This document shows, one piece after another, positions 1 to 64,000 of a stretch of 64,000 nucleotides of DNA (within the stretch, counting starts at the first letter, position 1; each line of letters begins with the position of its first letter). Source of the stretch: Crocinitomicaceae bacterium (GTDB taxonomy: Bacteria > Bacteroidota > Bacteroidia > Flavobacteriales_D > Crocinitomicaceae); assembly GCA_022447665.1 (NCBI GenBank), contig JAKVAQ010000028.1:1-64000 (forward strand). The letters are read 5' to 3'. The notes beneath the pieces are model-generated. The model was not told where the DNA came from, ran no database searches, and saw only the letters and a program-made list of their open reading frames with translations. A program made the translations under genes and the position numbers.

Positions 1-30
1 AATAATTTTCTCCATTTTATTTCGTTTTAA

Positions 31-54
31 CCCCCAAGGCAAATTCCCTGGGGG
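31..54 (-). terminator. possible terminator after the first rtcB
   Basis: A GC-rich inverted repeat (CCCCCAAGG / CCCTGGGGG, 6-nt loop, one mismatch) lies just past the stop of the minus-strand rtcB-like gene. The tract after it on the minus strand is A/T-rich but is not a clean U-run, so the call is weak. Confidence 0.4.
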
Positions 55-61
55 ACTTCAT

Positions 62-1524
<1,463 letters not shown>

Positions 1525-1525
<1 letters not shown>

Positions 1526-1547
1526 CTACGCAATTATTTTGCGTAGA
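1525..1547. promoter_or_regulatory. 9-bp inverted repeat, operator candidate
   Basis: TCTACGCAA and TTGCGTAGA form perfect 9-bp arms around a 5-bp spacer. The repeat abuts the 14-bp palindrome at 1512-1525 within the 84-bp divergent gap, about 27 bp upstream of the WYL start. The size and symmetry suit a dimeric regulator. It could also form an RNA hairpin, but no U-tract follows it in either direction. Confidence 0.55.
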
Positions 1548-1573
1548 TAAAAATCAATCTTTAAATTAGTTGA

Positions 1574-2590
1574 ATGGCTCAGAATAAAAATGCATTGATA
1601 AGATACAAAACCATTGATAAATGCTTACAAAACAAGTATAGGACATGGACGCTTGAAGATTTAATTGAAGCATGCTCGGAGGCATTAAATGAATATGAAG
1701 GACGGGATATAAATGTGAGTAAACGCACTGTGCAATTGGATATTCAATTAATGCGCAGTGATAAGCTAGGATATAATGCTCCAATAGTCGTATATGATAA
1801 GAAGTACTATAAGTATGAAGATGAGGATTATTCTATAACAGATATCCCACTTACCGAGAATGACATGAATGTATTGACAGAGACTGTTGAGATGCTGAAA
1901 CAGTTCAAAGATTTTTCGTTGTTCAATGAGCTCGGAGGAATTATTCAACGATTAGAGGATAAGGTGTATACTGAGAAAACACATCAAAGTGCAATCATCC
2001 ATTTAGATAAGAATGAAAAATTGAAAGGCCTAGAACATCTAGATGTTCTATATCAGGCTATACTAAAGAAGATTCCTCTGACTATAAATTATCAATCATT
2101 TAAAGCGAGAGATGCTGGAGATATGACCTTTCATCCATTTATATTAAAAGAGTTTAACAATCGATGGTTTGTAGTGGGTAAAAGAAAGTCAAAAGAACCG
2201 GTCATGACGCTGGCTCTAGATAGAATCAATAGTATAGATTTCAATTTAGGGATTGAATATCTGGAAGAGAGTTTTGATGGAGATGAGTTTTACAAAAACA
2301 CAATTGGGGTTACTGTAATGCCCGATAAATATTTAATGGAAATTCATTTAAGATTTGATCGATTAAATGCTCCTTACGTTTTAACGAAACCGCTCCATTC
2401 CAGTCAAGAGGTATTAGAAAAGCTAGATGATGGCGGTGTCATCGTTAAAATTAATGTTCATCATAATTATGAATTGGAACGCTTGTTATTAGGTTTTGGA
2501 GATTCACTCGAAGTTCTGCGTCCAAGAAATATTCGAAGGAGAATTAAGAAGAAATTGGAGGCGGCTTCAGAAATGTATTCAAATAATTAA
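1574..2590 (+). CDS. WYL-domain transcriptional regulator
   Basis: A 338-aa cytoplasmic regulator. The N-terminal ~70 residues look like a DeoR-type winged helix (SKRTVQLDIQLMR recognition region). A linker leads to a WYL domain around 160-240 (FHPFILKEFNNRWFVVGKRK) and a C-terminal WCX-like part (about 245-330). Such proteins are dimeric DNA-binding regulators that sense nucleic acid or nucleotide ligands and often control DNA-damage or defence genes. It is divergent from one rtcB with two palindromes between them, and convergent with the rtcB2-prfH-TPR operon, from which it is separated by a shared hairpin. Control of one or both RtcB units is inferred from this layout only. Confidence 0.88.
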   Translation: MAQNKNALIRYKTIDKCLQNKYRTWTLEDLIEACSEALNEYEGRDINVSKRTVQLDIQLMRSDKLGYNAPIVVYDKKYYKYEDEDYSITDIPLTENDMNVLTETVEMLKQFKDFSLFNELGGIIQRLEDKVYTEKTHQSAIIHLDKNEKLKGLEHLDVLYQAILKKIPLTINYQSFKARDAGDMTFHPFILKEFNNRWFVVGKRKSKEPVMTLALDRINSIDFNLGIEYLEESFDGDEFYKNTIGVTVMPDKYLMEIHLRFDRLNAPYVLTKPLHSSQEVLEKLDDGGVIVKINVHHNYELERLLLGFGDSLEVLRPRNIRRRIKKKLEAASEMYSNN

Positions 2591-2620
2591 ATCCCAAGGC
2601 AGTCATCCTACCTTGGGATT
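2590..2620. terminator. bidirectional intrinsic terminator
   Basis: AATCCCAAGG (2590-2599) and CCTTGGGATT (2611-2620) are perfect 10-bp arms around an 11-nt loop. T-rich sequence follows on the plus strand (2623-2640) and on the minus strand (2589 downward). It lies exactly between the convergent WYL and TPR genes and can serve both. Confidence 0.75.
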
Positions 2621-2624
2621 AGTT

Positions 2625-3128
2625 TTACTTATTTTTCTTTTTACGCTTTTTAGGCATCTTGTCTTTGATTCTTTTTTCATTCGTTTCAATGAACGAAATG
2701 AAATCTGAATTAAATCCAAATTGCTTTGCCTTTTTTAAACATTTCAAAGATTTCTTATAGTTCAATTTATGTTCGTGAACTATAGCGCTATCGTACCATA
2801 AATTTCCTTTGTCTGATCCTTTAATATTTAAAGCGTATTCTATCAATTTTAATGCGTCATTAAAATCTTCACTCCAAATCATAACACGAATCAAATTAGG
2901 AATCACATCCAAAGCATCTGGTTTTACCGATAATGCTTCTTCATAATAGTACCGAGCCGCATCGAAATCTTTTAACTGTTCAGCGTAAATCTTACCCATT
3001 AAGCATAAAGCTGTAGGATTTTTATCGTCATAAGAAAGCGCATAATTCAGCGCTTCAATAGTCTCTGGGAGATCATAGGGATAATTGTCCAAAGCTTTAA
3101 ACAAATAGGTGTTGCTTAAATCGCTCAT
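2625..3128 (-). CDS. TPR-repeat protein, last gene of the prfH operon
   Basis: A 167-aa soluble protein made almost entirely of tetratricopeptide-like helix pairs: [55 protein letters not shown] and [15 protein letters not shown]. It ends in a very basic tail (about 15 residues, mostly K/R). TPRs bind proteins and a basic tail could contact RNA or the ribosome; both are inferences. Its ATG overlaps the prfH stop by four bases (ATGA), so it is translationally coupled to prfH and probably works with it. No catalytic motif is visible. It is not a usual member of the RtcB-PrfH pair as I know it. Confidence 0.8.
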
Positions 3129-3826
3129 AATTCTCTTCTTAAGTCGTTTCTTAAATTCTTTTTTAGTTCTTGCCTTTTTGTTTTGAAAGACGCTTTTGAT
3201 CTTTTAGGTTTAAAATCGCTTCCATGAAACACCTTCACTGGATTACCTCTCTCTAGGGAGTTGTGGTTTTTCCAGGCTTCTTGTGCTTGAGTTTTGGCCG
3301 CATTGATTTTCTCTAAATTAAATACCAAGCTTAGCCGCTTTCGCGCAATCTTTTTATTTCTAATCTGAGACCTTTCTTCCGAGCAAGTCGCTGTAAATCC
3401 TGTAGGCACATGAGTTGCTCTTACTGCTGTTTCAACTTTATTTACATGTTGCCCACCAGCACCGCCACTTCTGAATGTTTCGTATTTGATGTCGCTGTCT
3501 TTAATAGTATCGTTAATTAACGAGCTATCAATTTTCGTTACACCAACAAACCAATTCTTTCGCTTGTGATATTTTCGGTATTTACTTTGACCGATCCATT
3601 TAATGGTACCAATCCAGTCATTTAAGAAAATGTCAGATTTATCACCAGAAACGGTTATCACGGCCGAATTTAAAGTGCCGTTTTCAGGGCCTTGCTCACG
3701 ATGCAAAACATCCATTCGAAGTCCCTCCGCTCGACCCTGATCGAGCAACATCTTCAAAACTTTGGCAACGACCCAGCAGCATTCTGCTGGGCCTTTTCCT
3801 GATGTTATTTGAATTATATGTTCCAT
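3125..3826 (-). CDS. prfH: peptide chain release factor H
   Basis: A 233-aa class I release factor homologue of the short PrfH type. It has the peptidyl-tRNA hydrolysis motif [10 protein letters not shown] (GGQ at 124-126) but no PxT/SPF stop-codon-reading loop. Instead it carries the PrfH-type stretch [17 protein letters not shown] (about 77-93). The C-terminus is strongly basic. PrfH is known to release nascent chains from ribosomes whose decoding centre has been cut, so that the partner RtcB can religate the 16S rRNA. Its start overlaps the rtcB2 stop by one base (TAATG) and its stop overlaps the TPR start by four, giving a compact three-gene operon. Confidence 0.93.
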
Positions 3827-5217
3827 TATTTATCCATTCTTACAATTTTCGGTTGAAATGTTCCGAGCACATCAATCAAATCAAATTGATTCTGAATGAC
3901 TTTTTTTATGTTTTTATAAGCCATCGGTGCTTCATCAATTCCACCTCCAATTAGTTCTACATCGTGTTTTTTTAATTCACTCTTAAGAGAAGATTTTGTA
4001 AAGGTCTCTTTGCATTTTCTTCGGGAGTACTTGCGTCCAGCACCATGCGAAGCTGAGTTCAAAGAATCAGGATTTCCTTTTCCTCGAACTATGAATCCTG
4101 GTGCTGTCATTGAACCGGGAATTATTCCTAATTCTCCTTTAGCAGCCGGAGTGGCTCCTTTTCGGTGAACTACGCGCTTTATACCATCTACTTCTTCTAA
4201 CCACGCAAAATTGTGATGGTTTTCTATTCTCGCTATTACCTGACTGCCCATGAGTTTTGCAATTCGCGCATGGATATTGTCATGACATGCTTTAGCGTAT
4301 TCTCCTGCTAGGTTCATGCTTAACCAATATTCCTGACCATCATGCGTGTCCAAATCTAACCAAGCTAGATGTTGTACATTTTTAGGTAATGGACATTGTT
4401 TCGTTGCGAGATAAGTGTAGTGTTTGGCAATATTAGCTCCCAAACCTCTTGAACCACTATGTGACAATAAGGCCACATATTCACCACAAGGAAGGTCCCA
4501 TTCATTCTTGGGATCAGTTATGGTGGCAATACCAAACTCAACAAAGTGATTTCCTCCACCTGAAGTCCCCAATTGTTTGTACGCTTTCCCATGTAAAGAT
4601 TTAAGCATTGGTATCTCTTGAAATTCGCTTCTTTCAAAGATCGGATGGTCATGTTTTACAGTGTGAGTTTCATTCATACCGAACTTTGTGTGTTCACGAA
4701 GGATATTGGTGAAAGCATGTTTTTTACCTTTTAAATAAGACGCTTTCATAGAAAATAAACTCATGCTCATTCTACATCCTATATCTACTCCCACACCATA
4801 TGGAATGACAGCATTGTCTGTAGCAAGTACTCCTCCAATTGGAAGACCATATCCAGTATGCGCATCAGGCATCAATGCTCCTTTTACCGCAATGGGTAGT
4901 TTGAGTGAATCATAAAGCTGAAATATAGCTTGGTCATCAATCTCATTTTCTCCAAAAATTGTAAACGGAACTCTTGTTGTTCTCAATTCATGCAATCTTA
5001 GCTCAACTGGTTTCTTAATAGCCTCAACAATTTTGCCCCATACTACATGGTTTTCGTAATCATCTAGATTATCTAGAACCTCCTTAACCTCTCTTAATAT
5101 TCTATCTTTTTTTTCGCGTTTTCGGTAACGATGTATTTGACCGAGTGCGATGTTTACTGTGTTGTTTTTAGGGAAGCCTATATTTATTAGGTCCTTCCCC
5201 TTTAATTTCTTTCCCAT
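3826..5217 (-). CDS. rtcB2: RtcB RNA ligase partnered with PrfH (RtcB2 type)
   Basis: A 463-aa RtcB with classical motifs: [15 protein letters not shown] (116-130), VDIGCRM (144-150, metal Asp and Cys), GGGNHF (220-225), HSGSRG (253-258), HHNF (334-337), HRKGATP (351-357) and HGAGR (391-395, guanylylated His). It therefore looks catalytically complete. RtcBs encoded next to prfH are known to repair the 16S rRNA decoding centre after ribotoxin cleavage, using ribosomes cleared by PrfH. It is the first gene of the operon rtcB2-prfH-TPR. An 8-bp inverted repeat (ATCATTTA 5220-5227 / TAAATGAT 5237-5244) sits directly upstream of the ATG, and a terminator hairpin lies about 50 bp upstream. Confidence 0.93.
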
Positions 5218-5219
5218 AA

Positions 5220-5244
5220 ATCATTTATGTAATTCTTAAATGAT
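5220..5244. promoter_or_regulatory. inverted repeat directly upstream of rtcB2
   Basis: ATCATTTA (5220-5227) and TAAATGAT (5237-5244) are perfect 8-bp arms with a 9-bp spacer, ending 3 bases before the rtcB2 start codon. It could be an operator or an RNA hairpin over the ribosome binding region. It does not resemble the palindromes at 1512-1547, so a shared regulator is not indicated. Confidence 0.35.
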
Positions 5245-5300
5245 GTTTCGGGCGTCCGATTTAGACATAAAAAAACCCGAAACATTTATTTGCTTCGGGT
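5244..5300 (-). promoter_or_regulatory. attenuator-like leader: terminator plus third complementary segment
   Basis: Read on the minus strand there are three segments. A is ACCCGAA-type (5294-5300), B is TGTTTCGGG (5276-5284) and C is CCCGAAACA (5244-5252). A and B form a 7-bp hairpin followed by seven U (5269-5275), an intrinsic terminator. B and C are perfectly complementary over 9 bp. A-B and B-C pairing exclude each other. A 27-codon ORF ends 22 nt before segment A and rtcB2 starts about 27 nt after C. This resembles attenuation. However, C is transcribed after the terminator, so simple kinetic anti-termination would not work. Confidence 0.45.
5269..5300 (-). terminator. intrinsic terminator upstream of rtcB2
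   Basis: On the minus strand ACCCGAA and TTCGGGT form a 7-bp stem with a 12-nt loop, followed by seven T. It would end any transcript coming from the 27-codon ORF or from hemF before it reaches rtcB2, unless read through. Confidence 0.75.
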
Positions 5301-5322
5301 AATCATAAGGTCTTATTTAACG

Positions 5323-5406
5323 TTATGTATTTTGGAATACCCAAAGCAGTGTCCCACTAGATTCTGAACCTAATGGAGCAAAAGTCGATGTGTTTAATTC
5401 TAGCAT
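5323..5406 (-). CDS. 27-aa small ORF, possible leader peptide
   Basis: An ATG-started ORF of 27 codons beginning MLELNTSTFAPLGSE and ending GTLLWVFQNT, then TAA. It sits 22 nt before the terminator at 5269-5300 and upstream of the rtcB2-prfH-TPR operon on the same strand. It has no signal peptide or membrane segment and I do not recognise a family. It could be a leader peptide whose translation controls the terminator, a free-standing small protein with its own terminator, or chance. The position in an otherwise gene-poor gap, just before a clean terminator, is the main support. No convincing TAnnTTTG promoter was seen upstream. Confidence 0.4.
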   Translation of the reverse strand: MLELNTSTFAPLGSESSGTLLWVFQNT

Positions 5407-5704
5407 TGCTTTGGTTTTAAGTAGTTTGTAATATTTTTTTGAGCTCTATCAGTCTCCCCTGATCATGCTCTTGCGAATAAGAAGACGGTATAGATTTAAA
5501 AAGGATGCTTTGGTTTTGAAAAAAACTAATAAAAAGCAATAACGAGTCTAATTGATCGTCCCATTTATGTTTATGAGTAGCTCAATATCTTCTTTCAAAA
5601 AGTTTGAACTATTCTCAGGGTAGGTCACGAAAAAAGTTAGGCATGCGAAGCATGACAGACTTTACTTTCGGAATTCGTACGGACGAAGGATCGCAAAGCA
5701 ATCG
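5407..5704 (-). other. gene-poor stretch with a possible decayed ORF
   Basis: No intact gene is visible. On the minus strand one frame reads ...TYPENSSNFLKEDIELLINI and stops. An adjacent frame then reads DDQLDSLLLFISFFQNQ and on to a TAA just before the 27-codon ORF. Together they look like the remains of a single ~80-aa reading frame broken by a shift near 5560. No match is recognised and the call is tentative. Confidence 0.2.
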
Positions 5705-6709
5705 TTACTTCTTCAAATGACCTTGGTTTCTAAACGTACCCAATTCACGGTGCTTTTTATAAAACACTCTCATTGCTTCAGCAATTTGAAGTTTTTGCTC
5801 ATCTTCAATTGGAATTGACTTTCCTTGACCAACAATACTTGAAAGTGCTTTGGTCAACTCATTGAAAGGTTCGGGAGTTTTATCAATCCAATCGCTAAAT
5901 AAATCACCGTTTATTTTTGAGGGTAGCGATCCTAAAATTCCTAAGTCATTCTGGTTGTGCACTAGAATTCCAGCAACAGTTCCCTTATCTAACGTAAGTA
6001 CCTGATAGAAATAGAGCGTATGATAATCGCGTTGAATGTCTTTCTCTATTTCGCTATAATCTGGGAATTGAGTCTTGGCATTATTCAATATTTCTCCATA
6101 CGTTTCAATAATACCGGTTGCTATTTCTTTTGTTAATTCAAAATCTTTTTCGAAATCTCCGGTGTTGAATTCTTCCAAATAAAAATGACTCACTCCACGG
6201 TGCGTTTCTAATGCAGGAATAAAGAAATACTCATTTCCATTCTTGATCCCTTCATCAAAGAATTCTCCAGATAGCCTTTTCAGTGCGTTATTGAAAATGG
6301 CAGTGTGTTCTTTGTTTTCAATTGAAGGATTTAAATCCGCCATTATTCTCCAATAACCTTTGCCAGTCTTCATTTCAGTATAACTCATATGAATATGAAT
6401 GGATGGATAATATGGGTTTTGAGGATGAATAATTGAGGATAAAGCACTTGCTGAACCAAGCTTCTTCTCCGGATCATCATCGTAATGAACATGTGACACG
6501 TTCACAGAAGCACGATTAAAGAAATTCTCATCAGAAGGAACATACCTTTCGCCTCCACCGTGAATTCCTTCATCTCTTAGCCATTGCTGAGATTTAAAGG
6601 GAGATTCTCCTGAGACTTTCTGAAGAATATCCACAAACTTCATTTGCAGAAATTTTACAAGATTTGTTGCTTGGTTCGCTTTTTTTGATTTGGCTAAAGT
6701 ATAATTCAT
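5705..6709 (-). CDS. hemF: coproporphyrinogen III oxidase (oxygen-dependent type), divergent
   Basis: A 334-aa soluble protein with HemF family features: GGGERYVP (about 51-58), RASVNVSHVHYDDDPEKKLG (about 66-85), ASALSSIIHPQNPYYPSIHI (about 86-105), and a following MSYTEMKTGKGYWRIMADLNPS stretch where classical HemF has the substrate-binding GGGFDLTP region. HemF decarboxylates coproporphyrinogen III to protoporphyrinogen IX in haem synthesis, using O2. The family assignment rests on the IHPxNPY and following segments; the active-site loop differs from the enterobacterial enzyme. No other haem genes are nearby. It appears monocistronic. The ATG lies after an A/T-rich leader. Confidence 0.65.
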   Translation of the reverse strand: MNYTLAKSKKANQATNLVKFLQMKFVDILQKVSGESPFKSQQWLRDEGIHGGGERYVPSDENFFNRASVNVSHVHYDDDPEKKLGSASALSSIIHPQNPYYPSIHIHMSYTEMKTGKGYWRIMADLNPSIENKEHTAIFNNALKRLSGEFFDEGIKNGNEYFFIPALETHRGVSHFYLEEFNTGDFEKDFELTKEIATGIIETYGEILNNAKTQFPDYSEIEKDIQRDYHTLYFYQVLTLDKGTVAGILVHNQNDLGILGSLPSKINGDLFSDWIDKTPEPFNELTKALSSIVGQGKSIPIEDEQKLQIAEAMRVFYKKHRELGTFRNQGHLKK

Positions 6710-6839
6710 GAGGCCCCTTTAATTTGGATAAAACCGATACCTCAAATTTAACCGAAATTTGACTCAGTTTATTCTTAATAGTATTGAAATGAGATTACCG
6801 TAAATAGTGAATTCCTCATTGTACGCAGGAATTTCTCCG

Positions 6840-7144
6840 CTATCTACCTATATCCGGATGATATGAGCGATCGAAGAAATCGTAACATTCTGGATGCTTT
6901 CGCACATAGACTGAAACAAAAGGACATAACAACGTAATTTTACGATCACTTTCTTTGGTAAAATATAAAGCTGCTTTGGCTAACTTAATTCTTTCACCTT
7001 GCCCTTTTAGTTCCTCTGAAACATTTGTATTCATGATAAACATGGTATTGCCACGAAACCCATATTGTAGGCGAGCCATAAAATCATCGATGAGTGCCTC
7101 GAATTGGTAATTTTTTTATTGAGAGTTATCTCTAAATTCTCCAT
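6840..7144 (-). pseudogene. small GNAT-like N-acetyltransferase (YidJ/COG2388 type), frameshifted
   Basis: The longest open frame starts at MARLQYGFRGN, which lacks the usual N-terminus. Upstream in the same frame the sequence NYQFEALIDDF reads on naturally but meets a stop. A start at 7144 (MENLEITLNKK) leads into it if one A is added to the A7 run (T7 at 7111-7117). The restored product is 101 aa, the normal length of these small acetyltransferases, with ELKGQGERIKLAKAAL (acetyl-CoA-binding turn) and the family's LLCPFVSVYVRKHPE. Either a real -1 lesion, slippage at the A7 run, or a base-call error. Confidence 0.7.
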
Positions 7145-7305
7145 GGACTAAGAAACGGTTAAAGTAATGTGTTGTTTGAAACAATATGCTTCAAGCTGCT
7201 TAAATTTTTGTAAATCATTGTTTTGAGTTTACAAAATTAAGTAACGAACTTTTTGGCATAGTACCTGCATCCTTGCGCGTTGAAAGAGTATATGAATAAG
7301 CTTAC

Positions 7306-7994
7306 CTATTTTATAAAACCAATATTCTTCAACAGAATCAGCACCACAAACCAGAGAATCATAAATGTTACAAAGATTGGAGTATAATTGAATTCTTTTC
7401 TTTTTTCTCTCTAGGTTCTGGATCTTTCTTAGGTGCTTTGCTATTTACTTTTTTTACTACCATTTGAAGAATTGAGAATTTCTTTACAATAGCAGCCGTT
7501 AAGGTGGATATTGCACCGATCCAATAAAAAGTAGAATCATTAACCCCTGAAATAAATTCAAACCAAACAGCGATAAAAGGATAAATGACGACGGTAATGA
7601 TTACCACATTCATTATAGCTATGAAAGCTCCTTGTGATTCCCAAAAAGGTGTGCCATTGATTTTTCGGTTAGAAAGAACAAAGTACAATATAGCGAACAA
7701 ATAGGCGCCTGTTTCAGAAACAAGCTCAACAATTAATAACCCTTCAAGACTCAGATAGTCCATTAGATAAAGCGTAATTAGCCCAGTTATATTGATAACT
7801 GTCCAAACTCCCGTTAAAGGTGGTAACTTAACCGAATAAGCAGTAAGTAAGCCAATGGCATGACGTAAAAGCATTAGCCAGCCTACAACTATTATGTAAG
7901 TGCCATATTCACTTTGGTTCTATACGAGGTATCCGCACGCTATTATTGGTAAAATGAACGAACATAAAGCATCTATAGCTTTAAATACTTTCAT
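7306..7994 (-). pseudogene. membrane protein broken by a stop and a frameshift
   Basis: The natural start is the ATG at 7994, which overlaps the stop of the upstream NlpC/P60 gene (ATGA). Translation gives MKVFKAIDALCSFILPIIAC and then a TAG (7920-7922). The same frame continues through several hydrophobic segments to 7368. At an A6 run (T6 at 7401-7406) one added A restores a matching C-terminus with another membrane segment (FNYTPIFVTFMILWFVVLIL) ending at 7306. The restored length is about 229 codons. The family is not recognised. The two independent lesions argue for a true pseudogene. A shorter product from the ATG at 7874 is possible. Confidence 0.7.
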
Positions 7995-8764
7995 TTTATT
8001 GGTCTTCTAATACTATGATGTTGATGCGTATGAGCTCCAAAATCTTCCCTGAAAATTCCTTTTTCGTCACTGACGTCGCATCTGAGCCACCCGCTGGCAT
8101 GAAGGACTTTATTGTCTTCTATAATAATCCCCACGTGGTGAATAGTCCCTTTTGAATTTATGTAGAATTCAAAATCTCCAGGCTGTCTATCTTCAAATTT
8201 AATTTCCTCACCAATATGTACTTGCTGACTTGCATCTCTAGGGAGTTGATATCCATGAAGTTTAGCCACTATTTGGGTGAATCCTGAACAATCGATACCA
8301 TGAATGCTTCGACCACCCCATAAATATGGTGTATTCAGAAAAAGTTTAGCCGTTTCAACAATGCTCTTTTTTGTCTCCGACATTACTGGTGTTTGAACTT
8401 CAAATTCAATATTTCCAAGTTTGAATTTGCCCGTCTCATAAAACGGCAAACTTGAACCTATTATTGTTCTCATCATCCCATTTGGGGATTTTACAATTGC
8501 ATCTGTAACGTCCTGTATATTAGGGGTATGATTTATGTTGGCATCATAATCCTCCTTATTCAAGTATATAAGTTGCTTAAAATCCATATACCCTTCGTAC
8601 CCATCTGCGCTTACCTTAATTTTTATCCAAGGTCTACCGGTTTCAAGAACTTCAACCAACTCACCTAATAATAACTGAGATACTATTTCAGAAGCATCAG
8701 AAGCTGATGAGCGAATAGGGGCTGACGGAACTTGACATATTCCAAACTTTTCAAATTGAAGCAT
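7991..8764 (-). CDS. NlpC/P60 peptidoglycan hydrolase with SH3-like domain
   Basis: A 257-aa C40-family cysteine peptidase. The N-terminal ~75 residues form a bacterial SH3-like domain (PIRSSASDASEIVSQLLLGE). A middle linker precedes the NlpC/P60 core with TPYLWGGRSIHGIDCSGF (catalytic Cys159), HHVGI (His209/210) and LHASG (His222). These enzymes usually cut the D-Glu-diaminopimelate bond or related muropeptide bonds. No N-terminal signal peptide is visible, so it may act on recycled cytoplasmic muropeptides like other such Bacteroidota enzymes; this is inferred. The next gene downstream, coupled by ATGA, is a damaged membrane protein. Confidence 0.9.
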   Translation of the reverse strand: MLQFEKFGICQVPSAPIRSSASDASEIVSQLLLGELVEVLETGRPWIKIKVSADGYEGYMDFKQLIYLNKEDYDANINHTPNIQDVTDAIVKSPNGMMRTIIGSSLPFYETGKFKLGNIEFEVQTPVMSETKKSIVETAKLFLNTPYLWGGRSIHGIDCSGFTQIVAKLHGYQLPRDASQQVHIGEEIKFEDRQPGDFEFYINSKGTIHHVGIIIEDNKVLHASGWLRCDVSDEKGIFREDFGAHTHQHHSIRRPIK

Positions 8765-9504
8765 AAGCTAATTTATACTTTTTTAACATTCGAACTTGAA
8801 TGATCTGAAATAGATATTTATGCTTCCTTGTTTAAAACAAGTTCATAGCTAAACGCAATCAAAAATAATCTCTAAACAATTGATTAATTTTGTTACGAAT
8901 TTTTTGGCGACCACAGAAATGATTAAAATGAATATACTTTACGATTCCCGCCTTGATTTAATAACGGGAAGATTTAGACTTGTTTTACCTTGTAAGGAGT
9001 TATTTACCAGAACTTTATCGTCAAATTCACTCACAAACAAATCATCCAAGTGATGATTTAATGCATTATTCATTGCATGCATTGGAGATATGCAATACCG
9101 CCGTTTCGGCCTCAATAAGTGAAGTTCTTTTTGATAATTATCAACAACGAGGCAATACTTCCCGGGAAACCGTGAATGAATTCCTGCTCCGATTATTGAG
9201 AGATTGCCCAATTTCGTTCTCGATTGATCTGTCAATTTGAAAGTTTGACTACAATATTTGTCAGAAACCTGCAAATTCAAGTAAAATTTAAAAAAAAATA
9301 AATAGAGCTGTTGAGGTTGTTATGGATTTAAGCAAAACCAAAAAAACATCCGCTTAAGGCTTTAAAAGCTATAACAAGCGATCGGACTGCATTCATCATC
9401 TGAATAAAACCAAATTCGTGACTAAATTTTGGAATCAATTAAAGCAGTATCACCTTTCATCCTTTAAGCCTCCAAATAAAAATTATACAAATTATTTAAT
9501 TTAA
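8765..9504. other. long intergenic stretch with ambiguous short frames
   Basis: About 740 bp without a convincing gene. A 113-codon frame on the minus strand (8939-9280, TTG start) and an 86-codon frame on the plus strand (8980-9240, TTG start) cover the same DNA. Neither has an ATG at its start, a recognisable family or a clear ribosome binding site. The stretch may be a gene relic. The end of it carries the promoter of the barrel gene at 9533. Confidence 0.3.
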
Positions 9505-9512
9505 TATCTTTG
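9505..9512 (+). promoter_or_regulatory. -7 promoter box TATCTTTG
   Basis: Exact match to the Bacteroidota TAnnTTTG -7 element, 21 nt before the ATG of the outer-membrane barrel gene. A matching -33 TTG was not identified with confidence. Confidence 0.6.
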
Positions 9513-9532
9513 CGGCTCAAATTTGGAAAATA

Positions 9533-10516
9533 ATGAAAAAACACATCCTTTATTTCATGGTCTATGTATTTGCTTCACAGGCGTTTGCGCAAGATTATAG
9601 GTATCAATTTGGAATTGATGGAGGTTATACAAAACCATTATTTTACAGCACTCATCCTTGGGAAATATCAACGCCTGATTTTAATTTTAATTTTGGTATA
9701 CAGTTTCAGGATCATCTAAATGACAGGTGGCAATTAGACTATGGTATATTTTATAAGAGCATAGCTTACACCCGCACAAACACCTTTGACGAAAACGACA
9801 CGATTGTAGTTAACCCGGACGATAAGATCGAAAATATTGCCTATCATTTCATTGAGTTACCGATCACTTTTAGATACAATGTACTGAAAGATAGTAAATT
9901 TAAATTTTTACCTGGATTTGGAATTCGTCCTGCACTTTCGATCCAAGAACAAACAATCGGGAATTTTGGATTCGGTCTATTCTTATCTATGGCCATGGAA
10001 TATCAACTGAATGAAAAATGGAAGCTAAGAGTTGATCCGGTCTACACATACAGGTTGCCATTTTGGGGGGATTTTTCCGTCAATTTAGGAATCTACAGAT
10101 CTATCACGAATATAACAAATACAGCTAACAACGAAACGAAGGATAACGATCTGTTAAAGCGGAATGCTGTTGCTATTACTGCTGGTTATGGTGTTATTGT
10201 AGCCTCTTTTCAAATCGGATACGAAAGATTATTTTGGGAGAAGAAAAAAAACTTGCATCAGGCGGCATACGGAAACGTGAATTTTGGTGGATTTAGCTCG
10301 TTTGATGAAAGCATTTTCGGCTCTATATTAGGAGGATATTTAATTGGAAATAAAAATAAGTTCCTAGACATATCACTAGGTGTTCTAGCCACAGATGGAA
10401 AGACAATTCTTCCTTCAGGTGCATTTGGTTATAGATATCAAAACAATAACGTTCAATTCAGAACGGGTATTGGTTTCATAGAAGGAGTATATGTTGGATT
10501 CGCAAGAACTTTTTAA
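9533..10516 (+). CDS. outer-membrane beta-barrel-like protein, unknown
   Basis: 327 aa with a clear signal peptide (MKKHILYFMVYVFASQAFAQ). It is rich in alternating aromatic/polar strands typical of small outer-membrane barrels, for example QFGIDGGYTKPLFYS, FRYNVLKDSKFKFLPGFGIR and QIGYERLFWEKKKN, and ends in FARTF, the usual terminal aromatic. There may be two related halves, each beginning with a glycine-rich AGYG/DGGY strand. It is preceded by a good -7 box. The function is unknown; the family looks like generic PorT/outer-membrane barrel proteins of Bacteroidota. Confidence 0.75.
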   Translation: MKKHILYFMVYVFASQAFAQDYRYQFGIDGGYTKPLFYSTHPWEISTPDFNFNFGIQFQDHLNDRWQLDYGIFYKSIAYTRTNTFDENDTIVVNPDDKIENIAYHFIELPITFRYNVLKDSKFKFLPGFGIRPALSIQEQTIGNFGFGLFLSMAMEYQLNEKWKLRVDPVYTYRLPFWGDFSVNLGIYRSITNITNTANNETKDNDLLKRNAVAITAGYGVIVASFQIGYERLFWEKKKNLHQAAYGNVNFGGFSSFDESIFGSILGGYLIGNKNKFLDISLGVLATDGKTILPSGAFGYRYQNNNVQFRTGIGFIEGVYVGFARTF

Positions 10517-10658
10517 GTTCTTACGTTCATTATGTCAGAAATTTTCACTGAACCCACCCACCCCATTAGAAAGGTCTGAAAAATTGTCTGTTTTAGGTGT
10601 TTTGACAAAATTGATTTCATTCAAACTTTATCTTTTGGATTAATTCTAAGGAATCTTC

Positions 10659-11260
10659 ATGGATGTGAAGCCAAAGAAGTATATTAACACTGAATCTCAT
10701 GCTGTTGGATATGATTAAGAGTTGATAGGGGGAAGCCTTTCAAAAGATCAAAGTATTAAAGTTGGAGCTGAGGAAATAATGGTTATGATATCCGCTTTGA
10801 TAATAAGGGAAGAATTCTAGAATTAACCATAGTAAATGACTACAAGTGGGAGAATGGAGTAGCACTTACATTCCGTGCATCTAGCAGACTTCGATATAAA
10901 AACGAAAAGTTGAGTAGAGTAGTGACGGCGTCTGCTACGAGTTTTGATTTAAATGGAAAAACGATCAATGTTAAAGGACACGCTACTGATGATGCTTATG
11001 AATTTGATGCCGATGGAAATTTATCAGCGGTAAATGCCGATAAAGGTGATAGTGTAGATATTGAAGGACAAAATGAAGTTATTAAAGAAGGAACGGAGAT
11101 TCAATTTGCTTCAGAAAATGGCGCACTTGTAATTGAGAAAATCTTTGTTCAAGATGAGGTTACGGTGAACGTTTATAAGAAAAAAGGAGCGAAAGAAACC
11201 GTTGTGAAAGTAGGGAAAAAGATTGTTTTTAGCGAAGGTAAAGTCGTTAAGGCAGGCTAA
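10659..11260 (+). pseudogene. decayed gene with repeat-like beta-strand C-terminus
   Basis: Reading from the ATG at 10659 gives MDVKPKKYINTESHAVGYD, then TAA (10716-10718). The same frame resumes as ELIGGSLSKDQSIKVGAEE. One added A near 10773-10777 joins it to NNGYDIRFDNKGRILELTIV and on through a 116-codon open frame (usable TTG at 10910) to TAA at 11260. The restored length is about 200 codons. The C-terminal part is acidic and strand-rich (DLNGKTINVKGHATDDAYEF). No signal peptide and no family recognised. It is followed by a good terminator, so a transcript is still likely. Confidence 0.6.
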
Positions 11261-11286
11261 TCAATTTAATAAATAACTTACTCCAG

Positions 11287-11317
11287 AGGCTGGTCTAATT
11301 TTGATCAGCCTTTTTTT
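11287..11317 (+). terminator. intrinsic terminator
   Basis: AGGCTGGTC and GATCAGCCT (one G-U pair) form a 9-bp stem with a 7-nt loop, followed by seven T. It ends the decayed gene upstream and separates it from ygiQ. Confidence 0.8.
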
Positions 11318-11355
11318 CTGCGTTAAACAAACTTCCAGTTTAGTTTTAACTTCCA

Positions 11356-11363
11356 TACCTTTG
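11356..11363 (+). promoter_or_regulatory. -7 promoter box TACCTTTG
   Basis: TAnnTTTG match ending 6 nt before the ATG at 11370. Transcription would start almost at the start codon, giving a nearly leaderless mRNA. It also argues against any start further upstream. Confidence 0.55.
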
Positions 11364-11369
11364 TTGTTC

Positions 11370-13298
11370 ATGCAAGAAAAAAGGCCATATCAAGACTGGT
11401 TACCAATTACCAAAAAGGAATTGGAATACCACGGTTGGGAGGAATTGGATGTTGTTCTCATTTCAGGGGATGCCTATGTAGATCATCCTGCATTCGGACC
11501 AGCAGCAGTGGGAAGAATAATTCAAAGTGAGGGTTTGCGTGTGGGAATAATTCCACAGCCGAACTGGAGAGATGACTTGCGTGATTTTAAAAAGTTTGGT
11601 GCCCCGAAACTCTTTTTTGGTGTAACCTCTGGTTGTATGGATTCCATGGTGAATCATTATACAGCAGGTAAAAGGAAACGATCAACTGATTCTTATACTC
11701 CAGGTGGTGTTGCAGGTTTTAGACCTGATTACGCAACTACAAAGTATTGTCAAATCCTCAAAGATCTTTACCCTGATGTGCCTATTTTATTGGGAGGTAT
11801 TGAAGCATCCTTAAGAAGGGTTACCCATTATGATTATTGGGCAGATAAACTCTTCCCCACAATACTAGAAGATAGTGGGGCTGATATTTTGGTCTATGGA
11901 ATGGGGGAACAGCCATTGAGAGACATTATCAATCTCCTTAAAAAAGGAGTTCCTTTTGATTCATTAAGAACAATTCCACAGACCTGCTTTTTACAACCAA
12001 AATCCGAAGACTTACCTAAGAACAAGAATTGGGAAGATGTAGCATTGGCCTCTCATGAAGAGTGTTTAGAAGATAAATTGAAGTACGCTTCTAACTTCAA
12101 AGTGGTTGAGGTAGAATCGAATAAGTTGAAAGCTAGAAGGATTACCCAGGATATTGGTGAAAACCGATTAGTGATTAATCCTCCTTATAAAACCATGACT
12201 GAAAAGGAAATGGACGCCACTTTTGATTTACCATACACTAGACTTCCGCATCCAAAGTATGCTAAACGCGGTGCTATCCCTGCATATGAGATGATTAAGT
12301 TCTCCATAAATATGCATCGTGGTTGCTTTGGTGGGTGTAGTTTCTGTACGATCTCAGCACATCAAGGAAAATTCATTGCTTCGCGATCAGAAGAGTCTAT
12401 CATGAAAGAGGTGGAGCAGGTAACGCAAGATCCAGATTTCAAAGGATACATCTCTGATTTAGGAGGCCCTTCAGCGAACATGTACAAGATGAAAGGGATT
12501 GATGAAAGCATATGCGAAAAGTGTGTTTCACCATCCTGTATTCATCCGGTGATATGTTCGAATTTGGATACTACACACAAGCCAATGACTGATCTTTATA
12601 AAAAAGTAGATGCTCATCCCAAAGTGAAGAAGGCTTTTGTTGGTTCGGGTATTCGCTATGATTTATTGGTGAAGGATTATAATAAGCAGCTGGACGATAC
12701 GGATGCAGAGGAATATATGGAGCAGGTGGTGACCCGTCATGTTTCGGGGCGTTTAAAAGTCGCTCCCGAACACACAGCAGATGCTACCTTACGTGTTATG
12801 CGAAAACCTTCGTTTAAACATTTTCATAAGTTCAAAGAATCGTACGATAGAATCCAGAAAAAGCATGGGTTAAAACAGCCGTTAATTCCGTACTTCATTT
12901 CCTCTCATCCAGGATGCGAAGAAACTGATATGGCCAACTTAGCAGCAGAGACCAAGGATATGGGCTTCCAACTGGAACAGGTGCAAGATTTTACACCTAC
13001 ACCTATGACAGTGGCTACAGTGATCTATTATTCTGGGGTTCATCCGTATACGTTGAAGCCAACTTTTGTACCTAAAACTGCTCAAGAAAAGAAAGACCAA
13101 CACCGTTTCTTTTTCTGGTACAAACCTGAGAACAAAGACTGGGTGAAAAACAAACTTCTTAAAACTGGGAATAAAGAAACCTACGAAAAGTTGACCGGAA
13201 AAGGAGCTGGTAAAGCTTACGGAAATCAGTCCAAAAGAACGGGTGGAGATAATGTTCCGAAGTGGCTGAAAGAGTCGCGAAAGAAGAGGAAAAAGTAA
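11370..13298 (+). CDS. ygiQ: YgiQ-family radical SAM protein
   Basis: A 642-aa protein of the YgiQ (UPF0313) family. The N-terminal domain (about 1-290) is cobalamin-binding-like, with the family's DVVLISGDAYVDHPAFG stretch. The radical SAM core carries CFGGCSFC (C319-x3-C323-x2-C326) for the 4Fe-4S cluster. A second cysteine cluster (ICEKCVSPSCIHPVICSN) follows. The substrate of the family is not established. The start is set at MQEKRPYQDW because upstream codons lie in the terminator/promoter region. It converges with the next gene with one base between the stops. Confidence 0.9.
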   Translation: MQEKRPYQDWLPITKKELEYHGWEELDVVLISGDAYVDHPAFGPAAVGRIIQSEGLRVGIIPQPNWRDDLRDFKKFGAPKLFFGVTSGCMDSMVNHYTAGKRKRSTDSYTPGGVAGFRPDYATTKYCQILKDLYPDVPILLGGIEASLRRVTHYDYWADKLFPTILEDSGADILVYGMGEQPLRDIINLLKKGVPFDSLRTIPQTCFLQPKSEDLPKNKNWEDVALASHEECLEDKLKYASNFKVVEVESNKLKARRITQDIGENRLVINPPYKTMTEKEMDATFDLPYTRLPHPKYAKRGAIPAYEMIKFSINMHRGCFGGCSFCTISAHQGKFIASRSEESIMKEVEQVTQDPDFKGYISDLGGPSANMYKMKGIDESICEKCVSPSCIHPVICSNLDTTHKPMTDLYKKVDAHPKVKKAFVGSGIRYDLLVKDYNKQLDDTDAEEYMEQVVTRHVSGRLKVAPEHTADATLRVMRKPSFKHFHKFKESYDRIQKKHGLKQPLIPYFISSHPGCEETDMANLAAETKDMGFQLEQVQDFTPTPMTVATVIYYSGVHPYTLKPTFVPKTAQEKKDQHRFFFWYKPENKDWVKNKLLKTGNKETYEKLTGKGAGKAYGNQSKRTGGDNVPKWLKESRKKRKK

Positions 13299-13299
13299 T

Positions 13300-13774
13300 T
13301 TATTGAACAACTAAAATCACTCTTCGATTGCAGTTGTCTGCTGCATATCTTTCAAGTTGATTTTCTATTTTGTCTAACTCTTCTTTAGTAATTAACGGCT
13401 TGGATTCGCCCATACCCACTGGTGTAAGATTGGAAGTATTTATTTTATGTCTGTGTGATAATTCCAAAATGATTTCTTCCGCCCTACATTGAGAAAGTTT
13501 AAGGTTGCCCTCTGCACTTCCAATTGTGCCTTCATGGTATCTCAGTTCGAATGTTAGCTCACTATTTGTTAGTAAAAAATTGACCAACTCCAACATAGCT
13601 TGTTCCGCTTCAGGGTATGAAACTCTGCAATCATGTGTACCGATTATTTTTGGACAAATTATTTTGTCTCCACTTTTAAAATTTGAATCCTCAAAAGGTC
13701 TTGTATTGAGAATAATCGCATTGAGCAAAAGAGCTTACCGACAGCAGAAATATTGAAAAAAGTAATCCTTTCAT
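13300..13774 (-). pseudogene. secreted OmpA-like domain protein, frameshifted
   Basis: A signal peptide (MKGLLFSIFLLSVSSFAQ, start at 13774) reads into CDYSQYKTF and then stops. Removing one T from the T4 run (AAAA at 13693-13696 on the plus strand) joins it to EDSNFKSGDKIICPKI and a complete OmpA-like C-terminal region with NLKLSQCRAEEIILEL and GMGESKPLI. The joined 157-aa protein aligns along its length with the intact paralogue at 15894-16376 (AQC..YK....SGD.I.CP.I), which makes the shift convincing. The OmpA-like fold usually binds peptidoglycan. It is last in an operon with a PAP2 protein, a histidine kinase and the paralogue. Confidence 0.75.
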
Positions 13775-13808
13775 AATTTTATATACAGAAAGTTAGGTCC
13801 CACTTTGT

Positions 13809-14546
13809 CTAAAAACTCACCCTCAAATTCCCACCGTAAAAATTATTTCCGAAACTCGGCGTAAAAAACAACTCACCTTTTCGGTTTTTTCTGTCTTTCC
13901 ATGGATTCCAGTCTTTCAAAGGTTCAAAGTAATACACCGTGTTCACTACAAGCATAGCTAAACCAGCTCCCATAATCACATCTGGAACCCAATGCTTATT
14001 TTTCAGCACGCGTAGTGATGCTACTGTAACGCCAATAGAATATCCCGAATACGCTAAAGCGGGCGCTGTGTCTTTGAACTCATTAAAGAGCACTTGACAT
14101 TGCACAAAGGTCTGAGAGGTGTGTCCAGAAGGGTAAGCCGTAATCGCCCCATTATTTGGTCGCTGTATGCCAAAAGCATATTTCATTCCCAAGGTGAGCG
14201 CTCCGTTAATCATCTCAGAAATCACCAAAAATTTTGTTTGATGCCAAGGGGTGTTTTTTGCGGGTATTTTTAGAATATCCGCTCCGTACATTAATGCAGA
14301 GGGTGCAAATTGAAGAAAATCATCAGCATGTGTATAGAAGTCATCTTTTACCATAGACCTGGCCATACGTTGTAATCCAAATTTAGCCGAATCACGCATT
14401 AAGTCCACACTTATTAAACTCAAGCCAACAGGAGCCCACGCGACATCAAAATAGCTTCCGCGTTTGTTTTGTGACTTTAGAGTGTCCTCAAAAGCATAAG
14501 TATTAAATGAGATTGTTATGATTAATATAGAGAGAAGTCTACTCAC
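13809..14546 (-). CDS. PAP2-family phosphatase
   Basis: A 245-aa membrane protein with a signal/anchor N-terminus (MSRLLSILIITISFNTYAF). The phosphatase motifs are KYAFGIQRP (motif 1, KxxxxxxRP), PSGHT (motif 2) and SLRVLKNKHWVPDV (motif 3, SRxxxxxHxxxD form). The family removes phosphate from lipids such as phosphatidate, undecaprenyl diphosphate or lipid A; the substrate here is unknown. The C-terminus ends with strand-like residues (NNFYGGNLRVSF), as if a short outer-membrane strand followed. It is 20 bp downstream of the histidine kinase in a minus-strand operon. Confidence 0.88.
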   Translation of the reverse strand: MSRLLSILIITISFNTYAFEDTLKSQNKRGSYFDVAWAPVGLSLISVDLMRDSAKFGLQRMARSMVKDDFYTHADDFLQFAPSALMYGADILKIPAKNTPWHQTKFLVISEMINGALTLGMKYAFGIQRPNNGAITAYPSGHTSQTFVQCQVLFNEFKDTAPALAYSGYSIGVTVASLRVLKNKHWVPDVIMGAGLAMLVVNTVYYFEPLKDWNPWKDRKNRKGELFFTPSFGNNFYGGNLRVSF

Positions 14547-14566
14547 GACTTAAAGTTAAGCAAGTC

Positions 14567-15886
14567 TTATTTAATGGGAAAAGATATCGCATAAACTGCT
14601 CCGTCTTGAGAATAAAAGTGGAATTCTCCATCTATTTGATCTACAAGGCTTTCAATGAGTTCCAATCCTAAAGCAGTATCTCCATCACGGTCTATTTCTT
14701 CAGGAAACCCCTCTCCATTATCCTTGTAAATTAAAGTGTTTTGACCAGGTTCTAATTCCTTAAGTGCAAACGAAAAACTGGCATCTTCTCCCAATTTTGA
14801 GCTACAATGCTTATAAAAATTGGTGATTATTTCATTTAGAATAATACCCAAGGGAATTGCATGTTCGGCATCAATTCTCAATTCATCCGGAATATCAAGA
14901 GAATATTTAAAATCTTGTTTACCATAAATATCACCGAAATTCTCAATCATTCCTTTTAAGTACTCATTTAGATGAATTTCAGAGTAGGAAGGCTTTTCAT
15001 AAAGGTTTTTGTGAACCAAGGAAATCGACTCAATTTTACTTTGAATTTCCTGTAATGGCATCTTCGTTTTTGAATCATGAATTTTACTCATTTGAAGGTT
15101 AATCAAACTCACAATAATTTGAAGATTGTTTTTTACTCGATGATTTATTTCTTGGAGTAGCACTGAGTTTTCATTGTTTTTGGCTTCAAGTACTCTGTTC
15201 TTTTCTTCTAATTCACTTGTTCTCTCTGCGATTAGCTTTTCAAGATTTTGATGACTCGATTGAATTTTTTCTGTTTTAAGGGAGATCTCTTCTTTTTCAG
15301 AGAAAAGTTTTGATTCAGAATTTTGATAGATTTTAATCGCAAGGATTATAAAAATAGCATTGGAAACTGCAAAAGTGATAATATTGACTACTCGCGTAAA
15401 ATATAACCAGCTGAACTCAGATAGCGGAGTTAAATCTAATGGGTTAAAAATACCCACATACAATGTTATGATGGTAAACAAAATTGCACTGTACCCCCAA
15501 ACTTTTTCACGTTTGGCATCTATTGCTACAAGAATAAAGGTATAAGTAGGGAGGTAGCCAATGTAGAAGAAAGCAGAACAAGACAATAATAATGTTATTC
15601 CTGGTCCAATAAGCAGAATCATGGGGATGGCTATTCTTTTCGCAAGTAAGAACTTGCCTTTACTATTGATGTAAAGACCTGTAAGAATGATGACCAATAC
15701 AGGCAGAAGTAGAAGGGCTTTTTTACCAATTAACGGCCAGTATAATAAGGTTTGGATAAAAGTTGCAAGTGCACCTACGGCCATTCCTTGGTTAAAGAAT
15801 GAAATGCGATTTCGTTCTTCTATTTGAAGCTCTTCATTTATTCCTAGTTGAGATATGTTCCTCCAAAGAGAAGTCTTTCCTATCAT
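14567..15886 (-). CDS. membrane sensor histidine kinase (HisKA_2 type)
   Basis: 439 aa. Residues 35-190 hold about six membrane helices. A coiled coil (195-240) leads to a HisKA_2-like dimerisation domain with LLQEINHRVKNNLQ (phosphorylated His249). The ATPase domain has ILNEIITNFYKH (N box), YKDNGEGFP (G1) and ALGLELIESLV (G2). It belongs to the 7TM-like sensor plus HisKA_2 kinases common in Bacteroidota. No response regulator is adjacent; its operon partners are two secreted OmpA-like proteins and a PAP2 phosphatase, pointing to envelope sensing (inference). Confidence 0.88.
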   Translation of the reverse strand: MIGKTSLWRNISQLGINEELQIEERNRISFFNQGMAVGALATFIQTLLYWPLIGKKALLLLPVLVIILTGLYINSKGKFLLAKRIAIPMILLIGPGITLLLSCSAFFYIGYLPTYTFILVAIDAKREKVWGYSAILFTIITLYVGIFNPLDLTPLSEFSWLYFTRVVNIITFAVSNAIFIILAIKIYQNSESKLFSEKEEISLKTEKIQSSHQNLEKLIAERTSELEEKNRVLEAKNNENSVLLQEINHRVKNNLQIIVSLINLQMSKIHDSKTKMPLQEIQSKIESISLVHKNLYEKPSYSEIHLNEYLKGMIENFGDIYGKQDFKYSLDIPDELRIDAEHAIPLGIILNEIITNFYKHCSSKLGEDASFSFALKELEPGQNTLIYKDNGEGFPEEIDRDGDTALGLELIESLVDQIDGEFHFYSQDGAVYAISFPIK

Positions 15887-15893
15887 TAACTAA

Positions 15894-16376
15894 CTATATT
15901 ACTCGAAGTATTGTGCGGTTATTGCAGCGTTGCATTTCTTTTTTTTCTTCTTTCTTGGCATCTTCCATATCCTTTAAAGTATGAATAGGCACTCCGAAAC
16001 CATAGCCCTTCGCTTGGATCTGATAATCAGGCAAAACAAAGGTTTCAATAAGGTATTCACGTATAACATCTGCTCTTAACTGGGTGAGTTTCAAATTTTC
16101 TTTTTCATCAGCCTTAAAATCTGTATGAATTTGCAATTCGCAGAATAGGTTAGGATGAGTTTGAAGAAAGCCTCCAATGATCTGTAATGAAAATCTAGAT
16201 TTATCGAAATCGATATCTGAACTTGTTTCATTCACGAATGTGATATTAGGACAATAGATTTGATCTCCTGACAAATAAGCCGGTTCTGACATTGATTTAT
16301 AGTTCTCAATACCACATTGAGAATGACTGACCAAAACACTCATCAGAATAACTAAAAAGCTGAAAATAACTTTCAT
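15894..16376 (-). CDS. secreted OmpA-like protein
   Basis: 160 aa with a signal peptide (MKVIFSFLVILMSVLVSHSQ). The rest resembles an OmpA C-terminal domain: DIDFDKSRFSLQIIGGFLQT, LQIHTDFKADEKENLKLTQL, RADVIREYL and a NNR near the end (QRCNNRTILRVI). Such domains bind peptidoglycan. It is first in a minus-strand operon with the histidine kinase (7 bp away), PAP2 phosphatase and a broken paralogue at 13300-13774. It could provide the envelope signal to the kinase; this is inference from position. Confidence 0.75.
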   Translation of the reverse strand: MKVIFSFLVILMSVLVSHSQCGIENYKSMSEPAYLSGDQIYCPNITFVNETSSDIDFDKSRFSLQIIGGFLQTHPNLFCELQIHTDFKADEKENLKLTQLRADVIREYLIETFVLPDYQIQAKGYGFGVPIHTLKDMEDAKKEEKKEMQRCNNRTILRVI

Positions 16377-16565
16377 GGGATCAAATGTACGAAAATCTTA
16401 ATCCCTTTTTCTAATAAGCGTTTCTAGCCTTTTGTACACATAATGTGCACATTAAATATACCGGCTTATCGCATGAACCAGAATAGCTTTGAGATAAGAT
16501 TTCTAGAATAAACCTTCTGCATTCTTTTGAGTTAAAACTTTTCTTGAACTCGGGTAATGAATTAA

Positions 16566-16651
16566 AAACTGGTTAGTATGTATTTTTAGAGAATTCAACT
16601 CGGTTAGCATTTGGTTAGCATCAAGTAAAATTGATTTTAACTATAGTTAAA
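16566..16651. promoter_or_regulatory. upstream region with palindrome and short direct repeats
   Basis: The 16-bp perfect palindrome TTTAACTATAGTTAAA (16636-16651) lies 38 bp before the start of the large surface protein gene. Just upstream, GGTTAGTAT and two copies of GGTTAGCAT occur within about 50 bp. These may be binding sites for a regulator. The rest of the 313-bp gap shows no gene. Confidence 0.35.
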
Positions 16652-16689
16652 CTTGTATTCTCCCACTTTAAAAACTCACAATTAAGGTT

Positions 16690-18942
16690 ATGATTAAGAA
16701 CTTAAATCTATTTATTTTCCTTGTTTATTTGGGTCAAGTTAATGCTCAAATGACGACTTATGGAACCACGACTGGAACATGCGATTGCTATCAGCTGACA
16801 GCTGCTACAACAAATCAAGCGGGTTCAATATGGAGTCCCAATGAAATTAGTCTTGTAAATAGTTTTGATTTAACGTTCAGCGTGAATCTAGGTGACTCAG
16901 ACGGAGGAGCAGATGGACTTGTATTTGTTTTACGACAATCACCAGGAGATCCAGGAGCTTCTGGAGGTAGTTTAGGTTATGGAGGAATTCTAAACTCAAT
17001 CGGAGTTGAAATAGACACCTATTATAACGCAGGTAATGGAGATGTAGTGGATGACCATATTGGTATGCATTCAGATGGAGGTGTTACACATGATTTACAG
17101 GCGCCTGTGGCACTTCCTAATGTTGAGGATGGTGCCTTTCATGAGTTCCGCGCTACATGGGATCCTACTAGCTTTGAATTAGAAATATTTTTTGACGGCG
17201 CTTCAATTTTCACCTATACCAGCGATTTAACGACGACTATTTTTGGTGGAGACCCTATAGTTTATTTTGGATGGACCGCTGGAACTGGTGGAGCCTTTAA
17301 TGAACAAACTGTATGCTCGTATAGGGCAGTCGACTTTGTAACAGATCATGAAGATGGTTTAGGGGCTATTGAGGCCTGTCCTAATGAGTTAATTTCCTTT
17401 ACAGATCTTTCTACCAGCGATTTAATTTATAATTCCGAAGATATTATTGAGTGGTTATGGGACTTTGGAGATGGAACTACATCAACACTTGAAAACCCAA
17501 CGCACGAATATGCAGTTGGCGGAACATACAATATAACGCTGCTAGTAAAGGATATTACAGGGTGTTTTTCGGAAACAACAAGAATTGCGAATATCGAAGG
17601 TGTAGATCTAAGTTTAACCATAAGTCAGCCAACGTGTAATGGCTTTAACGATGGGTCTTTAACAGTTAATGTGCCGGGAACCTTAGTAGACCCAACTTTT
17701 ATTATTACCAATTCTGATGGTGATGTTTTAAACATTGATAATAGTAATTCAGCGAACAGCTTAAGTGAGGGGTGGTATTATGCGGTGGTTGAGGATACCG
17801 ATGGTTGTGGAAGCGGAATAGATTCATTCTATATTGCAGATCCACCAGAGATTTCAATTGATTTAACTACGGCAGACGCTATTTGTAATGGTGAAGCTAG
17901 TGCTTGGGCGCTGGTGGATACCGTTTATGACTATACAGGAGACTACAATATGATTACCTATATATGGAGCCCAAATCCGTTAGATCATGATGGAATCGGA
18001 GCAGATTCCATTTGGTCTATTGGCGCGGGAAATTTTACTATTACCATTAATGATGAGAATGGATGTTCGGTTGTTCTTCCGTTTACTATTGAGGAACCAG
18101 AGCCGATTGATTTTTCTCAGTTTGGCTCTGAACCAGCTTATTGTCGTCAGTTTGGATATCAATCAGGTAATGGTGTTGTTTTTGCCGCTGCAATAGGAGG
18201 TACACCTGATTATACTTATCTATGGACGAATCTTGGAACAGGAGAAACCAGTACTTCTACGACTTGGGGCGGTCTAAATCCTGGTACCTATGAAATTTTG
18301 GTGACTGATGATAATGGATGTACACTCACGGAATCTATTCTTCTAGATTCTCTAAACCCTATCGCTGAGTTTAATGCACTTTCGGATGAATTAGATCAGT
18401 ATTTGACGGGTACATTACCGGTAGAGGTAAGTTTTGAAAATGCTTCCACAAACTTTGCGAATCCTAATAACCCAAATGCAGACACTACTTTCTTTTGGAA
18501 TTTAGATTTTGACAATACTTCTTGGTTTATTTCGGAAGATTATTTTGAAATTATCGATACAACATACGGTGTAGCAGGTGAGTACAATGTTTGCCTGGTA
18601 GCGTTGAATAAAAACGGATGTTCTGATACGACGTGTAAGATAATTACAATTTACGATCCTATAGCCTTGGAAGGGGTGAACATTTTTACGCCTGATGGAG
18701 ATGGGATAAATGATCTTTTCACTTTCTCTGAAAAAGCTGCTTCTATAGTCGAATTCGATTGTCAAATTTTCAATAGATGGGGAATAAAGGTTGGAGAAAT
18801 AACTGACATCAATTCAGGATGGGATGGAAATGACTTGAACGGAGATGAATGTACCGATGGTACCTATTTTTACATCTATAACGCCGTCAGTCAAAATGGT
18901 ACAGAGTTATCCGGGCAAGGGGATTTACAATTGTCAAGGTAA
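16690..18942 (+). CDS. large secreted surface protein with lectin-like, PKD, SprB repeats and T9SS type B C-terminus
   Basis: 750 aa. Signal peptide MIKNLNLFIFLVYLGQVNAQ. Residues ~25-215 resemble an L-type lectin domain (DGADGLVFVLRQSP, GGILNSIGVEIDTYYN). A PKD domain follows (WLWDFGDGTTSTLENPTHEY). Three SprB-like repeats come next (PTCNGFNDGSLTVNV, DAICNGEASAWALV, YTYLWTNLGTGETS..GCTLT). The C-terminus carries the gliding/type B sorting domain (GVNIFTPDGDGINDLFTF, FNRWGIKV). It should be exported by Sec then T9SS and kept at the surface, probably as an adhesin or glycan binder. Monocistronic, with possible operators upstream. Confidence 0.9.
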   Translation: MIKNLNLFIFLVYLGQVNAQMTTYGTTTGTCDCYQLTAATTNQAGSIWSPNEISLVNSFDLTFSVNLGDSDGGADGLVFVLRQSPGDPGASGGSLGYGGILNSIGVEIDTYYNAGNGDVVDDHIGMHSDGGVTHDLQAPVALPNVEDGAFHEFRATWDPTSFELEIFFDGASIFTYTSDLTTTIFGGDPIVYFGWTAGTGGAFNEQTVCSYRAVDFVTDHEDGLGAIEACPNELISFTDLSTSDLIYNSEDIIEWLWDFGDGTTSTLENPTHEYAVGGTYNITLLVKDITGCFSETTRIANIEGVDLSLTISQPTCNGFNDGSLTVNVPGTLVDPTFIITNSDGDVLNIDNSNSANSLSEGWYYAVVEDTDGCGSGIDSFYIADPPEISIDLTTADAICNGEASAWALVDTVYDYTGDYNMITYIWSPNPLDHDGIGADSIWSIGAGNFTITINDENGCSVVLPFTIEEPEPIDFSQFGSEPAYCRQFGYQSGNGVVFAAAIGGTPDYTYLWTNLGTGETSTSTTWGGLNPGTYEILVTDDNGCTLTESILLDSLNPIAEFNALSDELDQYLTGTLPVEVSFENASTNFANPNNPNADTTFFWNLDFDNTSWFISEDYFEIIDTTYGVAGEYNVCLVALNKNGCSDTTCKIITIYDPIALEGVNIFTPDGDGINDLFTFSEKAASIVEFDCQIFNRWGIKVGEITDINSGWDGNDLNGDECTDGTYFYIYNAVSQNGTELSGQGDLQLSR

Positions 18943-18954
18943 ATGACCGTTGAC

Positions 18955-19719
18955 CTAGAAGAGGTAAGGAAATATTCGCTTCCTGTTTTTAGGATAATCT
19001 TCGAATTTCTCGTGATACCAATCATGATGATTTTTGGCCCTCGGTACAAGATTAGCAAAGGTCCAAACCGCAAACGTAAGTGCAGGTAAATTCCAAGCCA
19101 TAATGGCGAATCCGGTCCACTCCAGCACCTCACCAAAAAGGTTAGGAGAGGAAACGTATTTAAATAAAAAACCAGTGGGGATTTTGTATCCTGTTTCTCC
19201 CGGTTTACGGAGATTAATTAGGATATGATCTGACTGCCAATTAATGTACATTCCACCAATAAAAAGAGCAATACCCATGATGGTAGTAGGAGCTGTGAGC
19301 CATTCATTACCATATCTTTCTGGAGAACTAAGCTCGGCTAAAAAGTAACCATTTAATCCAGCATTCATAAGATTAAATAGAATGGCATTGAGCATTATGA
19401 CCAAGGGCATTTTCTTCTCGGTTGGCTTAATGCGAATCGGATAAATAATTGTGCGGTTAGCATAATGGAAAATCCAGAAAGAAAATAGAACCCACGCATA
19501 CCCAGTAAAGGAATTTGAGCCGAAAATTAAAAAGTAAGACATAATGGCTAGTGATGGAAACTCCATAATAATCCAAGCCCATTTATTGTTTACCATTGGT
19601 CCCCATGTTGTGGTGGTATGTCTTCCAAATGGTGCTGTTACAAAGAACATCACAACGTGCACTGCGATCGCAATACCCAACCAGAAATAGCAAATGATAT
19701 TGAACGTTTCTAAACTCAT
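18955..19719 (-). CDS. 3-oxo-5-alpha-steroid 4-dehydrogenase-like membrane reductase
   Basis: 254 aa with about six membrane helices. The C-terminal part is typical of the steroid 5-alpha-reductase/isoprenylcysteine methyltransferase superfamily: GETGYKIPTGFLFKYVSSPN, FGEVLEWTGFAIMAW and HHDWYHEKFEDYPKNRKRIF near the end, the NADPH/substrate-contacting region. The start is taken at MSLETFNII because its ATG overlaps the stop of the upstream SDR gene (ATGA). The substrate may be a steroid-like, polyprenyl or fatty-acyl enone; the sequence does not say. The coupling to an SDR suggests two sequential reductions/oxidations on one lipid. Confidence 0.85.
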   Translation of the reverse strand: MSLETFNIICYFWLGIAIAVHVVMFFVTAPFGRHTTTTWGPMVNNKWAWIIMEFPSLAIMSYFLIFGSNSFTGYAWVLFSFWIFHYANRTIIYPIRIKPTEKKMPLVIMLNAILFNLMNAGLNGYFLAELSSPERYGNEWLTAPTTIMGIALFIGGMYINWQSDHILINLRKPGETGYKIPTGFLFKYVSSPNLFGEVLEWTGFAIMAWNLPALTFAVWTFANLVPRAKNHHDWYHEKFEDYPKNRKRIFPYLF

Positions 19720-20690
19720 TCTTTCGCTTTTTGCCAATCAAAAAACTCTTTGATTGTATTTTTAATGGGAGAAGAATTTAATTTCAAATCCTTCTTTGCT
19801 TTTCTATTAATGATATTGGGATGGCCATTCTTTAAAGCCATGATAGATTCAGTTGTAAAAACTGGAGCACTTTGGGTAATCTTACCCCAAAATTTAACGA
19901 AGGGTAATAAGAACTTCATTACACCAAAGCTTAATCGAAACTTAGGCTTTCGTCTACCTGTGATTTCTTTTACAAAACCGGCAATTTCTTTAATCTCATA
20001 ATACTTATTGGTCAGAAAGTAGGCTTCGCCGTTTTGCCCATGTTCAATGGCGTTAATCATGGCATCGGCAACATCTTTAACGTTCACAAAATTGTACCCT
20101 CCGGGAGGTAAAACGGGAATCTTTCCTTTCTTCAAATCAAGAAGCGCCTTACCCATTTCGCTGGGTTTAAAATCATATTCACCAATAATACAACTTGGCC
20201 TTACAACACACCCATCAATATCTCCGTTTTTAAATGCTTTAAGCATGATTTGTTCTCCTACTGCTTTGCTATGATCATAGGCGAAATCATTATCTTGCTT
20301 ATAAGGTCGGTCTTCCTCCATAGGTTCATTGAGTGGAACTTCCATTACGGCATGTGTCGATGAAACATGGATAATCTTCTTTACTTCAGCATCAACAGCA
20401 CAGGCCAAAACCGTTTTAACCCCTTCGATATTCGTTTTTTTTACGCGACCATCTGGATCTCCGTGAATTGAAATAATAGCAGCACAATGAACAAGGAAAT
20501 CACAGCCCTTCAAAAATTCTTTCAAGAGTTCTTCATCCAAGATGCTACCTTGAAAGAGTTTTACATCTACTCCATGAAGCCCTCTTTTGTCTGAATTATA
20601 GAGCGCATTTACTTCATATCCTCGATGGATTAATTGGCGGCAAACCACATTGCCTAAATGTCCACTGGCTCCTGTTACGGCTACTCTCAT
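19716..20690 (-). CDS. NAD(P)-dependent epimerase / 3-beta-HSD-like SDR
   Basis: A 324-aa extended short-chain dehydrogenase. It has the Rossmann motif VTGASGHLG (residues 4-12), HCAA (NxAA-like) and YDHSK (catalytic YxxxK). Extended SDRs of this subgroup include 3-beta-hydroxysteroid dehydrogenases, dihydroflavonol reductases and sugar epimerases. It is translationally coupled (ATGA) to a 5-alpha-reductase-like membrane enzyme, which favours a role on an isoprenoid or steroid-like lipid rather than a sugar. It is the first gene of the two-gene operon. Confidence 0.85.
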   Translation of the reverse strand: MRVAVTGASGHLGNVVCRQLIHRGYEVNALYNSDKRGLHGVDVKLFQGSILDEELLKEFLKGCDFLVHCAAIISIHGDPDGRVKKTNIEGVKTVLACAVDAEVKKIIHVSSTHAVMEVPLNEPMEEDRPYKQDNDFAYDHSKAVGEQIMLKAFKNGDIDGCVVRPSCIIGEYDFKPSEMGKALLDLKKGKIPVLPPGGYNFVNVKDVADAMINAIEHGQNGEAYFLTNKYYEIKEIAGFVKEITGRRKPKFRLSFGVMKFLLPFVKFWGKITQSAPVFTTESIMALKNGHPNIINRKAKKDLKLNSSPIKNTIKEFFDWQKAKE

Positions 20691-20780
20691 TAGGAGATGC
20701 TTGATTTACTCTCGCTTCATAAAATTACGAAGGGAATTAGCACCTAAATTTAATGATTTATAGAGAACGGAGTCTTTCTA

Positions 20781-22355
20781 TTAAAACCTTCGGCTAAGAT
20801 GATCATTGGGCAACTCCTCTTTCAAAACCTCTAAATAGTTGCACCAGTCTTTTGCCAATTTCCCTTTGAGAACTCTAGGAAATTTATGTTGGGATCCATA
20901 TTTATCCTTAAGCTTAAGAAAATCATAGAATATTTTAGTCGGCAGTATATCAACCTTTATATCTTCCAAAGCAAACGAACGTTCTATATGATAATCAGTA
21001 TTCAACGATCTCAGTTTTTGATCCAGGTCGTATTTGAAGTTCAATGAATTAATTGGTGAATCGCAGGCAATGTACCAATGATGAATAAAATTTTCAGCAA
21101 CGGTTTGTTTTCCGCATACGGCAAACTCGTCAATAGTAATGCCCTTTTCTATGGATAACTCCGTAATTGCTTGGGTCATATTGTCTACAGATAAATGTTC
21201 TCCACAAAGGCTCAAAAAATGCTTGGTTCTTCCGGTGATCTTGAACTTTAATTTATTGAGATTAGAGAATTTAATGGTGTCTCCAATTAAGTATCTAAAT
21301 GCTCCTGAGTTTGTGCTAATGAGCAATGCATATTCAACGTTTTCATGAATCTCTGATAGTAAATAGGAGTCTTGGTAGTTTAATAGGTTTCCATCGTTAT
21401 CAAATGACTCAGAGTTAAAGGGAATGAATTCATAATAAATACCATTATTCAAAATTAACTCAAGTCCGTCCGAATCACAAGGTTGATAAGCGATAAACCC
21501 TTCTGAAGCCAAGTAAGTATCTAAGTATACAACACGTTCATCAAATAAGCTATTGAAATTTGAAATATAAGGGTCAAATGAAACACCGCCATGTATATAA
21601 AACTTTAAGTTTGGCCAAATGCTGAAGATGTCATCGGTTTCGTAATATTCATTAATTCTTTTAATCAACACTAATATCCAAGAAGGTACACCGCAGATAA
21701 TACCAATGTCCCATTTTGGAGCATTTCTTACTATTTCTTCTAGTTTTTCTTCCCAATCTTCAATTGCTCTGATTTTCTTGTTCGGTTTGGTAAATGGATT
21801 TAACCAACTCGGCACTCTTCCAGTCAAAATTCCACTTAAGTCTCCTTCTTTTTGATCTCTAATTTGGGAAAGGGCCGTACTACCGCCTACGCACAATACC
21901 TTTTTTGAATAAAAGTTTGAAGGCAGGTCCATTTTATTCAGCGTTAAGATTTGATTCAGGCATGTTTTCTTTATGCCTTTTATCATTTCTTCTGATACAG
22001 GAATTCTTTTGCTGGCTGAATTTGTTGTCCCTGAAGTTAATGCGAAGTTCGAGATTTTTCCAGGCCACGAAACATCTTTTACACCATTTAATGTCTTGTG
22101 CCAAAACTTCTGGAACATATAATCATATTGGAAAATTGGAACCCTGTTTCTAAATTCTTGTCGCGGGTCGTCTGATTTTAATATTTCTTCAAAATCATAG
22201 GTGGTTCCAAATTCGGTGTTTTGAGCTTTTCCCAGTAAATCAGTTAATGTTCGAAGTTGTTGTTGATCAGCATCCCCCTGATTTAGTTGGTTTTTGTTCT
22301 TTTTGTTCTCGGCAATCTTACTTGCCCCTTTGATAAGATTTCCTAGTATTGACAT
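20781..22355 (-). CDS. GH3 auxin-responsive promoter family protein (acyl-adenylating enzyme)
   Basis: 524 aa from MSILGNLIKGASKI. The GH3 family belongs to the ANL adenylating superfamily; plant members join amino acids to jasmonate or auxin. Visible features are FALTSGTTNSASKRIPVSE (ATP P-loop-like motif, about 105-125), LDTYLASEGFIAYQP (second ATP motif), FRYLIGDTIKF and KITGRTKHFLSLCGEHLS. It therefore probably makes an acyl-adenylate and an amide or thioester. The bacterial substrate is unknown. A TTG codon six codons upstream lies inside the -7 box, so the ATG at 22355 is the start. Confidence 0.87.
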   Translation of the reverse strand: MSILGNLIKGASKIAENKKNKNQLNQGDADQQQLRTLTDLLGKAQNTEFGTTYDFEEILKSDDPRQEFRNRVPIFQYDYMFQKFWHKTLNGVKDVSWPGKISNFALTSGTTNSASKRIPVSEEMIKGIKKTCLNQILTLNKMDLPSNFYSKKVLCVGGSTALSQIRDQKEGDLSGILTGRVPSWLNPFTKPNKKIRAIEDWEEKLEEIVRNAPKWDIGIICGVPSWILVLIKRINEYYETDDIFSIWPNLKFYIHGGVSFDPYISNFNSLFDERVVYLDTYLASEGFIAYQPCDSDGLELILNNGIYYEFIPFNSESFDNDGNLLNYQDSYLLSEIHENVEYALLISTNSGAFRYLIGDTIKFSNLNKLKFKITGRTKHFLSLCGEHLSVDNMTQAITELSIEKGITIDEFAVCGKQTVAENFIHHWYIACDSPINSLNFKYDLDQKLRSLNTDYHIERSFALEDIKVDILPTKIFYDFLKLKDKYGSQHKFPRVLKGKLAKDWCNYLEVLKEELPNDHLSRRF

Positions 22356-22370
22356 CACTTCAGGTTTTCC

Positions 22371-22378
22371 CAAAGTTA
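22371..22378 (-). promoter_or_regulatory. -7 promoter box TAACTTTG
   Basis: CAAAGTTA on the plus strand, an exact TAnnTTTG on the minus strand, 15 nt before the ATG of the GH3-family gene. It fixes the start at 22355. Confidence 0.6.
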
Positions 22379-22443
22379 TGGAGGTCAGAGCGTAAGCCTC
22401 TTTCTAAAAAATTAATTTAAGATTATGAAAATAAGGCGAAGAC

Positions 22444-23454
22444 TTAACGCTGCCATAACCTATCTCCTTCAAGATCAAGGTTAGTAGGGGAGTTATTCGT
22501 AAATAGTTGTCCAGTTCCCAAGCCTTGAGGCATTGGATTTCCTTTTGAATAAGTGTACTGAGCCAAAGCTTTTAGTCCAACATTACTTTCTAAAGCTGAG
22601 GTTATCCACCAGCCGATATTTTTCTTTTCTGCTAACTCAATCCATTCATCACTTGCCGTAAATCCGCCCACTAAACTAGGTTTAAGGATAATGAATTGCG
22701 GTTGAATAGTTTCCAATAATTGTTCTTTTGTTTTACGCTCTGTAACCCCTATTAATTCTTCATCTAAGGCAATCGGAAATGGTGTTTCACTACAGAGTTT
22801 TTTCATTTCATCCCATTGGCCCTGTCTTATGGGTTGCTCAATCGAATGAAGATCAAATACCGAAAGCGCATGAAGTTTATCGAGAGCATCTTCTGGTGAA
22901 AAAGCACCGTTAGCATCTACACGTAATTCAATTTGATTTTTATCGAACTTCTTTCTTATTGATTTTAAAATTCCTAATTCGGCTTCAAAATCTATGGCCC
23001 CAATTTTCATTTTAATGCACTTGAACCCTAGCTCAAGTTTTTGCTGAAGTTGCTCAAGCATAAACTCTTCACTTCCCATCCAAATCAACCCATTGATTAG
23101 AATTGAATCTTTTCCTTGTGAAAAATGATTATCAAAATATTGCTCATTTCCTCCATTTTTTAAATCAAATAAGGCCATTTCTAAGCCAAACCTTATGGAA
23201 GGATAGTCGTTTAAATCTTCTAATTTTAGTGTATCAATTTCATTACAGAAATTTTCGAGTTTTTTCTCGTATTCCTCATTCCATTCAGGATTAAGTGTCT
23301 TAATTATACTCGCCTCGCCAGTACCTTTCTGATTTGGGTTTTCATCATCCCACACCTTTATGATCCAACTATCTTTTGTTGTTAGAATGCCACGTGATGT
23401 TCCACTAGGACGTTTAAATTCGAGTGTATGTTTTTTAAATGAGGCTTTTAGCAT
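22444..23454 (-). CDS. menC: o-succinylbenzoate synthase
   Basis: 336 aa, enolase superfamily. MenC dehydrates SHCHC to o-succinylbenzoate in menaquinone synthesis. The N-terminal capping domain starts LKASFKKHTLEFKRPSGTSR, typical for Bacteroidota MenC. The barrel carries KMK (Lys148/150), RVDANG (Asp180), EQP (Glu206), LDEE (Asp231) and LKPSLVGG (Lys258), matching the metal ligands and acid/base lysines. A dipeptide epimerase is the alternative, but the N-terminus favours MenC. No other men gene is near. It lies 88 bp upstream of the GH3-family gene on the same strand, though that gene has its own promoter box. Confidence 0.85.
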   Translation of the reverse strand: MLKASFKKHTLEFKRPSGTSRGILTTKDSWIIKVWDDENPNQKGTGEASIIKTLNPEWNEEYEKKLENFCNEIDTLKLEDLNDYPSIRFGLEMALFDLKNGGNEQYFDNHFSQGKDSILINGLIWMGSEEFMLEQLQQKLELGFKCIKMKIGAIDFEAELGILKSIRKKFDKNQIELRVDANGAFSPEDALDKLHALSVFDLHSIEQPIRQGQWDEMKKLCSETPFPIALDEELIGVTERKTKEQLLETIQPQFIILKPSLVGGFTASDEWIELAEKKNIGWWITSALESNVGLKALAQYTYSKGNPMPQGLGTGQLFTNNSPTNLDLEGDRLWQR

Positions 23455-23544
23455 TGAAGTTCTAACAATATTAATTCACAAAGGTTGTTGAAATATTTCA
23501 CTTTTACCTTTAGAAGAGGGTAGAGTTTGTTGTAAATTTACAGG

Positions 23545-24165
23545 GTGAATATTCCGTCGAAAAATCTCGAAGAACTTGTAGAACATTTTTCCTCCCTCCC
23601 AGGGATTGGTAAGAAAACTGCCTTGAGACTTGTTTTAAATCTTTTAAAAAGAGAAGAAGAGGAGTTGCAGAACTTTGCTTCGGCTCTCGGAGAGATTAAG
23701 TCGAAAATATCAGCGTGTAAAACATGCGGTAATATTACCGATGCTGATGAATGTGAGATTTGTACGAATCATTCCAGAAGGAGGAATACTATATGTGTAG
23801 TAGAGGATATTAGGGATATCATGGCATTAGAATCCACTCAACAGTATTTTGGTCTATACCACGTGTTAGGTGGGGTTATCTCCCCAATGGATGGTATCGG
23901 TCCAGCCGATTTGAATATTGATAAGCTTCTTGAGCGTGCTCAAAAGGAGGAGGTTACGGAGATTATTCTTGCACTTTCCGCTTCAATGGAAGGTGATACT
24001 ACGAATTTCTATTTGTACAGAAAACTTGCAGATTTCCCTGTTGAGGTAACTACCCTATCGAGAGGTGTTGCTGTGGGTACCGAATTACATTATGTGGATG
24101 AGTTAACACTCGGAAGATCAATCGTAAATAGAATGCCTTTTGATATGAACCTGACACGTAAATAA
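23545..24165 (+). CDS. recR: recombination mediator RecR
   Basis: 206 aa, full length. It has the helix-hairpin-helix LPGIGKKTALRL, the zinc finger CKTCGNITDADECEIC, and the Toprim domain (ICVVEDIRDIMALE, YHVLGGVISPMDGIGP, EIILALSASMEGDTT). RecR works with RecF/RecO to load RecA at gaps and ends. It starts with GTG, since no ATG lies nearby and the NIPSKNLEELVEHFSSLPGIG N-terminus is complete. It is divergent from menC and convergent with a broken membrane gene. Confidence 0.95.
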   Translation: MNIPSKNLEELVEHFSSLPGIGKKTALRLVLNLLKREEEELQNFASALGEIKSKISACKTCGNITDADECEICTNHSRRRNTICVVEDIRDIMALESTQQYFGLYHVLGGVISPMDGIGPADLNIDKLLERAQKEEVTEIILALSASMEGDTTNFYLYRKLADFPVEVTTLSRGVAVGTELHYVDELTLGRSIVNRMPFDMNLTRK

Positions 24166-24166
24166 T

Positions 24167-24795
24167 CTAATTCTTATATGACTTCGGCTTAAATGACTTA
24201 TGAATGAAGTCGTAGACAAGAAATATTAAGAGCGTTGAAAGTCCGATCGTCTCATAATTCAAGTCAAATTCGTTAGACTGAAGTAACAAACTTATTAACG
24301 GAACAAAAAATGATAAGCCTGCAATAATAAATTGTTGAATAGAATATCTAGTAGCAATTTTCGGAGCTTCCCTTAAGGACTTACGCGTTTGAACTCCACT
24401 AAAGAATTCATTAAAAATTACGACATGCAGAGGTAGTGCAAATAAGAAGTTATCTCTAAAAGGTGCTGTCGAAAAGCAGTTTTTTCGAAGTACATTTCAT
24501 TAAATGGAATATAGCCAAGTACGTCTGCACGTGAAGAGTTGTTAACTAAAAACACCATGAAAATAGAGTAGAAGCCTATTACAAGTATTTGCACAACGCT
24601 AAATCCTAGAACTGATTTCAATTCACCATTTTTAAGTTTTGCATAGGTCATTATTGTATTTGGGAGCTTTGGAATCTGTAATAGAAAAATGTAAAAGAGA
24701 ATTCCCGAAAGATTCCACTCATAGAGCCAAAACCCTAGAAGAGTAATACTACTCGTAATGATAAAGACGAAGTATCCCTTTGTTAAAAGACTCAT
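24167..24795 (-). pseudogene. multi-pass membrane protein, frameshifted
   Basis: The first 115 or so codons from the ATG at 24795 encode three or four membrane helices (GYFVFIITSSITLLGFWLYE, VVQILVIGFYSIFMVF). At an A6 run (T6 at 24480-24485) the frame shifts. Adding one A continues into STAPFRDNFLFALPLHVVIF, then QQFIIAGLSFFVPLISLLL and STLLIFLVYDFIHKS, ending with TAG at 24167. The restored protein is 209 aa with about six helices. The family is not recognised. It converges with recR one base after its stop. Confidence 0.7.
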
Positions 24796-24866
24796 TTCAT
24801 ACTCAAAGTAGTTAATTTCATTGGAATCTGGAAGACAGAACTAAACTACTTTACTTCCCGCAATTA

Positions 24867-25455
24867 TTAATGTAAAAAGGAATAGATGAGCTCAGGGGTA
24901 GTGATTTCATCATTGTTTATGGCGTTTACGATGTCGGGACAATCTTCAAAGTATACACTCAGCCTCTTTTTTTATTCCGAAAATACCTTGGGTAACTCTG
25001 GCCATTGTACTTCTGCAGGGGATATGAAAAAAGGGAACGATTATTATGTCGTCGTTATCTTCATCAATTCCAATTCTTTGGTAATAGGTGAGTTTCGTGG
25101 ATCGTTCTACTACCTTATAAAACTCTCATTGAGAGGATTCATCTATGGCATGTGTGATTTTTAATTTATCGACCCTGGTTGAAACGGCCAATGATATATA
25201 GTGTTCGTTATTAATTCCGTATCCCAAAATTTCATTTGGTCCGAATCTTTTCTTGAAGATGAAACGTTCGGATTTAAAAATAACCGGTAGAGTAGAGGTT
25301 CTTATTATTTGATTTCGATACACACGAATTTGCCCGAATATGGTATCTTGATTTTGATCTATTACATATCCAGATTGAAACTTTGCATCCTGAGCATATG
25401 GAATATTACTTCCAACTATAGCTAGAAAAAATACTGTTAGAATGCCCCTTCTCAT
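24867..25455 (-). pseudogene. secreted protein broken by TGA and a frameshift
   Basis: Signal peptide MRRGILTVFFLAIVGSNIPY from the ATG at 25455. It is followed by GYVIDQNQDTIFGQIRVYRN, which resembles a common secreted Bacteroidota family that opens with a strand-turn-strand GDTIxG motif. A TGA at 25126-25128 interrupts it. The same frame continues as EFYKVVERSTKLTYYQRIGI, and at an A7 run (T7 at 24967-24973) a one-base loss leads to RLSVYFEDCPDIVNAINN and the natural end at 24867. The restored length is about 195 codons. Longer starts (to 25551) run into trxB and its terminator and are not credible. Confidence 0.65.
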
Positions 25456-25468
25456 TAGTTTATAAGCG

Positions 25469-25497
25469 AAAAAAGCCCTCACAAGTTGTGAAGGCTT
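25469..25497 (-). terminator. intrinsic terminator of trxB
   Basis: On the minus strand AAGCCTTCACA and TGTGAGGGCTT form an 11-bp stem (one wobble pair) with a 3-nt loop, followed by a T-run. It begins 20 bp after the trxB stop. Confidence 0.85.
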
Positions 25498-25516
25498 CTC
25501 CATATCTAATTCGATT

Positions 25517-26476
25517 TTAATGTCCTTTTGCAGCAAGATATCTTTCCGCATCTAATGCTGCCATACAGCCTGTTCCAGCGGCTGTAACTGCTTGCCTGTA
25601 AGTAAAGTCTGCAGCATCACCTGCAACGAAAACACCGTCTACATTTGTTTTTGAGGTTCCCGCTTCTGCGTATTTAATATATCCCGTATCATGACAATCA
25701 ATATATTCAGCGAATACATCTGTATTTGGTTTATGACCAATGGCTACGAAGAAACCTGTACAAGGAATTTCTGATGTTTCACCCGTTACGTTGTTCTTCA
25801 CGCGAACTCCAGTTACACCAGCACCATCACCTAATACTTCTTCTGTTTCAGTATTGTAAAGAATTTCAATGTTTTCAGTGTCTTTCACACGTTGTGCCAT
25901 AATCTTAGAGGCTCTAAACTCGTCTCTACGAACAAGCATCGTAACTTTGGTACAAAGCTTTGAAAGATAGTGTGCCTCTTCACATGCCGAATCACCAGCA
26001 CCAACAATCACCGTTTCTTGTCCTTTGTAAAAGAATCCATCACAAACAGCACAAGCGGATACTCCACCGCCCATTTCCAAATATTTCTGCTCTGACTCTA
26101 ATCCTAAATACTTGGCAGAAGCACCAGTCGCAATGATTACAGTCCCACATAAAAGCTCTTTCGTTCCATCAACGCGAACTTTATGCCCTCCATCAGGATC
26201 TGAAAAATCTACGTGATCAACCCATCCAAAGCGAACATCAGTACCAAATCTTTCTGCTTGTTGTTGAAGTTCAACCATCATTGCTGGTCCAGTAATTCCT
26301 GAGGGGTATCCTGGGAAGTTTTCTACTTCATTCGTAGTAGTTAGCTGACCACCTGGTTGTTGCCCTTGGTATAGTACCGGTTCCATATTTGCTCTAGCCG
26401 CATAAATAGCCGCAGTATAACCTGCAGGGCCAGATCCAATAATTAAGCATTTGATTTTTTCTACTGTATCGCTCAT
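25517..26476 (-). CDS. trxB: thioredoxin reductase
   Basis: 319 aa. It has the FAD-binding GSGPAGYTAAIYAARA near the N-terminus, the redox centre CAVC (Cys142-Cys145), the NADPH-binding GAGDSACEEAHYLSK and the C-terminal FAD motif GVFVAGDAADF. It reduces thioredoxin with NADPH. It is monocistronic, with its own promoter box and terminator. Confidence 0.95.
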   Translation of the reverse strand: MSDTVEKIKCLIIGSGPAGYTAAIYAARANMEPVLYQGQQPGGQLTTTNEVENFPGYPSGITGPAMMVELQQQAERFGTDVRFGWVDHVDFSDPDGGHKVRVDGTKELLCGTVIIATGASAKYLGLESEQKYLEMGGGVSACAVCDGFFYKGQETVIVGAGDSACEEAHYLSKLCTKVTMLVRRDEFRASKIMAQRVKDTENIEILYNTETEEVLGDGAGVTGVRVKNNVTGETSEIPCTGFFVAIGHKPNTDVFAEYIDCHDTGYIKYAEAGTSKTNVDGVFVAGDAADFTYRQAVTAAGTGCMAALDAERYLAAKGH

Positions 26477-26494
26477 GTTAGATTTTCTTTAAAA

Positions 26495-26502
26495 CAAAGT
26501 TA
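26495..26502 (-). promoter_or_regulatory. -7 promoter box TAACTTTG (trxB)
   Basis: CAAAGTTA on the plus strand reads TAACTTTG on the minus strand, 18 nt before the trxB ATG. Confidence 0.6.
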
Positions 26503-26611
26503 TAATTATTGGAGGTCCATTTTTCGATTTTCTTACAGATTTTTTCATCTTTTTATTCGTCAGGATTTCAAGAATAAGCCTCCTATATTTTTTTATGTAG
26601 AAATAAGGTAG

Positions 26612-26619
26612 TACTTTTG
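26612..26619 (+). promoter_or_regulatory. -7 promoter box TACTTTTG
   Basis: TAnnTTTG match 23 nt before the ATG of the helicase gene at 26643. Confidence 0.55.
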
Positions 26620-26642
26620 CGGCGATAAAAACCCGTGTACCA

Positions 26643-28154
26643 ATGATTGACGAAAGTCTTTTCAAGAAAAAAGAATTATATCCTTTTCAGAAAGAGATTG
26701 TAAATCAGATTATTGGCAAATTCAATAAAGAAGGAGCCGATTTCAACCTACTTTTTCAACTTCCTACGGGTGGAGGGAAAACTGTTATTTTCTCAAATAT
26801 TGCTAGAGAGTATATTCAACGTACAAAAAGAAAGGTTCTAATTCTGACCCATAGAATTGAACTTTGTGTGCAAACTTCAAAGCAATTAGGTGCATTAGGT
26901 ATTCAAAACAAGGTGATCAACAGTTTGGTGAAAGAATTGGACGATCAATCTCAATTTCAATCATTCACAGCAATGGTTGAAACCCTGAATAACCGTTTGC
27001 AAGATGATGCAAAGTTCATTCAAGATGTAGGCCTGGTAATTGTTGATGAGGCACATAATAACTCATTTAGAAAAATATTCCAATACTTTAAAGAGGCCAA
27101 TATTCTTGGTGTTACTGCAACTCCTTTGAGTTCAAATAAAGCATTGCCGCTTAAGGATAATTATGATGAGTTGATTGTAGGGCACAGCATCAAAGCCCTA
27201 ATTGAGGAAGGGTATTTATCGAATGCTGAGACCTATACTTACGATGTAAACCTTCACGGATTAAAGGTGGGAATTAACGGGGATTTTACCATTAGTTCTT
27301 CAGAAAAAGTATACAGCAATTACTTCATGCAAGAGAAGCTTCTTTTTGCTTACGAGGAAATTAGTGTAGGAAAGAAAACTTTAATCTTTAACGCTGGTAT
27401 TGATACTTCGAAAGGTGTATATGACCTATTCAAAAGACATAATTATCCTATTCGTCATCTAGACAGTACTTTCTCTGATACCGATAGAAAAGATATTCTA
27501 GCTTGGTTTAAGAATACTAAAGGAGCAATACTTACTTCGGTGGGTATTTTGACAACTGGATTTGATGAACCGACTGTAGAAACGATAATTCTAAATAGGG
27601 CTACTCGTTCACTTACGCTTTATCACCAGATGATTGGTAGAGGCTCTCGTAAGCTTGTAAATAAGGATGTGTTTACCGTATTAGATTTAGGAAATAACGT
27701 AAGACGCTTTGGTTACTGGCAAGAGTTTATCAATTGGCAAGATGCTTTCCAATATCCTGATAGATTTTTAGAGTCGAGACTAAACGAGGAAGACGATTTA
27801 ACGTTCGAGGCGGACTACGAACTTCCGAGAGACTTAAAAGCAAAGCTTAAACACCCGGAAAAACTAGAAGAGTTCTCTATGAAGGATGTTTATGACAAGT
27901 GCATCGATGATGGCTTAAAAGGAAAAGATGCCGTTGACATTTCAATGGATAATCACTTTGAGGTTGTTGCTGAAAATTCAGAAGATATGTTTGATGGACT
28001 TCTTCTCTTACAGGATCTTCAAGACGATATTGAACGCAGGCTAAAACACTATACAAAGTGTATTACTAAGGCTACTGATTCATATTTGAACTGGTTAAAA
28101 GAAACTTATAATCGCCAGTTATCTCAAAGGATTAGAGCAGAATTACCAGATTAG
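26643..28154 (+). CDS. DEAD/DEAH-box superfamily 2 helicase
   Basis: 503 aa. It has a Q-like start (LYPFQKEIVNQI), motif I LPTGGGKT, motif II VDEAH, motif III GVTATP, and in the second RecA domain LTTGFDEP (motif V) and QMIGRGSR (motif VI). The overall form is that of RAD25/SSL2-like helicases (COG1061) with a ~130-residue C-terminal extension ending in RAELPD. It probably acts on DNA or RNA in repair; no nuclease domain is visible. It is the only gene of its unit, with a good -7 box. There is no defence island around it, so a housekeeping role is more likely. Confidence 0.88.
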   Translation: MIDESLFKKKELYPFQKEIVNQIIGKFNKEGADFNLLFQLPTGGGKTVIFSNIAREYIQRTKRKVLILTHRIELCVQTSKQLGALGIQNKVINSLVKELDDQSQFQSFTAMVETLNNRLQDDAKFIQDVGLVIVDEAHNNSFRKIFQYFKEANILGVTATPLSSNKALPLKDNYDELIVGHSIKALIEEGYLSNAETYTYDVNLHGLKVGINGDFTISSSEKVYSNYFMQEKLLFAYEEISVGKKTLIFNAGIDTSKGVYDLFKRHNYPIRHLDSTFSDTDRKDILAWFKNTKGAILTSVGILTTGFDEPTVETIILNRATRSLTLYHQMIGRGSRKLVNKDVFTVLDLGNNVRRFGYWQEFINWQDAFQYPDRFLESRLNEEDDLTFEADYELPRDLKAKLKHPEKLEEFSMKDVYDKCIDDGLKGKDAVDISMDNHFEVVAENSEDMFDGLLLLQDLQDDIERRLKHYTKCITKATDSYLNWLKETYNRQLSQRIRAELPD

Positions 28155-28212
28155 TATGTTGACCTAAGGGTTACTTTTTTTTCTATCCAACATTAAGTTT
28201 AAAATGTCGGAT

Positions 28213-29829
28213 ATGAAGAATTTTATTTTAGCTAGCCTTATACTAATTGTAGCTTCCCCATCAAATTCTCAAATCGAAATTCCAATCTATGATTCCTTTG
28301 AGGTAATTCCTGAATTGGATAGAACGAAACTTTCATCTTTTGTCGTCTCCGTTCCAAGTTCGTTTAATAGTTCCAAACTAGATTTTCCAGCAATTGACTT
28401 ATCGAATAAGCGGGTAACAAATGTTAGGTATTATTATTCTGCCAATACAGAAAATCCAACTTTTGCGCAGAATAACTTAAGCAATGAGCGCTATAAAAAT
28501 CTTATTGCACATTATCCAGATCTTAAAAATACTTCCGTTCAATGGAAAACATATGCACAAACATTATGTGCTGGAAAACCTTGTGTGAATAATCTCTTTC
28601 ATGGTTTTTTGATAGAATATGAATTGATAAATGAGTCTACAATTGAACCAATAAAAGAAGAACCTTTTCAAATAGGTACAAAGAATCTACCAAATCAAGA
28701 GTTTTCGGTAAATATGAAAACCGAACATGTGATTACAGGAACAAAAGGTACACGCGTGCATATACCTTCTTACGCATTCCAATATGATGACGGAACAAAA
28801 TTTACTGGAAACGCGGTAGTCAATTTGCAGGAGGCAGTTGATCTGGAAGACATTGTTCTTGGCAATATGGAAACCAAGACTGCCAGTGGTGATATGCTAA
28901 TGAGTAAAGGAATGGTTAATGTTACCGCTCAAGATCAACAAGGTAAAAACTTAGAGTTAAGATCGGATAAAGCTGTAACAGTGGAGCTAACAACAATTTA
29001 TGACCCTGCCTATTCGCACTACCAGGGAGTGGAAAGAGAAGATGGTTCAATTACATGGACGGATCCTCAAGAGTTTGAGCCAGATGAATTTTTGGGCATG
29101 TTTCCAGAGCGTGTTAACAATATAATCAGTGCCAAAGGTACTTTTAGAGTTATTAAGGAGGAGAACGGTTTAATTGATGAAATCCATATTCCTATAAAAG
29201 ATAAAAGTGTTGAATTTTCGCGCAGTAACTATACCAAGAAAAGGGGCAGGGAAGAAGGATTGAGTAGAAGGGAAAGCAGGGTAGTAGCGAAGTGGTTTGA
29301 TCAGAATTTTGTGAACATTGATGATATGAGCAGAAGAATCAGAGTTCAGGGAGCCTACTTTCTTAGATTAAGTCTTAAAGCTAACAGAACCGAAAACAAT
29401 CTAGAGAGCATGCCGATAAACAATGTTTTTCAAATGAAAACTTTAGGCTGGGCAAATATTGATTGTTTATCACGATTTCCTAATGCTAAGAAAATGAGAT
29501 TTGAAGTTAATAACGTCACTAAAGGAATCTTAGGTATTTCAATTTCTCTAGTCATTCCTTCGATTAACTCCATGATAAAAGGATGGAAGAAGCGGAACGG
29601 AAATTATTCCTTTACACATGGGGAGTACGAGGTGAAAGCATTATATCCAGAAGGAGAAGTAGCTTTTGTAGTGGCTACAGGTCAAAAAGACGGAGAGGAA
29701 TACAGCTCTATTCAAAAGGTAGTTTTTGGAGAGGGAGAGGTACAAGATTTTGAATTTCAGAAACGTGATAAAGATGCTACAAAACGATTGATTAAGGAAG
29801 TCTTTAAACAGAGGGCAGACTCTTTATAG
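28213..29829 (+). CDS. large secreted protein of unknown function
   Basis: About 538 aa with a signal peptide (MKNFILASLILIVASPSNSQ). An ATG nine bases earlier would add three residues. A central segment (TGTKGTRVHIPSYAFQYDDG, then VVNLQEAVDLEDIVLGNMET) matches a beta-sandwich-like motif repeated across Bacteroidota secreted proteins: a hydrophobic strand, an IP-x-x-AF turn and a long V-N/L-x-E-A strand. The C-terminus is charged and has no T9SS sorting domain, so it may stay in the periplasm or be lipidless. Function unknown. It is followed by a strong terminator. Confidence 0.75.
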   Translation: MKNFILASLILIVASPSNSQIEIPIYDSFEVIPELDRTKLSSFVVSVPSSFNSSKLDFPAIDLSNKRVTNVRYYYSANTENPTFAQNNLSNERYKNLIAHYPDLKNTSVQWKTYAQTLCAGKPCVNNLFHGFLIEYELINESTIEPIKEEPFQIGTKNLPNQEFSVNMKTEHVITGTKGTRVHIPSYAFQYDDGTKFTGNAVVNLQEAVDLEDIVLGNMETKTASGDMLMSKGMVNVTAQDQQGKNLELRSDKAVTVELTTIYDPAYSHYQGVEREDGSITWTDPQEFEPDEFLGMFPERVNNIISAKGTFRVIKEENGLIDEIHIPIKDKSVEFSRSNYTKKRGREEGLSRRESRVVAKWFDQNFVNIDDMSRRIRVQGAYFLRLSLKANRTENNLESMPINNVFQMKTLGWANIDCLSRFPNAKKMRFEVNNVTKGILGISISLVIPSINSMIKGWKKRNGNYSFTHGEYEVKALYPEGEVAFVVATGQKDGEEYSSIQKVVFGEGEVQDFEFQKRDKDATKRLIKEVFKQRADSL

Positions 29830-29838
29830 ATCGTGATT

Positions 29839-29872
29839 GTAACCAGGTACGATAGTGCCTGGTTACTTTTTT
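29839..29872 (+). terminator. strong intrinsic terminator
   Basis: GTAACCAGG and CCTGGTTAC form a perfect 9-bp stem that can extend inward (GGTAC/GTGCC with a wobble), followed by TTTTTT. Confidence 0.88.
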
Positions 29873-29908
29873 GTCTTTTAAAGTTATGTTATAAATGAGG
29901 AGGGTGAG

Positions 29909-30073
29909 ATGAAGAAAATGATGTTCTTAACAATTATGGTGCTAGGATATGGAACTATAAATAGTCAGCCAATAGCTGACGTAAAAATGGATTCAGAATT
30001 TATAGGAAAAGATAAAACTGAGAAGATTCACCAGGATTATGCTGGAGATGACGACTGTGATGATTTTATTTAA
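29909..30073 (+). CDS. 54-aa secreted acidic peptide
   Basis: An ATG-started ORF with a purine-rich leader (GAGGAGGGTGAG) directly before it. The N-terminus looks like a signal peptide (MKKMMFLTIMVLGYGTINSQ). The mature part would be ~34 residues, with charged residues and an acidic end (YAGDDDCDDFI). It has one cysteine. The stop overlaps the end of the convergent phosphoribosyltransferase gene by 8 bp. No family recognised. The signal peptide and ribosome binding site make it more likely real than chance. Confidence 0.5.
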   Translation: MKKMMFLTIMVLGYGTINSQPIADVKMDSEFIGKDKTEKIHQDYAGDDDCDDFI

Positions 30074-30563
30074 GGTAAGCTCCGTTCGTTTCTCCTAATT
30101 CAACAAGAATATTATCTTGAAGAGTAGTGGCGATATTTAGTCCAACAAAATCTGCTTGAACAGGATATCTTCTATGTGTTCGGTTCACAAGAGTTGCAAT
30201 CTTTAAGATCTTTACCGGATTTTCCAAAATCCTGTTTACGGCGTAAATCATTGTTTTACCCGAGTTTATTACGTCGTCAACAACAATTACAGGATTGTTC
30301 TTTAGTGATTCATCATCTACTGAAATCTGAATACGTTCACCTAATGGATGCTTTTTATTCAATTTTATTTCAAAAAGGTGAACATCCTTTTCTCTGAGCG
30401 CATTTAAGTGCGCAACGATTCTTTCGGCTAGAATGTATCCTGTACCCGCAATTCCTCCGATATAAACTTCTTCTTCATTGTAGGTGTTCTCGTGAATTTG
30501 ATAAGCAATACGCTTCGTTTTTTGCAGGATTTGATCGTTCTGTAATACCGTAGAATTCTCCAT
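30066..30563 (-). CDS. phosphoribosyltransferase, PyrR-like
   Basis: A 165-aa type I PRTase. The PRPP-binding motif is VIVVDDVINSGKT. The N-terminal IGGIAGTGYILAERIVAHLN and IQISVDDESL loops fit the PyrR/uracil PRTase group. PyrR in other bacteria both makes UMP and controls pyrimidine genes through RNA; here no pyr genes are adjacent, so a plain PRTase role is equally possible. It has its own TAAGTTTG box and is the second gene after the flavoprotein on the minus strand, 27 bp downstream. Confidence 0.8.
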   Translation of the reverse strand: MENSTVLQNDQILQKTKRIAYQIHENTYNEEEVYIGGIAGTGYILAERIVAHLNALREKDVHLFEIKLNKKHPLGERIQISVDDESLKNNPVIVVDDVINSGKTMIYAVNRILENPVKILKIATLVNRTHRRYPVQADFVGLNIATTLQDNILVELGETNGAYLK

Positions 30564-30567
30564 AATA

Positions 30568-30575
30568 CAAACTTA
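30568..30575 (-). promoter_or_regulatory. -7 promoter box TAAGTTTG
   Basis: CAAACTTA on the plus strand reads TAAGTTTG on the minus strand, 4 nt before the phosphoribosyltransferase start codon. The mRNA would be nearly leaderless. Confidence 0.5.
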
Positions 30576-30590
30576 AAAAGAATGATTAGC

Positions 30591-32084
30591 TTAAAGTCTT
30601 TGAAGAGGAGTTTTTACGCCATCAACTAAGCTATAACAAGCAAGTTTATCCTTAAATACTGAGGATTTGAAAATGGACTTATTCAATAACATTCGAACAC
30701 ATTCTTGAACTCCTTCAACGATAGATGGGTGAGGGTGAACAAGTTCAGCTAATTCTGAAATACCCTTTTCCATTTTTATCAATAAAGCAACAGCCTGAAT
30801 AGCACTAGAAGCATGTTCTCCAACGGCACGCATCCCTAAAATCTTCATTTCATCATCATTCGTTACTATGATTTTGAAAAAACCTTGTGTCTTACGCATG
30901 GCAATTGCTCTAGCCATTACTGAGTAATCTAGTTTAACGACTTTAACTGGAATATTCTTCTCCATACATTGCTTCTCATTTAAACCTACGGATGCCACTT
31001 CTGGCTCGAGAAACATGATCGTACAAACGTTATCATAACTCAATCGGTCATTTTTATCTCCATATAATCGCTCAATCGCATGTCTTGCTTCAATTTCTCC
31101 CATATTCACGAGCGCTATTCTTCCAGAGGCGTCACCGACGGCGAAAATATTTGAAATATTCGTTTGAGTATCGTCGTCACCAATGTGTCTTCCTCGTTTA
31201 CCCATCTTTATTCCTAGCTCTTCCATTCCAATGTTTTCGAGATTTGGTACACGACCAACGGCTAGTAATGCTTTTTCAACACGAATTACTTCTTTTTCGC
31301 CATTTCGAGAAATTTCATATTCCACCTCTCCATCAATCATTTCCATACGTTCGAGTTGTGCTTCACTGTGCACCGTTACACCTCTTTTCTCTAAGTTTCT
31401 AGCTACAGTTTTAGAGATGTCATCGTCCTCAAAGGGAAGTATCCTGTTGGAACGGTCAATAATATTGACTTTGGTTTTTCCAAAATTTGAGAAAATGGTA
31501 GCATATTCACATCCAATAACACCTGCTCCTACAATCACAATGCTTTTCGGAAAGTCTTCTAAATGTTCAATTCCATCTGAAGATAGTATTACCTTCTCAT
31601 CTACTTCAATATTCGGGAGTTGTCTTGGTCTAGAACCAACAGCTAAAACAATGTTTTCGGCCTCCACTGTCAAATCATCACCCTCTTCTCTTATTACACG
31701 AACATGATGGTTGTCAACCATTCGTCCGAATCCTCTTAAATAGGTGAATAGATCAGATCGTTGCGTTTTTAGAAGCTTAATATGACATGAATATTGAAAC
31801 TTGCGTTCAAAGATGGCTTCGTTTAAGGTTTTCTTCACTTCAGCCCATGATATTTCAAAGTTCTGTCTACCAAGCGAAACGATTGTTTCATTTGCATTTT
31901 TTACACGTTGAGATAACTCCCATAAAGTCTTTGAACTTAATGCCCCGTTGTAAACACCAGCACCTCCAACCTTCGCTTTTTCAATCAAACAAACACGTTT
32001 ACCAAAATCAATAGCGCGCATTGCGGCTGCGTATCCAGATGGTCCACCTCCAATGACTACAACATCATACTTTTCGTTCTCCAT
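30591..32084 (-). CDS. FAD/NAD(P) oxidoreductase of the lipoamide dehydrogenase family, lacking the redox cysteines
   Basis: 497 aa. The fold is clear: FAD motif VVVIGGGPSGYAAAMRA, NAD motif IVIVGAGVIGCEYATIF, second FAD motif IFAVGDASG, and a dimerisation domain ending HPHPSIVEGVQEC (His-x-x-x-x-Glu dyad region). Where the family has GGTCLNVGCIPSK, this protein has GGAGVYNGALSSK (40-52), so both active cysteines are replaced (Gly43, Ala48). It therefore cannot do disulfide chemistry in the usual way. It might be a transhydrogenase (SthA lost one Cys), a quinone reductase or an electron-bifurcating partner. Residues for FAD and NAD are intact. First gene of a pair with the phosphoribosyltransferase. 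Confidence 0.85.
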   Translation of the reverse strand: MENEKYDVVVIGGGPSGYAAAMRAIDFGKRVCLIEKAKVGGAGVYNGALSSKTLWELSQRVKNANETIVSLGRQNFEISWAEVKKTLNEAIFERKFQYSCHIKLLKTQRSDLFTYLRGFGRMVDNHHVRVIREEGDDLTVEAENIVLAVGSRPRQLPNIEVDEKVILSSDGIEHLEDFPKSIVIVGAGVIGCEYATIFSNFGKTKVNIIDRSNRILPFEDDDISKTVARNLEKRGVTVHSEAQLERMEMIDGEVEYEISRNGEKEVIRVEKALLAVGRVPNLENIGMEELGIKMGKRGRHIGDDDTQTNISNIFAVGDASGRIALVNMGEIEARHAIERLYGDKNDRLSYDNVCTIMFLEPEVASVGLNEKQCMEKNIPVKVVKLDYSVMARAIAMRKTQGFFKIIVTNDDEMKILGMRAVGEHASSAIQAVALLIKMEKGISELAELVHPHPSIVEGVQECVRMLLNKSIFKSSVFKDKLACYSLVDGVKTPLQRL

Positions 32085-32301
32085 TATTTTAAGAGTTTAA
32101 AGACATACGTAATATAATAATTTATCTTAAGCACTTATACGTCATTTCAGCTTTCACATTCTTTAACACTAATATGCGCAATAACCCAAGCTTTTCTCTC
32201 GTTTTTTAAGTTAAGGAGGAGGAATTGAAGTTGTAAAATAATTGACTTCTTAGAGCGAGGGTGATAAATAATGTATCCTTTTTCATTTTTTATCGTAAGA
32301 A

Positions 32302-32309
32302 TATATTTG
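32302..32309 (+). promoter_or_regulatory. -7 promoter box TATATTTG
   Basis: TAnnTTTG match 54 nt before the SiaB-like gene start. The 279-bp gap upstream has no gene. Confidence 0.4.
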
Positions 32310-32363
32310 TTAGTCATTTATTTTATATCTTTCGGGGGTAAAGTAAAGTATTTTTACGTATAG

Positions 32364-32948
32364 ATGTTAATTGGAAACAGTGTCGTTGAAAAGTGTAATG
32401 CTCGATATCAAAAGATATTCGGGGATTATAATATCAACGCCGACGGTAAAATATTAGTTTCTCATTTTGGGGAGTTTTCGCAGGATCTTGTGAATTCACT
32501 TACTTCGAACATTGAAGAAATGATGTTGGAAGCAGGTGACAAAAAAGGCGTAGTGAAAAGAATGTTCAGCGTACTCGTTGAAGGTCTTCAAAACATACGT
32601 ATTCACGGTGAGAAAGATGATAATGGCCAGCAAGTTTCTTTCTTAATTGTTCTTAGAGACGAAGAATCATACAAAATCACTTTCGGAAACCTAGTTAAAA
32701 CCGAAAATATTCAAGGTATCTTGGATAGAATCGATCGTTTGAACGGAATGGAAACGCCTGAAGTGAAAGAACTCTATATGGAGACTTTATCTAACGGAAT
32801 CATGTCTAATAAAGGCGGTGCAGGTTTAGGTTTTATCACAATGTCTCTTAAGTCTAAAAATAGAATAGATTACATCAATGAAGATGTATCCGATGATTTA
32901 GTATTCCTTTCTCAGATCATTATGATCGATAGAATTAAGAAGGACTAA
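32364..32948 (+). CDS. SiaB-family protein kinase / HATPase-like protein
   Basis: 194 aa. It resembles the SiaB family (DUF6272), single-domain GHKL proteins that phosphorylate a STAS partner in the SiaABCD c-di-GMP system of Pseudomonas. Visible features are LVEGLQNIRIHG (N-box-like) and NKGGAGLGFITMS (G-box-like). It has no sensor domain. No SiaC or SiaD homologue is adjacent; the only STAS-like genes in the window are at 60.1-61.3 kb. It converges with bshA, overlapping by 4 bp. Confidence 0.75.
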   Translation: MLIGNSVVEKCNARYQKIFGDYNINADGKILVSHFGEFSQDLVNSLTSNIEEMMLEAGDKKGVVKRMFSVLVEGLQNIRIHGEKDDNGQQVSFLIVLRDEESYKITFGNLVKTENIQGILDRIDRLNGMETPEVKELYMETLSNGIMSNKGGAGLGFITMSLKSKNRIDYINEDVSDDLVFLSQIIMIDRIKKD

Positions 32949-34075
32949 GCCAGTACTTCTTCGTATACCTTTTCGTATTCAGGTAAAATCTTATCCAATT
33001 GGTAGTTAAGCGAATGATCGTATGCATTTTGCTTGAATTGCGCTAAATCCTCATCATTGCTTAAGATTTTGAGCGTATTCGTCACCATGTCTTCAATATC
33101 GCCTACTTCGCTCAAGAATCCTGAATAGCCATGCTTATTTACTTCTGGTAAACCACCTGCATTAGATGAAATAACTGGAACTCCACTTGCTAGCGCTTCT
33201 AGGGCTGCTAAACCAAAACTCTCAGTTTCAGATGGTAGCATAAACAAATCACTGATAGAAAGTAAGTCCGCTGAAGACTGCACATTACCAAGCATTTCAA
33301 CGTTATGGCAAACCTTGAGTTCACCACATAATTGCTCTATTTTATAACGCTCAGGTCCATCTCCTGCTAGTACCAGTTTTGACGGGACTTTTGCGCTTAC
33401 TTTTGCAAACACTCTTACGATATCTTCAATTCGCTTAACTCTTCTAAAATTGGAGATGTGAGAAATGATCTTTTCACCATTAGGTGCAATCTCCACTTTC
33501 TTACGCTCCAGTCCTTTCGAATTCTCTTTTGTATACATGGAATGCTCTACAAAATTTGGTATAACCTTAATATCCTTTTTGATTCTGAAATGAGTTAATG
33601 TATCGTTTTTCAAACTTTCTGAAACTACCGTTACAGCATTTGAATTATTGATTGAAAATGTAATAACTGGCTCAAAACTTGGGTGTTTACCTACTAAAGT
33701 AATATCTGTTCCATGCAGAGTCGTTACGAAAGGAATGTCTAGGTCGTGTGTTTTTAATATTTGCTGAGCGAAATAGGCTGCCGATGCATGTGGAATAGCA
33801 TAATGCACATGCAAAAGGTCTAAATTCTCATAGCGTGCTACATCAACAATTTTACTTGTTAATGCCAATTCATAGGGCTGATAATCAAATAGTGGATAAT
33901 GAAATGGACGCACTTCATGGTAGCGAATATTCGGATGAAAATTATTTAACCTAACTGGTTGATTGTAAGAAATGAAATGGATTTCATGTCCTTTTCGTGC
34001 TAAAGCTTTCCCTAATTCTGTTGCTACCACGCCACTTCCGCCAAAAGTAGGGTAAAGGACTATTCCAATTTTCAT
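32945..34075 (-). CDS. bshA: N-acetyl-alpha-D-glucosaminyl L-malate synthase
   Basis: A 376-aa GT4 glycosyltransferase. BshA joins GlcNAc from UDP-GlcNAc to L-malate, the first step of bacillithiol synthesis. The N-terminus MKIGIVLYPTFGGSGVVATE and the motifs LLHVHYAIPHA, TLHGTDITLVG, FRRVKRIEDIVRVF and PSETESFGLAALEALASGVP (Glu-x7-Glu) are characteristic. BshB and BshC are not in the window. Confidence 0.92.
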   Translation of the reverse strand: MKIGIVLYPTFGGSGVVATELGKALARKGHEIHFISYNQPVRLNNFHPNIRYHEVRPFHYPLFDYQPYELALTSKIVDVARYENLDLLHVHYAIPHASAAYFAQQILKTHDLDIPFVTTLHGTDITLVGKHPSFEPVITFSINNSNAVTVVSESLKNDTLTHFRIKKDIKVIPNFVEHSMYTKENSKGLERKKVEIAPNGEKIISHISNFRRVKRIEDIVRVFAKVSAKVPSKLVLAGDGPERYKIEQLCGELKVCHNVEMLGNVQSSADLLSISDLFMLPSETESFGLAALEALASGVPVISSNAGGLPEVNKHGYSGFLSEVGDIEDMVTNTLKILSNDEDLAQFKQNAYDHSLNYQLDKILPEYEKVYEEVLA

Positions 34076-34130
34076 TTGCTCTTTTTTGTATAAAATTAAT
34101 GCTGAATTTTGATTTCAAGCCTAATCTGAA

Positions 34131-37103
34131 CTAATATCCTGCCGCTGTGTAGATAACTTCCTGAATATCTGTTCTTATGTTCTCTTTTAGTATTAACCAG
34201 TTTTCAGCATTAGGGTAGACGCGGTTACTCAAGAAAACATACACAATTCCTTTTTCTGGGTCGGCCCAAGTAATCGTTCCAGTAAATCCTGAGTGACCGA
34301 AGCTACTTAAAGATACTTTGCCGCAAGTAGGACCACCATCTAACGAACGCACCGGCTTGTCAAATCCTGCGCCTCTGCGGTTTCTAGGGCAGTATTGACA
34401 GCCTGTAAACATATCTATTGTTTCAGGATCTAGTACTTGCTCCCCACCATATTCTCCATTATTGATTAGCATATACATTAACGTTGCCAAGTCCATGGCA
34501 TTAGAGAATAAGCCCGCATGTGAACCAACTCCTCCCTGCATCGCAGCACCAGGATCATGTACATGACCCCAAACCAATTGTTTTCTATAAATCGTATCGT
34601 TTTCGGTAGGTGTTATCATCTCTTTATCAAATTTCTTTAGCGGATGATAAGTCATAGTTCTGAGTCCCATCGGCTTGTAGAAGATTGAGTCTACTAGATA
34701 CTCTAGTTTTGTATCGGTTTCTTTTTCAATGATATATTTCAAAAAATAATAACCAAGATCTGAGTATTTGTAGCGTTTTCTGCGCAAAGGTTCGCGAACT
34801 ATTCTATTAATAAGTACAGTGTCATAATCTTTGTGGATGTAAAGATTATTTGCAACAATATCGCTATGGGTATTGTCTTGAGAAGTCGCGTAAATACTTG
34901 GGTCTGGATTACCATCTTTCAAAGAACTATAGTAAAAAGGTATCCATGAATGTAAACCGGCTTGGTGTGCTAGCATTTCTCGGATAATCATATTCTGATA
35001 CGGTGTAGAATCAACAAATTCGGGGATATACTTCGTGAGAGAATTATTAATGTCAATAACACCTTCTTTTTGTAGGTGGATTAACGTTATTGTTGTTGCT
35101 GCAATTTTTGTAATTGAGGCTAAGTCGTATAGATCACTTCCTTTTACTTCTCTTTCTTTCTCATACGTATGGTGTCCAAAAGACTTATTGTAAAACACAT
35201 TTCCATCTTTTATTGCAACAATTTGACATCCTGGGAAAGCTTTTTTTCTAATTCCATTTTTAGCGATTTCGTCAATACGAATAAGGTCTTTTGAGTCTAT
35301 GCCAATTTCCTCTGGTAATACATAACTCAAACGTGTTTTCTTTTCATAATTCAATCCATCACCGGCCATATAGTATTCTGATGCAGTAACTGGAAGTTTG
35401 CCTTTTGGATTAATTCCACCAAATATAGCTTGTGCGGCAGCGCGTTGTGTAAACGGAGAATCTTCATAGCCAACAATTAAGGCTTCTGTATTTTCAAATG
35501 CGCCAAAAGCCTCTAGAGCATAAGGATTACCAAAAACAACAGTTATTACTTCTTTATCGGTTGATAGTAAATTGTGAATCGCGATACTTTGTCGAGTGAT
35601 ACCAAAATTCGTCCTTGGATTGTTCGTGGTACGATGAAATCCAATGATTATTCGATCATATTCAGTGCATGACTTAATTAGGGCTTCTTCGTCTTTAGAA
35701 GATAAAGATCTGGCAATGTTAATTTGATCAAAATCTGCATAAAGACGCATGGTCTCTTCGAACTGGTTTTTCTTGGTAGTACCAATGTTTAGATAAACTG
35801 TTTTTTCTAGTTGACCAGTTTTTAATGGGAGTACATCATTATTCTTTAATAATGTGATGGCATTTTTTGCGAGTTTATGATTCAGAGCTTCATATTCTGG
35901 TTGATTGATTTCGGCATGGAGTGTTGCGGTATTAACGTCTTTTTGATTTGCTAAACCAGCCCATTCTTTTGCCTTTAAGATCTTGTGACATCTTTGTGTG
36001 ATTTCTTCCTCTGTGATTTCGCCCTTAGCCAACGCCTCTTTTATCGCAGAAATAGCGTTAGGCACGTCCAGGGGGAAAAGTAATACATCATTTCCAGCAA
36101 GCAATGCTTTCACATCTACCTCACCCGGTTCATAATATGAAGAAACACCTTTCATATTTAGTGCATCGGTAAAAATCAATCCTTCAAAACCCAAAGAATC
36201 TTTTAATAAACCATCCACAATTTTAGGTGATAAAGTAGATGCTTGATTTTCTGTATTGTCTAACTCAGGGATGTAGAGATGTGCTACCATCATACTGGCA
36301 AGTCCTTCGTTAATTAGTTGCTTAAAAGGGTATAGCTCTAGTGAATCAAGTCGGTCATAATCATGAGGGATAATAGGAAGTGATTTGTGGGAGTCCTTAT
36401 CTGTGTCACCATGGCCTGGGAAATGCTTGCCACAGGCTAGAACTTTATGCTTTTGCATCCCAACCATATAAGCGACACCTAAGTTTCCAACGTTTTCTTT
36501 TACCTCACCAAAAGATCGATTATTAATCACTGGATTTTTAGGATTATTGTTCACATCGATTACTGGAGCAAAATTGATATGAATTCCCATTGCATTGCAT
36601 TGCTTTCCAATTTGAGATCCCATTTCTTCTATCAACACTTCATCTTGTATAGCGCCCAGTAACATTTGTCTTGGATACTTGATGGTAGAATCCAATCGCA
36701 TAGCCAATCCCCATTCACCATCAATCGCCACAAATAAGGGTACCTCGCTTTTATGTTGCAAATAATTGGTCATCTTGGCCTGTTTCAAAGGAGAGCCTTT
36801 AAAGAAGATAACGCCTCCAATATGCTGTTCTTCAACAAGAGTTGAAAGTTCAGCTAAATGATTTTCATCTTTATTTGAGTAAGCTGCAACCATAAAAAGC
36901 TGACCAATTTTTTCATCCAAATTCATGGTGCCGATAATCGAATCAGCCCAAGGTGAATCTTGAGAAATGAATTCTGGTGTTGAAGAGTTTCCTGAAATAT
37001 TGTCAGTTTGTGCAATGCTCAAATTACAACAAAACAAAAAAGCGGTTAAAACACTGATATATAGTGATTTGAATTTGGTATTATTGTTTGGTTTAAACTT
37101 CAT
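34131..37103 (-). CDS. fusion of GH3-family beta-N-acetylglucosaminidase-like and beta-lactamase/serine-hydrolase domains
   Basis: 990 aa. Start is MKFKPNNNTKFKSLYISVLT (signal peptide); an ATG 27 codons further up would run past the promoter box. The N-terminal half (~60-600) is a glycoside hydrolase family 3 NagZ-like domain: KHFPGHGDTDKDSHKSLP with the catalytic Asp/His loop, and EGLIFTDALNMKG. The C-terminal half (~620-985) is a class C beta-lactamase-like serine hydrolase with SITK (SxxK), YSD (YxN position) and HSGFTGT (KTG-like). Fused NagZ-AmpC-like proteins occur in Bacteroidota and probably act on peptidoglycan fragments in the periplasm. The order of action is inferred. Confidence 0.88.
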   Translation of the reverse strand: MKFKPNNNTKFKSLYISVLTAFLFCCNLSIAQTDNISGNSSTPEFISQDSPWADSIIGTMNLDEKIGQLFMVAAYSNKDENHLAELSTLVEEQHIGGVIFFKGSPLKQAKMTNYLQHKSEVPLFVAIDGEWGLAMRLDSTIKYPRQMLLGAIQDEVLIEEMGSQIGKQCNAMGIHINFAPVIDVNNNPKNPVINNRSFGEVKENVGNLGVAYMVGMQKHKVLACGKHFPGHGDTDKDSHKSLPIIPHDYDRLDSLELYPFKQLINEGLASMMVAHLYIPELDNTENQASTLSPKIVDGLLKDSLGFEGLIFTDALNMKGVSSYYEPGEVDVKALLAGNDVLLFPLDVPNAISAIKEALAKGEITEEEITQRCHKILKAKEWAGLANQKDVNTATLHAEINQPEYEALNHKLAKNAITLLKNNDVLPLKTGQLEKTVYLNIGTTKKNQFEETMRLYADFDQINIARSLSSKDEEALIKSCTEYDRIIIGFHRTTNNPRTNFGITRQSIAIHNLLSTDKEVITVVFGNPYALEAFGAFENTEALIVGYEDSPFTQRAAAQAIFGGINPKGKLPVTASEYYMAGDGLNYEKKTRLSYVLPEEIGIDSKDLIRIDEIAKNGIRKKAFPGCQIVAIKDGNVFYNKSFGHHTYEKEREVKGSDLYDLASITKIAATTITLIHLQKEGVIDINNSLTKYIPEFVDSTPYQNMIIREMLAHQAGLHSWIPFYYSSLKDGNPDPSIYATSQDNTHSDIVANNLYIHKDYDTVLINRIVREPLRRKRYKYSDLGYYFLKYIIEKETDTKLEYLVDSIFYKPMGLRTMTYHPLKKFDKEMITPTENDTIYRKQLVWGHVHDPGAAMQGGVGSHAGLFSNAMDLATLMYMLINNGEYGGEQVLDPETIDMFTGCQYCPRNRRGAGFDKPVRSLDGGPTCGKVSLSSFGHSGFTGTITWADPEKGIVYVFLSNRVYPNAENWLILKENIRTDIQEVIYTAAGY

Positions 37104-37129
37104 TGAACGTGCTTTACTGACCAGATTTA

Positions 37130-37137
37130 CAAAGTTA
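37130..37137 (-). promoter_or_regulatory. -7 promoter box TAACTTTG
   Basis: CAAAGTTA on the plus strand; reads TAACTTTG 26 nt before the ATG at 37103. It lies inside any longer version of the glycosidase gene, which is why the shorter start was chosen. Confidence 0.6.
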
Positions 37138-37251
37138 TATTTGAAACCATGCATAAATCTTGCCATGGCACATGTTTTGTCCACATGTATAGGTGAATAG
37201 ATATGGGGAATACTTGGCTAAATTCTGACAAGAATTCCGGTTGAATCTCCT

Positions 37252-37259
37252 TATCTTTG
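37252..37259 (+). promoter_or_regulatory. -7 promoter box TATCTTTG
   Basis: TAnnTTTG match 28 nt before the start of the first gene of the mutL operon at 37288. Confidence 0.6.
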
Positions 37260-37287
37260 TTTAGAACCTATTGCACAGAATTGTAGC

Positions 37288-37617
37288 ATGAATTGGAATA
37301 AGTTTTCATTGTTTAAACTGCCGAATAAGCACAAGCGCTTCGAGTATACGCCGAGGTATTATGATGAGCGTAAAGAAGCTTTGGAGAAAAAGATAAAGCA
37401 GTACAATACAGAAGCTGTGGCTGAAGATGAGGTCAAAATGCGCAGAGAGGTAAACTTCAGGGAAAATGTAAGTGATCGTTGGAGTAATTCCGAGTTTAGG
37501 AGAAAAAACAAAAGAGCAAACCTTCGCTTACTGATTATTTTGGTGGCCGTCTTAGGTGTTTTCTATGTTCTATTCACTCAAATTGATTTTGAATCTTTAA
37601 GTCAAGTAGGGAAATAG
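37288..37617 (+). CDS. single-membrane-span protein upstream of mutL
   Basis: 109 aa. A basic N-terminal part (residues 1-80, many K/R/E, probably helical and cytoplasmic) precedes one membrane helix (LLIILVAVLGVFYVLFTQ, ~85-103). Function unknown. The gene is one base upstream of mutL and first in a five-gene run. In related Bacteroidota a small protein of this kind appears before mutL/rhomboid genes, which supports it being real. Confidence 0.75.
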   Translation: MNWNKFSLFKLPNKHKRFEYTPRYYDERKEALEKKIKQYNTEAVAEDEVKMRREVNFRENVSDRWSNSEFRRKNKRANLRLLIILVAVLGVFYVLFTQIDFESLSQVGK

Positions 37618-37618
37618 T

Positions 37619-39487
37619 ATGAGTGAAGTAATAAAGCTTTTGCCCGATCATATTGCGAATCAAATCGCTGCTGGAGAAGTAGTGCAACGCCCTGCGTCTG
37701 TTTTAAAAGAGTTGGTTGAAAATTCAATTGATGCAGGTTCTTCTTTGATTCAAATTCATGTGAAGGATGGAGGGAAAACACTTGTTCACGTTATAGATAA
37801 TGGTTGTGGTATGTCCGAAGTAGATGCTCGCATGAGTTTCGAACGTCATGCTACAAGTAAAATAAAAAAGGCAGACGACCTTTTTGAATTGAGCACTAAA
37901 GGATTCAGAGGTGAAGCGTTGGCCTCTATTGCTGCAATTGCACACGTTACTTTGAAAACGCGTTTGCATGATGAAGAATTAGGAACGGAGATCATCAATG
38001 AAGGTTCTAAGATTACTCAGCAAGAACCTACTTCATGTCAAGCAGGTACTTCCATTGCGGTTAAAAATTTATTCTTTAATGTCCCAGCAAGGAGAAATTT
38101 CTTAGGGCAAAATAATACGGAGTATAGAAAGGTTCTGGATGAGTTTCATAGAATAGCATTAGCACATCCCGATGTTGAATTCATTCTACAACATAATGGC
38201 GATGAGATTTATAATTTAAAAAAGTCGAATCTGAGACAACGAATCGTTCAGATTTTTGGGAAGAATTATAACCAGCGTTTGGTACCAATTAACGAAGAAA
38301 CTGATATTGTTAAAATTACCGGTTATGTCGTTAAACCAGAATATGCTAAGAATTCGAAAGACCAAACCTTCTTTTTTGTCAATAATAGATTTTTTAAAGA
38401 CCGCTATTTTCATCATGCGGTAATGAATGCTTATGAAGGACTAATTCCATCCGGTAAGCATGTGAGTTACTTCCTGTTTTTTGATGTGCCTACAAAAAGT
38501 ATTGATGTAAACGTGCATCCAACAAAAACAGAAATCAAATTTGAAGAAAATCGACCTATTTACGCTATCCTACGAAGTAGCGTAAAGCAAGGACTAGGAC
38601 AATACAATATTGCGCCTACTATTGATTTTGATCCGGAGCTTGGTTTTAATCCGCCTCCTCTTAAAAAAGGTGAAACGGTAGCGGTTCCAGAAGTGAAATT
38701 CAATCCAGATTATAATCCTTTTAAGTCGACAGAGAATACACCGAGTAAATCAGGGACTACAGGAGCTATTTCTTCTAAAGGGTTTTCAAAATTAGTTCCA
38801 GATCAAGATGCTTGGGAGAATTTTTACGGAGATGCAAAAGAAGAAGAAGAGAATCAAGTAACAGGTTTTGATGAAGAGACAGAAGATAGTCTAACCATTA
38901 CTTCTGAATTTGAAGAGAAGGAAGTTGCGGTAGAGCGCAAGCAACCGATTCAAATTAATGCCAAGTACATTTTATCTGCCGTAAAAAGTGGGTTTATTTT
39001 GATCGATCAATATCGCGCCCATTTTCGAATAAGATATGATGAAATGACCGAAAGTGAGGTTTCTGTGAAATCACAAAAACTTTTGTTTCCAGAATATTTG
39101 GAAATAGATAAATTCGAAACTTCGTTTTGGCTGGAGATCATCCCCGAATTGGAGAAAATTGGCTTTGAATTAAAGCAAACTGAAGAACAATTAGAAATTA
39201 TTGCTGTTCCAATAGCAGCGGGACTAAAGAACCCGAAAAAACTTTTGGAAGAAATAGCACTAGAGTATCACCAAAGTGAGCAAATAGAAAATACTGGAGT
39301 AGAGGAAATGATAAGATTATCGGCAGCATCTGCTTTGGCTAGAAAAGGAGGAGAGCTATTAACAACTGAAGAAATGAATTATGTCATTGACACATTGTTT
39401 GCCTCTTCTTCACCTCAAATTGCTCCAAATGGGAAGAAAATTATAGAAACAATTACGCTAGAAGAAATAGCAAAACGATTTAGTTAA
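37619..39487 (+). CDS. mutL: DNA mismatch repair protein MutL
   Basis: 622 aa. The N-terminal GHKL ATPase is complete: IAAGEVVQRPASVLKELVEN, DNGCGM, RHATSKI and TKGFRGEALASI. A variable linker (about 340-430) leads to the C-terminal dimerisation domain. The endonuclease motif DQHA(x)2E(x)4E is not present (it reads DQYRAHFRIRYDE), nor is the C-terminal CPHGRP motif (APNGKK). So this MutL probably does not nick DNA itself. It is in an operon with two rhomboids and an EEP hydrolase. Confidence 0.95.
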   Translation: MSEVIKLLPDHIANQIAAGEVVQRPASVLKELVENSIDAGSSLIQIHVKDGGKTLVHVIDNGCGMSEVDARMSFERHATSKIKKADDLFELSTKGFRGEALASIAAIAHVTLKTRLHDEELGTEIINEGSKITQQEPTSCQAGTSIAVKNLFFNVPARRNFLGQNNTEYRKVLDEFHRIALAHPDVEFILQHNGDEIYNLKKSNLRQRIVQIFGKNYNQRLVPINEETDIVKITGYVVKPEYAKNSKDQTFFFVNNRFFKDRYFHHAVMNAYEGLIPSGKHVSYFLFFDVPTKSIDVNVHPTKTEIKFEENRPIYAILRSSVKQGLGQYNIAPTIDFDPELGFNPPPLKKGETVAVPEVKFNPDYNPFKSTENTPSKSGTTGAISSKGFSKLVPDQDAWENFYGDAKEEEENQVTGFDEETEDSLTITSEFEEKEVAVERKQPIQINAKYILSAVKSGFILIDQYRAHFRIRYDEMTESEVSVKSQKLLFPEYLEIDKFETSFWLEIIPELEKIGFELKQTEEQLEIIAVPIAAGLKNPKKLLEEIALEYHQSEQIENTGVEEMIRLSAASALARKGGELLTTEEMNYVIDTLFASSSPQIAPNGKKIIETITLEEIAKRFS

Positions 39488-39491
39488 GAGT

Positions 39492-40190
39492 ATGTTCGGA
39501 CAAATCTTTAATAATATGCCGCCCGTGGTCAAGAACCTCTTGATCATTAATGTCCTTTTCTTTTTGGCGACAATAGTGATGCAGAATCAGGAAATTTTTC
39601 TGATCCAAGAATTGGGTATGCACTACATAGATTCTCCAATTTTTAAACCTTATCAAATTGCAACGCATTTCTTTATGCATGCGGATTTATTCCACATATT
39701 CTTTAATATGTTTGCGCTAGTTGTGTTTGGAAGCCATTTGGAACGTCAATGGGGTCCGAAAAGGTTCCTAATGTTCTACTTTATTACTGCCATAGGAGCT
39801 ACGTTCTTGCATACCCTAGTGCAAGGAATAGAAATATACAGAATTACTGATACATTTTTTCCTGTAATGAACGATGTGTCATTAACTCAAGCAGATTACG
39901 TAAAAGTAACTACTCTTTTGTACACACCTTCTGTGGGAGCGTCTGGAGCAGTGTATGGATTAATTATGGCCTTCGCTATGCTTTTTCCGAATACACAATT
40001 TCAATTGCTTTTTCCTCCGATTCCTATCAAGGCAAAATGGTTAGCAGTAGGATTAGGAGTGTTAGCATTATATCAGGGATTTAAAAATGCCGAAGGGGAT
40101 TCAGTAGCACATTTTGCGCACTTAGGAGGAATGCTCTTTGGATTTATTATGATTAAACTTTGGCAACGCAATAGAAATCAATTCTATTAA
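39492..40190 (+). CDS. rhomboid intramembrane serine protease
   Basis: 232 aa with six membrane helices. Active-site Ser151 sits in VGASGAVYG and His210 in HFAHLGG. The L1-loop motif GxxLERQWG is present (GSHLERQWG). It cuts membrane proteins inside or near the bilayer; the substrate is unknown. It sits 4 bp after mutL and 3 bp before a second rhomboid. Confidence 0.92.
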   Translation: MFGQIFNNMPPVVKNLLIINVLFFLATIVMQNQEIFLIQELGMHYIDSPIFKPYQIATHFFMHADLFHIFFNMFALVVFGSHLERQWGPKRFLMFYFITAIGATFLHTLVQGIEIYRITDTFFPVMNDVSLTQADYVKVTTLLYTPSVGASGAVYGLIMAFAMLFPNTQFQLLFPPIPIKAKWLAVGLGVLALYQGFKNAEGDSVAHFAHLGGMLFGFIMIKLWQRNRNQFY

Positions 40191-40193
40191 ACA

Positions 40194-41105
40194 ATGGCAC
40201 AAGAAAGTATACCAGCATATATTCGTACACGCATCCGTAGGGCCGGGATAATAGGGCAACTTATTGCTGTTAACGTTTTGGTATTTATGACAGTGGGTGT
40301 GCTCAATGTATTGGGGATATTATTTCTCTCAAATAATCTTGCCGCTAAATTTACCGTCTGGTTATCAGCCCCTGGCGATCCAGTTGATCTTCTTTACAGA
40401 CCATGGTCAATTATTACACAGCTCTTCATGCATGCGAATTTTATACACCTGCTCTTTAATATGATAGGTTTGTATTTTGTGGGTAGATTATTCGTTCAAT
40501 TTTTTGGTGAGAAAAGACTTTTGTCTACCTATTTAGCAGGAGGTATATTTGGATACTTATTGCACGTAATTGGATATCAGTTTATTCCTTATTTTCAGTT
40601 AAATACGGCTGCTAACGTTGTGGGGGCGTCCGGTTCAATTTTTGCCATTTTTGCGGCGGTAGGTTTTTATAAGCCAGGCTTAAAAGTTCGTTTGTTTGGA
40701 CTCCTTGAAGTCCCATTGATTTTCATTTTCCTTCCTTATTTACTTTATGAGTTTTTTAGTATTACCAGGGTTGATAATGTGGCACGTCTTGCGCACTTAG
40801 GAGGAGCAATCTTTGGAGGCTTATCCATTATTAATTTACATTCTCCTAAACAGTTTATGAACCGAATTGATAGAATTGTTTCATTTGATTTTAAAAGTTT
40901 ATTTAGGCGAAAGAAGAAATTAAAAGTGCAAAAGGGTGGCGCTAGTTACATGACAGATCATGAATATAATCAGCAGAAATACGATGATGAGGAGCGAACA
41001 AATGCCATATTAGACAAAATTTCGAAGAAGGGGTACGAAGGGTTGTCAAAGAAGGAAAAGGAATTTCTTTTTAAACAGAGCAAAAAGAACAATCCCGACG
41101 CTTAA
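40194..41105 (+). CDS. second rhomboid protease with charged C-terminal tail
   Basis: 303 aa. Six membrane helices with Ser146 in VGASGSIF and His201 in RLAHLGGAIFG. Unlike its neighbour it has a ~85-residue soluble, highly charged C-terminal tail (FRRKKKLKVQKGG, EEERTNAILDKISKKGYEGL) ending in KKNNPDA, which may bind a regulator; the KGYEGLSKKEKEFL part is common in Bacteroidota rhomboids. The two paralogues are adjacent but not close copies. Confidence 0.9.
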   Translation: MAQESIPAYIRTRIRRAGIIGQLIAVNVLVFMTVGVLNVLGILFLSNNLAAKFTVWLSAPGDPVDLLYRPWSIITQLFMHANFIHLLFNMIGLYFVGRLFVQFFGEKRLLSTYLAGGIFGYLLHVIGYQFIPYFQLNTAANVVGASGSIFAIFAAVGFYKPGLKVRLFGLLEVPLIFIFLPYLLYEFFSITRVDNVARLAHLGGAIFGGLSIINLHSPKQFMNRIDRIVSFDFKSLFRRKKKLKVQKGGASYMTDHEYNQQKYDDEERTNAILDKISKKGYEGLSKKEKEFLFKQSKKNNPDA

Positions 41106-42193
41106 TGAAGAAAATACTACTCGGACTTCTTCTCTTTATTAATATCTGTGCTGCGGGCTTTTTAATCGGAGCTTACCTTGCCACGCACTTTTCTCCCAAC
41201 TCACTACCTTATGTTTATTTTCTAGGTTTGGCGTATCCTTATATTTTATATGCTAATCTCATATTTGTAGTGATTTGGCTATTTCTTAAGAGAAAATACG
41301 CTCTTATTTCTGGATTAACAATCCTAATTGGATTTAACCATTTACTCAACTTCTATGCTTTTACTTCTGGGGGAAATGATCTGGAAAAATCGGTTAAATT
41401 CTGCTCCTATAATGTTAAGATATTTAATCTATATGACACGGAAAATAGAATTAAGACGCGAGATGAGTGTTTTAGCTTTTTAGAAGAAATTGGTGCGGAT
41501 GTGTATTGTTTTCAAGAGTTTTACAATCAAGAGCAACCTTCAGATTTTGAAACAAAATCGATTCTATTAGAAAAGCTTGGCTTTGATAATGTTCATGAAG
41601 GATACACTCATAAATTACGAGGTGATCGATATTTTGGATTGGCCACTATTTCGAAATATCCTATTGTAGATAAAGGGGAGATTTTCTTTGACAATGATGC
41701 CAATAACTTCTGTATATATTCGGATATTTTAGTGGAAGCTGAAACTTTGAGAGTATACAATGCACATTTAGGTTCTATTCGATTTCAAAATGATGACTAT
41801 CAAGTCTTTGGTGATGAGTTACATGAAAATGCGTATATCAAAAAAGAAGCAGGTCAGCAAATTTTGTCGCGTCTTAAACAAGCCTTCGAAAAAAGAGCGG
41901 TTCAAGCAGAGGAGGTAGCTACTCATATTGCCGAGTCACCCCATTCAGTAGTCCTTTGTATGGATTTAAATGATACTCCAATATCATATGCATACCAACA
42001 ATTTACGGCAGAATTGAATGATGCATTTTTGAATTCAGGTTGGGGTACTGGTAAAACGTATATAGGTAAAATGCCGTCAAATAGGATTGATTATATCTTC
42101 TATTCAGATGATTTGGAGAGCAATAACTTTACTACAGAACAAGTAGAATTTAGTGATCATAAGCCAATTACTTGTGAAATAGGATTACCTTAG
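41105..42193 (+). CDS. endonuclease/exonuclease/phosphatase family protein, membrane anchored
   Basis: 362 aa. Two or three N-terminal membrane helices (about 5-100) carry a periplasmic or cytoplasmic EEP domain. Catalytic motifs: SYNVKIFN, CFQEF (metal Glu), YNAHLGS, MDLNDTP (Asp-x-Asn), RIDYIF and SDHKPIT (Asp-His). Such domains act as nucleases or lipid phosphatases/sphingomyelinases; the membrane anchor favours a lipid or surface role. Its start overlaps the rhomboid stop (TAATG). Confidence 0.88.
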   Translation: MKKILLGLLLFINICAAGFLIGAYLATHFSPNSLPYVYFLGLAYPYILYANLIFVVIWLFLKRKYALISGLTILIGFNHLLNFYAFTSGGNDLEKSVKFCSYNVKIFNLYDTENRIKTRDECFSFLEEIGADVYCFQEFYNQEQPSDFETKSILLEKLGFDNVHEGYTHKLRGDRYFGLATISKYPIVDKGEIFFDNDANNFCIYSDILVEAETLRVYNAHLGSIRFQNDDYQVFGDELHENAYIKKEAGQQILSRLKQAFEKRAVQAEEVATHIAESPHSVVLCMDLNDTPISYAYQQFTAELNDAFLNSGWGTGKTYIGKMPSNRIDYIFYSDDLESNNFTTEQVEFSDHKPITCEIGLP

Positions 42194-42242
42194 GTATGAT
42201 ATTTGCAAGCAACTGCGATAGTATTTATGCGTTTTAAATAAT

Positions 42243-42632
42243 ATGAAAGCTTTCTTAACCTCGGTATTTGTTTTATTCACTATAGTATCCTTTTCACAAG
42301 AAAAACCTTGTAATCAACTTCCTGTAACGCCAGATGTTAAGGCGAGCTTTGATGTAGCATTGAAGGATAGTATTGAAAATAAGCTGCCTGAAAGACTTGA
42401 TGTAAAAGGTACGGAAACAGCCAGTTTTAAACTACAAGTTACCTGTGAAGGAGAAGTGAAATATTGCATTTATGAGTCGGGTGATATGGGGGAAGACTAT
42501 CAAAAGGTTGTTATTGCAGAAGCGAGCACAATAGCTTGGATAGGAGGAAAGAAAGAAGGAAAATCAGTTACCTCCAATTTGTACATTGAGTGCACAATCG
42601 ATATAGGAGTAGTTTCAGTTCGAGTTCTTTAG
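42243..42632 (+). CDS. small secreted TonB-C-terminal-like protein
   Basis: 129 aa with signal peptide MKAFLTSVFVLFTIVSFSQ. The mature part has the strand pattern of a stand-alone TonB C-terminal-like domain (FKLQVTCEGEVKYCIYESG). Two or three cysteines may form disulfides. Its stop overlaps the stop of the convergent TonB receptor by 4 bp. It follows the EEP gene by 49 bp. Function unknown. Confidence 0.65.
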   Translation: MKAFLTSVFVLFTIVSFSQEKPCNQLPVTPDVKASFDVALKDSIENKLPERLDVKGTETASFKLQVTCEGEVKYCIYESGDMGEDYQKVVIAEASTIAWIGGKKEGKSVTSNLYIECTIDIGVVSVRVL

Positions 42633-45046
42633 AACTTAAAGGAATACTGTAAAACGGAGCTTCTTAACGGTTCAATTTTTAACGGTCTTAGCGAATAAGT
42701 TTCATTCATCAAGTTTTTTATAACCAATGAAAATTTGTGTTGGGTTTCTTTGCCAAATTGGTAAGAAACTCTCAAATCCATTATTATATTACCTTGCTGA
42801 TTTTCTTCATAAAAATTAGTGTACAGGATAGCAGGGAGTGATCCACCGGATGAAACTGTAGCGTCTTCGAAATCAGCAATGGCGTTATCTAAATTCTCTA
42901 ACTTCGAAAAATATTTAAAGGTATAACCAGCGGTGAAACCTTTATAACTCATTTCAACATCGGCTTTGAATGAATGTTTATAGCGATACTTTAGAATATT
43001 TGTTGTTGAATCGTAACTCGTATTTCTAAAACTAAATTCTTTTGGGTTTCCTGGATTAAAGTCTTCAGCAAAAATTAAGTCTGGTTCCAAAGTAATCGGA
43101 ATGATATAATTATAACCTAGAGCATGTCTGAATTGAAAATTCTTTCCAATATCTCCTTGTCCGTTTAGTGTCACATCAAAACCTTTTACTTGTGACCTCC
43201 CAGTATTCACGAACTTAAATCCAGCTAACGGATCACCACCTAAAAAGTCAGGGTTTTCATCCCAAAATCCGAAGAGATACTCAATTGTGTTTTCAAATTC
43301 TTGGATGAACGCTGCAACATCTAACTGACCAAAATAATTTCCGATTTTATAACCTTGATTCACACCAACTTCAGCATTCCAGCTTCGTTCCGGCTGCAAA
43401 TCAGGATTTTCGAATACCCCTATTAGACCTACTGAAGTAGAAATGTACCTTTCCGTGATAGTCGGGAATCTATAGCCTTGTCCGTATGAAGCTCTTAAGA
43501 AAGTCGCTTGCGTCAATTTTAGGTTTGCGCCAGTTCTAAAAATTGGATTCCATGCAGTAATGGTATCGTTCAACTGAAAATATTCCCCTCGAACACCTAT
43601 TGAAAAGTTCAAAGCATCAAAGAATTTCTTGTGAATTTCTGCATAACCTGAGAGATTATTCAGGTAATGCGTGGAGTCTGCAGAGTTCCTATAAAGTGAA
43701 GCAATGGTACTGGTGTACTGGTTTGAAACTCCACCAATAAAATCAAAAGACTGAGCCTTTAGATGATTGAATTCTTTTTTGAATTGATAGTCTGCATAAA
43801 GTACCTGTGTGAAGTTACTCTGGTTATTAGACATGTCATTGTCCGTATATAAATAACGAGTTCTCAAGCTATGCTTCACACCTATATCCGAATAAAACTC
43901 GATATAAGGGTCTACATTAAATATGGTCTGTTCTTGCTGCAATACAGCTCCTGGATAAGCGCGGTAAATCCCTGAAGTATCATCAAGCCAAGCCAAGACC
44001 AAGTTGGTGTTGTTGTACATCCCATTACCATTGATCCCGTATTGAAGTCCTTTAATTTTCTCCGAACGATGGCGAAGGTTAAAGTTTAAACGATAGCGCT
44101 GCGAAGCCATTTCTTCATTGGTGTATTCAATGTAGGTAGTGTCGAAAACGAATGGACCAACGATAGGGCCTCCCATGTAACCGTGATCGAAATTTACATT
44201 ACCTCCAATAACCAGGTCCGTATTTTTTTTAATGATTCTACTATGCAAGAAATTTACACCATGAATGTAAGGGTAGTCATCACCCCACCAATGCGCAGAA
44301 TCATCCTCGGGTTGAGAATAGAAACCAGAATAGACGTTGATTTTTGTTTGAGGTTTTGCTTTGGGATAAGCAGTACGAATGTGGATAGCTCCGCTTAATG
44401 CAGAAGCTCCCGATAGGACAGAAGAGGCGCCTTTCACTACCTCAATCTGTTCAATGTTCTCGACCGGAATAAAATTCCACTCTGGACGTCCGGCATCACC
44501 AGAAAGCATTGGCATATCATCTACCAAAACCGAAACTTTACTTCCCACACCGAAAGTAAAACCACTTCCTCCTCTAATTTGAGGCTCACCATCCATAATG
44601 TTCAGCCCTGGGGTTTGATCTAGGATTGATTCAATACTTCGAGTATTCTTATCTTCTATTAAGGCAGGTTTTAATATTTCCACAGAATAAGTAAGTTCTT
44701 CGACTTTCTGATCGAATTTACCTGCGATTACATCCACTTTTTGCAAGGTCTTCGAATGCATTACAATTCGAAGTTCTAGATTTTCGCCCTTTCCGAGATT
44801 TACATCTATAGTGTCATTTAGCATTCCGGTGAACTTTACAATGAGTGTATGTTCACCTTCTGGTAAATCGAGTTTAAATTTCCCATCAATGTCTGAAACC
44901 GCTCCAATGGAAGGATCGGTCTTCAAAATTACATAGGCACCAATAATAGTTTCTTGAGAAACAGAATCGATTATGGTTCCTGATACGCGACTTTGACAAA
45001 GCCCCGTAAAGGATGCGAGTAAAAATAACGAGAATACTAAGCGCAC
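42629..45046 (-). CDS. TonB-dependent outer-membrane receptor
   Basis: 805 aa from a GTG start that overlaps the stop of the upstream T9SS protein (TAGTG), so it is translationally coupled to it. The signal peptide is MRLVFSLFLLASFTGLCQ. A carboxypeptidase-regulatory-like domain (about 20-95: SGTIIDSVSQETIIGAYVIL) precedes the plug (IESILDQTPGLNIMDGEPQI, SVLVDDMPML, IEVVKGASSVLSGASALSG) and a 22-strand barrel ending VLQYSFKF. The ligand is unknown. The barrel resembles siderophore/vitamin-type TonB receptors more than SusC; there is no SusD next to it. Confidence 0.92.
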   Translation of the reverse strand: MRLVFSLFLLASFTGLCQSRVSGTIIDSVSQETIIGAYVILKTDPSIGAVSDIDGKFKLDLPEGEHTLIVKFTGMLNDTIDVNLGKGENLELRIVMHSKTLQKVDVIAGKFDQKVEELTYSVEILKPALIEDKNTRSIESILDQTPGLNIMDGEPQIRGGSGFTFGVGSKVSVLVDDMPMLSGDAGRPEWNFIPVENIEQIEVVKGASSVLSGASALSGAIHIRTAYPKAKPQTKINVYSGFYSQPEDDSAHWWGDDYPYIHGVNFLHSRIIKKNTDLVIGGNVNFDHGYMGGPIVGPFVFDTTYIEYTNEEMASQRYRLNFNLRHRSEKIKGLQYGINGNGMYNNTNLVLAWLDDTSGIYRAYPGAVLQQEQTIFNVDPYIEFYSDIGVKHSLRTRYLYTDNDMSNNQSNFTQVLYADYQFKKEFNHLKAQSFDFIGGVSNQYTSTIASLYRNSADSTHYLNNLSGYAEIHKKFFDALNFSIGVRGEYFQLNDTITAWNPIFRTGANLKLTQATFLRASYGQGYRFPTITERYISTSVGLIGVFENPDLQPERSWNAEVGVNQGYKIGNYFGQLDVAAFIQEFENTIEYLFGFWDENPDFLGGDPLAGFKFVNTGRSQVKGFDVTLNGQGDIGKNFQFRHALGYNYIIPITLEPDLIFAEDFNPGNPKEFSFRNTSYDSTTNILKYRYKHSFKADVEMSYKGFTAGYTFKYFSKLENLDNAIADFEDATVSSGGSLPAILYTNFYEENQQGNIIMDLRVSYQFGKETQHKFSLVIKNLMNETYSLRPLKIEPLRSSVLQYSFKF

Positions 45047-46521
45047 TAAAGTTGAATTTTACCAGAAATAACTTTACCGTTCATTATCACATTGTATACA
45101 TAAACTCCGGTTGGAGCTTGTACGTCATGTGTAGATATTTCATCAGATAACTGAGAGTGATAAATCACTTGTCCATTCAAATTGTATAAATTGAAAGTCG
45201 CATTCTCAAAAGAACTCAAGCTTAATTCTATCATACCATTTAAGTTCTTGATATTGAATTTCAACTCATCAGTATCAATACCTGCGGCAGAAGTAACTAT
45301 TATTTCTACTTCGTTTGACACGATTGTTTCTGTCCCGAAATCACTCTCACAAACCACATAATAAGTGCCAAGTGTAGAGAAGTTAGGAATATAAGTTGTT
45401 CCAGTTTCAGCTGTTCCAAATGAAGTGTATCCTGACCCTGATGTAGTAGTATATTTCCATTCTCTTGAAGCTGCTGCACTCGGTGATTCTGTAGCAGTAA
45501 GCGTTGCTCCATCTTCATCTAATAAGATAGTTTGTGAGGCTGCAGGAGAAATAACTACAGAGTTTGCAGCTGGATCAGTAACAAAAATGGTGACTTCTTC
45601 AGAAATTTGAACTTCAGCACCCCATGTGCTCTCGCAAATAACAAAGTAAGTTCCTGCCGTAGCAAAATTTGGAGTGTAGGTTAACCCAGTTTCAGCAGAG
45701 GCAAAAGAAGTATAACCTGAACCTGAAGTAGTGGTGTATTTCCACTCTCTCGAATCAGCAGCTATTGGTGTCTCAGTTGCTGTTAGTTCGTCTCCATCTG
45801 TACTCTCATCAAGGAACTGATCAGCAGAAGGAGCAATGCTTACTTCCTTATTGTAGATTAATTCTAAGTCATCCAATAATAAAACACTTCCATCAGTAGA
45901 AACTGTACTGTCACCCGCGGCACAAACTGCTAGGAAGTGAGTTGGAGCATCAGCTGAATAATAAGTAAATGGAACGGAAAATCTAGTCCATGTACTTGTA
46001 GTCCCTGTAATATCATAACGCGCTTTCCCAATCCAATGCGATGCAGGAGGTGAGTCTACTGGTAATTTACCCTCAGCCGAATTATCATGTAGTAATACCT
46101 CTACTTTACCAACATCAGAACCGGCAGGAGTGTATTGAAACCATCCCACCAAACTATCAGGCCTATCAGTACATTCAGTATTCCATAAACCATCAGTATC
46201 ATCTGTAAAAACATAACCGTCTTCTGGATCTGTAGTTGGTGCCGCAACTCTACCATTCGTCATGGTTCCGTTTACAGGTGTCCAGAAATACGTATCTGTT
46301 CTCAACTCTGCAGAATAAGATCCACTATGCGCATCAGTTGATTGAAAAAGGACCACAGGACTTAGGGCTGAAACTCCAGTTCCTGTTTTTAAAGAGGACC
46401 AGTTCACAGGTTCAAAGTTTGGACCGGAACCTTCCCAATCTTCAAATCCACCATTTTCAAAATTTATTTGCGCAAAGGAAAAAGCTCCAAAAAATGAAGT
46501 AAGGAGTAAAAGGTTTTTCAT
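45046..46521 (-). CDS. T9SS type A-sorted surface protein with two tandem Ig-like repeats
   Basis: 491 aa. Signal peptide MKNLLLLTSFFGAFSFAQ. The N-terminal ~210 residues resemble the carbohydrate-associated PCMD/jelly-roll domain (FEDWEGSGPNFEPVNWSSLK, HSGSYSAELRTDT). Two ~85-residue near-identical repeats follow (SREWKYTTTSGSGYTSF in each). The C-terminus is a type A sorting domain (NGMIELSLSSFENATFNLYN, then GVYVYNVIMNGKVISGKIQL). It should be secreted by T9SS to the surface and probably binds a glycan or the ligand of the coupled TonB receptor. An upstream TATCTTAG, one mismatch from the -7 consensus, lies before the ATG. Confidence 0.88.
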   Translation of the reverse strand: MKNLLLLTSFFGAFSFAQINFENGGFEDWEGSGPNFEPVNWSSLKTGTGVSALSPVVLFQSTDAHSGSYSAELRTDTYFWTPVNGTMTNGRVAAPTTDPEDGYVFTDDTDGLWNTECTDRPDSLVGWFQYTPAGSDVGKVEVLLHDNSAEGKLPVDSPPASHWIGKARYDITGTTSTWTRFSVPFTYYSADAPTHFLAVCAAGDSTVSTDGSVLLLDDLELIYNKEVSIAPSADQFLDESTDGDELTATETPIAADSREWKYTTTSGSGYTSFASAETGLTYTPNFATAGTYFVICESTWGAEVQISEEVTIFVTDPAANSVVISPAASQTILLDEDGATLTATESPSAAASREWKYTTTSGSGYTSFGTAETGTTYIPNFSTLGTYYVVCESDFGTETIVSNEVEIIVTSAAGIDTDELKFNIKNLNGMIELSLSSFENATFNLYNLNGQVIYHSQLSDEISTHDVQAPTGVYVYNVIMNGKVISGKIQL

Positions 46522-46582
46522 TCTAATAAGGTTAGTATAGTGGGCACTAAGATATAAAATAGCACCGACTAAAAAAATAGGG

Positions 46583-47401
46583 CTATTTCCTTCCGAAATC
46601 AGCAGGTATTTCGCCCCAAGCCTTTGTTTCCCACTTAAGGAGAGGGTTCTTGAAAGCGTTACTTTTTAGCCATTTTTCTGCTCTGAAAATAAGCTCTTTC
46701 AATTTGTTTGAAGGCTCTCTTTTAGTTTTACACTTTCCGTTCATTACCCATCCCATAGCTATTCTCGAGTCGGAATAAATAGGCAGAGTTTTCATCTTAG
46801 GGTCTTTGTGGTTGTTCAAATAGGCTAAGGCATGCACTAATGCCAAGAATTCTCCAATGTTATTGGTTCCGCCTTTATGAGGACCCACATGAAAAACCTG
46901 ATCCTTGCTAAAGGTCCACACCCCCTGATACTCCATGATACCTTTTCCATTTGCCGCGGCATCAACTGCCAAACTTAATTCAATTGGATCACCTATTAAT
47001 TTGCGCTCATTTTCAGTTAGATCGCGTGTCTTTTTATAATCTCCATCTTTATAATTATCAGGATGATCATTAAAAGCTTTTTCAGCTAATTGTTTACTAC
47101 CAAAAGTTTTATAGATCGGTTTTTCGACACCTTTTATGTTCTGAAGAACTTCATTCCAATCTGTATAAATCCCGGGTGACTTACCACGCCATACGACATA
47201 ATAATAGGACTTTTTCTTAGAACTACTTTCAACAGAATCTGGATCTTTAAGTGCTTTTCTGGCTTCATCTAAAGTTTTGAAAGACTTGAATTTAGCGTTC
47301 GGGTAGCCTTTGATTTGTTCTTGGCATTTATCCCAACTATCATAGATTCCAGGTAAGTGACCTTCCCAAACGACGTAAAACTTAGATTTACCTTTTTTCA
47401 T
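46583..47401 (-). CDS. rnhA: ribonuclease HI with two viroplasmin domains
   Basis: 272 aa. Two N-terminal viroplasmin (caulimovirus P6-like) RNA:DNA-hybrid-binding domains: FYVVWEGHLPGIYDSW (about 8-50) and YYVVWRGKSPGIYTDW (about 67-112). They are followed by the RNase H fold with Asp147 (SLAVDAAANG), Glu184 (NNIGEFLALVHAL) and Asp211 (IYSDSRIAMGWV). It removes RNA from RNA:DNA hybrids. Most RNase HIs with this domain have one copy; here there are two. It has its own short-leader promoter. Confidence 0.9.
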   Translation of the reverse strand: MKKGKSKFYVVWEGHLPGIYDSWDKCQEQIKGYPNAKFKSFKTLDEARKALKDPDSVESSSKKKSYYYVVWRGKSPGIYTDWNEVLQNIKGVEKPIYKTFGSKQLAEKAFNDHPDNYKDGDYKKTRDLTENERKLIGDPIELSLAVDAAANGKGIMEYQGVWTFSKDQVFHVGPHKGGTNNIGEFLALVHALAYLNNHKDPKMKTLPIYSDSRIAMGWVMNGKCKTKREPSNKLKELIFRAEKWLKSNAFKNPLLKWETKAWGEIPADFGRK

Positions 47402-47405
47402 TGAT

Positions 47406-47413
47406 CAAAAATA
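47406..47413 (-). promoter_or_regulatory. -7 promoter box TATTTTTG
   Basis: CAAAAATA on the plus strand; TATTTTTG on the minus strand ends 4 nt before the rnhA ATG, so the mRNA would be almost leaderless. Confidence 0.5.
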
Positions 47414-47506
47414 CAATTTCATAGAAATCTGGTTTTCATTCGTAGAAAACTTTGGCGATATGGGAAACAAAAAGTGAAAAAAATGTTTCCAATGTATAGT
47501 TCTTAT

Positions 47507-47514
47507 TAATTTTG
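47507..47514 (+). promoter_or_regulatory. -7 promoter box TAATTTTG
   Basis: TAnnTTTG match 5 nt before the start of the tetR-like gene, the first gene of the efflux operon. No clear inverted repeat for TetR autoregulation was noticed in the 118-bp divergent gap. Confidence 0.5.
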
Positions 47515-47519
47515 CATGC

Positions 47520-48149
47520 ATGAATGAAAAGAAAAGGGAGATAGTTACGCAAGCAACCGAAGTGTATATGCGCTTGGGAATCAAGAGTGTGACTATGGAT
47601 GAGATGGCGCGTCAGTTAGGTGTTTCTAAAAAGACATTATATCAACATGTTAGTGATAAAAATGATTTGGTGATGCAATGCATTCATTTAAATCATGCTG
47701 CAGAAGAGCGCGTCATAGAGGAAATATTAAGTACCCATACTGATGCAATCGATCAGTTAGTTGCCATTACTTCATTTGTGGCCAAGCAATTACAAATGAT
47801 TCATCCTTCTATCATTTTTGATTTGAATAAATATCACCCTTCGGTGGTGAAGAAAATGAACTGTCATAAGGAAGAGTTTGTTGGAGGTACTATCAAATCA
47901 AATCTTGAATTAGGAATAAACCAAGGAGTTTACAGAGAGAATTTGAATGCGGATATTATTGCAATGATGCACATGGCAACTATTGATTTACTTATGAGTG
48001 GATCAATGCAACGTGCTTCACATATGAAACCAGAAGAGGTTTACTCAGAATTTGTTCGATATCACATTAGAGGAATCGCGAGTGAAAAAGGATTAAAACA
48101 TCTCCACGAACTTGTAAAAAAAGAACCCCAGTTATTAGCCGGATTATAA
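47520..48149 (+). CDS. TetR-family transcriptional regulator of the efflux operon
   Basis: 209 aa. The N-terminal helix-turn-helix is clear (KSVTMDEMARQLGVSKKTLYQHVSDKND, residues ~20-48; recognition helix SKKTLYQHV). The ligand-binding domain follows. It is first in a co-directional run with a TolC-like outer-membrane protein, a membrane-fusion protein and an RND pump, so it most likely represses that operon and its ligand is a pump substrate. Confidence 0.9.
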   Translation: MNEKKREIVTQATEVYMRLGIKSVTMDEMARQLGVSKKTLYQHVSDKNDLVMQCIHLNHAAEERVIEEILSTHTDAIDQLVAITSFVAKQLQMIHPSIIFDLNKYHPSVVKKMNCHKEEFVGGTIKSNLELGINQGVYRENLNADIIAMMHMATIDLLMSGSMQRASHMKPEEVYSEFVRYHIRGIASEKGLKHLHELVKKEPQLLAGL

Positions 48150-48157
48150 TTAGAACT

Positions 48158-49489
48158 ATGAAAAAAGTGTATTTGTTAATGATCGGATTTCTGACCTTCA
48201 ATTCATTTGGTCAAGATACCGAGTCATTTAGTTTACAGGCAGCCGAAGAATACGGTGTAAACAATAATGACAAAATGAAAAATGTATTACTCGACTACGA
48301 AGTTGCTCGAAAGCGAGTTTGGGAAACTACCGCAATTGGTTTGCCTCAGGTAAGTGCAGAAGGTAGTTTTCAAGACTTTATTGATATTCCTGTATCAGTT
48401 GTTGAGGCAAATTTATTCAATCCATTAGCGCCAGAAGGTGATCTCCTTGAATTTCAAATGGGACAGCGCTACACGACTTCATTAACGTTCAATGTTAATC
48501 AGTTGATTTTTGACGGGTCGTATGTCGTAGGACTAAAGTTCGCTAATTTCTGGATGGAAATGAGTTCTAATAATATCGAAAGAACTAAAGCTGATATTAA
48601 AACGATGGTTCGTGAAGGGTACTATAACGTGCTCGTGGCGCAAGAGAATTTAAGTCTCATGGATTCAATCTTACTTTCTACAGAAGAGCTGGAGAGAGAG
48701 AACCAAATTCTTTTAGAGAACAAAGTGATTCTCCAGGAAGATGCTGATCAAATTACCTTAACGCTTAACCGTATTAAAATGAATAAGCAAGTTGCTGAGC
48801 GCCAATTAGAAATTGCCAAAAACTTGCTTAAACTACAAATGGGGTATGATTTAGAAAAGGACATTGAAGTGAGTGAAACTCTAGATGATGTACTCGGTGA
48901 AATACTTCTTGGCGCAGGAGCAGGAGAAGGTAACGCAGTGACCAACAATATGAATTACCAAATGATGCTTGATCAGCAACGTTTGGATGAGTTTAGCTTA
49001 ATGAATGAAAAGGCGGCATACTATCCTTCAGTTGGAGCATTCCTATCACATTCTCAAAACGCGTTTAGAAATGAATTTAATTTCTTTAATGACGGTCAAT
49101 GGTACCCAACTACAGTTTGGGGCGTTGCTGTACAAATTCCTATTACCACTTCAGGTCAAAAGGTAATGCGTGTGCAACAAGCAGAAATCAAGTTAGAACA
49201 AGATCAAAATACCCTTAATGATTTAGAAAGATCTCTTGAATTTCAAGAGCTTCAGCTAAAAGCGGAATTTCAAAATGCGGTTGATCAAATGAATTTTGAA
49301 AAACAAAACATAGCATTGGCACATTTCATATACGAACAATCATTAAAAAGAAAAGAAATAGGAGCTGTTTCCTCGTTTGATGTAACACAAAAACAGAATC
49401 AGCTACTCCAAGCAGAAGGTGCTTATATCGGAAGTGTGCTTCAGCTTTTAAATATTAAAATCCAGTTAGACAAATTATACAGTAAATAA
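48158..49489 (+). CDS. TolC-family outer-membrane efflux protein
   Basis: 443 aa with signal peptide MKKVYLLMIGFLTFNSFGQ. Two repeats of the TolC-type long helical hairpins and short barrel strands are visible (DYEVARKRVWETTAIGLPQV in the first, EFSLMNEKAAYYPSVGAFLS in the second). It forms the outer-membrane channel for the RND pump two genes downstream. It is 8 bp after the TetR gene. Confidence 0.92.
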   Translation: MKKVYLLMIGFLTFNSFGQDTESFSLQAAEEYGVNNNDKMKNVLLDYEVARKRVWETTAIGLPQVSAEGSFQDFIDIPVSVVEANLFNPLAPEGDLLEFQMGQRYTTSLTFNVNQLIFDGSYVVGLKFANFWMEMSSNNIERTKADIKTMVREGYYNVLVAQENLSLMDSILLSTEELERENQILLENKVILQEDADQITLTLNRIKMNKQVAERQLEIAKNLLKLQMGYDLEKDIEVSETLDDVLGEILLGAGAGEGNAVTNNMNYQMMLDQQRLDEFSLMNEKAAYYPSVGAFLSHSQNAFRNEFNFFNDGQWYPTTVWGVAVQIPITTSGQKVMRVQQAEIKLEQDQNTLNDLERSLEFQELQLKAEFQNAVDQMNFEKQNIALAHFIYEQSLKRKEIGAVSSFDVTQKQNQLLQAEGAYIGSVLQLLNIKIQLDKLYSK

Positions 49490-49505
49490 GCTTAATACCC
49501 AGAAA

Positions 49506-50648
49506 ATGAAAAAAGTTAATAAAATAGCAATAGTTGCAGGTTTAGGCCTAGTAATGATCTCCTGCGGAGGAGAGGCTCCCGAAGAGAATTCAGACCTGAC
49601 AGCTTTGATTGCAAAAAGAGATTCACTTAAAACGATTATCGCAGAAGTGAATGCTCAAATAGAATCTATGGATACTACTACCGTTTCATACAATCCAATG
49701 GTAAGTGTTGAAGGAATAGAGGTTCGCGCTTTTGAGCATAAAATTGAAGTCCAAGGAGCTGTCGAAACAGACAAGAACGCGATGATTAATGCCGAGGCAA
49801 GTGGTACGATTAGAAGAGTACATGTTGTTGAGGGACAAAAAGTATCACAAGGACAAGCCTTAATCACGATTGATGCGGCAATTCTAGCTTCTCAAATAGA
49901 CGAGGTAGAAACGCAACTTGAACTTGCCAATTACATGTTTGAAAAACAGCAAAAATTGATGGAGCAAGGATTAGGAACGGAGATGGAGTATGAGCAAGCA
50001 AAATCTCAGAAAAAATCTTTAGAAAGCACAATCAAAACAATGAAGAGCCAACAAGGCAAAACAGTCGTACGCGCGCCTTTCTCAGGAACGGTTGATCAAG
50101 TAATGGTGAGCCTTGGAGAAATGGCAGCCCCTGGTGTTCCGTTATTAAGATTAGTTGATAATGCGAATGTGAAAATAACGGCATCATTGTCTGAGAACCT
50201 TTTGGGTAGTGTAAGTGAAGGTACACCTGTAGAGCTTAATTTCCCAGCTTTAAATGATACTACAATTTATTCTTCTGTTACTAGCCGAGGTAATTTTATT
50301 GATCCTGTGAACAGAACATTTAGAATTCGCGTGGATATCAAAAAGAACAAATTACTTCTACCAAACCAATTGGCCAAGGTTCGTGTAACTGATTTCAAAA
50401 AGAAGGATGCTACAGTAATCAATTCTCAGGCTATCATTCAGGACACACAGAATAACAATTATGTCTATGTAATTGCTGATAAAACCGAAGAGGGCTATAC
50501 AGTGGAGAAAGTCTTTGTAGAAGTCTTGTCAAAGTACAAAGGTAAAGCGTGCGTGGAGCCAATCAATGGAGAATTATCACCTGAAGCAAAAATTGTAGTA
50601 GATGGAGCTAAGGGTATCACAGAAGCTGATATAGTAACTATTCAATAA
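49506..50648 (+). CDS. membrane-fusion (periplasmic adaptor) protein of RND efflux
   Basis: 380 aa. Lipoprotein signal peptide with lipobox (IVAGLGLVMISCGG; Cys about residue 20). A coiled coil follows (EEVNAQIES and QIDEVETQLELANYMFEK hairpin), flanked by a lipoyl-like domain (EASGTIRRVHVVEGQKVSQG / GKTVVRAPFSGTVDQVMVS) and beta-barrel domain. It bridges the RND pump and TolC. Confidence 0.92.
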   Translation: MKKVNKIAIVAGLGLVMISCGGEAPEENSDLTALIAKRDSLKTIIAEVNAQIESMDTTTVSYNPMVSVEGIEVRAFEHKIEVQGAVETDKNAMINAEASGTIRRVHVVEGQKVSQGQALITIDAAILASQIDEVETQLELANYMFEKQQKLMEQGLGTEMEYEQAKSQKKSLESTIKTMKSQQGKTVVRAPFSGTVDQVMVSLGEMAAPGVPLLRLVDNANVKITASLSENLLGSVSEGTPVELNFPALNDTTIYSSVTSRGNFIDPVNRTFRIRVDIKKNKLLLPNQLAKVRVTDFKKKDATVINSQAIIQDTQNNNYVYVIADKTEEGYTVEKVFVEVLSKYKGKACVEPINGELSPEAKIVVDGAKGITEADIVTIQ

Positions 50649-50655
50649 GCATAGA

Positions 50656-53600
50656 ATGAGCGGAATAGAGAATCAAAAAGAATTCGGCCTATCGACCTGG
50701 GCGGTGAAAAACCGTAAAATGGTCTACTTAATTATTGCATTAATTGTAATAATGGGAGCCGGGGCATATTCGAGTATGCCAAAAGAGAATTTTCCTGAAC
50801 TTCAAATACCAGAGATTTATGTTGGTGTTGCGTATCCGGGAAACTCGCCTGAAATTATTGCAGATAAGATTACTGATCCTATTGAGAAGGAGCTTAATTC
50901 CATTAAAAATGTAGATGAGATAAAATCGCATTCAATTGATGGCTTCGCCTCAATTCAAGTAAAGTTTGACTTTAAGGTAACGGCCAAACAGGCCTTGCAG
51001 GATGTGAAGGATGCTGTAGATAAAGCACGTTCTTCAAAAGGATTCCCGCAAGATTTACCGGTAGAGCCAAATATTTTCGAAATGGATGTTTCGGAAATGC
51101 CAATCATGAACATTAACCTTTCGGGAGATTACTCCATTGTTCAGCTGAATGAATACGCAGAGGAGTTAGAAGATTTGATAGAGGATCTTCAGGAGATTTC
51201 GGAAGTAGATATTCGAGGAACCCAGGAGCAGGAAATGCAAATACTGGTAGATCCAAAGAAGGCTGAAGCCGTCGATGTTTCTTTCAATGACATACAAGGT
51301 GCTATTGCCAACGAAAACGTTACGATGTCTGGTGGTGAATACCTTGATGGAACAACGAAAAGAACCTTGCAAATTGAGGGGAAATTCGTTTCTGCCGAGG
51401 AGATTGAGAATGTTATTGTTAAGCAAGAGGATTACAAACCTGTTTATTTGCGTGATATAGCTACCGTTTCATTTGCTGATGCAGATACTACTTCTTACGC
51501 ACGAGAGCGTGGACAAACAGTAGTTATGCTGGATGTGAAAAAGCGCAGTGGGCAGAACCTCTTGGATGCTTCTGAAAAGATAAATCAACTATTGATCGAT
51601 GTTAGGGATCAAAAATTAATCCCTGATGGAGTGAATATTTCAGTAACCAACGATCAATCAGGGCAAACACGTGAAATGGTGTCTAACCTTGAAAACTCGA
51701 TCATCTTTGGGGTTATCCTTGTGGTTGGTGTACTTCTATTCTTCTTAGGAATAAGAAACTCATTATTCGTAGGTGTGGCCATTCCGCTATCTATGTTTAT
51801 GTCCTTCTTAATCCTAAATTCAATGGGGGTTACCTTGAACGTAATGGTGCTTTTCTCTTTAGTACTGGCCTTGGGTATGCTGGTGGATAATGGAATTGTG
51901 GTTGTGGAGAACGTTCAACGATTGATGGAGGAAGGTGTAGATAGCTTCACAGCGGCCCGTAAAGGGGTAGGTGAAATTGCTTGGCCAATTATTGCCTCGA
52001 CCGCTACAACTCTAGGTGCATTTATTCCTTTAGCATTATGGCCAGGATTAATGGGTGAGTTCATGAAATACTTACCAATTACATTAATCATCGTTCTTGG
52101 CTCATCATTATTTGTAGCCTTGGTTATCAATCCGGTATTGGTAGCTATGTATATGAAAGTGGAGCAAGAAGGTAGTAGTAAAAAACGACCAATAATCACT
52201 TCAATCGTATTTATTGCTTTAGGGCTATTAACACTTCCTGCTTCAACAGGGTGGGGTAACTTATTTATTTTAATAGGTCTGCTAATTATACTCACAATTT
52301 TTGCGTTGAATCCCGCTACTCGCTGGTTCCAAAAGAAATTTTTACCAGTATTAGAACGAATCTATGAGAAAGTACTAAAGTTTTCATTGGTAAGAAGCAG
52401 GCCAATTCTGTTCTTTATCGGAATGATCTTTTTGTTCATTTTCTCGATTGCTATCGTTGGTGTTTTTGCTCCAAAAGTCTTGTTCTTCCCTGAGAACCAG
52501 CCAAAGTATGTGAATATTTTTATCCAACATCCTATCGGAACCGATATCAAGGAAACGAATAAAACAACTTTGGAAGTGGAAAGAATCCTATCAGAAGAAA
52601 TCCTAACGAAGGAAATAGCTGACACGGTTAATAAGCCTTTTAAAGATTGGATTATTCAATCAATCATCGCACAAGTAGGGGAAGGAACATCTGATCCGGC
52701 TCAAGGAGTGCAAATGGGTAATACACCGCATAAGGGAAGGGTAACGATCAACTTCGCTGAGTTTAAGGATAGAGGAAAATATGATACTAGAGATCTAATG
52801 GAGAAAATCTCTGACGGTTTACGTAATCGTTTCCCGGCAGATGTCCAAATAACTGTAGATAAGAATAACGATGGACCTCCTACTTCTCCTCCAATTAATG
52901 TTGAGATATTTGGGAATATTGAATATGACTCATTAATTGCTGAGGCAGATAGAATGCGTCTTTTCTTAGATCGTAAAAATGTCTCGGGAGTTGATAAATT
53001 GAAGCTTGATGTGGAGACTGGGAAGCCAGAATTAAAAATTGAAATTGATCGTGAAAAAGCACGATTATTCAATACTTCAACAGGGCAAATTGGTAACGCT
53101 ATACGTACAGCGTTATTCGGATCTGACATCTCTACCTATAAGGTTGGTGATGAAACCTATGACATTGTAGTTCGTTTTGATAAGGATAATCGAAATGATT
53201 TAGATGCACTTCTTGATCAACGATTAATTTTCAGAAACAATAAAGGACAAATGTTGCGTATTCCTGTGCGTTCTTTAATTAAGGAACCAGAGCCAACAAA
53301 TACATATAGTTCGGTTGTTCATAAAGACCTAGTACCAATGGTAACAATCTTCTCAGGTGTTACTGAAGGGGCTAACCCAAATGAGGTTGTAGAGGAGTTG
53401 AAGGCGTTAATGTTGGAATATGAGGATCTCTATGATATTAATCCTGCAATAGGATACAAATTCACGGGAGAGCAAGAGGAACAAGCAAAAGAGATGGCAT
53501 TTTTACAAAATGCCCTATTCATTGCTGTATTTATTATTTTAATGGTAATTGTAGGTCAATTCAACGCCTTTTCTACACCAGCTATTATTATGTTCGCGGT

Positions 53601-54129
53601 GGTCTTCTCACTGATCGGAGTATTTTTAGGATTGGTTGTATTCCAGATGGATTTCGTAATCATCATGACCATGATTGGTATAATATCACTCGCCGGGGTC
53701 GTAGTGAACAATGCCATTGTATTAATTGATTACACCAACTTAATTAGAAAGCGTAGAAGAGAGGAGTTAGGCTTAGGTGAATTTGAGCAACTTCCAATGG
53801 AGGAAATTAAATCAGCTATTGTACAAGCAGGAAAAACGAGGTTACGTCCGGTATTACTTACGGCCATTACTACAGTTCTTGGATTAATACCATTGGCCGT
53901 AGGGTTGAACATTGATTTTACTACCTTATTAACGGAGTACGATGCAAACTTCTACATGGGTGGTGATAATACCATGTTCTTTGGGCCAATGTCGTGGACT
54001 ATAATTTTTGGATTGTCATTCGCGACTTTCTTGACACTGATTATTATTCCTATTATGTATTTGATATTCTACAAATTCAAATTGTGGATTTATCGAATTA
54101 CTGGTGGAAAAATGAGATCAAACATATAA
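50656..54129 (+). CDS. RND efflux transporter (AcrB/HAE1-like)
   Basis: 1157 aa. Twelve membrane helices with two large periplasmic loops in the usual duplicated arrangement. TM4 reads LALGMLVDNGIVVVENV, so where AcrB has two Asp (DD) this has Asp-Asn; TM10 has AGVVVNNAIVLIDYT. This DN pattern is common in Bacteroidota RND pumps of the efflux type. It should export a hydrophobic or amphiphilic compound by proton motive force. An insertion of ~70 residues with two extra hydrophobic segments sits between TM6 and TM7 (about 510-580), longer than in AcrB. Confidence 0.92.
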   Translation: MSGIENQKEFGLSTWAVKNRKMVYLIIALIVIMGAGAYSSMPKENFPELQIPEIYVGVAYPGNSPEIIADKITDPIEKELNSIKNVDEIKSHSIDGFASIQVKFDFKVTAKQALQDVKDAVDKARSSKGFPQDLPVEPNIFEMDVSEMPIMNINLSGDYSIVQLNEYAEELEDLIEDLQEISEVDIRGTQEQEMQILVDPKKAEAVDVSFNDIQGAIANENVTMSGGEYLDGTTKRTLQIEGKFVSAEEIENVIVKQEDYKPVYLRDIATVSFADADTTSYARERGQTVVMLDVKKRSGQNLLDASEKINQLLIDVRDQKLIPDGVNISVTNDQSGQTREMVSNLENSIIFGVILVVGVLLFFLGIRNSLFVGVAIPLSMFMSFLILNSMGVTLNVMVLFSLVLALGMLVDNGIVVVENVQRLMEEGVDSFTAARKGVGEIAWPIIASTATTLGAFIPLALWPGLMGEFMKYLPITLIIVLGSSLFVALVINPVLVAMYMKVEQEGSSKKRPIITSIVFIALGLLTLPASTGWGNLFILIGLLIILTIFALNPATRWFQKKFLPVLERIYEKVLKFSLVRSRPILFFIGMIFLFIFSIAIVGVFAPKVLFFPENQPKYVNIFIQHPIGTDIKETNKTTLEVERILSEEILTKEIADTVNKPFKDWIIQSIIAQVGEGTSDPAQGVQMGNTPHKGRVTINFAEFKDRGKYDTRDLMEKISDGLRNRFPADVQITVDKNNDGPPTSPPINVEIFGNIEYDSLIAEADRMRLFLDRKNVSGVDKLKLDVETGKPELKIEIDREKARLFNTSTGQIGNAIRTALFGSDISTYKVGDETYDIVVRFDKDNRNDLDALLDQRLIFRNNKGQMLRIPVRSLIKEPEPTNTYSSVVHKDLVPMVTIFSGVTEGANPNEVVEELKALMLEYEDLYDINPAIGYKFTGEQEEQAKEMAFLQNALFIAVFIILMVIVGQFNAFSTPAIIMFAVVFSLIGVFLGLVVFQMDFVIIMTMIGIISLAGVVVNNAIVLIDYTNLIRKRRREELGLGEFEQLPMEEIKSAIVQAGKTRLRPVLLTAITTVLGLIPLAVGLNIDFTTLLTEYDANFYMGGDNTMFFGPMSWTIIFGLSFATFLTLIIIPIMYLIFYKFKLWIYRITGGKMRSNI

Positions 54130-54133
54130 TTTT

Positions 54134-54159
54134 AAAGCCCCGTTTTGCGGGGCTTTTTT
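54134..54159 (+). terminator. strong intrinsic terminator of the efflux operon
   Basis: AAGCCCCG and CGGGGCTT form an 8-bp GC-rich stem with a 5-nt loop, followed by TTTTT. Confidence 0.92.
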
Positions 54160-54166
54160 ATTGCTT

Positions 54167-54174
54167 TATCTTTG
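54167..54174 (+). promoter_or_regulatory. -7 promoter box TATCTTTG
   Basis: TAnnTTTG match 4 nt before the start at 54179. Together with the terminator just upstream it defines the start of a new transcript with almost no leader. Confidence 0.55.
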
Positions 54175-54178
54175 ATGA

Positions 54179-54976
54179 ATGCGAAACATATTTTTGTTTT
54201 TCTTAGTGACTCTTTTTGGAGGTCAGAGTAATGCTCAAGACAGTCTTCTCCAACTTAAAACTGCTGTTTCATTGTCTTTTGAAGCGAATCAGGGAGTTCA
54301 ATATGGAAGACGGTACAATACGCTTTCAGATCAATCTGACATAATCAATGGGAGAAGCTACGGAGTTAACTTAGGTTATCATACTTTGTTTCATCTAAAT
54401 ACATACAACCGTCTAGGTTTTGGAGTAGAGTTAACAGCAGCTTCAATACAGAGTCAAATCAATTTTAGAAATGCATATAATGTCCCGAACCCTACCGGGC
54501 AATATTATGATTTAGGTAAAATCAATAGCTTTTATTTAGCAACTGATTTGCCCTTGTATTATCAAAATGCCATGCGTTTTAAAACCGGTGAACTAGCACT
54601 AAGTCTCGGAACAAAAATTAGAATTATTCCTTTTATTGGCAATGCGGGTAATCAATCTCGAGAATTTGAAGTTGATTATGACGACGCTAACTATAACTTT
54701 AACAATGTTTTTAATGTGGATTATGGCATGGAGCTGAGTAGAGTGGTGGTTTTCTATAATTTACGGGTGAATTATACGAGGTTCTTGGAGAATAGTAGAG
54801 GACTTTCTTTCTTTACTTCAGTTTCTGTAGGAGGATTTAATAATTGGATTGATGTCTATTATTCGAACATGGACAATTATGAAAATGGAACCTTTTATGA
54901 GTATGAAGGAGAGAGTCGATTATACCTTAAATTAGCTATGTCTCATTTGAGTTTTGGGGTTTCATATCTCTGGTAA
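54179..54976 (+). CDS. outer-membrane barrel-like protein, unknown
   Basis: 265 aa with signal peptide MRNIFLFFLVTLFGGQSNAQ. Strand-rich, with many Tyr/Asn, and ends in LSFGVSYLW, a typical barrel end. Family not recognised. It is followed by another barrel protein 73 bp on. Confidence 0.7.
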   Translation: MRNIFLFFLVTLFGGQSNAQDSLLQLKTAVSLSFEANQGVQYGRRYNTLSDQSDIINGRSYGVNLGYHTLFHLNTYNRLGFGVELTAASIQSQINFRNAYNVPNPTGQYYDLGKINSFYLATDLPLYYQNAMRFKTGELALSLGTKIRIIPFIGNAGNQSREFEVDYDDANYNFNNVFNVDYGMELSRVVVFYNLRVNYTRFLENSRGLSFFTSVSVGGFNNWIDVYYSNMDNYENGTFYEYEGESRLYLKLAMSHLSFGVSYLW

Positions 54977-55049
54977 ATCGTTTTAAAATAAGAGCTACAT
55001 AGATTGGCACGAAGGTTGTTAATTTTTTGTTAACACAAAGCCTATATCT

Positions 55050-56351
55050 ATGATCGCACATAGCCTAATGGGGATACTCTTATTGAGTGTCCCCTTTATT
55101 TCTAGTTCTCAATCTTACGAAAGAAACTACCTAAGAAATTATAAATCCCCTGAATTCAAATATAGAGCTTGGAACATCGGTTCGACAGGAGGCAACATGT
55201 TGAGGATTGCTCACACTGATCAATTTACAAGAGTTAATTTGAATGGCCGGTCTACATTCTTCTACAGAACGAATAAACATATTTATCAAGGAGATGGTGA
55301 TATTGAGTTAAATGAATCGCTCATACTTTGGACTAATAATTTGAACTCTTTTGAACATCGAACCAGTCTGAGAACCTCGACTTTTAATCGATTCTATACT
55401 CGTAAGAACTTTTTCTATGGAGTGCATGGCGTCGGAAGCCTAAGTTTGAGAAATAGTTCTGCAGCTGACGCATTTAATAATACTATTAGAACGAGAAACT
55501 ATTCAATCAATTATGAGTTGAATTTATCATTTGGTTATGGCAGATTGGAGCCTGTGCATTATGCCAGACGTGCGATGGACATTACCAAAGTTTTTGAAAA
55601 AGAACTTATTTCTGAGGCTATATCCGAATCAGAATTGGATGAACTTAGTCATGCAGTTACTAGAGCTCTGAACATTAGAAAATTCGATTACCGGAAAAGA
55701 AATATTCTGCAGTTGGAAATGCTAGATTCTGCTATTACAAGTTTCGGAAAAGTAAAGAATAAAGATGCAAAGTACTATGGGAATTTAAATGACTTAATTC
55801 GATACAATTTTGTGTTTGATAGATTTTCTGGATTAAGACATGAATACGGATTAATCACTGATATTGATTATCAAAGACTGGTATTTGTCGACTCTGTAAT
55901 TGATGTTAGTGAAATACTAAGACCTTTAGTTTTTGTGAATTTTTCTAATCATATCCCTAACTCATATTCATTTCAAAATAACTTTCTAATTTCAGCTTGT
56001 TTTGGTCTTGAAAGTATCCAAGATTTTGGCCCCCAATCCTTTGATGAATGGTATAGTAATTTGACGTTTGGACATCAATTTGGTTTTTACCCCAATACAA
56101 GGACACATCTGGATGTCTCTAATTATGTTTCCTCCTCATTTACAGATGAAGGCATGGGACTAAATATTTTCTCACAACTTCGAGCGTATTTTTTCATTTC
56201 ACCTAGATTGCGATTAGATCTTTATGCTATTATTAATTTAGTTGGAGATTATGAAAATAGTGGACTAAGAACGTTGAATGTACCAAGTGATTTTTTTGAT
56301 GCCAACCAAATCTTTCAGTTTTCTGGAGGATTAAGGTATTCTCTATTTTAG
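55050..56351 (+). CDS. large outer-membrane barrel-like protein, unknown
   Basis: 433 aa. Signal peptide MIAHSLMGILLLSVPFISSS. The barrel strands are interrupted by a helical segment that begins with GYGRLEPVHYARRAMDITKV, a motif seen in a family of Bacteroidota barrel proteins. The C-terminus ends FQFSGGLRYSLF. Function unknown. It probably forms a unit with the preceding barrel. Confidence 0.7.
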   Translation: MIAHSLMGILLLSVPFISSSQSYERNYLRNYKSPEFKYRAWNIGSTGGNMLRIAHTDQFTRVNLNGRSTFFYRTNKHIYQGDGDIELNESLILWTNNLNSFEHRTSLRTSTFNRFYTRKNFFYGVHGVGSLSLRNSSAADAFNNTIRTRNYSINYELNLSFGYGRLEPVHYARRAMDITKVFEKELISEAISESELDELSHAVTRALNIRKFDYRKRNILQLEMLDSAITSFGKVKNKDAKYYGNLNDLIRYNFVFDRFSGLRHEYGLITDIDYQRLVFVDSVIDVSEILRPLVFVNFSNHIPNSYSFQNNFLISACFGLESIQDFGPQSFDEWYSNLTFGHQFGFYPNTRTHLDVSNYVSSSFTDEGMGLNIFSQLRAYFFISPRLRLDLYAIINLVGDYENSGLRTLNVPSDFFDANQIFQFSGGLRYSLF

Positions 56352-56438
56352 TTTATGGATAAGAGGTGCATGCTATAAATTACTTCAGAACCATGTTTTG
56401 TAGCCTATTCTTATCAAACAAATAACTAAATTTACGCT

Positions 56439-57302
56439 ATGGATACTGTGAAAATGAGAATTGGCGGTGTTCCCGAACACTACAACCTACCAATTCATTT
56501 AGCAAAGGAAGCAGGTGCTTTTTCCAAACGTGGAATCGATCTAGAGTGGACTGATTTTGGAGGAGGTACAGGTCAAATGACTAAGGCTTTGCGCGACAAC
56601 GAAGTAGATATTTGTATTCTGCTTACAGAAGGTATTATTGCCGATATCATTAAGGGCAATAATGCTAAAATTATTTCTGAATACGTATTAACACCGCTTA
56701 CATGGGGTGTACACACAGGTGTTGATAATCCTTTACAAGATTACCGCGATATATACGACAAGAAATATGCGATTTCACGCTATGGTTCAGGTTCTCATTT
56801 AATGGCTATTGTTGACGCTGAAAGTAATGGACATGAATTAAAGCACGAGCAGTTCCATGTCATTAAGAATATTGACGGTGCCTTGCCATCATTAGCCTCT
56901 AACGAAACAGATGTTTTTTATTGGGAAAAGTATACCACCAAGCCTTATGTAGATGAAGGTAAACTAAGACGCATAGGCCAATACAGAACACCTTGGCCTT
57001 GTTTCGTTATTGCTGCCAGAGAAGATATTCTTCAAAAGCATCCGGACCATATTATTCGATTACTTCGAGTAATTCATGACCAATGCGATCGTTTTATGGA
57101 GAATATAGATGCTCCCGCAATTGTATCAAGTCGTTATGGCTTGCAACTTAAAGATGCCGAACGTTGGTACAATTCCACGGAATGGGCTATTCATGGTTGG
57201 GTTTCTGATAAGATGATAGAAAACGTGATCTACCACCTAAGAACAGCAGACATTATTGATGCTGAACAAACGGTACCGGAACTTATTTGGAAAAGGAATT
57301 AA
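56439..57302 (+). CDS. periplasmic-binding-protein-like (type 2) cytoplasmic protein
   Basis: 287 aa. It resembles the NMT1/THI5/SsuA family of substrate-binding proteins and in particular the signal-peptide-free Ca3427-like subgroup: KMRIGGVPEHYNLPIHLAKE, GIDLEWTDFGGGTGQMTKAL, YAISRYGSGSHLMAIVDAE. There is no signal peptide and no ABC transporter gene nearby, so it is not a usual importer part. It may be an enzyme (THI5-like) or sensor. It converges with the 81-aa gene (4-bp overlap) that follows the alpha-oxoamine synthase fusion. Confidence 0.75.
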   Translation: MDTVKMRIGGVPEHYNLPIHLAKEAGAFSKRGIDLEWTDFGGGTGQMTKALRDNEVDICILLTEGIIADIIKGNNAKIISEYVLTPLTWGVHTGVDNPLQDYRDIYDKKYAISRYGSGSHLMAIVDAESNGHELKHEQFHVIKNIDGALPSLASNETDVFYWEKYTTKPYVDEGKLRRIGQYRTPWPCFVIAAREDILQKHPDHIIRLLRVIHDQCDRFMENIDAPAIVSSRYGLQLKDAERWYNSTEWAIHGWVSDKMIENVIYHLRTADIIDAEQTVPELIWKRN

Positions 57303-57544
57303 ACCCTTCCAGTAAGTAAACAAACGTAATCTTCCGAAACGTGTACGGGCTTAATTGAAAGAGTTTTATCTCCTTCGACATGCCGTATATATTCTACCAT
57401 AAATTCAAAAAGACTATAGATTCTAATCTCTAGGTTTTCGTTGATTTTTTGCACAAAAATTAATCGTCCGTGAGCGTCCAAGATTAAAATCTTTGATTCA
57501 TCTGAAAACAAGCAGAATTCTTCTTTAGAAAGTTTGATTTCCAT
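57299..57544 (-). CDS. 81-aa protein coupled to the oxoamine synthase fusion, unknown
   Basis: A small soluble protein with no signal peptide or membrane segment. The start overlaps the stop of the 804-aa fusion (TAATG), so it is translationally coupled to it. The predicted fold is strand-rich (EIKLSKEEFCLFSDESKILI, LIFVQKINENLEIRIYSL). No family recognised. It could be a regulatory subunit or carrier-like protein for the fusion; there is no carrier Ser motif visible. Confidence 0.65.
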   Translation of the reverse strand: MEIKLSKEEFCLFSDESKILILDAHGRLIFVQKINENLEIRIYSLFEFMVEYIRHVEGDKTLSIKPVHVSEDYVCLLTGRV

Positions 57545-59958
57545 TAGACAGCTAGTTTTAATGACTCAATGCTTTCATTCATTAATACTTCCTGATTAAA
57601 AGTATCTGCGCTTTGGATGTAGGCGATGTTCCTCTCTTGCTTTGCGCCTAATTTCTTTTTTTCAATTTCTGCAGAGTATCCGAAATTCACTGCAGAACAT
57701 CCATGAGATTTTGCTTTTTTAATACTTTCCCAAAGTAAATTTCTGTAAGCGTTAAACTCAAAGTTTTTCTCATAGTCTAAACCAATTAATACTGGGTTAT
57801 ATTGATCACGGTTCCATTCGCAAATGATCATTCCCAATAAATGATCTTCCGCCCTAGAGTACAATTCAATTATTTCCCAATCATCCGATTTTGCAACATA
57901 TTCAAAAAATAGTTTTGGAACTTTAAAGGTGTTTAGAGATAGATTTTTGCTTGATACGTTCGAATATAGGTCGTACCATTTCGATATTTGATTTGGATCC
58001 TTATTGACTTTTGAATATATGATGTCTTGAGCGGATAAAATATTATCACGAAAGTGTTTTCGATTTCTTTTGCCAAGTGAAATGATAAACTCATCAATCT
58101 CTATATCTTGAAGGTTCAAGGTGTTTGAATTAGGTAAACTTGATTTAAAAAAACCTAAATCAACCATTAAATGATCCATGTCAGGGTCGTTAGCAACCAT
58201 ATCTCTGAGCATGATTGAGTTGCTCTCCTCCTCCTTCTGTATATTCTCAAGTTCCTTAATCAAAAGATTTAGTGCCTTCAGCTTTACTTGTTTCATTGTA
58301 CATTTCAGGAATAAGTGATTCCCTTCTGTTAAAGGAGTACCAAGCATTGTCACTTTACTAGTCATGAAATAGGGAACATCTTTTCTAACCTCCTCTAATT
58401 CTATAGAAATTTCGGTTGGAGAAAGAAGGTCTTCCTTTAGCAGAGAAGTTGTAATGAAGGTTGAAAGGATAACATTGTCCGAATTGTCTGTTATCAGAAG
58501 GTATTTCATGTTCCAGTTATTTTCAATCCTAGCGTTGTTAGAATAAACATTTTGAAGTCCTCTGAGTGCACTGTAGTTAAAAGAACTCCTTTTTCCAATG
58601 GTGCTATCCCATTTTTCTATCCACTCATCTTTTAGTGAATCAAATAAATGAACTTTTAGGTTATGATTACTTAAATGTGGAATGGCCTTTTCAGAGACGA
58701 ATTTTTCTTCAGGTAATTTCATTTTGAATGCTCTGTAAACTTTTTCAATTGGAAATTCTTCTTCCGATAGGGCGAGGTGATAATTCGTTTCCAAGTCTAC
58801 GACCATTTTTTCTATCTGTTCGAAACTGTGCACTGCTGTTATGGTGAATCTTACACCTGTATTTTTTATTGGTACGGCAGGAAAAATTCCTAGATTTAAA
58901 TAGTGTCCATTACTCATCATTTTTTCTATGATATTGTATGCCACTGAAGGAATTGAAGTACCAATAAAGAATATAGGTGAATCTTTTTCTGATAGATTTG
59001 GGAGACGAGCTTTTTCAAGAAGAAGATGGGTGTATAAAATGTTGTCCTTTAACTTTTTCTGAAATTTTTTAATTTCTCCATTCAGATGAAGGTCGGCAGC
59101 TGCGTTTGCAGCTCCTAGTCCAGCTGGCTGCATCGGTCCTGAAGTAATCATTGGTCCACCACACTTCATTATTAATTCGGCCCATTCTTTTTTACCACAG
59201 ATTATCGCTCCTCCTCCCGAAGCAAATGCCTTGTTTAAAGATGTGCCTACTATTATTTTCTCTGTAATATCAATTTCGCTTAATACGTAACCCTGACCTC
59301 GTTCTCCGAAACAACTCATGGCATGAGCATCATCAATGTAAAGGTTAAAACTAGGATACTTATCCAGAAGATCATTGATTTCATGAATTGGAGCCTTGTC
59401 TCCATACATTGAATAAATCCCGTCTGCCATATACCAAATACGCTCATAATTTTCTCGTTCTTCATCGAGAATTTTCTCTAGTGCTTCAAGATTATTATGC
59501 CTTATTATCCTGACAGTTGTACCTTTTGCTTTACAATTTTGAACGGCCATTTGTACAGAATTATGAACTTGATGATCGAGTACTATTAGGTCATTTGAAC
59601 TAGTAATTACAGGTATTGCAGCAAGATGCCCAAGAGTGGTGGTAGGAGTGACAACAGTATGTCCGCCAAATATTTTATCCAGTTTTTGAGTTAACTCTTG
59701 ATATATACCTAGGCTCAAATATGCTCTTGAAGATGAAAATTGTGTTCCAAATCGATCAATTGCATCTATTGAGTTCTTTTTTAATGACGAATGAAATTCT
59801 AAACCTAAATAACTACAAGAGGCAAAATTCACTACATCCTTGTTCGCAATTAATAAGCGGTTATCACGGATAACTTCATTTTGGGTATGTAGATGCGCGA
59901 TGTTCTTAGATTTAGCATAATCTGCGATGCCTGATACTGTTTCAATAATTGAAGCCAT
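57544..59958 (-). CDS. alpha-oxoamine synthase fused to an acyltransferase-like domain
   Basis: 804 aa. Residues ~1-410 are a PLP-dependent alpha-oxoamine synthase (serine palmitoyltransferase, KBL, BioF, CqsA type): SCSYLGLEFH, LDHQVHNSVQMA (stacking His), YIDDAHAMSCFG (Asp209/210) and GTSLNKAFASGGG (PLP lysine Lys243). These condense an amino acid with an acyl-CoA. Residues ~430-800 look like a GNAT/FemAB-like acyltransferase (LYSRAEDHLLGMIICEW, NLLWESIKKAKSHGCSAVNF). Fusions of this order occur in Bacteroidota. A two-step lipid role (condense, then N-acylate) as in sphingolipid or sulfonolipid synthesis is an attractive inference. It is coupled to an 81-aa gene and divergent from the STAS/kinase operon. 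Confidence 0.85.
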   Translation of the reverse strand: MASIIETVSGIADYAKSKNIAHLHTQNEVIRDNRLLIANKDVVNFASCSYLGLEFHSSLKKNSIDAIDRFGTQFSSSRAYLSLGIYQELTQKLDKIFGGHTVVTPTTTLGHLAAIPVITSSNDLIVLDHQVHNSVQMAVQNCKAKGTTVRIIRHNNLEALEKILDEERENYERIWYMADGIYSMYGDKAPIHEINDLLDKYPSFNLYIDDAHAMSCFGERGQGYVLSEIDITEKIIVGTSLNKAFASGGGAIICGKKEWAELIMKCGGPMITSGPMQPAGLGAANAAADLHLNGEIKKFQKKLKDNILYTHLLLEKARLPNLSEKDSPIFFIGTSIPSVAYNIIEKMMSNGHYLNLGIFPAVPIKNTGVRFTITAVHSFEQIEKMVVDLETNYHLALSEEEFPIEKVYRAFKMKLPEEKFVSEKAIPHLSNHNLKVHLFDSLKDEWIEKWDSTIGKRSSFNYSALRGLQNVYSNNARIENNWNMKYLLITDNSDNVILSTFITTSLLKEDLLSPTEISIELEEVRKDVPYFMTSKVTMLGTPLTEGNHLFLKCTMKQVKLKALNLLIKELENIQKEEESNSIMLRDMVANDPDMDHLMVDLGFFKSSLPNSNTLNLQDIEIDEFIISLGKRNRKHFRDNILSAQDIIYSKVNKDPNQISKWYDLYSNVSSKNLSLNTFKVPKLFFEYVAKSDDWEIIELYSRAEDHLLGMIICEWNRDQYNPVLIGLDYEKNFEFNAYRNLLWESIKKAKSHGCSAVNFGYSAEIEKKKLGAKQERNIAYIQSADTFNQEVLMNESIESLKLAV

Positions 59959-60108
59959 AATTTTATTTTTTTATAGTTCAAAGTTCCACCTATTAAATCG
60001 CTAATTCTTCAGTATTAAATCTGAAAAAAAGGATAAAATAATAAGAGTTTTTCTTAAGTGTAAAAACCTATGTCGATTAATTTTAAAAGACTATCTTAGT
60101 TGATTGTG

Positions 60109-60498
60109 ATGTCAGAAATGAAGTTGTTTGAGGATGAGCATGTTAGGTTTGAGAATATCGATGGTATAATGAGATGCACTTTTTTAAATGGTCCCATTAC
60201 ACTTGAGATTGCTAAAACTATAGTAAAGGAAAGGCTTAAGTTTTTCGATGGTACATCCTACCCAATAATCATTACAGATGTCGGTATCAAGTCAATTAAA
60301 AGTGAAGCCAGGCAGTTCCTTTCTTCAGACGAAGCTTTGGTAGGGATAAAGGCTTCAGCGATGGTAGCAAAAAATATGTTTGCTAAACATCTGGCAAATT
60401 TCTTTGTGAAAATCAATGTTATAAAACCAAAAATCCCGACGCAAATATTTATGAATGAGGATGCTGCGGTTCAATGGTTAGAACAGTTTAAGAATTAA
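60109..60498 (+). CDS. STAS-like protein, paralogue 1 (intact)
   Basis: 129 aa from MSEMKLFEDE. It has the ~125-residue pattern of a Bacteroidota STAS/SpoIIAA-like family (DUF7793 type): a first hydrophobic strand, GPITLEIAKTIVKERL (helix), YPIIITDVGIKSIKSEARQF (strand-loop-helix) and FFVKINVIKPKIPTQIF near the end. It lacks a clear phosphorylatable Ser in the usual STAS position. It is the first and only undamaged of three tandem copies, upstream of a kinase/regulator pair, so it may be a regulator or substrate of a partner-switching system (inference). Confidence 0.7.
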   Translation: MSEMKLFEDEHVRFENIDGIMRCTFLNGPITLEIAKTIVKERLKFFDGTSYPIIITDVGIKSIKSEARQFLSSDEALVGIKASAMVAKNMFAKHLANFFVKINVIKPKIPTQIFMNEDAAVQWLEQFKN

Positions 60499-60513
60499 AA
60501 TCCATCCTTAGCT

Positions 60514-60898
60514 TTGAACAAATTGGGGAAAGTATTTGAAAATAAGTACGTCCGATATGAAGTTATTGAAGGAATACTTTGGGCGACTTATAAAGAAGGT
60601 CCTATAACTTTAGAGGCAGCAAAAGTTTTAGTCGAAGAAAGACTAAGGCTTTCCGAAGGAAATTCTTACCCTTTGCTTATTAGAGATTTCGGTTTAAAGT
60701 CGATCAAAGGAGATGCACGTGATTTTTTTGTTATCAACAGATTACGCAATTCAAGGATTGAAGTCTTCTGCTTTAGTTACGGATAATATTTTTGGTAAGC
60801 ATCTCGCAAACTTTTTTGTCAAAATTAATGTTGTTAAGCCAAAAATTCCAACGCGTATCTTTTCAAAAGAAGACGATGCCTTGGAATGGCTTAAATGA
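60514..60898 (+). pseudogene. STAS-like protein, paralogue 2 (start lost, frameshifted)
   Basis: The first part (KVFENKYVRYEVIEGILWAT) through KGDARDFF aligns with paralogue 1. At a T7 run (60723-60729) the frame shifts. Removing one T restores STDYAIQGLKSSALVTDNIF and HLANFFVKINVVKPKIP to the natural end at 60898 (127 aa). No ATG is present where the paralogues start; only TTG codons. A -7-like TAGCTTTG overlaps the TTG. The start loss and frameshift together argue for a true pseudogene. Confidence 0.75.
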
Positions 60899-60954
60899 TT
60901 TTTATAATCTTTCTCTAAAACTAAATTTCAATTAAATGAGTTGTTTACCGAATC

Positions 60955-61334
60955 ATGGATAAAGTCTATCAAAACGAACACGTTCGCTTCGAACTAAGTA
61001 ATGGAATAGTTAAAGGAACTTTTCTTAAAGGCCCGGTGACGCTCGATGTTACAAAAATGATTGTAAACGAACGGTTAAATTTCTCAGATGGGAATACTTA
61101 TCCTATCATAATTATCGATGCGGGCATAGGTTCAATAAAGAGTGAGGCTAGAAAATACCTCTCATCAGAGAAGGCCAAGAGGGAATTTCTGCATTGGCAA
61201 TATTGGCGAAATCAAGCTTTACCAAGCATATGGCAATTTTTTTTCTACGTATTTCTGCTTATAAAGCGTACATTCCTTTACGTATATTTTCAGATGAAAA
61301 CGAAGCTATAATTTGGCTTTCCCAGTATAAATAG
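60955..61334 (+). pseudogene. STAS-like protein, paralogue 3 (frameshifted)
   Basis: It starts ATG with MDKVYQNEHVRFELSNGIVK and follows the paralogues through SEARKYLSSEKAKR. At a G3 run (61181-61183) one G is missing. Adding it continues GISALAILAKSSFTKHMAIF and ends with IFSDENEAIIWLSQYK and TAG at 61334 (126 aa). As it stands translation ends in an unrelated tail. The three copies share gene order and spacing, pointing to tandem duplication followed by decay of two copies. Confidence 0.75.
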
Positions 61335-61391
61335 TTTTTCTAAATTCCTTTGGGGGATTAATATTTATATTTGGGAAAGATTGCTTACAAT

Positions 61392-62540
61392 ATGTCAGAC
61401 AAAGACCAAATAAACAGAATATCTGAACTTCTTCTTGAGTATTCTGCCGGTAACTACAGTTTTAAGGCCGAGATAGGAGAAGATTTAAACGAGCTCGATA
61501 TGATTATCTCGGGCATTAATATGCTCGGAGAGGAGTTGGAATCTTCTAACGTTTCCACGGAATATTTCTCAAGTATTTTTAACGCTGTTTCTGATCTTGT
61601 AATTATTATCGATAAAAATGATGAGGTAAAAGACGCTAACGAAGCCTTTTCTAAGTTCTTTTCATCTAAAGATTTTAACTATAAAGAGACACTTGATGCA
61701 GTTCTTGAGAATTCTGGAAATTCTCTGAAATCAATAAAAGCCAAGCTTGAGAATAAAAGACTCTATCAGTTCGAAACTTGGTTAAGAAATGATCATGTAA
61801 GAATAGATGTTGTCGCTTTAGTTTCAAAAATTATAAATCGTTTTGATGAATTCGAAGGGTATTTGTTCAGCTTCAGAGATGTAAGTGCTGAAAAAGAAAG
61901 TGAGAAGGCAGTATTGAAGGCAATCTTCATAACACAGCAGAATGAGCAAAAACGTGTGGCAGATGATCTTCATGATTCCTTGGGTCAGGAGCTTTCTATG
62001 ACCAAACTAATGTTAAGTCATTTAAAGAAAGAAGTTGGGGAAGAAGAAAAAGCCCTTAAACTTGTGAATACCTGTTCCGAAATTATGGAGGGATCAATAA
62101 AGCATTTACGAGAGATCTGCTTTAATCTTATGCCGGGGGTCCTTAACAGAGGTGGATTAGGGATAGCGCTGAAGGATCTTGTTTCTCGATTAGAACGACA
62201 AAATGACTTTAAGACGATCATTGCGCTTCCAGATATTCCGAGAATTGATCCTGAACTAGAAGTGGCTATTTATCGTATTGCACAGGAGTTTATCAATAAT
62301 ATGATTAAGCATTCTAATGCTGACGAATTAGAATTAACGCTTGACTTTAAAGAGAATGAATCAATAAAAATCCACCTTAAAGATAATGGTCAAGGCTTTA
62401 ATATGCAAGAGCTTGAAAAAGTGGGCGAGAATCGAGGATACTCAAATCTTAAGAGTAAAACACAAGCTTTTAACGGAGAACTCGTTTACAAAAGTGAGAT
62501 AGGTAAAGGCACTTTCATTATCTTAGATTTTCCGTTATGA
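61392..62540 (+). CDS. soluble PAS-containing sensor histidine kinase (NarX-like, HisKA_3)
   Basis: 382 aa from the ATG at 61392 (a TTG upstream is less likely). No membrane helix. A HAMP-like segment (5-50) precedes a PAS domain (about 55-165: FNAVSDLVIIIDKNDEVKDA, EGYLFSFRDVSAEKE). HisKA_3 dimerisation domain with VADDLHDSLGQE (His194) and HATPase with FINNMIKHSNA, LKDNGQGFNMQ and GYSNLKSKTQAFNG. It is coupled to the following response regulator by a 4-bp overlap (ATGA), so they form a two-component pair. The STAS genes immediately upstream probably belong to the same unit. Confidence 0.9.
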   Translation: MSDKDQINRISELLLEYSAGNYSFKAEIGEDLNELDMIISGINMLGEELESSNVSTEYFSSIFNAVSDLVIIIDKNDEVKDANEAFSKFFSSKDFNYKETLDAVLENSGNSLKSIKAKLENKRLYQFETWLRNDHVRIDVVALVSKIINRFDEFEGYLFSFRDVSAEKESEKAVLKAIFITQQNEQKRVADDLHDSLGQELSMTKLMLSHLKKEVGEEEKALKLVNTCSEIMEGSIKHLREICFNLMPGVLNRGGLGIALKDLVSRLERQNDFKTIIALPDIPRIDPELEVAIYRIAQEFINNMIKHSNADELELTLDFKENESIKIHLKDNGQGFNMQELEKVGENRGYSNLKSKTQAFNGELVYKSEIGKGTFIILDFPL

Positions 62541-63223
62541 CCCAAAACAGAAAAAAAATACTTGTTTTATTGGTGGATGACCATAAACTCGTGCGCACAG
62601 GTATCCGCTTTACGTTAGAGCAATCGAATATTCGAGAAGAAATCGATAGAATTGATGAAGCAGAAAATGGAGAAATGGCTGTTAAAATGGACTTTCTCTC
62701 GAATTATGATCTCATTTTTATGGATATCAATATGCCATTCAAGGATGGAATAAAAACGACTGCAGAAATCAAGAACCAGAATAAAAATGCTAAGATCATA
62801 GCTTTGTCCATGATCAATGATCAATTTGAGATTCGAAGCATGTTGAAAGCAGGTGCGTCTGGTTATTTATTAAAGGATACTGGATCTGAGGTACTTGAGG
62901 CCTGTGTGAGAAAAGTCTTGGATGGAGGTAATTATTTCTCTAACGATGTAGCCCTTACATTAATGGAGCCAAGTAACCTAGACCTAATGGATGCTGACCG
63001 TTTAAAACCAGGTTCACTTAAGTTAAAAGAATCTGGTCTAACAAAGCGAGAGTTAGAAGTACTTACATTGATTGCTAAAGAGTATACAAACGAAGAAATT
63101 TCGGATAAGCTCTCGCTGTCCAAACGAACGGTAGACTCTCACCGTCAGAATATTCTTAGAAAAACGGACGCAAAGAATACTGCTGGACTAATTAAGTTCG
63201 CTTTTCGCCTCGGCATTATATAA
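62537..63223 (+). CDS. NarL/FixJ-family response regulator
   Basis: 228 aa. Receiver domain with acidic pair DD (14-15), phosphorylated Asp63 (IFMDINMPFKDG), then LSM and GASGYLLKD (Lys). C-terminal LuxR-type helix-turn-helix (LTKRELEVLTLIAKEYTNEE, SKRTVDSHRQNIL). It receives phosphate from the upstream kinase and binds DNA. Target genes are not known; the AOS fusion divergent from the operon is a candidate. Confidence 0.93.
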   Translation: MTQNRKKILVLLVDDHKLVRTGIRFTLEQSNIREEIDRIDEAENGEMAVKMDFLSNYDLIFMDINMPFKDGIKTTAEIKNQNKNAKIIALSMINDQFEIRSMLKAGASGYLLKDTGSEVLEACVRKVLDGGNYFSNDVALTLMEPSNLDLMDADRLKPGSLKLKESGLTKRELEVLTLIAKEYTNEEISDKLSLSKRTVDSHRQNILRKTDAKNTAGLIKFAFRLGII

Positions 63224-63286
63224 ACGTTAATTTTCTAAGAAATTCAGGTTTTATTTAACATGTCTAATGTTTAGTAAAAAATCGTT

Positions 63287-63335
63287 AAGGCACTGATTAT
63301 CTTGTTTTTATTGGTTTTTTCAGAGCCTTTTTTTT
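63287..63335 (+). terminator. intrinsic terminator of the kinase operon
   Basis: AAGGCACTGA and TCAGAGCCTT can pair over 9 of 10 positions (one A-A mismatch) with a 23-nt T-rich loop, followed by eight T. Confidence 0.65.
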
Positions 63336-63449
63336 CTAAAGGCAGGTATAAATACCTATGTGTTTTTTCTGGTATTTAGGTGTTTAAGCGGTTGTTTTCT
63401 GAGTGATTATATAAGATCTTTAAACAAGTAAAAAATTGATTCCAAACGA

Positions 63450-63929
63450 ATGAAACCTGTCATCTACCTTTTAGAAGAACAAACCCATCAGACTGGTTCC
63501 CGGATAATAAAAGCACTCGCCGACAAATTATTAAAGGGCGTGATAGAATATGATTTTACAATCAGGCAATTAAATTTATCAAGAGATTTCGTTAACGTAT
63601 TTGAAAATGAATTTGGTACTCTAGGTTTCTTTTGCCATGAGGATGATCGTTATTCGCCAAAAAGATTGATCCAATTTATGGAGGAGGAAGGATGTAATAT
63701 GATATTTTGTACATCCACATTAAAGGGCAGTATTAAGGAATCATATGATGCTTTACCGTTCTCCGCCTATGTCTTAAAAGAAGTTTCTTCTATTTTCTCT
63801 CCAATGGTAGATATAGAAACATTGGTGGATTATAGGGCAGAGAAATTAGCAGAGCGTGTAGAATTTTATCTGGATGACCTTAAAGATGAACGATCTAATA
63901 ACATGCGATTGCGTAGTATGGTTATTTAG
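63450..63929 (+). CDS. hypothetical protein, alpha/beta fold
   Basis: 159 aa, soluble, no signal peptide. It begins MKPVIYLLEEQTHQTGSRII, and two central strands (FGTLGFFCHEDDRY, CNMIFCTSTLKGS) suggest a Rossmann-like or receiver-like fold, but no phospho-Asp or binding motif is clear. It does not belong to a family I recognise. It lies after the terminator of the regulator gene and ends 8 bp into a convergent partial gene. Confidence 0.6.
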   Translation: MKPVIYLLEEQTHQTGSRIIKALADKLLKGVIEYDFTIRQLNLSRDFVNVFENEFGTLGFFCHEDDRYSPKRLIQFMEEEGCNMIFCTSTLKGSIKESYDALPFSAYVLKEVSSIFSPMVDIETLVDYRAEKLAERVEFYLDDLKDERSNNMRLRSMVI

Positions 63930-64000
63930 GCGCCTTATGCATATCCAAAGTCCATTCCATTATCTCGAAAATTAAGTCAATATCCAAATCTTTATTAGGG
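63922..64000 (-). CDS. partial gene running off the window
   Basis: 26 codons on the minus strand ending MEWTLDMHKAPK then TAA, open to the edge. Convergent and overlapping by 8 bp with the hypothetical gene. Too short to identify. Confidence 0.3.
   Translation of the reverse strand, partial: PNKDLDIDLIFEIMEWTLDMHKAPK

Follow-up and report, generated by a model that had tools for sequence, protein, structure and literature searches.

An alpha-oxoamine synthase-acyltransferase fusion of Bacteroidota as the possible synthase of a conserved, autoinducer-like synthase-sensor cassette

Alpha-hydroxyketones are made and sensed by clusters that combine a synthase of the alpha-oxoamine synthase (AOS) type with a kinase and, in some cases, a regulator (PMC3376566). 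In such systems, Cqs (CqsA-CqsS) and Lqs (LqsA-LqsS-LqsR), the AOS-superfamily synthase lies beside a histidine kinase, to which a response regulator may be added, and few other genes are involved. Other AOS relatives feed secondary metabolism, as in the case of albogrisin Alb29 and saxitoxin SxtA (PMC11906848), while SulA/CFAT enzymes are recognised by a signature lysine of the active site, Lys281 of SulA (PMC9304779). The window analysed here, the whole stretch of 64,000 nucleotides from a Crocinitomicaceae bacterium, encodes an AOS domain fused to an acyltransferase-like region and, divergently, STAS, sensor and regulator genes (Table 1). The literature searched contains no paper on this fusion or on DUF7793, and it revealed no chemical autoinducer system that is widespread among Bacteroidota lineages. 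Because a conserved sensor/regulator set like that of known chemical-signalling systems adjoins the fusion across many Bacteroidota, the locus is a candidate for signalling and not for an ordinary pathway to membrane lipids; the surroundings of the fusion, and not lipid chemistry, are the real finding. With confidence just below even, the fusion is read as the synthase of a conserved, autoregulated synthase-sensor cassette, autoinducer-like, that would make an N-acyl-alpha-aminoketone, plausibly a signal.

Table 1. Features of the locus, in positions of the window
Feature	Position	Strand	Basis
Gene of the small protein (81 aa), coupled to the fusion by TAATG	57299..57544	-	overlap, homologues, AF2
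Whole fusion gene, 804 aa	57544..59958	-	ORF list, confirmed as originally placed
FemAB/GNAT-superfamily acyltransferase-like region, fusion aa 434-797	57568..58659	-	PF13480, PF04339, AF2
AOS domain (PLP-dependent, Claisen-condensing), fusion aa 1-405	58744..59958	-	Pfam PF00155, conserved residues, AF2 model, tree
Predicted response-regulator site TAAGTGTAAAAACCTA, 7-2-7 palindrome, shared divergent promoter	60055..60070	.	motif scan
STAS-like protein (DUF7793), ORF from TTG	60100..60498	+	PF25056 E 3e-29
Second copy of STAS, split between two frames	60514..60901	+	PF25056 halves 60562-60735 and 60743-60901; split ORFs
Third copy of STAS, split between two frames	60955..61331	+	PF25056 halves 60988-61173 and 61164-61331
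Cytosolic sensor module (HAMP-like helix and PAS), kinase N-terminus	61371..61919	+	module recurs in fusion-linked HisKA_3, HisKA-REC hybrid and AraC proteins
Histidine kinase (PAS, HisKA_3, HATPase_c)	61371..62540	+	Pfam; no transmembrane helix by hydropathy
Response regulator, LuxR/NarL-type DNA-binding domain	62537..63223	+	PF00072 and PF00196
159-aa protein, unknown function	63450..63929	+	downstream of regulator in 7 non-redundant loci

The fusion protein and its clade

The original prediction described an AOS-acyltransferase fusion with a complete PLP site, and the ORF, Pfam matches and residue conservation bear this out. The Aminotran_1_2 match spans aa 40-386 (E 4e-22), the DDAH motif occupies aa 209-212, and K243 (codon 59230-59232) is the PLP lysine; H132, D209, H212 and K243, which correspond to H133, D204, H207 and K236 of Escherichia coli BioF, are invariant in 26 of 26 aligned fusions, and R370 (BioF R361) is kept in 25 of them, the remaining row being a gap. 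The PLP lysine, DxxH motif, stacking His and carboxylate-binding Arg that define the superfamily are thus all present. The AF2 model superimposes on KBL, SPT, ThAOS and Alb29 with Z 44-45 and rmsd 2.0-2.5 over about 380 residues, and Alb29 is the best PDB match of the AOS domain by sequence. Full-length counterparts of 33-49% identity occur in 11 of 58 relatives, and the GTDB species set has at least 577 related stretches, which rules out an ORF artefact; a viral or plasmid origin was rejected, as no relative is present in the viral contigs searched and none of the plasmid records searched covers 80% of the fusion.

Domain matches and catalytic residues likewise agree with the claim that one protein unites a complete AOS with a domain of N-acyltransferase type. 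Beyond a flexible linker (aa 421-431), the C-terminal region is confidently modelled by AF2 and matches Acetyltransf_6/GNAT (PF13480) over aa 648-767 with 24.1 bits, above the gathering cut-off of 22 and hence of GNAT/FemAB type; the PDB fold search with the whole fusion model returned a list filled by the AOS domain. PF13480 is found in 40 of 58 family members (E<=0.01) and PF04339 FemAB_like in 15 of 58, and K508, D510, E522 and R525 are conserved charged residues of this region.

In the tree, the fusion AOS domains are the sister clade of the uncharacterised PRK07505 clade, with which they group at 100/100 support, and an equally supported split (100/100) excludes them from the BioF/KBL/SPT/CFAT group. 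The phylogeny proposed in the original prediction thus yields a third clade, neither the SPT/CFAT side that it favoured nor the BioF/KBL side that it named as the contrary outcome. The scores against family models (curated cut-offs in brackets) agree with the tree for SPT of Bacteroidota (NF047600, 165 bits [640]), BioF (TIGR00858, 155 [426]) and KBL (TIGR01822, 120 [493]), and also for PRK07505 (NF005697, 272.8 [342]), of which the fusion is a sister and not a member. For the CqsA/LqsA alpha-hydroxyketone synthases, compared through family-model scores, the tree being built without CqsA sequences, the fusion reaches 74 bits with NF005526 (428), below the KBL (191), BioF (153) and CFAT (154) paralogues of the same genome. 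The separate CFAT/SulA orthologue encoded there (L008) scores 573 bits to PDB 28eh, the fusion 78; at the column of Lys281 this paralogue has K and the fusions G, H, V or A.

A conserved neighbourhood and a predicted promoter site

The divergent STAS and two-component genes pointed out at the outset are real, and linked to the fusion far more strongly than had been guessed. Among 65 non-redundant loci, 44 combine the fusion with a STAS (DUF7793) gene and a soluble HAMP/PAS-type sensor, a STAS gene adjoins the fusion in 48 and some STAS or kinase-type neighbour occurs in 54; most of the other 11 belong to coherent subclades, which indicates that the enzyme can work unlinked. A kinase-like gene lies within 1.5 kb at 51 of 65 fusion loci versus about 6 of 30 housekeeping AOS loci; Fisher comparisons of locus counts treat related loci as independent. 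One sensor module is coupled to three outputs, namely a HisKA_3 kinase with a LuxR-type regulator, a hybrid kinase (module match at E ~1e-32 to 1e-47) or an AraC factor (1e-11 to 1e-21). At full length it is present in 12 of 13 fusion-bearing relatives versus 1 of 46 others, and across 392 sampled Bacteroidota genomes, of which about 10 carry the fusion, it sits beside the fusion in 9 of the 10; lower-scoring modules of like kind also occur in genomes without it. By hydropathy, kinases beside Bacteroidota fusions have no transmembrane helices, with rare exceptions; the L116 kinases have six. Seven other DUF7793 genes examined in this genome have no kinase neighbour; the likelier start of the intact STAS-like gene is the ATG at 60109. 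Fusion, STAS protein, sensor and output very probably constitute one functional cassette.

The shared promoter carries a predicted site of NarL/FixJ type, a TACGTNT-N2-ANACGTA-type 7-2-7 inverted repeat, which is the sole match of this 16-bp palindrome in the window (0.04 expected). By leave-one-out, the palindrome is found in 21 of 27 divergent fusion promoters with a response regulator versus 22 of 333 control regions, and in none of 10 fusion promoters whose output is not a LuxR-type regulator; at loci not used for motif building, it is present in 4 of 11 with a response regulator versus 0 of 17 without. The linked regulator thus probably acts at the shared fusion promoter, as judged from the motif. 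A genome-wide regulon was rejected and none is claimed, since the scan gave 7 sites, few of them cleanly intergenic, versus 4 for the reversed control pattern.

On the other side, the stop of the fusion and the start of the 81-aa gene overlap as TAATG (57546-57542), and both ORFs lie exactly where the original prediction put them. Of 90 fusion loci, 35 have a homologue of the 81-aa gene next to the fusion, and the AF2 model is a single compact alpha+beta domain (pLDDT 89), so the ORF is a real gene; the protein matches nothing in Pfam, and its model nothing in the PDB fold search at E<=0.001. The proposed survey of this neighbour had a mixed outcome: a subset of the family keeps it next to the fusion, while the majority of non-redundant fusion loci lack it. 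A substrate-binding protein gene (56439-57302) was rejected as part of the cassette, its place beside the fusion not being conserved.

Signal, regulated metabolite or lipid

In the proposed mechanism, the AOS domain would condense an amino acid with an acyl thioester into an alpha-aminoketone and CO2, and the fused FemAB/GNAT domain would then N-acylate the amine; that one protein carries out both condensation and N-acylation is somewhat favoured. The HAMP/PAS sensor, with the STAS protein, would respond to the product or a derivative, and the LuxR-type regulator, by binding the 7-2-7 palindrome that separates the divergent genes, would control the synthase along with the regulator's own operon. 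That the product is a signal sensed by the cassette has not quite an even chance. The intact catalytic residues and the Cqs/Lqs parallel count in its favour, as do three rhizobial plasmids on which an AOS of the PRK07505-type sister clade is directly followed by a LuxR protein with an autoinducer-binding domain. Against it count the other rhizobial members of this clade without a LuxR neighbour, the sensor-like modules of fusion-free genomes and the lack of a transmembrane helix in the sensor; two-component control of a plain biosynthetic gene would also look much alike. A rhizobial split version of the system (AOS, LuxR and a separate GNAT) was discarded: the AOS-LuxR pairing recurs and the GNAT neighbour does not, so its adjacency is probably incidental; the Aureimonas homologue lies in a polysaccharide cluster.

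PAS domains also serve in redox or metabolite sensing. The main rival to signalling is a regulated non-signal metabolite or lipid, a real possibility although rather doubtful: the PAS sensor would track redox state, nutrient supply or stress, and the regulator would switch on synthesis of an N-acyl-aminoketone that is itself not sensed and would be an antibiotic, a pigment precursor or a protective or minor lipid. Such a switch fits the cytosolic location of the sensor, the predicted regulator site within the synthase promoter, the secondary-metabolite relatives Alb29 and SxtA (PMC11906848) and the MFS transporters that adjoin the Klebsiella and Pantoea relatives. It fits less well with the constant sensor and changing output, a combination that makes more sense if the input is the cassette's own, and with the lack of conserved export, tailoring or precursor genes: within 5 kb of the fusion no pathway gene is conserved (no reductase, ACP, acyl-CoA synthetase or transporter).

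The original prediction itself, a pathway in which the fusion both initiates and N-acylates a membrane lipid of the sphingolipid or capnine type with the help of the 81-aa protein, is improbable. While AOS and N-acyltransferase chemistry match the way in which synthesis of such lipids begins and ends and Bacteroidota make sulfonolipids (PMC9304779), the clade outside SPT and CFAT, the residues replacing Lys281, the genome's own CFAT/SulA paralogue, with KBL and BioF besides, and the missing pathway genes, a 3-keto reductase among them, rule it out as the main reading; the rarity of the fusion in Bacteroidota and the patchy occurrence of the small protein also speak against it. This removes a wrong lead, in that annotation of the fusion as a sphingolipid/sulfonolipid-synthesis enzyme should be avoided. 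A FemAB-type aminoacyl- or peptidyl-transferase, which would yield an aminoacylated ketone or modified surface component instead of an acyl amide, could account for the FemAB_like matches and the conserved charged residues, and is very improbable given the commoner PF13480 and a cluster in which no gene points to cell-wall precursors.

Comparison with known systems

The enzymes nearest to the fusion differ from it in architecture or clade. PRK07505/NF005697 proteins of rhizobial and enterobacterial plasmids are sister AOS enzymes that share the N-to-C change at the BioF Asn47 position but are unfused and about 30% identical. SulA/CFAT and SPT share the AOS fold and PLP chemistry (Z 39.6-44 to the fusion model) and differ in clade and, as to Lys281, in signature. 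Mycobacterium tuberculosis BioF2 (Rv0032), compared by its description, also has an extra domain fused to the AOS domain, but this is N-terminal and the protein is reported to be most similar to SPTs (PMC12910592); Alb29 is a single-domain enzyme of a natural-product pathway with L-glutamate as substrate (PMC11906848).

The candidate signalling cassette shares with CqsA/LqsA-type loci the linkage of a synthase to a sensor kinase and regulator. In comparison, its AOS comes from a different clade and has an acyltransferase fused on, its sensor is a cytosolic HAMP/PAS protein whereas CqsS and LqsS are multi-transmembrane membrane receptors, and it adds a STAS protein and a palindrome in the shared promoter. 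An undescribed quorum-sensing-type system of Bacteroidota, with an N-acyl-alpha-aminoketone made by one bifunctional enzyme, a soluble HAMP/PAS receptor and STAS partner, interchangeable outputs and positive feedback through the 7-2-7 site, is put forward tentatively, as a minority expectation; equally tentatively, its signal would blend the N-acyl idea of AHLs with the aminoketone idea of CAI-1. Combining a synthase of AOS type with its own dedicated sensor and a predicted site for the regulator, it is a compact and directly testable candidate autoinducer system, whose gene set is available in cultured strains of Crocinitomix, Pontibacter, Ferruginibacter and Aequorivita. By analogy, the cassette appears to work like the Cqs/Lqs autoinducer systems, yet it is not a member of them.

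The fusion and its alpha-oxoamine synthase domain

The 804-aa fusion and its small downstream gene lie, on ORF reading, exactly where the original prediction had placed them, TAATG coupling included; its PLP site is equally borne out (DDAH at residues 209-212, PLP lysine K243), and Pfam returns the expected architecture, an AOS-type aminotransferase fold followed by a GNAT domain (PF13480).

Features of the fusion locus in the window
Feature	Position	Context	Basis
Fusion gene, 804 aa	57544-59958 (-)		ORF reading
81-aa ORF, TAATG-coupled to fusion	57299-57544 (-)		ORF reading
Predicted regulator site (palindrome)	60055-60070	shared divergent promoter	sole match in 64 kb, 0.04 expected

The AOS site is complete: counterparts of Escherichia coli BioF H133, D204, H207 and K236, residues whose functional roles are established for AOS enzymes, do not vary among 26 aligned fusions, and that of R361 is conserved in 25, the remaining row being a gap. 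In the AlphaFold2 model (pLDDT 89.7, pTM 0.83), the first 400 residues superpose on ThAOS, KBL, Alb29 and SPT with Z of 44-45 and rmsd of 2.0-2.5 A over about 380 residues. In a tree of 40 AOS sequences (support as paired values), the fusions form a single group (91/91), joined to the PRK07505 proteins at 100/100; most members of both carry Cys at the Asn47 position of BioF, KBL, SPT and CFAT. The domain stands apart from BioF and KBL, and equally apart from SPT and CFAT. Identity with any of these four is rejected on the tree split (100/100), with which the NCBIfam scores agree, all under their curated cut-offs (PRK07505 273 bits, SPT 165, BioF 155, CqsA 74). The window's genome has its own KBL, BioF-like and CFAT/SulA-like enzymes; the SulA signature lysine (PMC9304779) is kept in the last of these and absent from every fusion examined.

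The fused C-terminal acyltransferase-type region matches PF13480 in 40 of 58 members and PF04339 in 15, which by sequence assigns it to the GNAT/FemAB superfamily.

Full-length relatives (33-49% identity) occur in 11 of 58 neighbouring genomes; the GTDB species set contains at least 577 related stretches, the best 80 of which fall in Flavobacteriales, Chitinophagales, Saprospirales and Cytophagales, with a few in Pseudomonadota and Cyanobacteriota MAGs; Crocinitomix holds the closest named relatives among the matches listed. One contig labelled Beijerinckiaceae (L096) carries a fusion nesting within Chitinophagaceae, so that its label is probably a binning error. Since 10 of 392 evenly sampled Bacteroidota genomes have it, the fusion is widespread yet patchy in this phylum; the gene is old and under selection.

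A conserved gene neighbourhood

The main finding is the neighbourhood of the fusion: at 44 of 65 non-redundant loci it is accompanied by a STAS-like DUF7793 protein and one type of sensor, while at 11 both STAS and kinase are absent from the vicinity. The sensor, a soluble module of about 175 aa at the N-terminus, consists of a HAMP-like helix (our reading of the sequence; Pfam HAMP gives no match) followed by PAS, and is coupled to one of three outputs: HisKA_3/HATPase plus a separate LuxR-type regulator (the window's case), HisKA-HATPase-REC hybrids in Pontibacter, or an AraC DNA-binding domain in Flavobacteriaceae. Gene order differs (divergent or single operon); the gene set is retained. 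Among 59 relatives, the full-length module is present in 12 of 13 genomes with a whole or partial fusion versus 1 of 46 without; in the 392-genome sample it adjoins the fusion in nine of ten carriers, weaker relatives of it being found elsewhere. A kinase-like gene lies within 1.5 kb at 51/65 fusion loci versus about 6/30 housekeeping AOS loci (duplicates taken out by eye), and p-values for such contrasts are optimistic because the loci are related. As a further control, seven of the other DUF7793 genes in the window's genome were read, and none has a kinase neighbour. Across non-redundant loci, the 5 kb around the fusion contain no further conserved pathway gene. The open-access papers searched yielded no literature on the fusion or the cassette.

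DUF7793 is abundant in this genome (about 11 loci); two further tandem copies follow the intact one (60514-60901 and 60955-61331), each split over two frames, and are either decayed duplicates or sequencing/assembly slips. Several Flavobacteriaceae loci (L156:5456-6982, likewise L158-L160) carry a 504-513-aa MauE-domain protein after the AraC-type sensor.

The survey originally suggested for the 81-aa gene found homologues after the fusion at 35 of 90 loci, or 24 of the 65 non-redundant ones, with 16-33% identity to the window copy. The protein has a confidently predicted fold, one alpha+beta domain, with no convincing Pfam family and no PDB fold match at E<=0.001. As most non-redundant loci lack it, it is dispensable to the overall design; our guess is that it partners or stabilises the enzyme in some family members. 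A Ca3427-like/NMT1 periplasmic-binding-type gene (56439-57302), convergent with it over a 4-base overlap, is not conserved beside the fusion at the loci compared.

A regulator-dependent palindrome

A 16-bp palindrome, best form TACGTNT-N2-ANACGTA, recurs in the divergent promoters, with the 7-2-7 layout known from NarL-type regulators. Leave-one-out scoring puts it at 8 bits or more in 21 of the 27 promoters whose locus has a LuxR-type regulator, versus 22 of 333 intergenic regions elsewhere and none of 10 promoters where the sensor has a different output. Refitting on shuffled promoters reached at most 16/27 at 6 bits, versus 24 observed, and loci outside motif building gave 4/11 with the regulator versus 0/17 without. 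In the window, the predicted site is upstream of both genes, by about 97 bases for the fusion and 30 for the STAS ORF, a position that would fit autoregulation of both divergent transcripts.

Proposed working and comparison with known systems

The AOS domain would catalyse a condensation giving an aminoketone which, as the fusion itself suggests, the acyltransferase-type domain may then N-acylate; the regulator would control transcription from the shared promoter and, more speculatively, the sensor and STAS protein might read the enzyme's product. That this product acts as a signal is plausible, if just short of probable; it is favoured by the retention of the sensor while its output swaps, by the lack of any other conserved pathway gene in the 5 kb around the fusion, and by the service of AOS enzymes as autoinducer synthases adjoining kinases in Cqs and Lqs clusters (PMC3376566). 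Plain regulation of metabolite production, which is possible if on the doubtful side, would give much the same gene picture, and the cytosolic sensor, missing from some fusion subclades, speaks against signalling.

On three rhizobial plasmids (L054:4441-6434, L052:5941-7928, L190:3501-5518), though not on all those examined, standalone PRK07505 AOS genes of the sister clade come directly before genes for LuxR proteins that carry an autoinducer-binding domain, a candidate second signalling pair. On Klebsiella and Pantoea plasmids (L051:4823-7164, L057:4432-6838) a PRK07505 AOS is paired with an MFS transporter, the Pantoea pair adjoining fatty-acid and biotin-carboxylase-type genes. In a Cyanobacteriota MAG (L116:5842-11320), the histidine kinases on either side of the fusion are near-duplicates with six hydrophobic segments each, an architecture nearer to membrane autoinducer receptors.

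By comparison with the Cqs/Lqs clusters, the cassette works similarly yet is not a member, because the fusion, at 74 bits, falls below the 428 that the CqsA model requires and scores lower on that model than the genome's own KBL, BioF and CFAT, its receptor has no membrane domain, and its AOS is fused to an acyltransferase.
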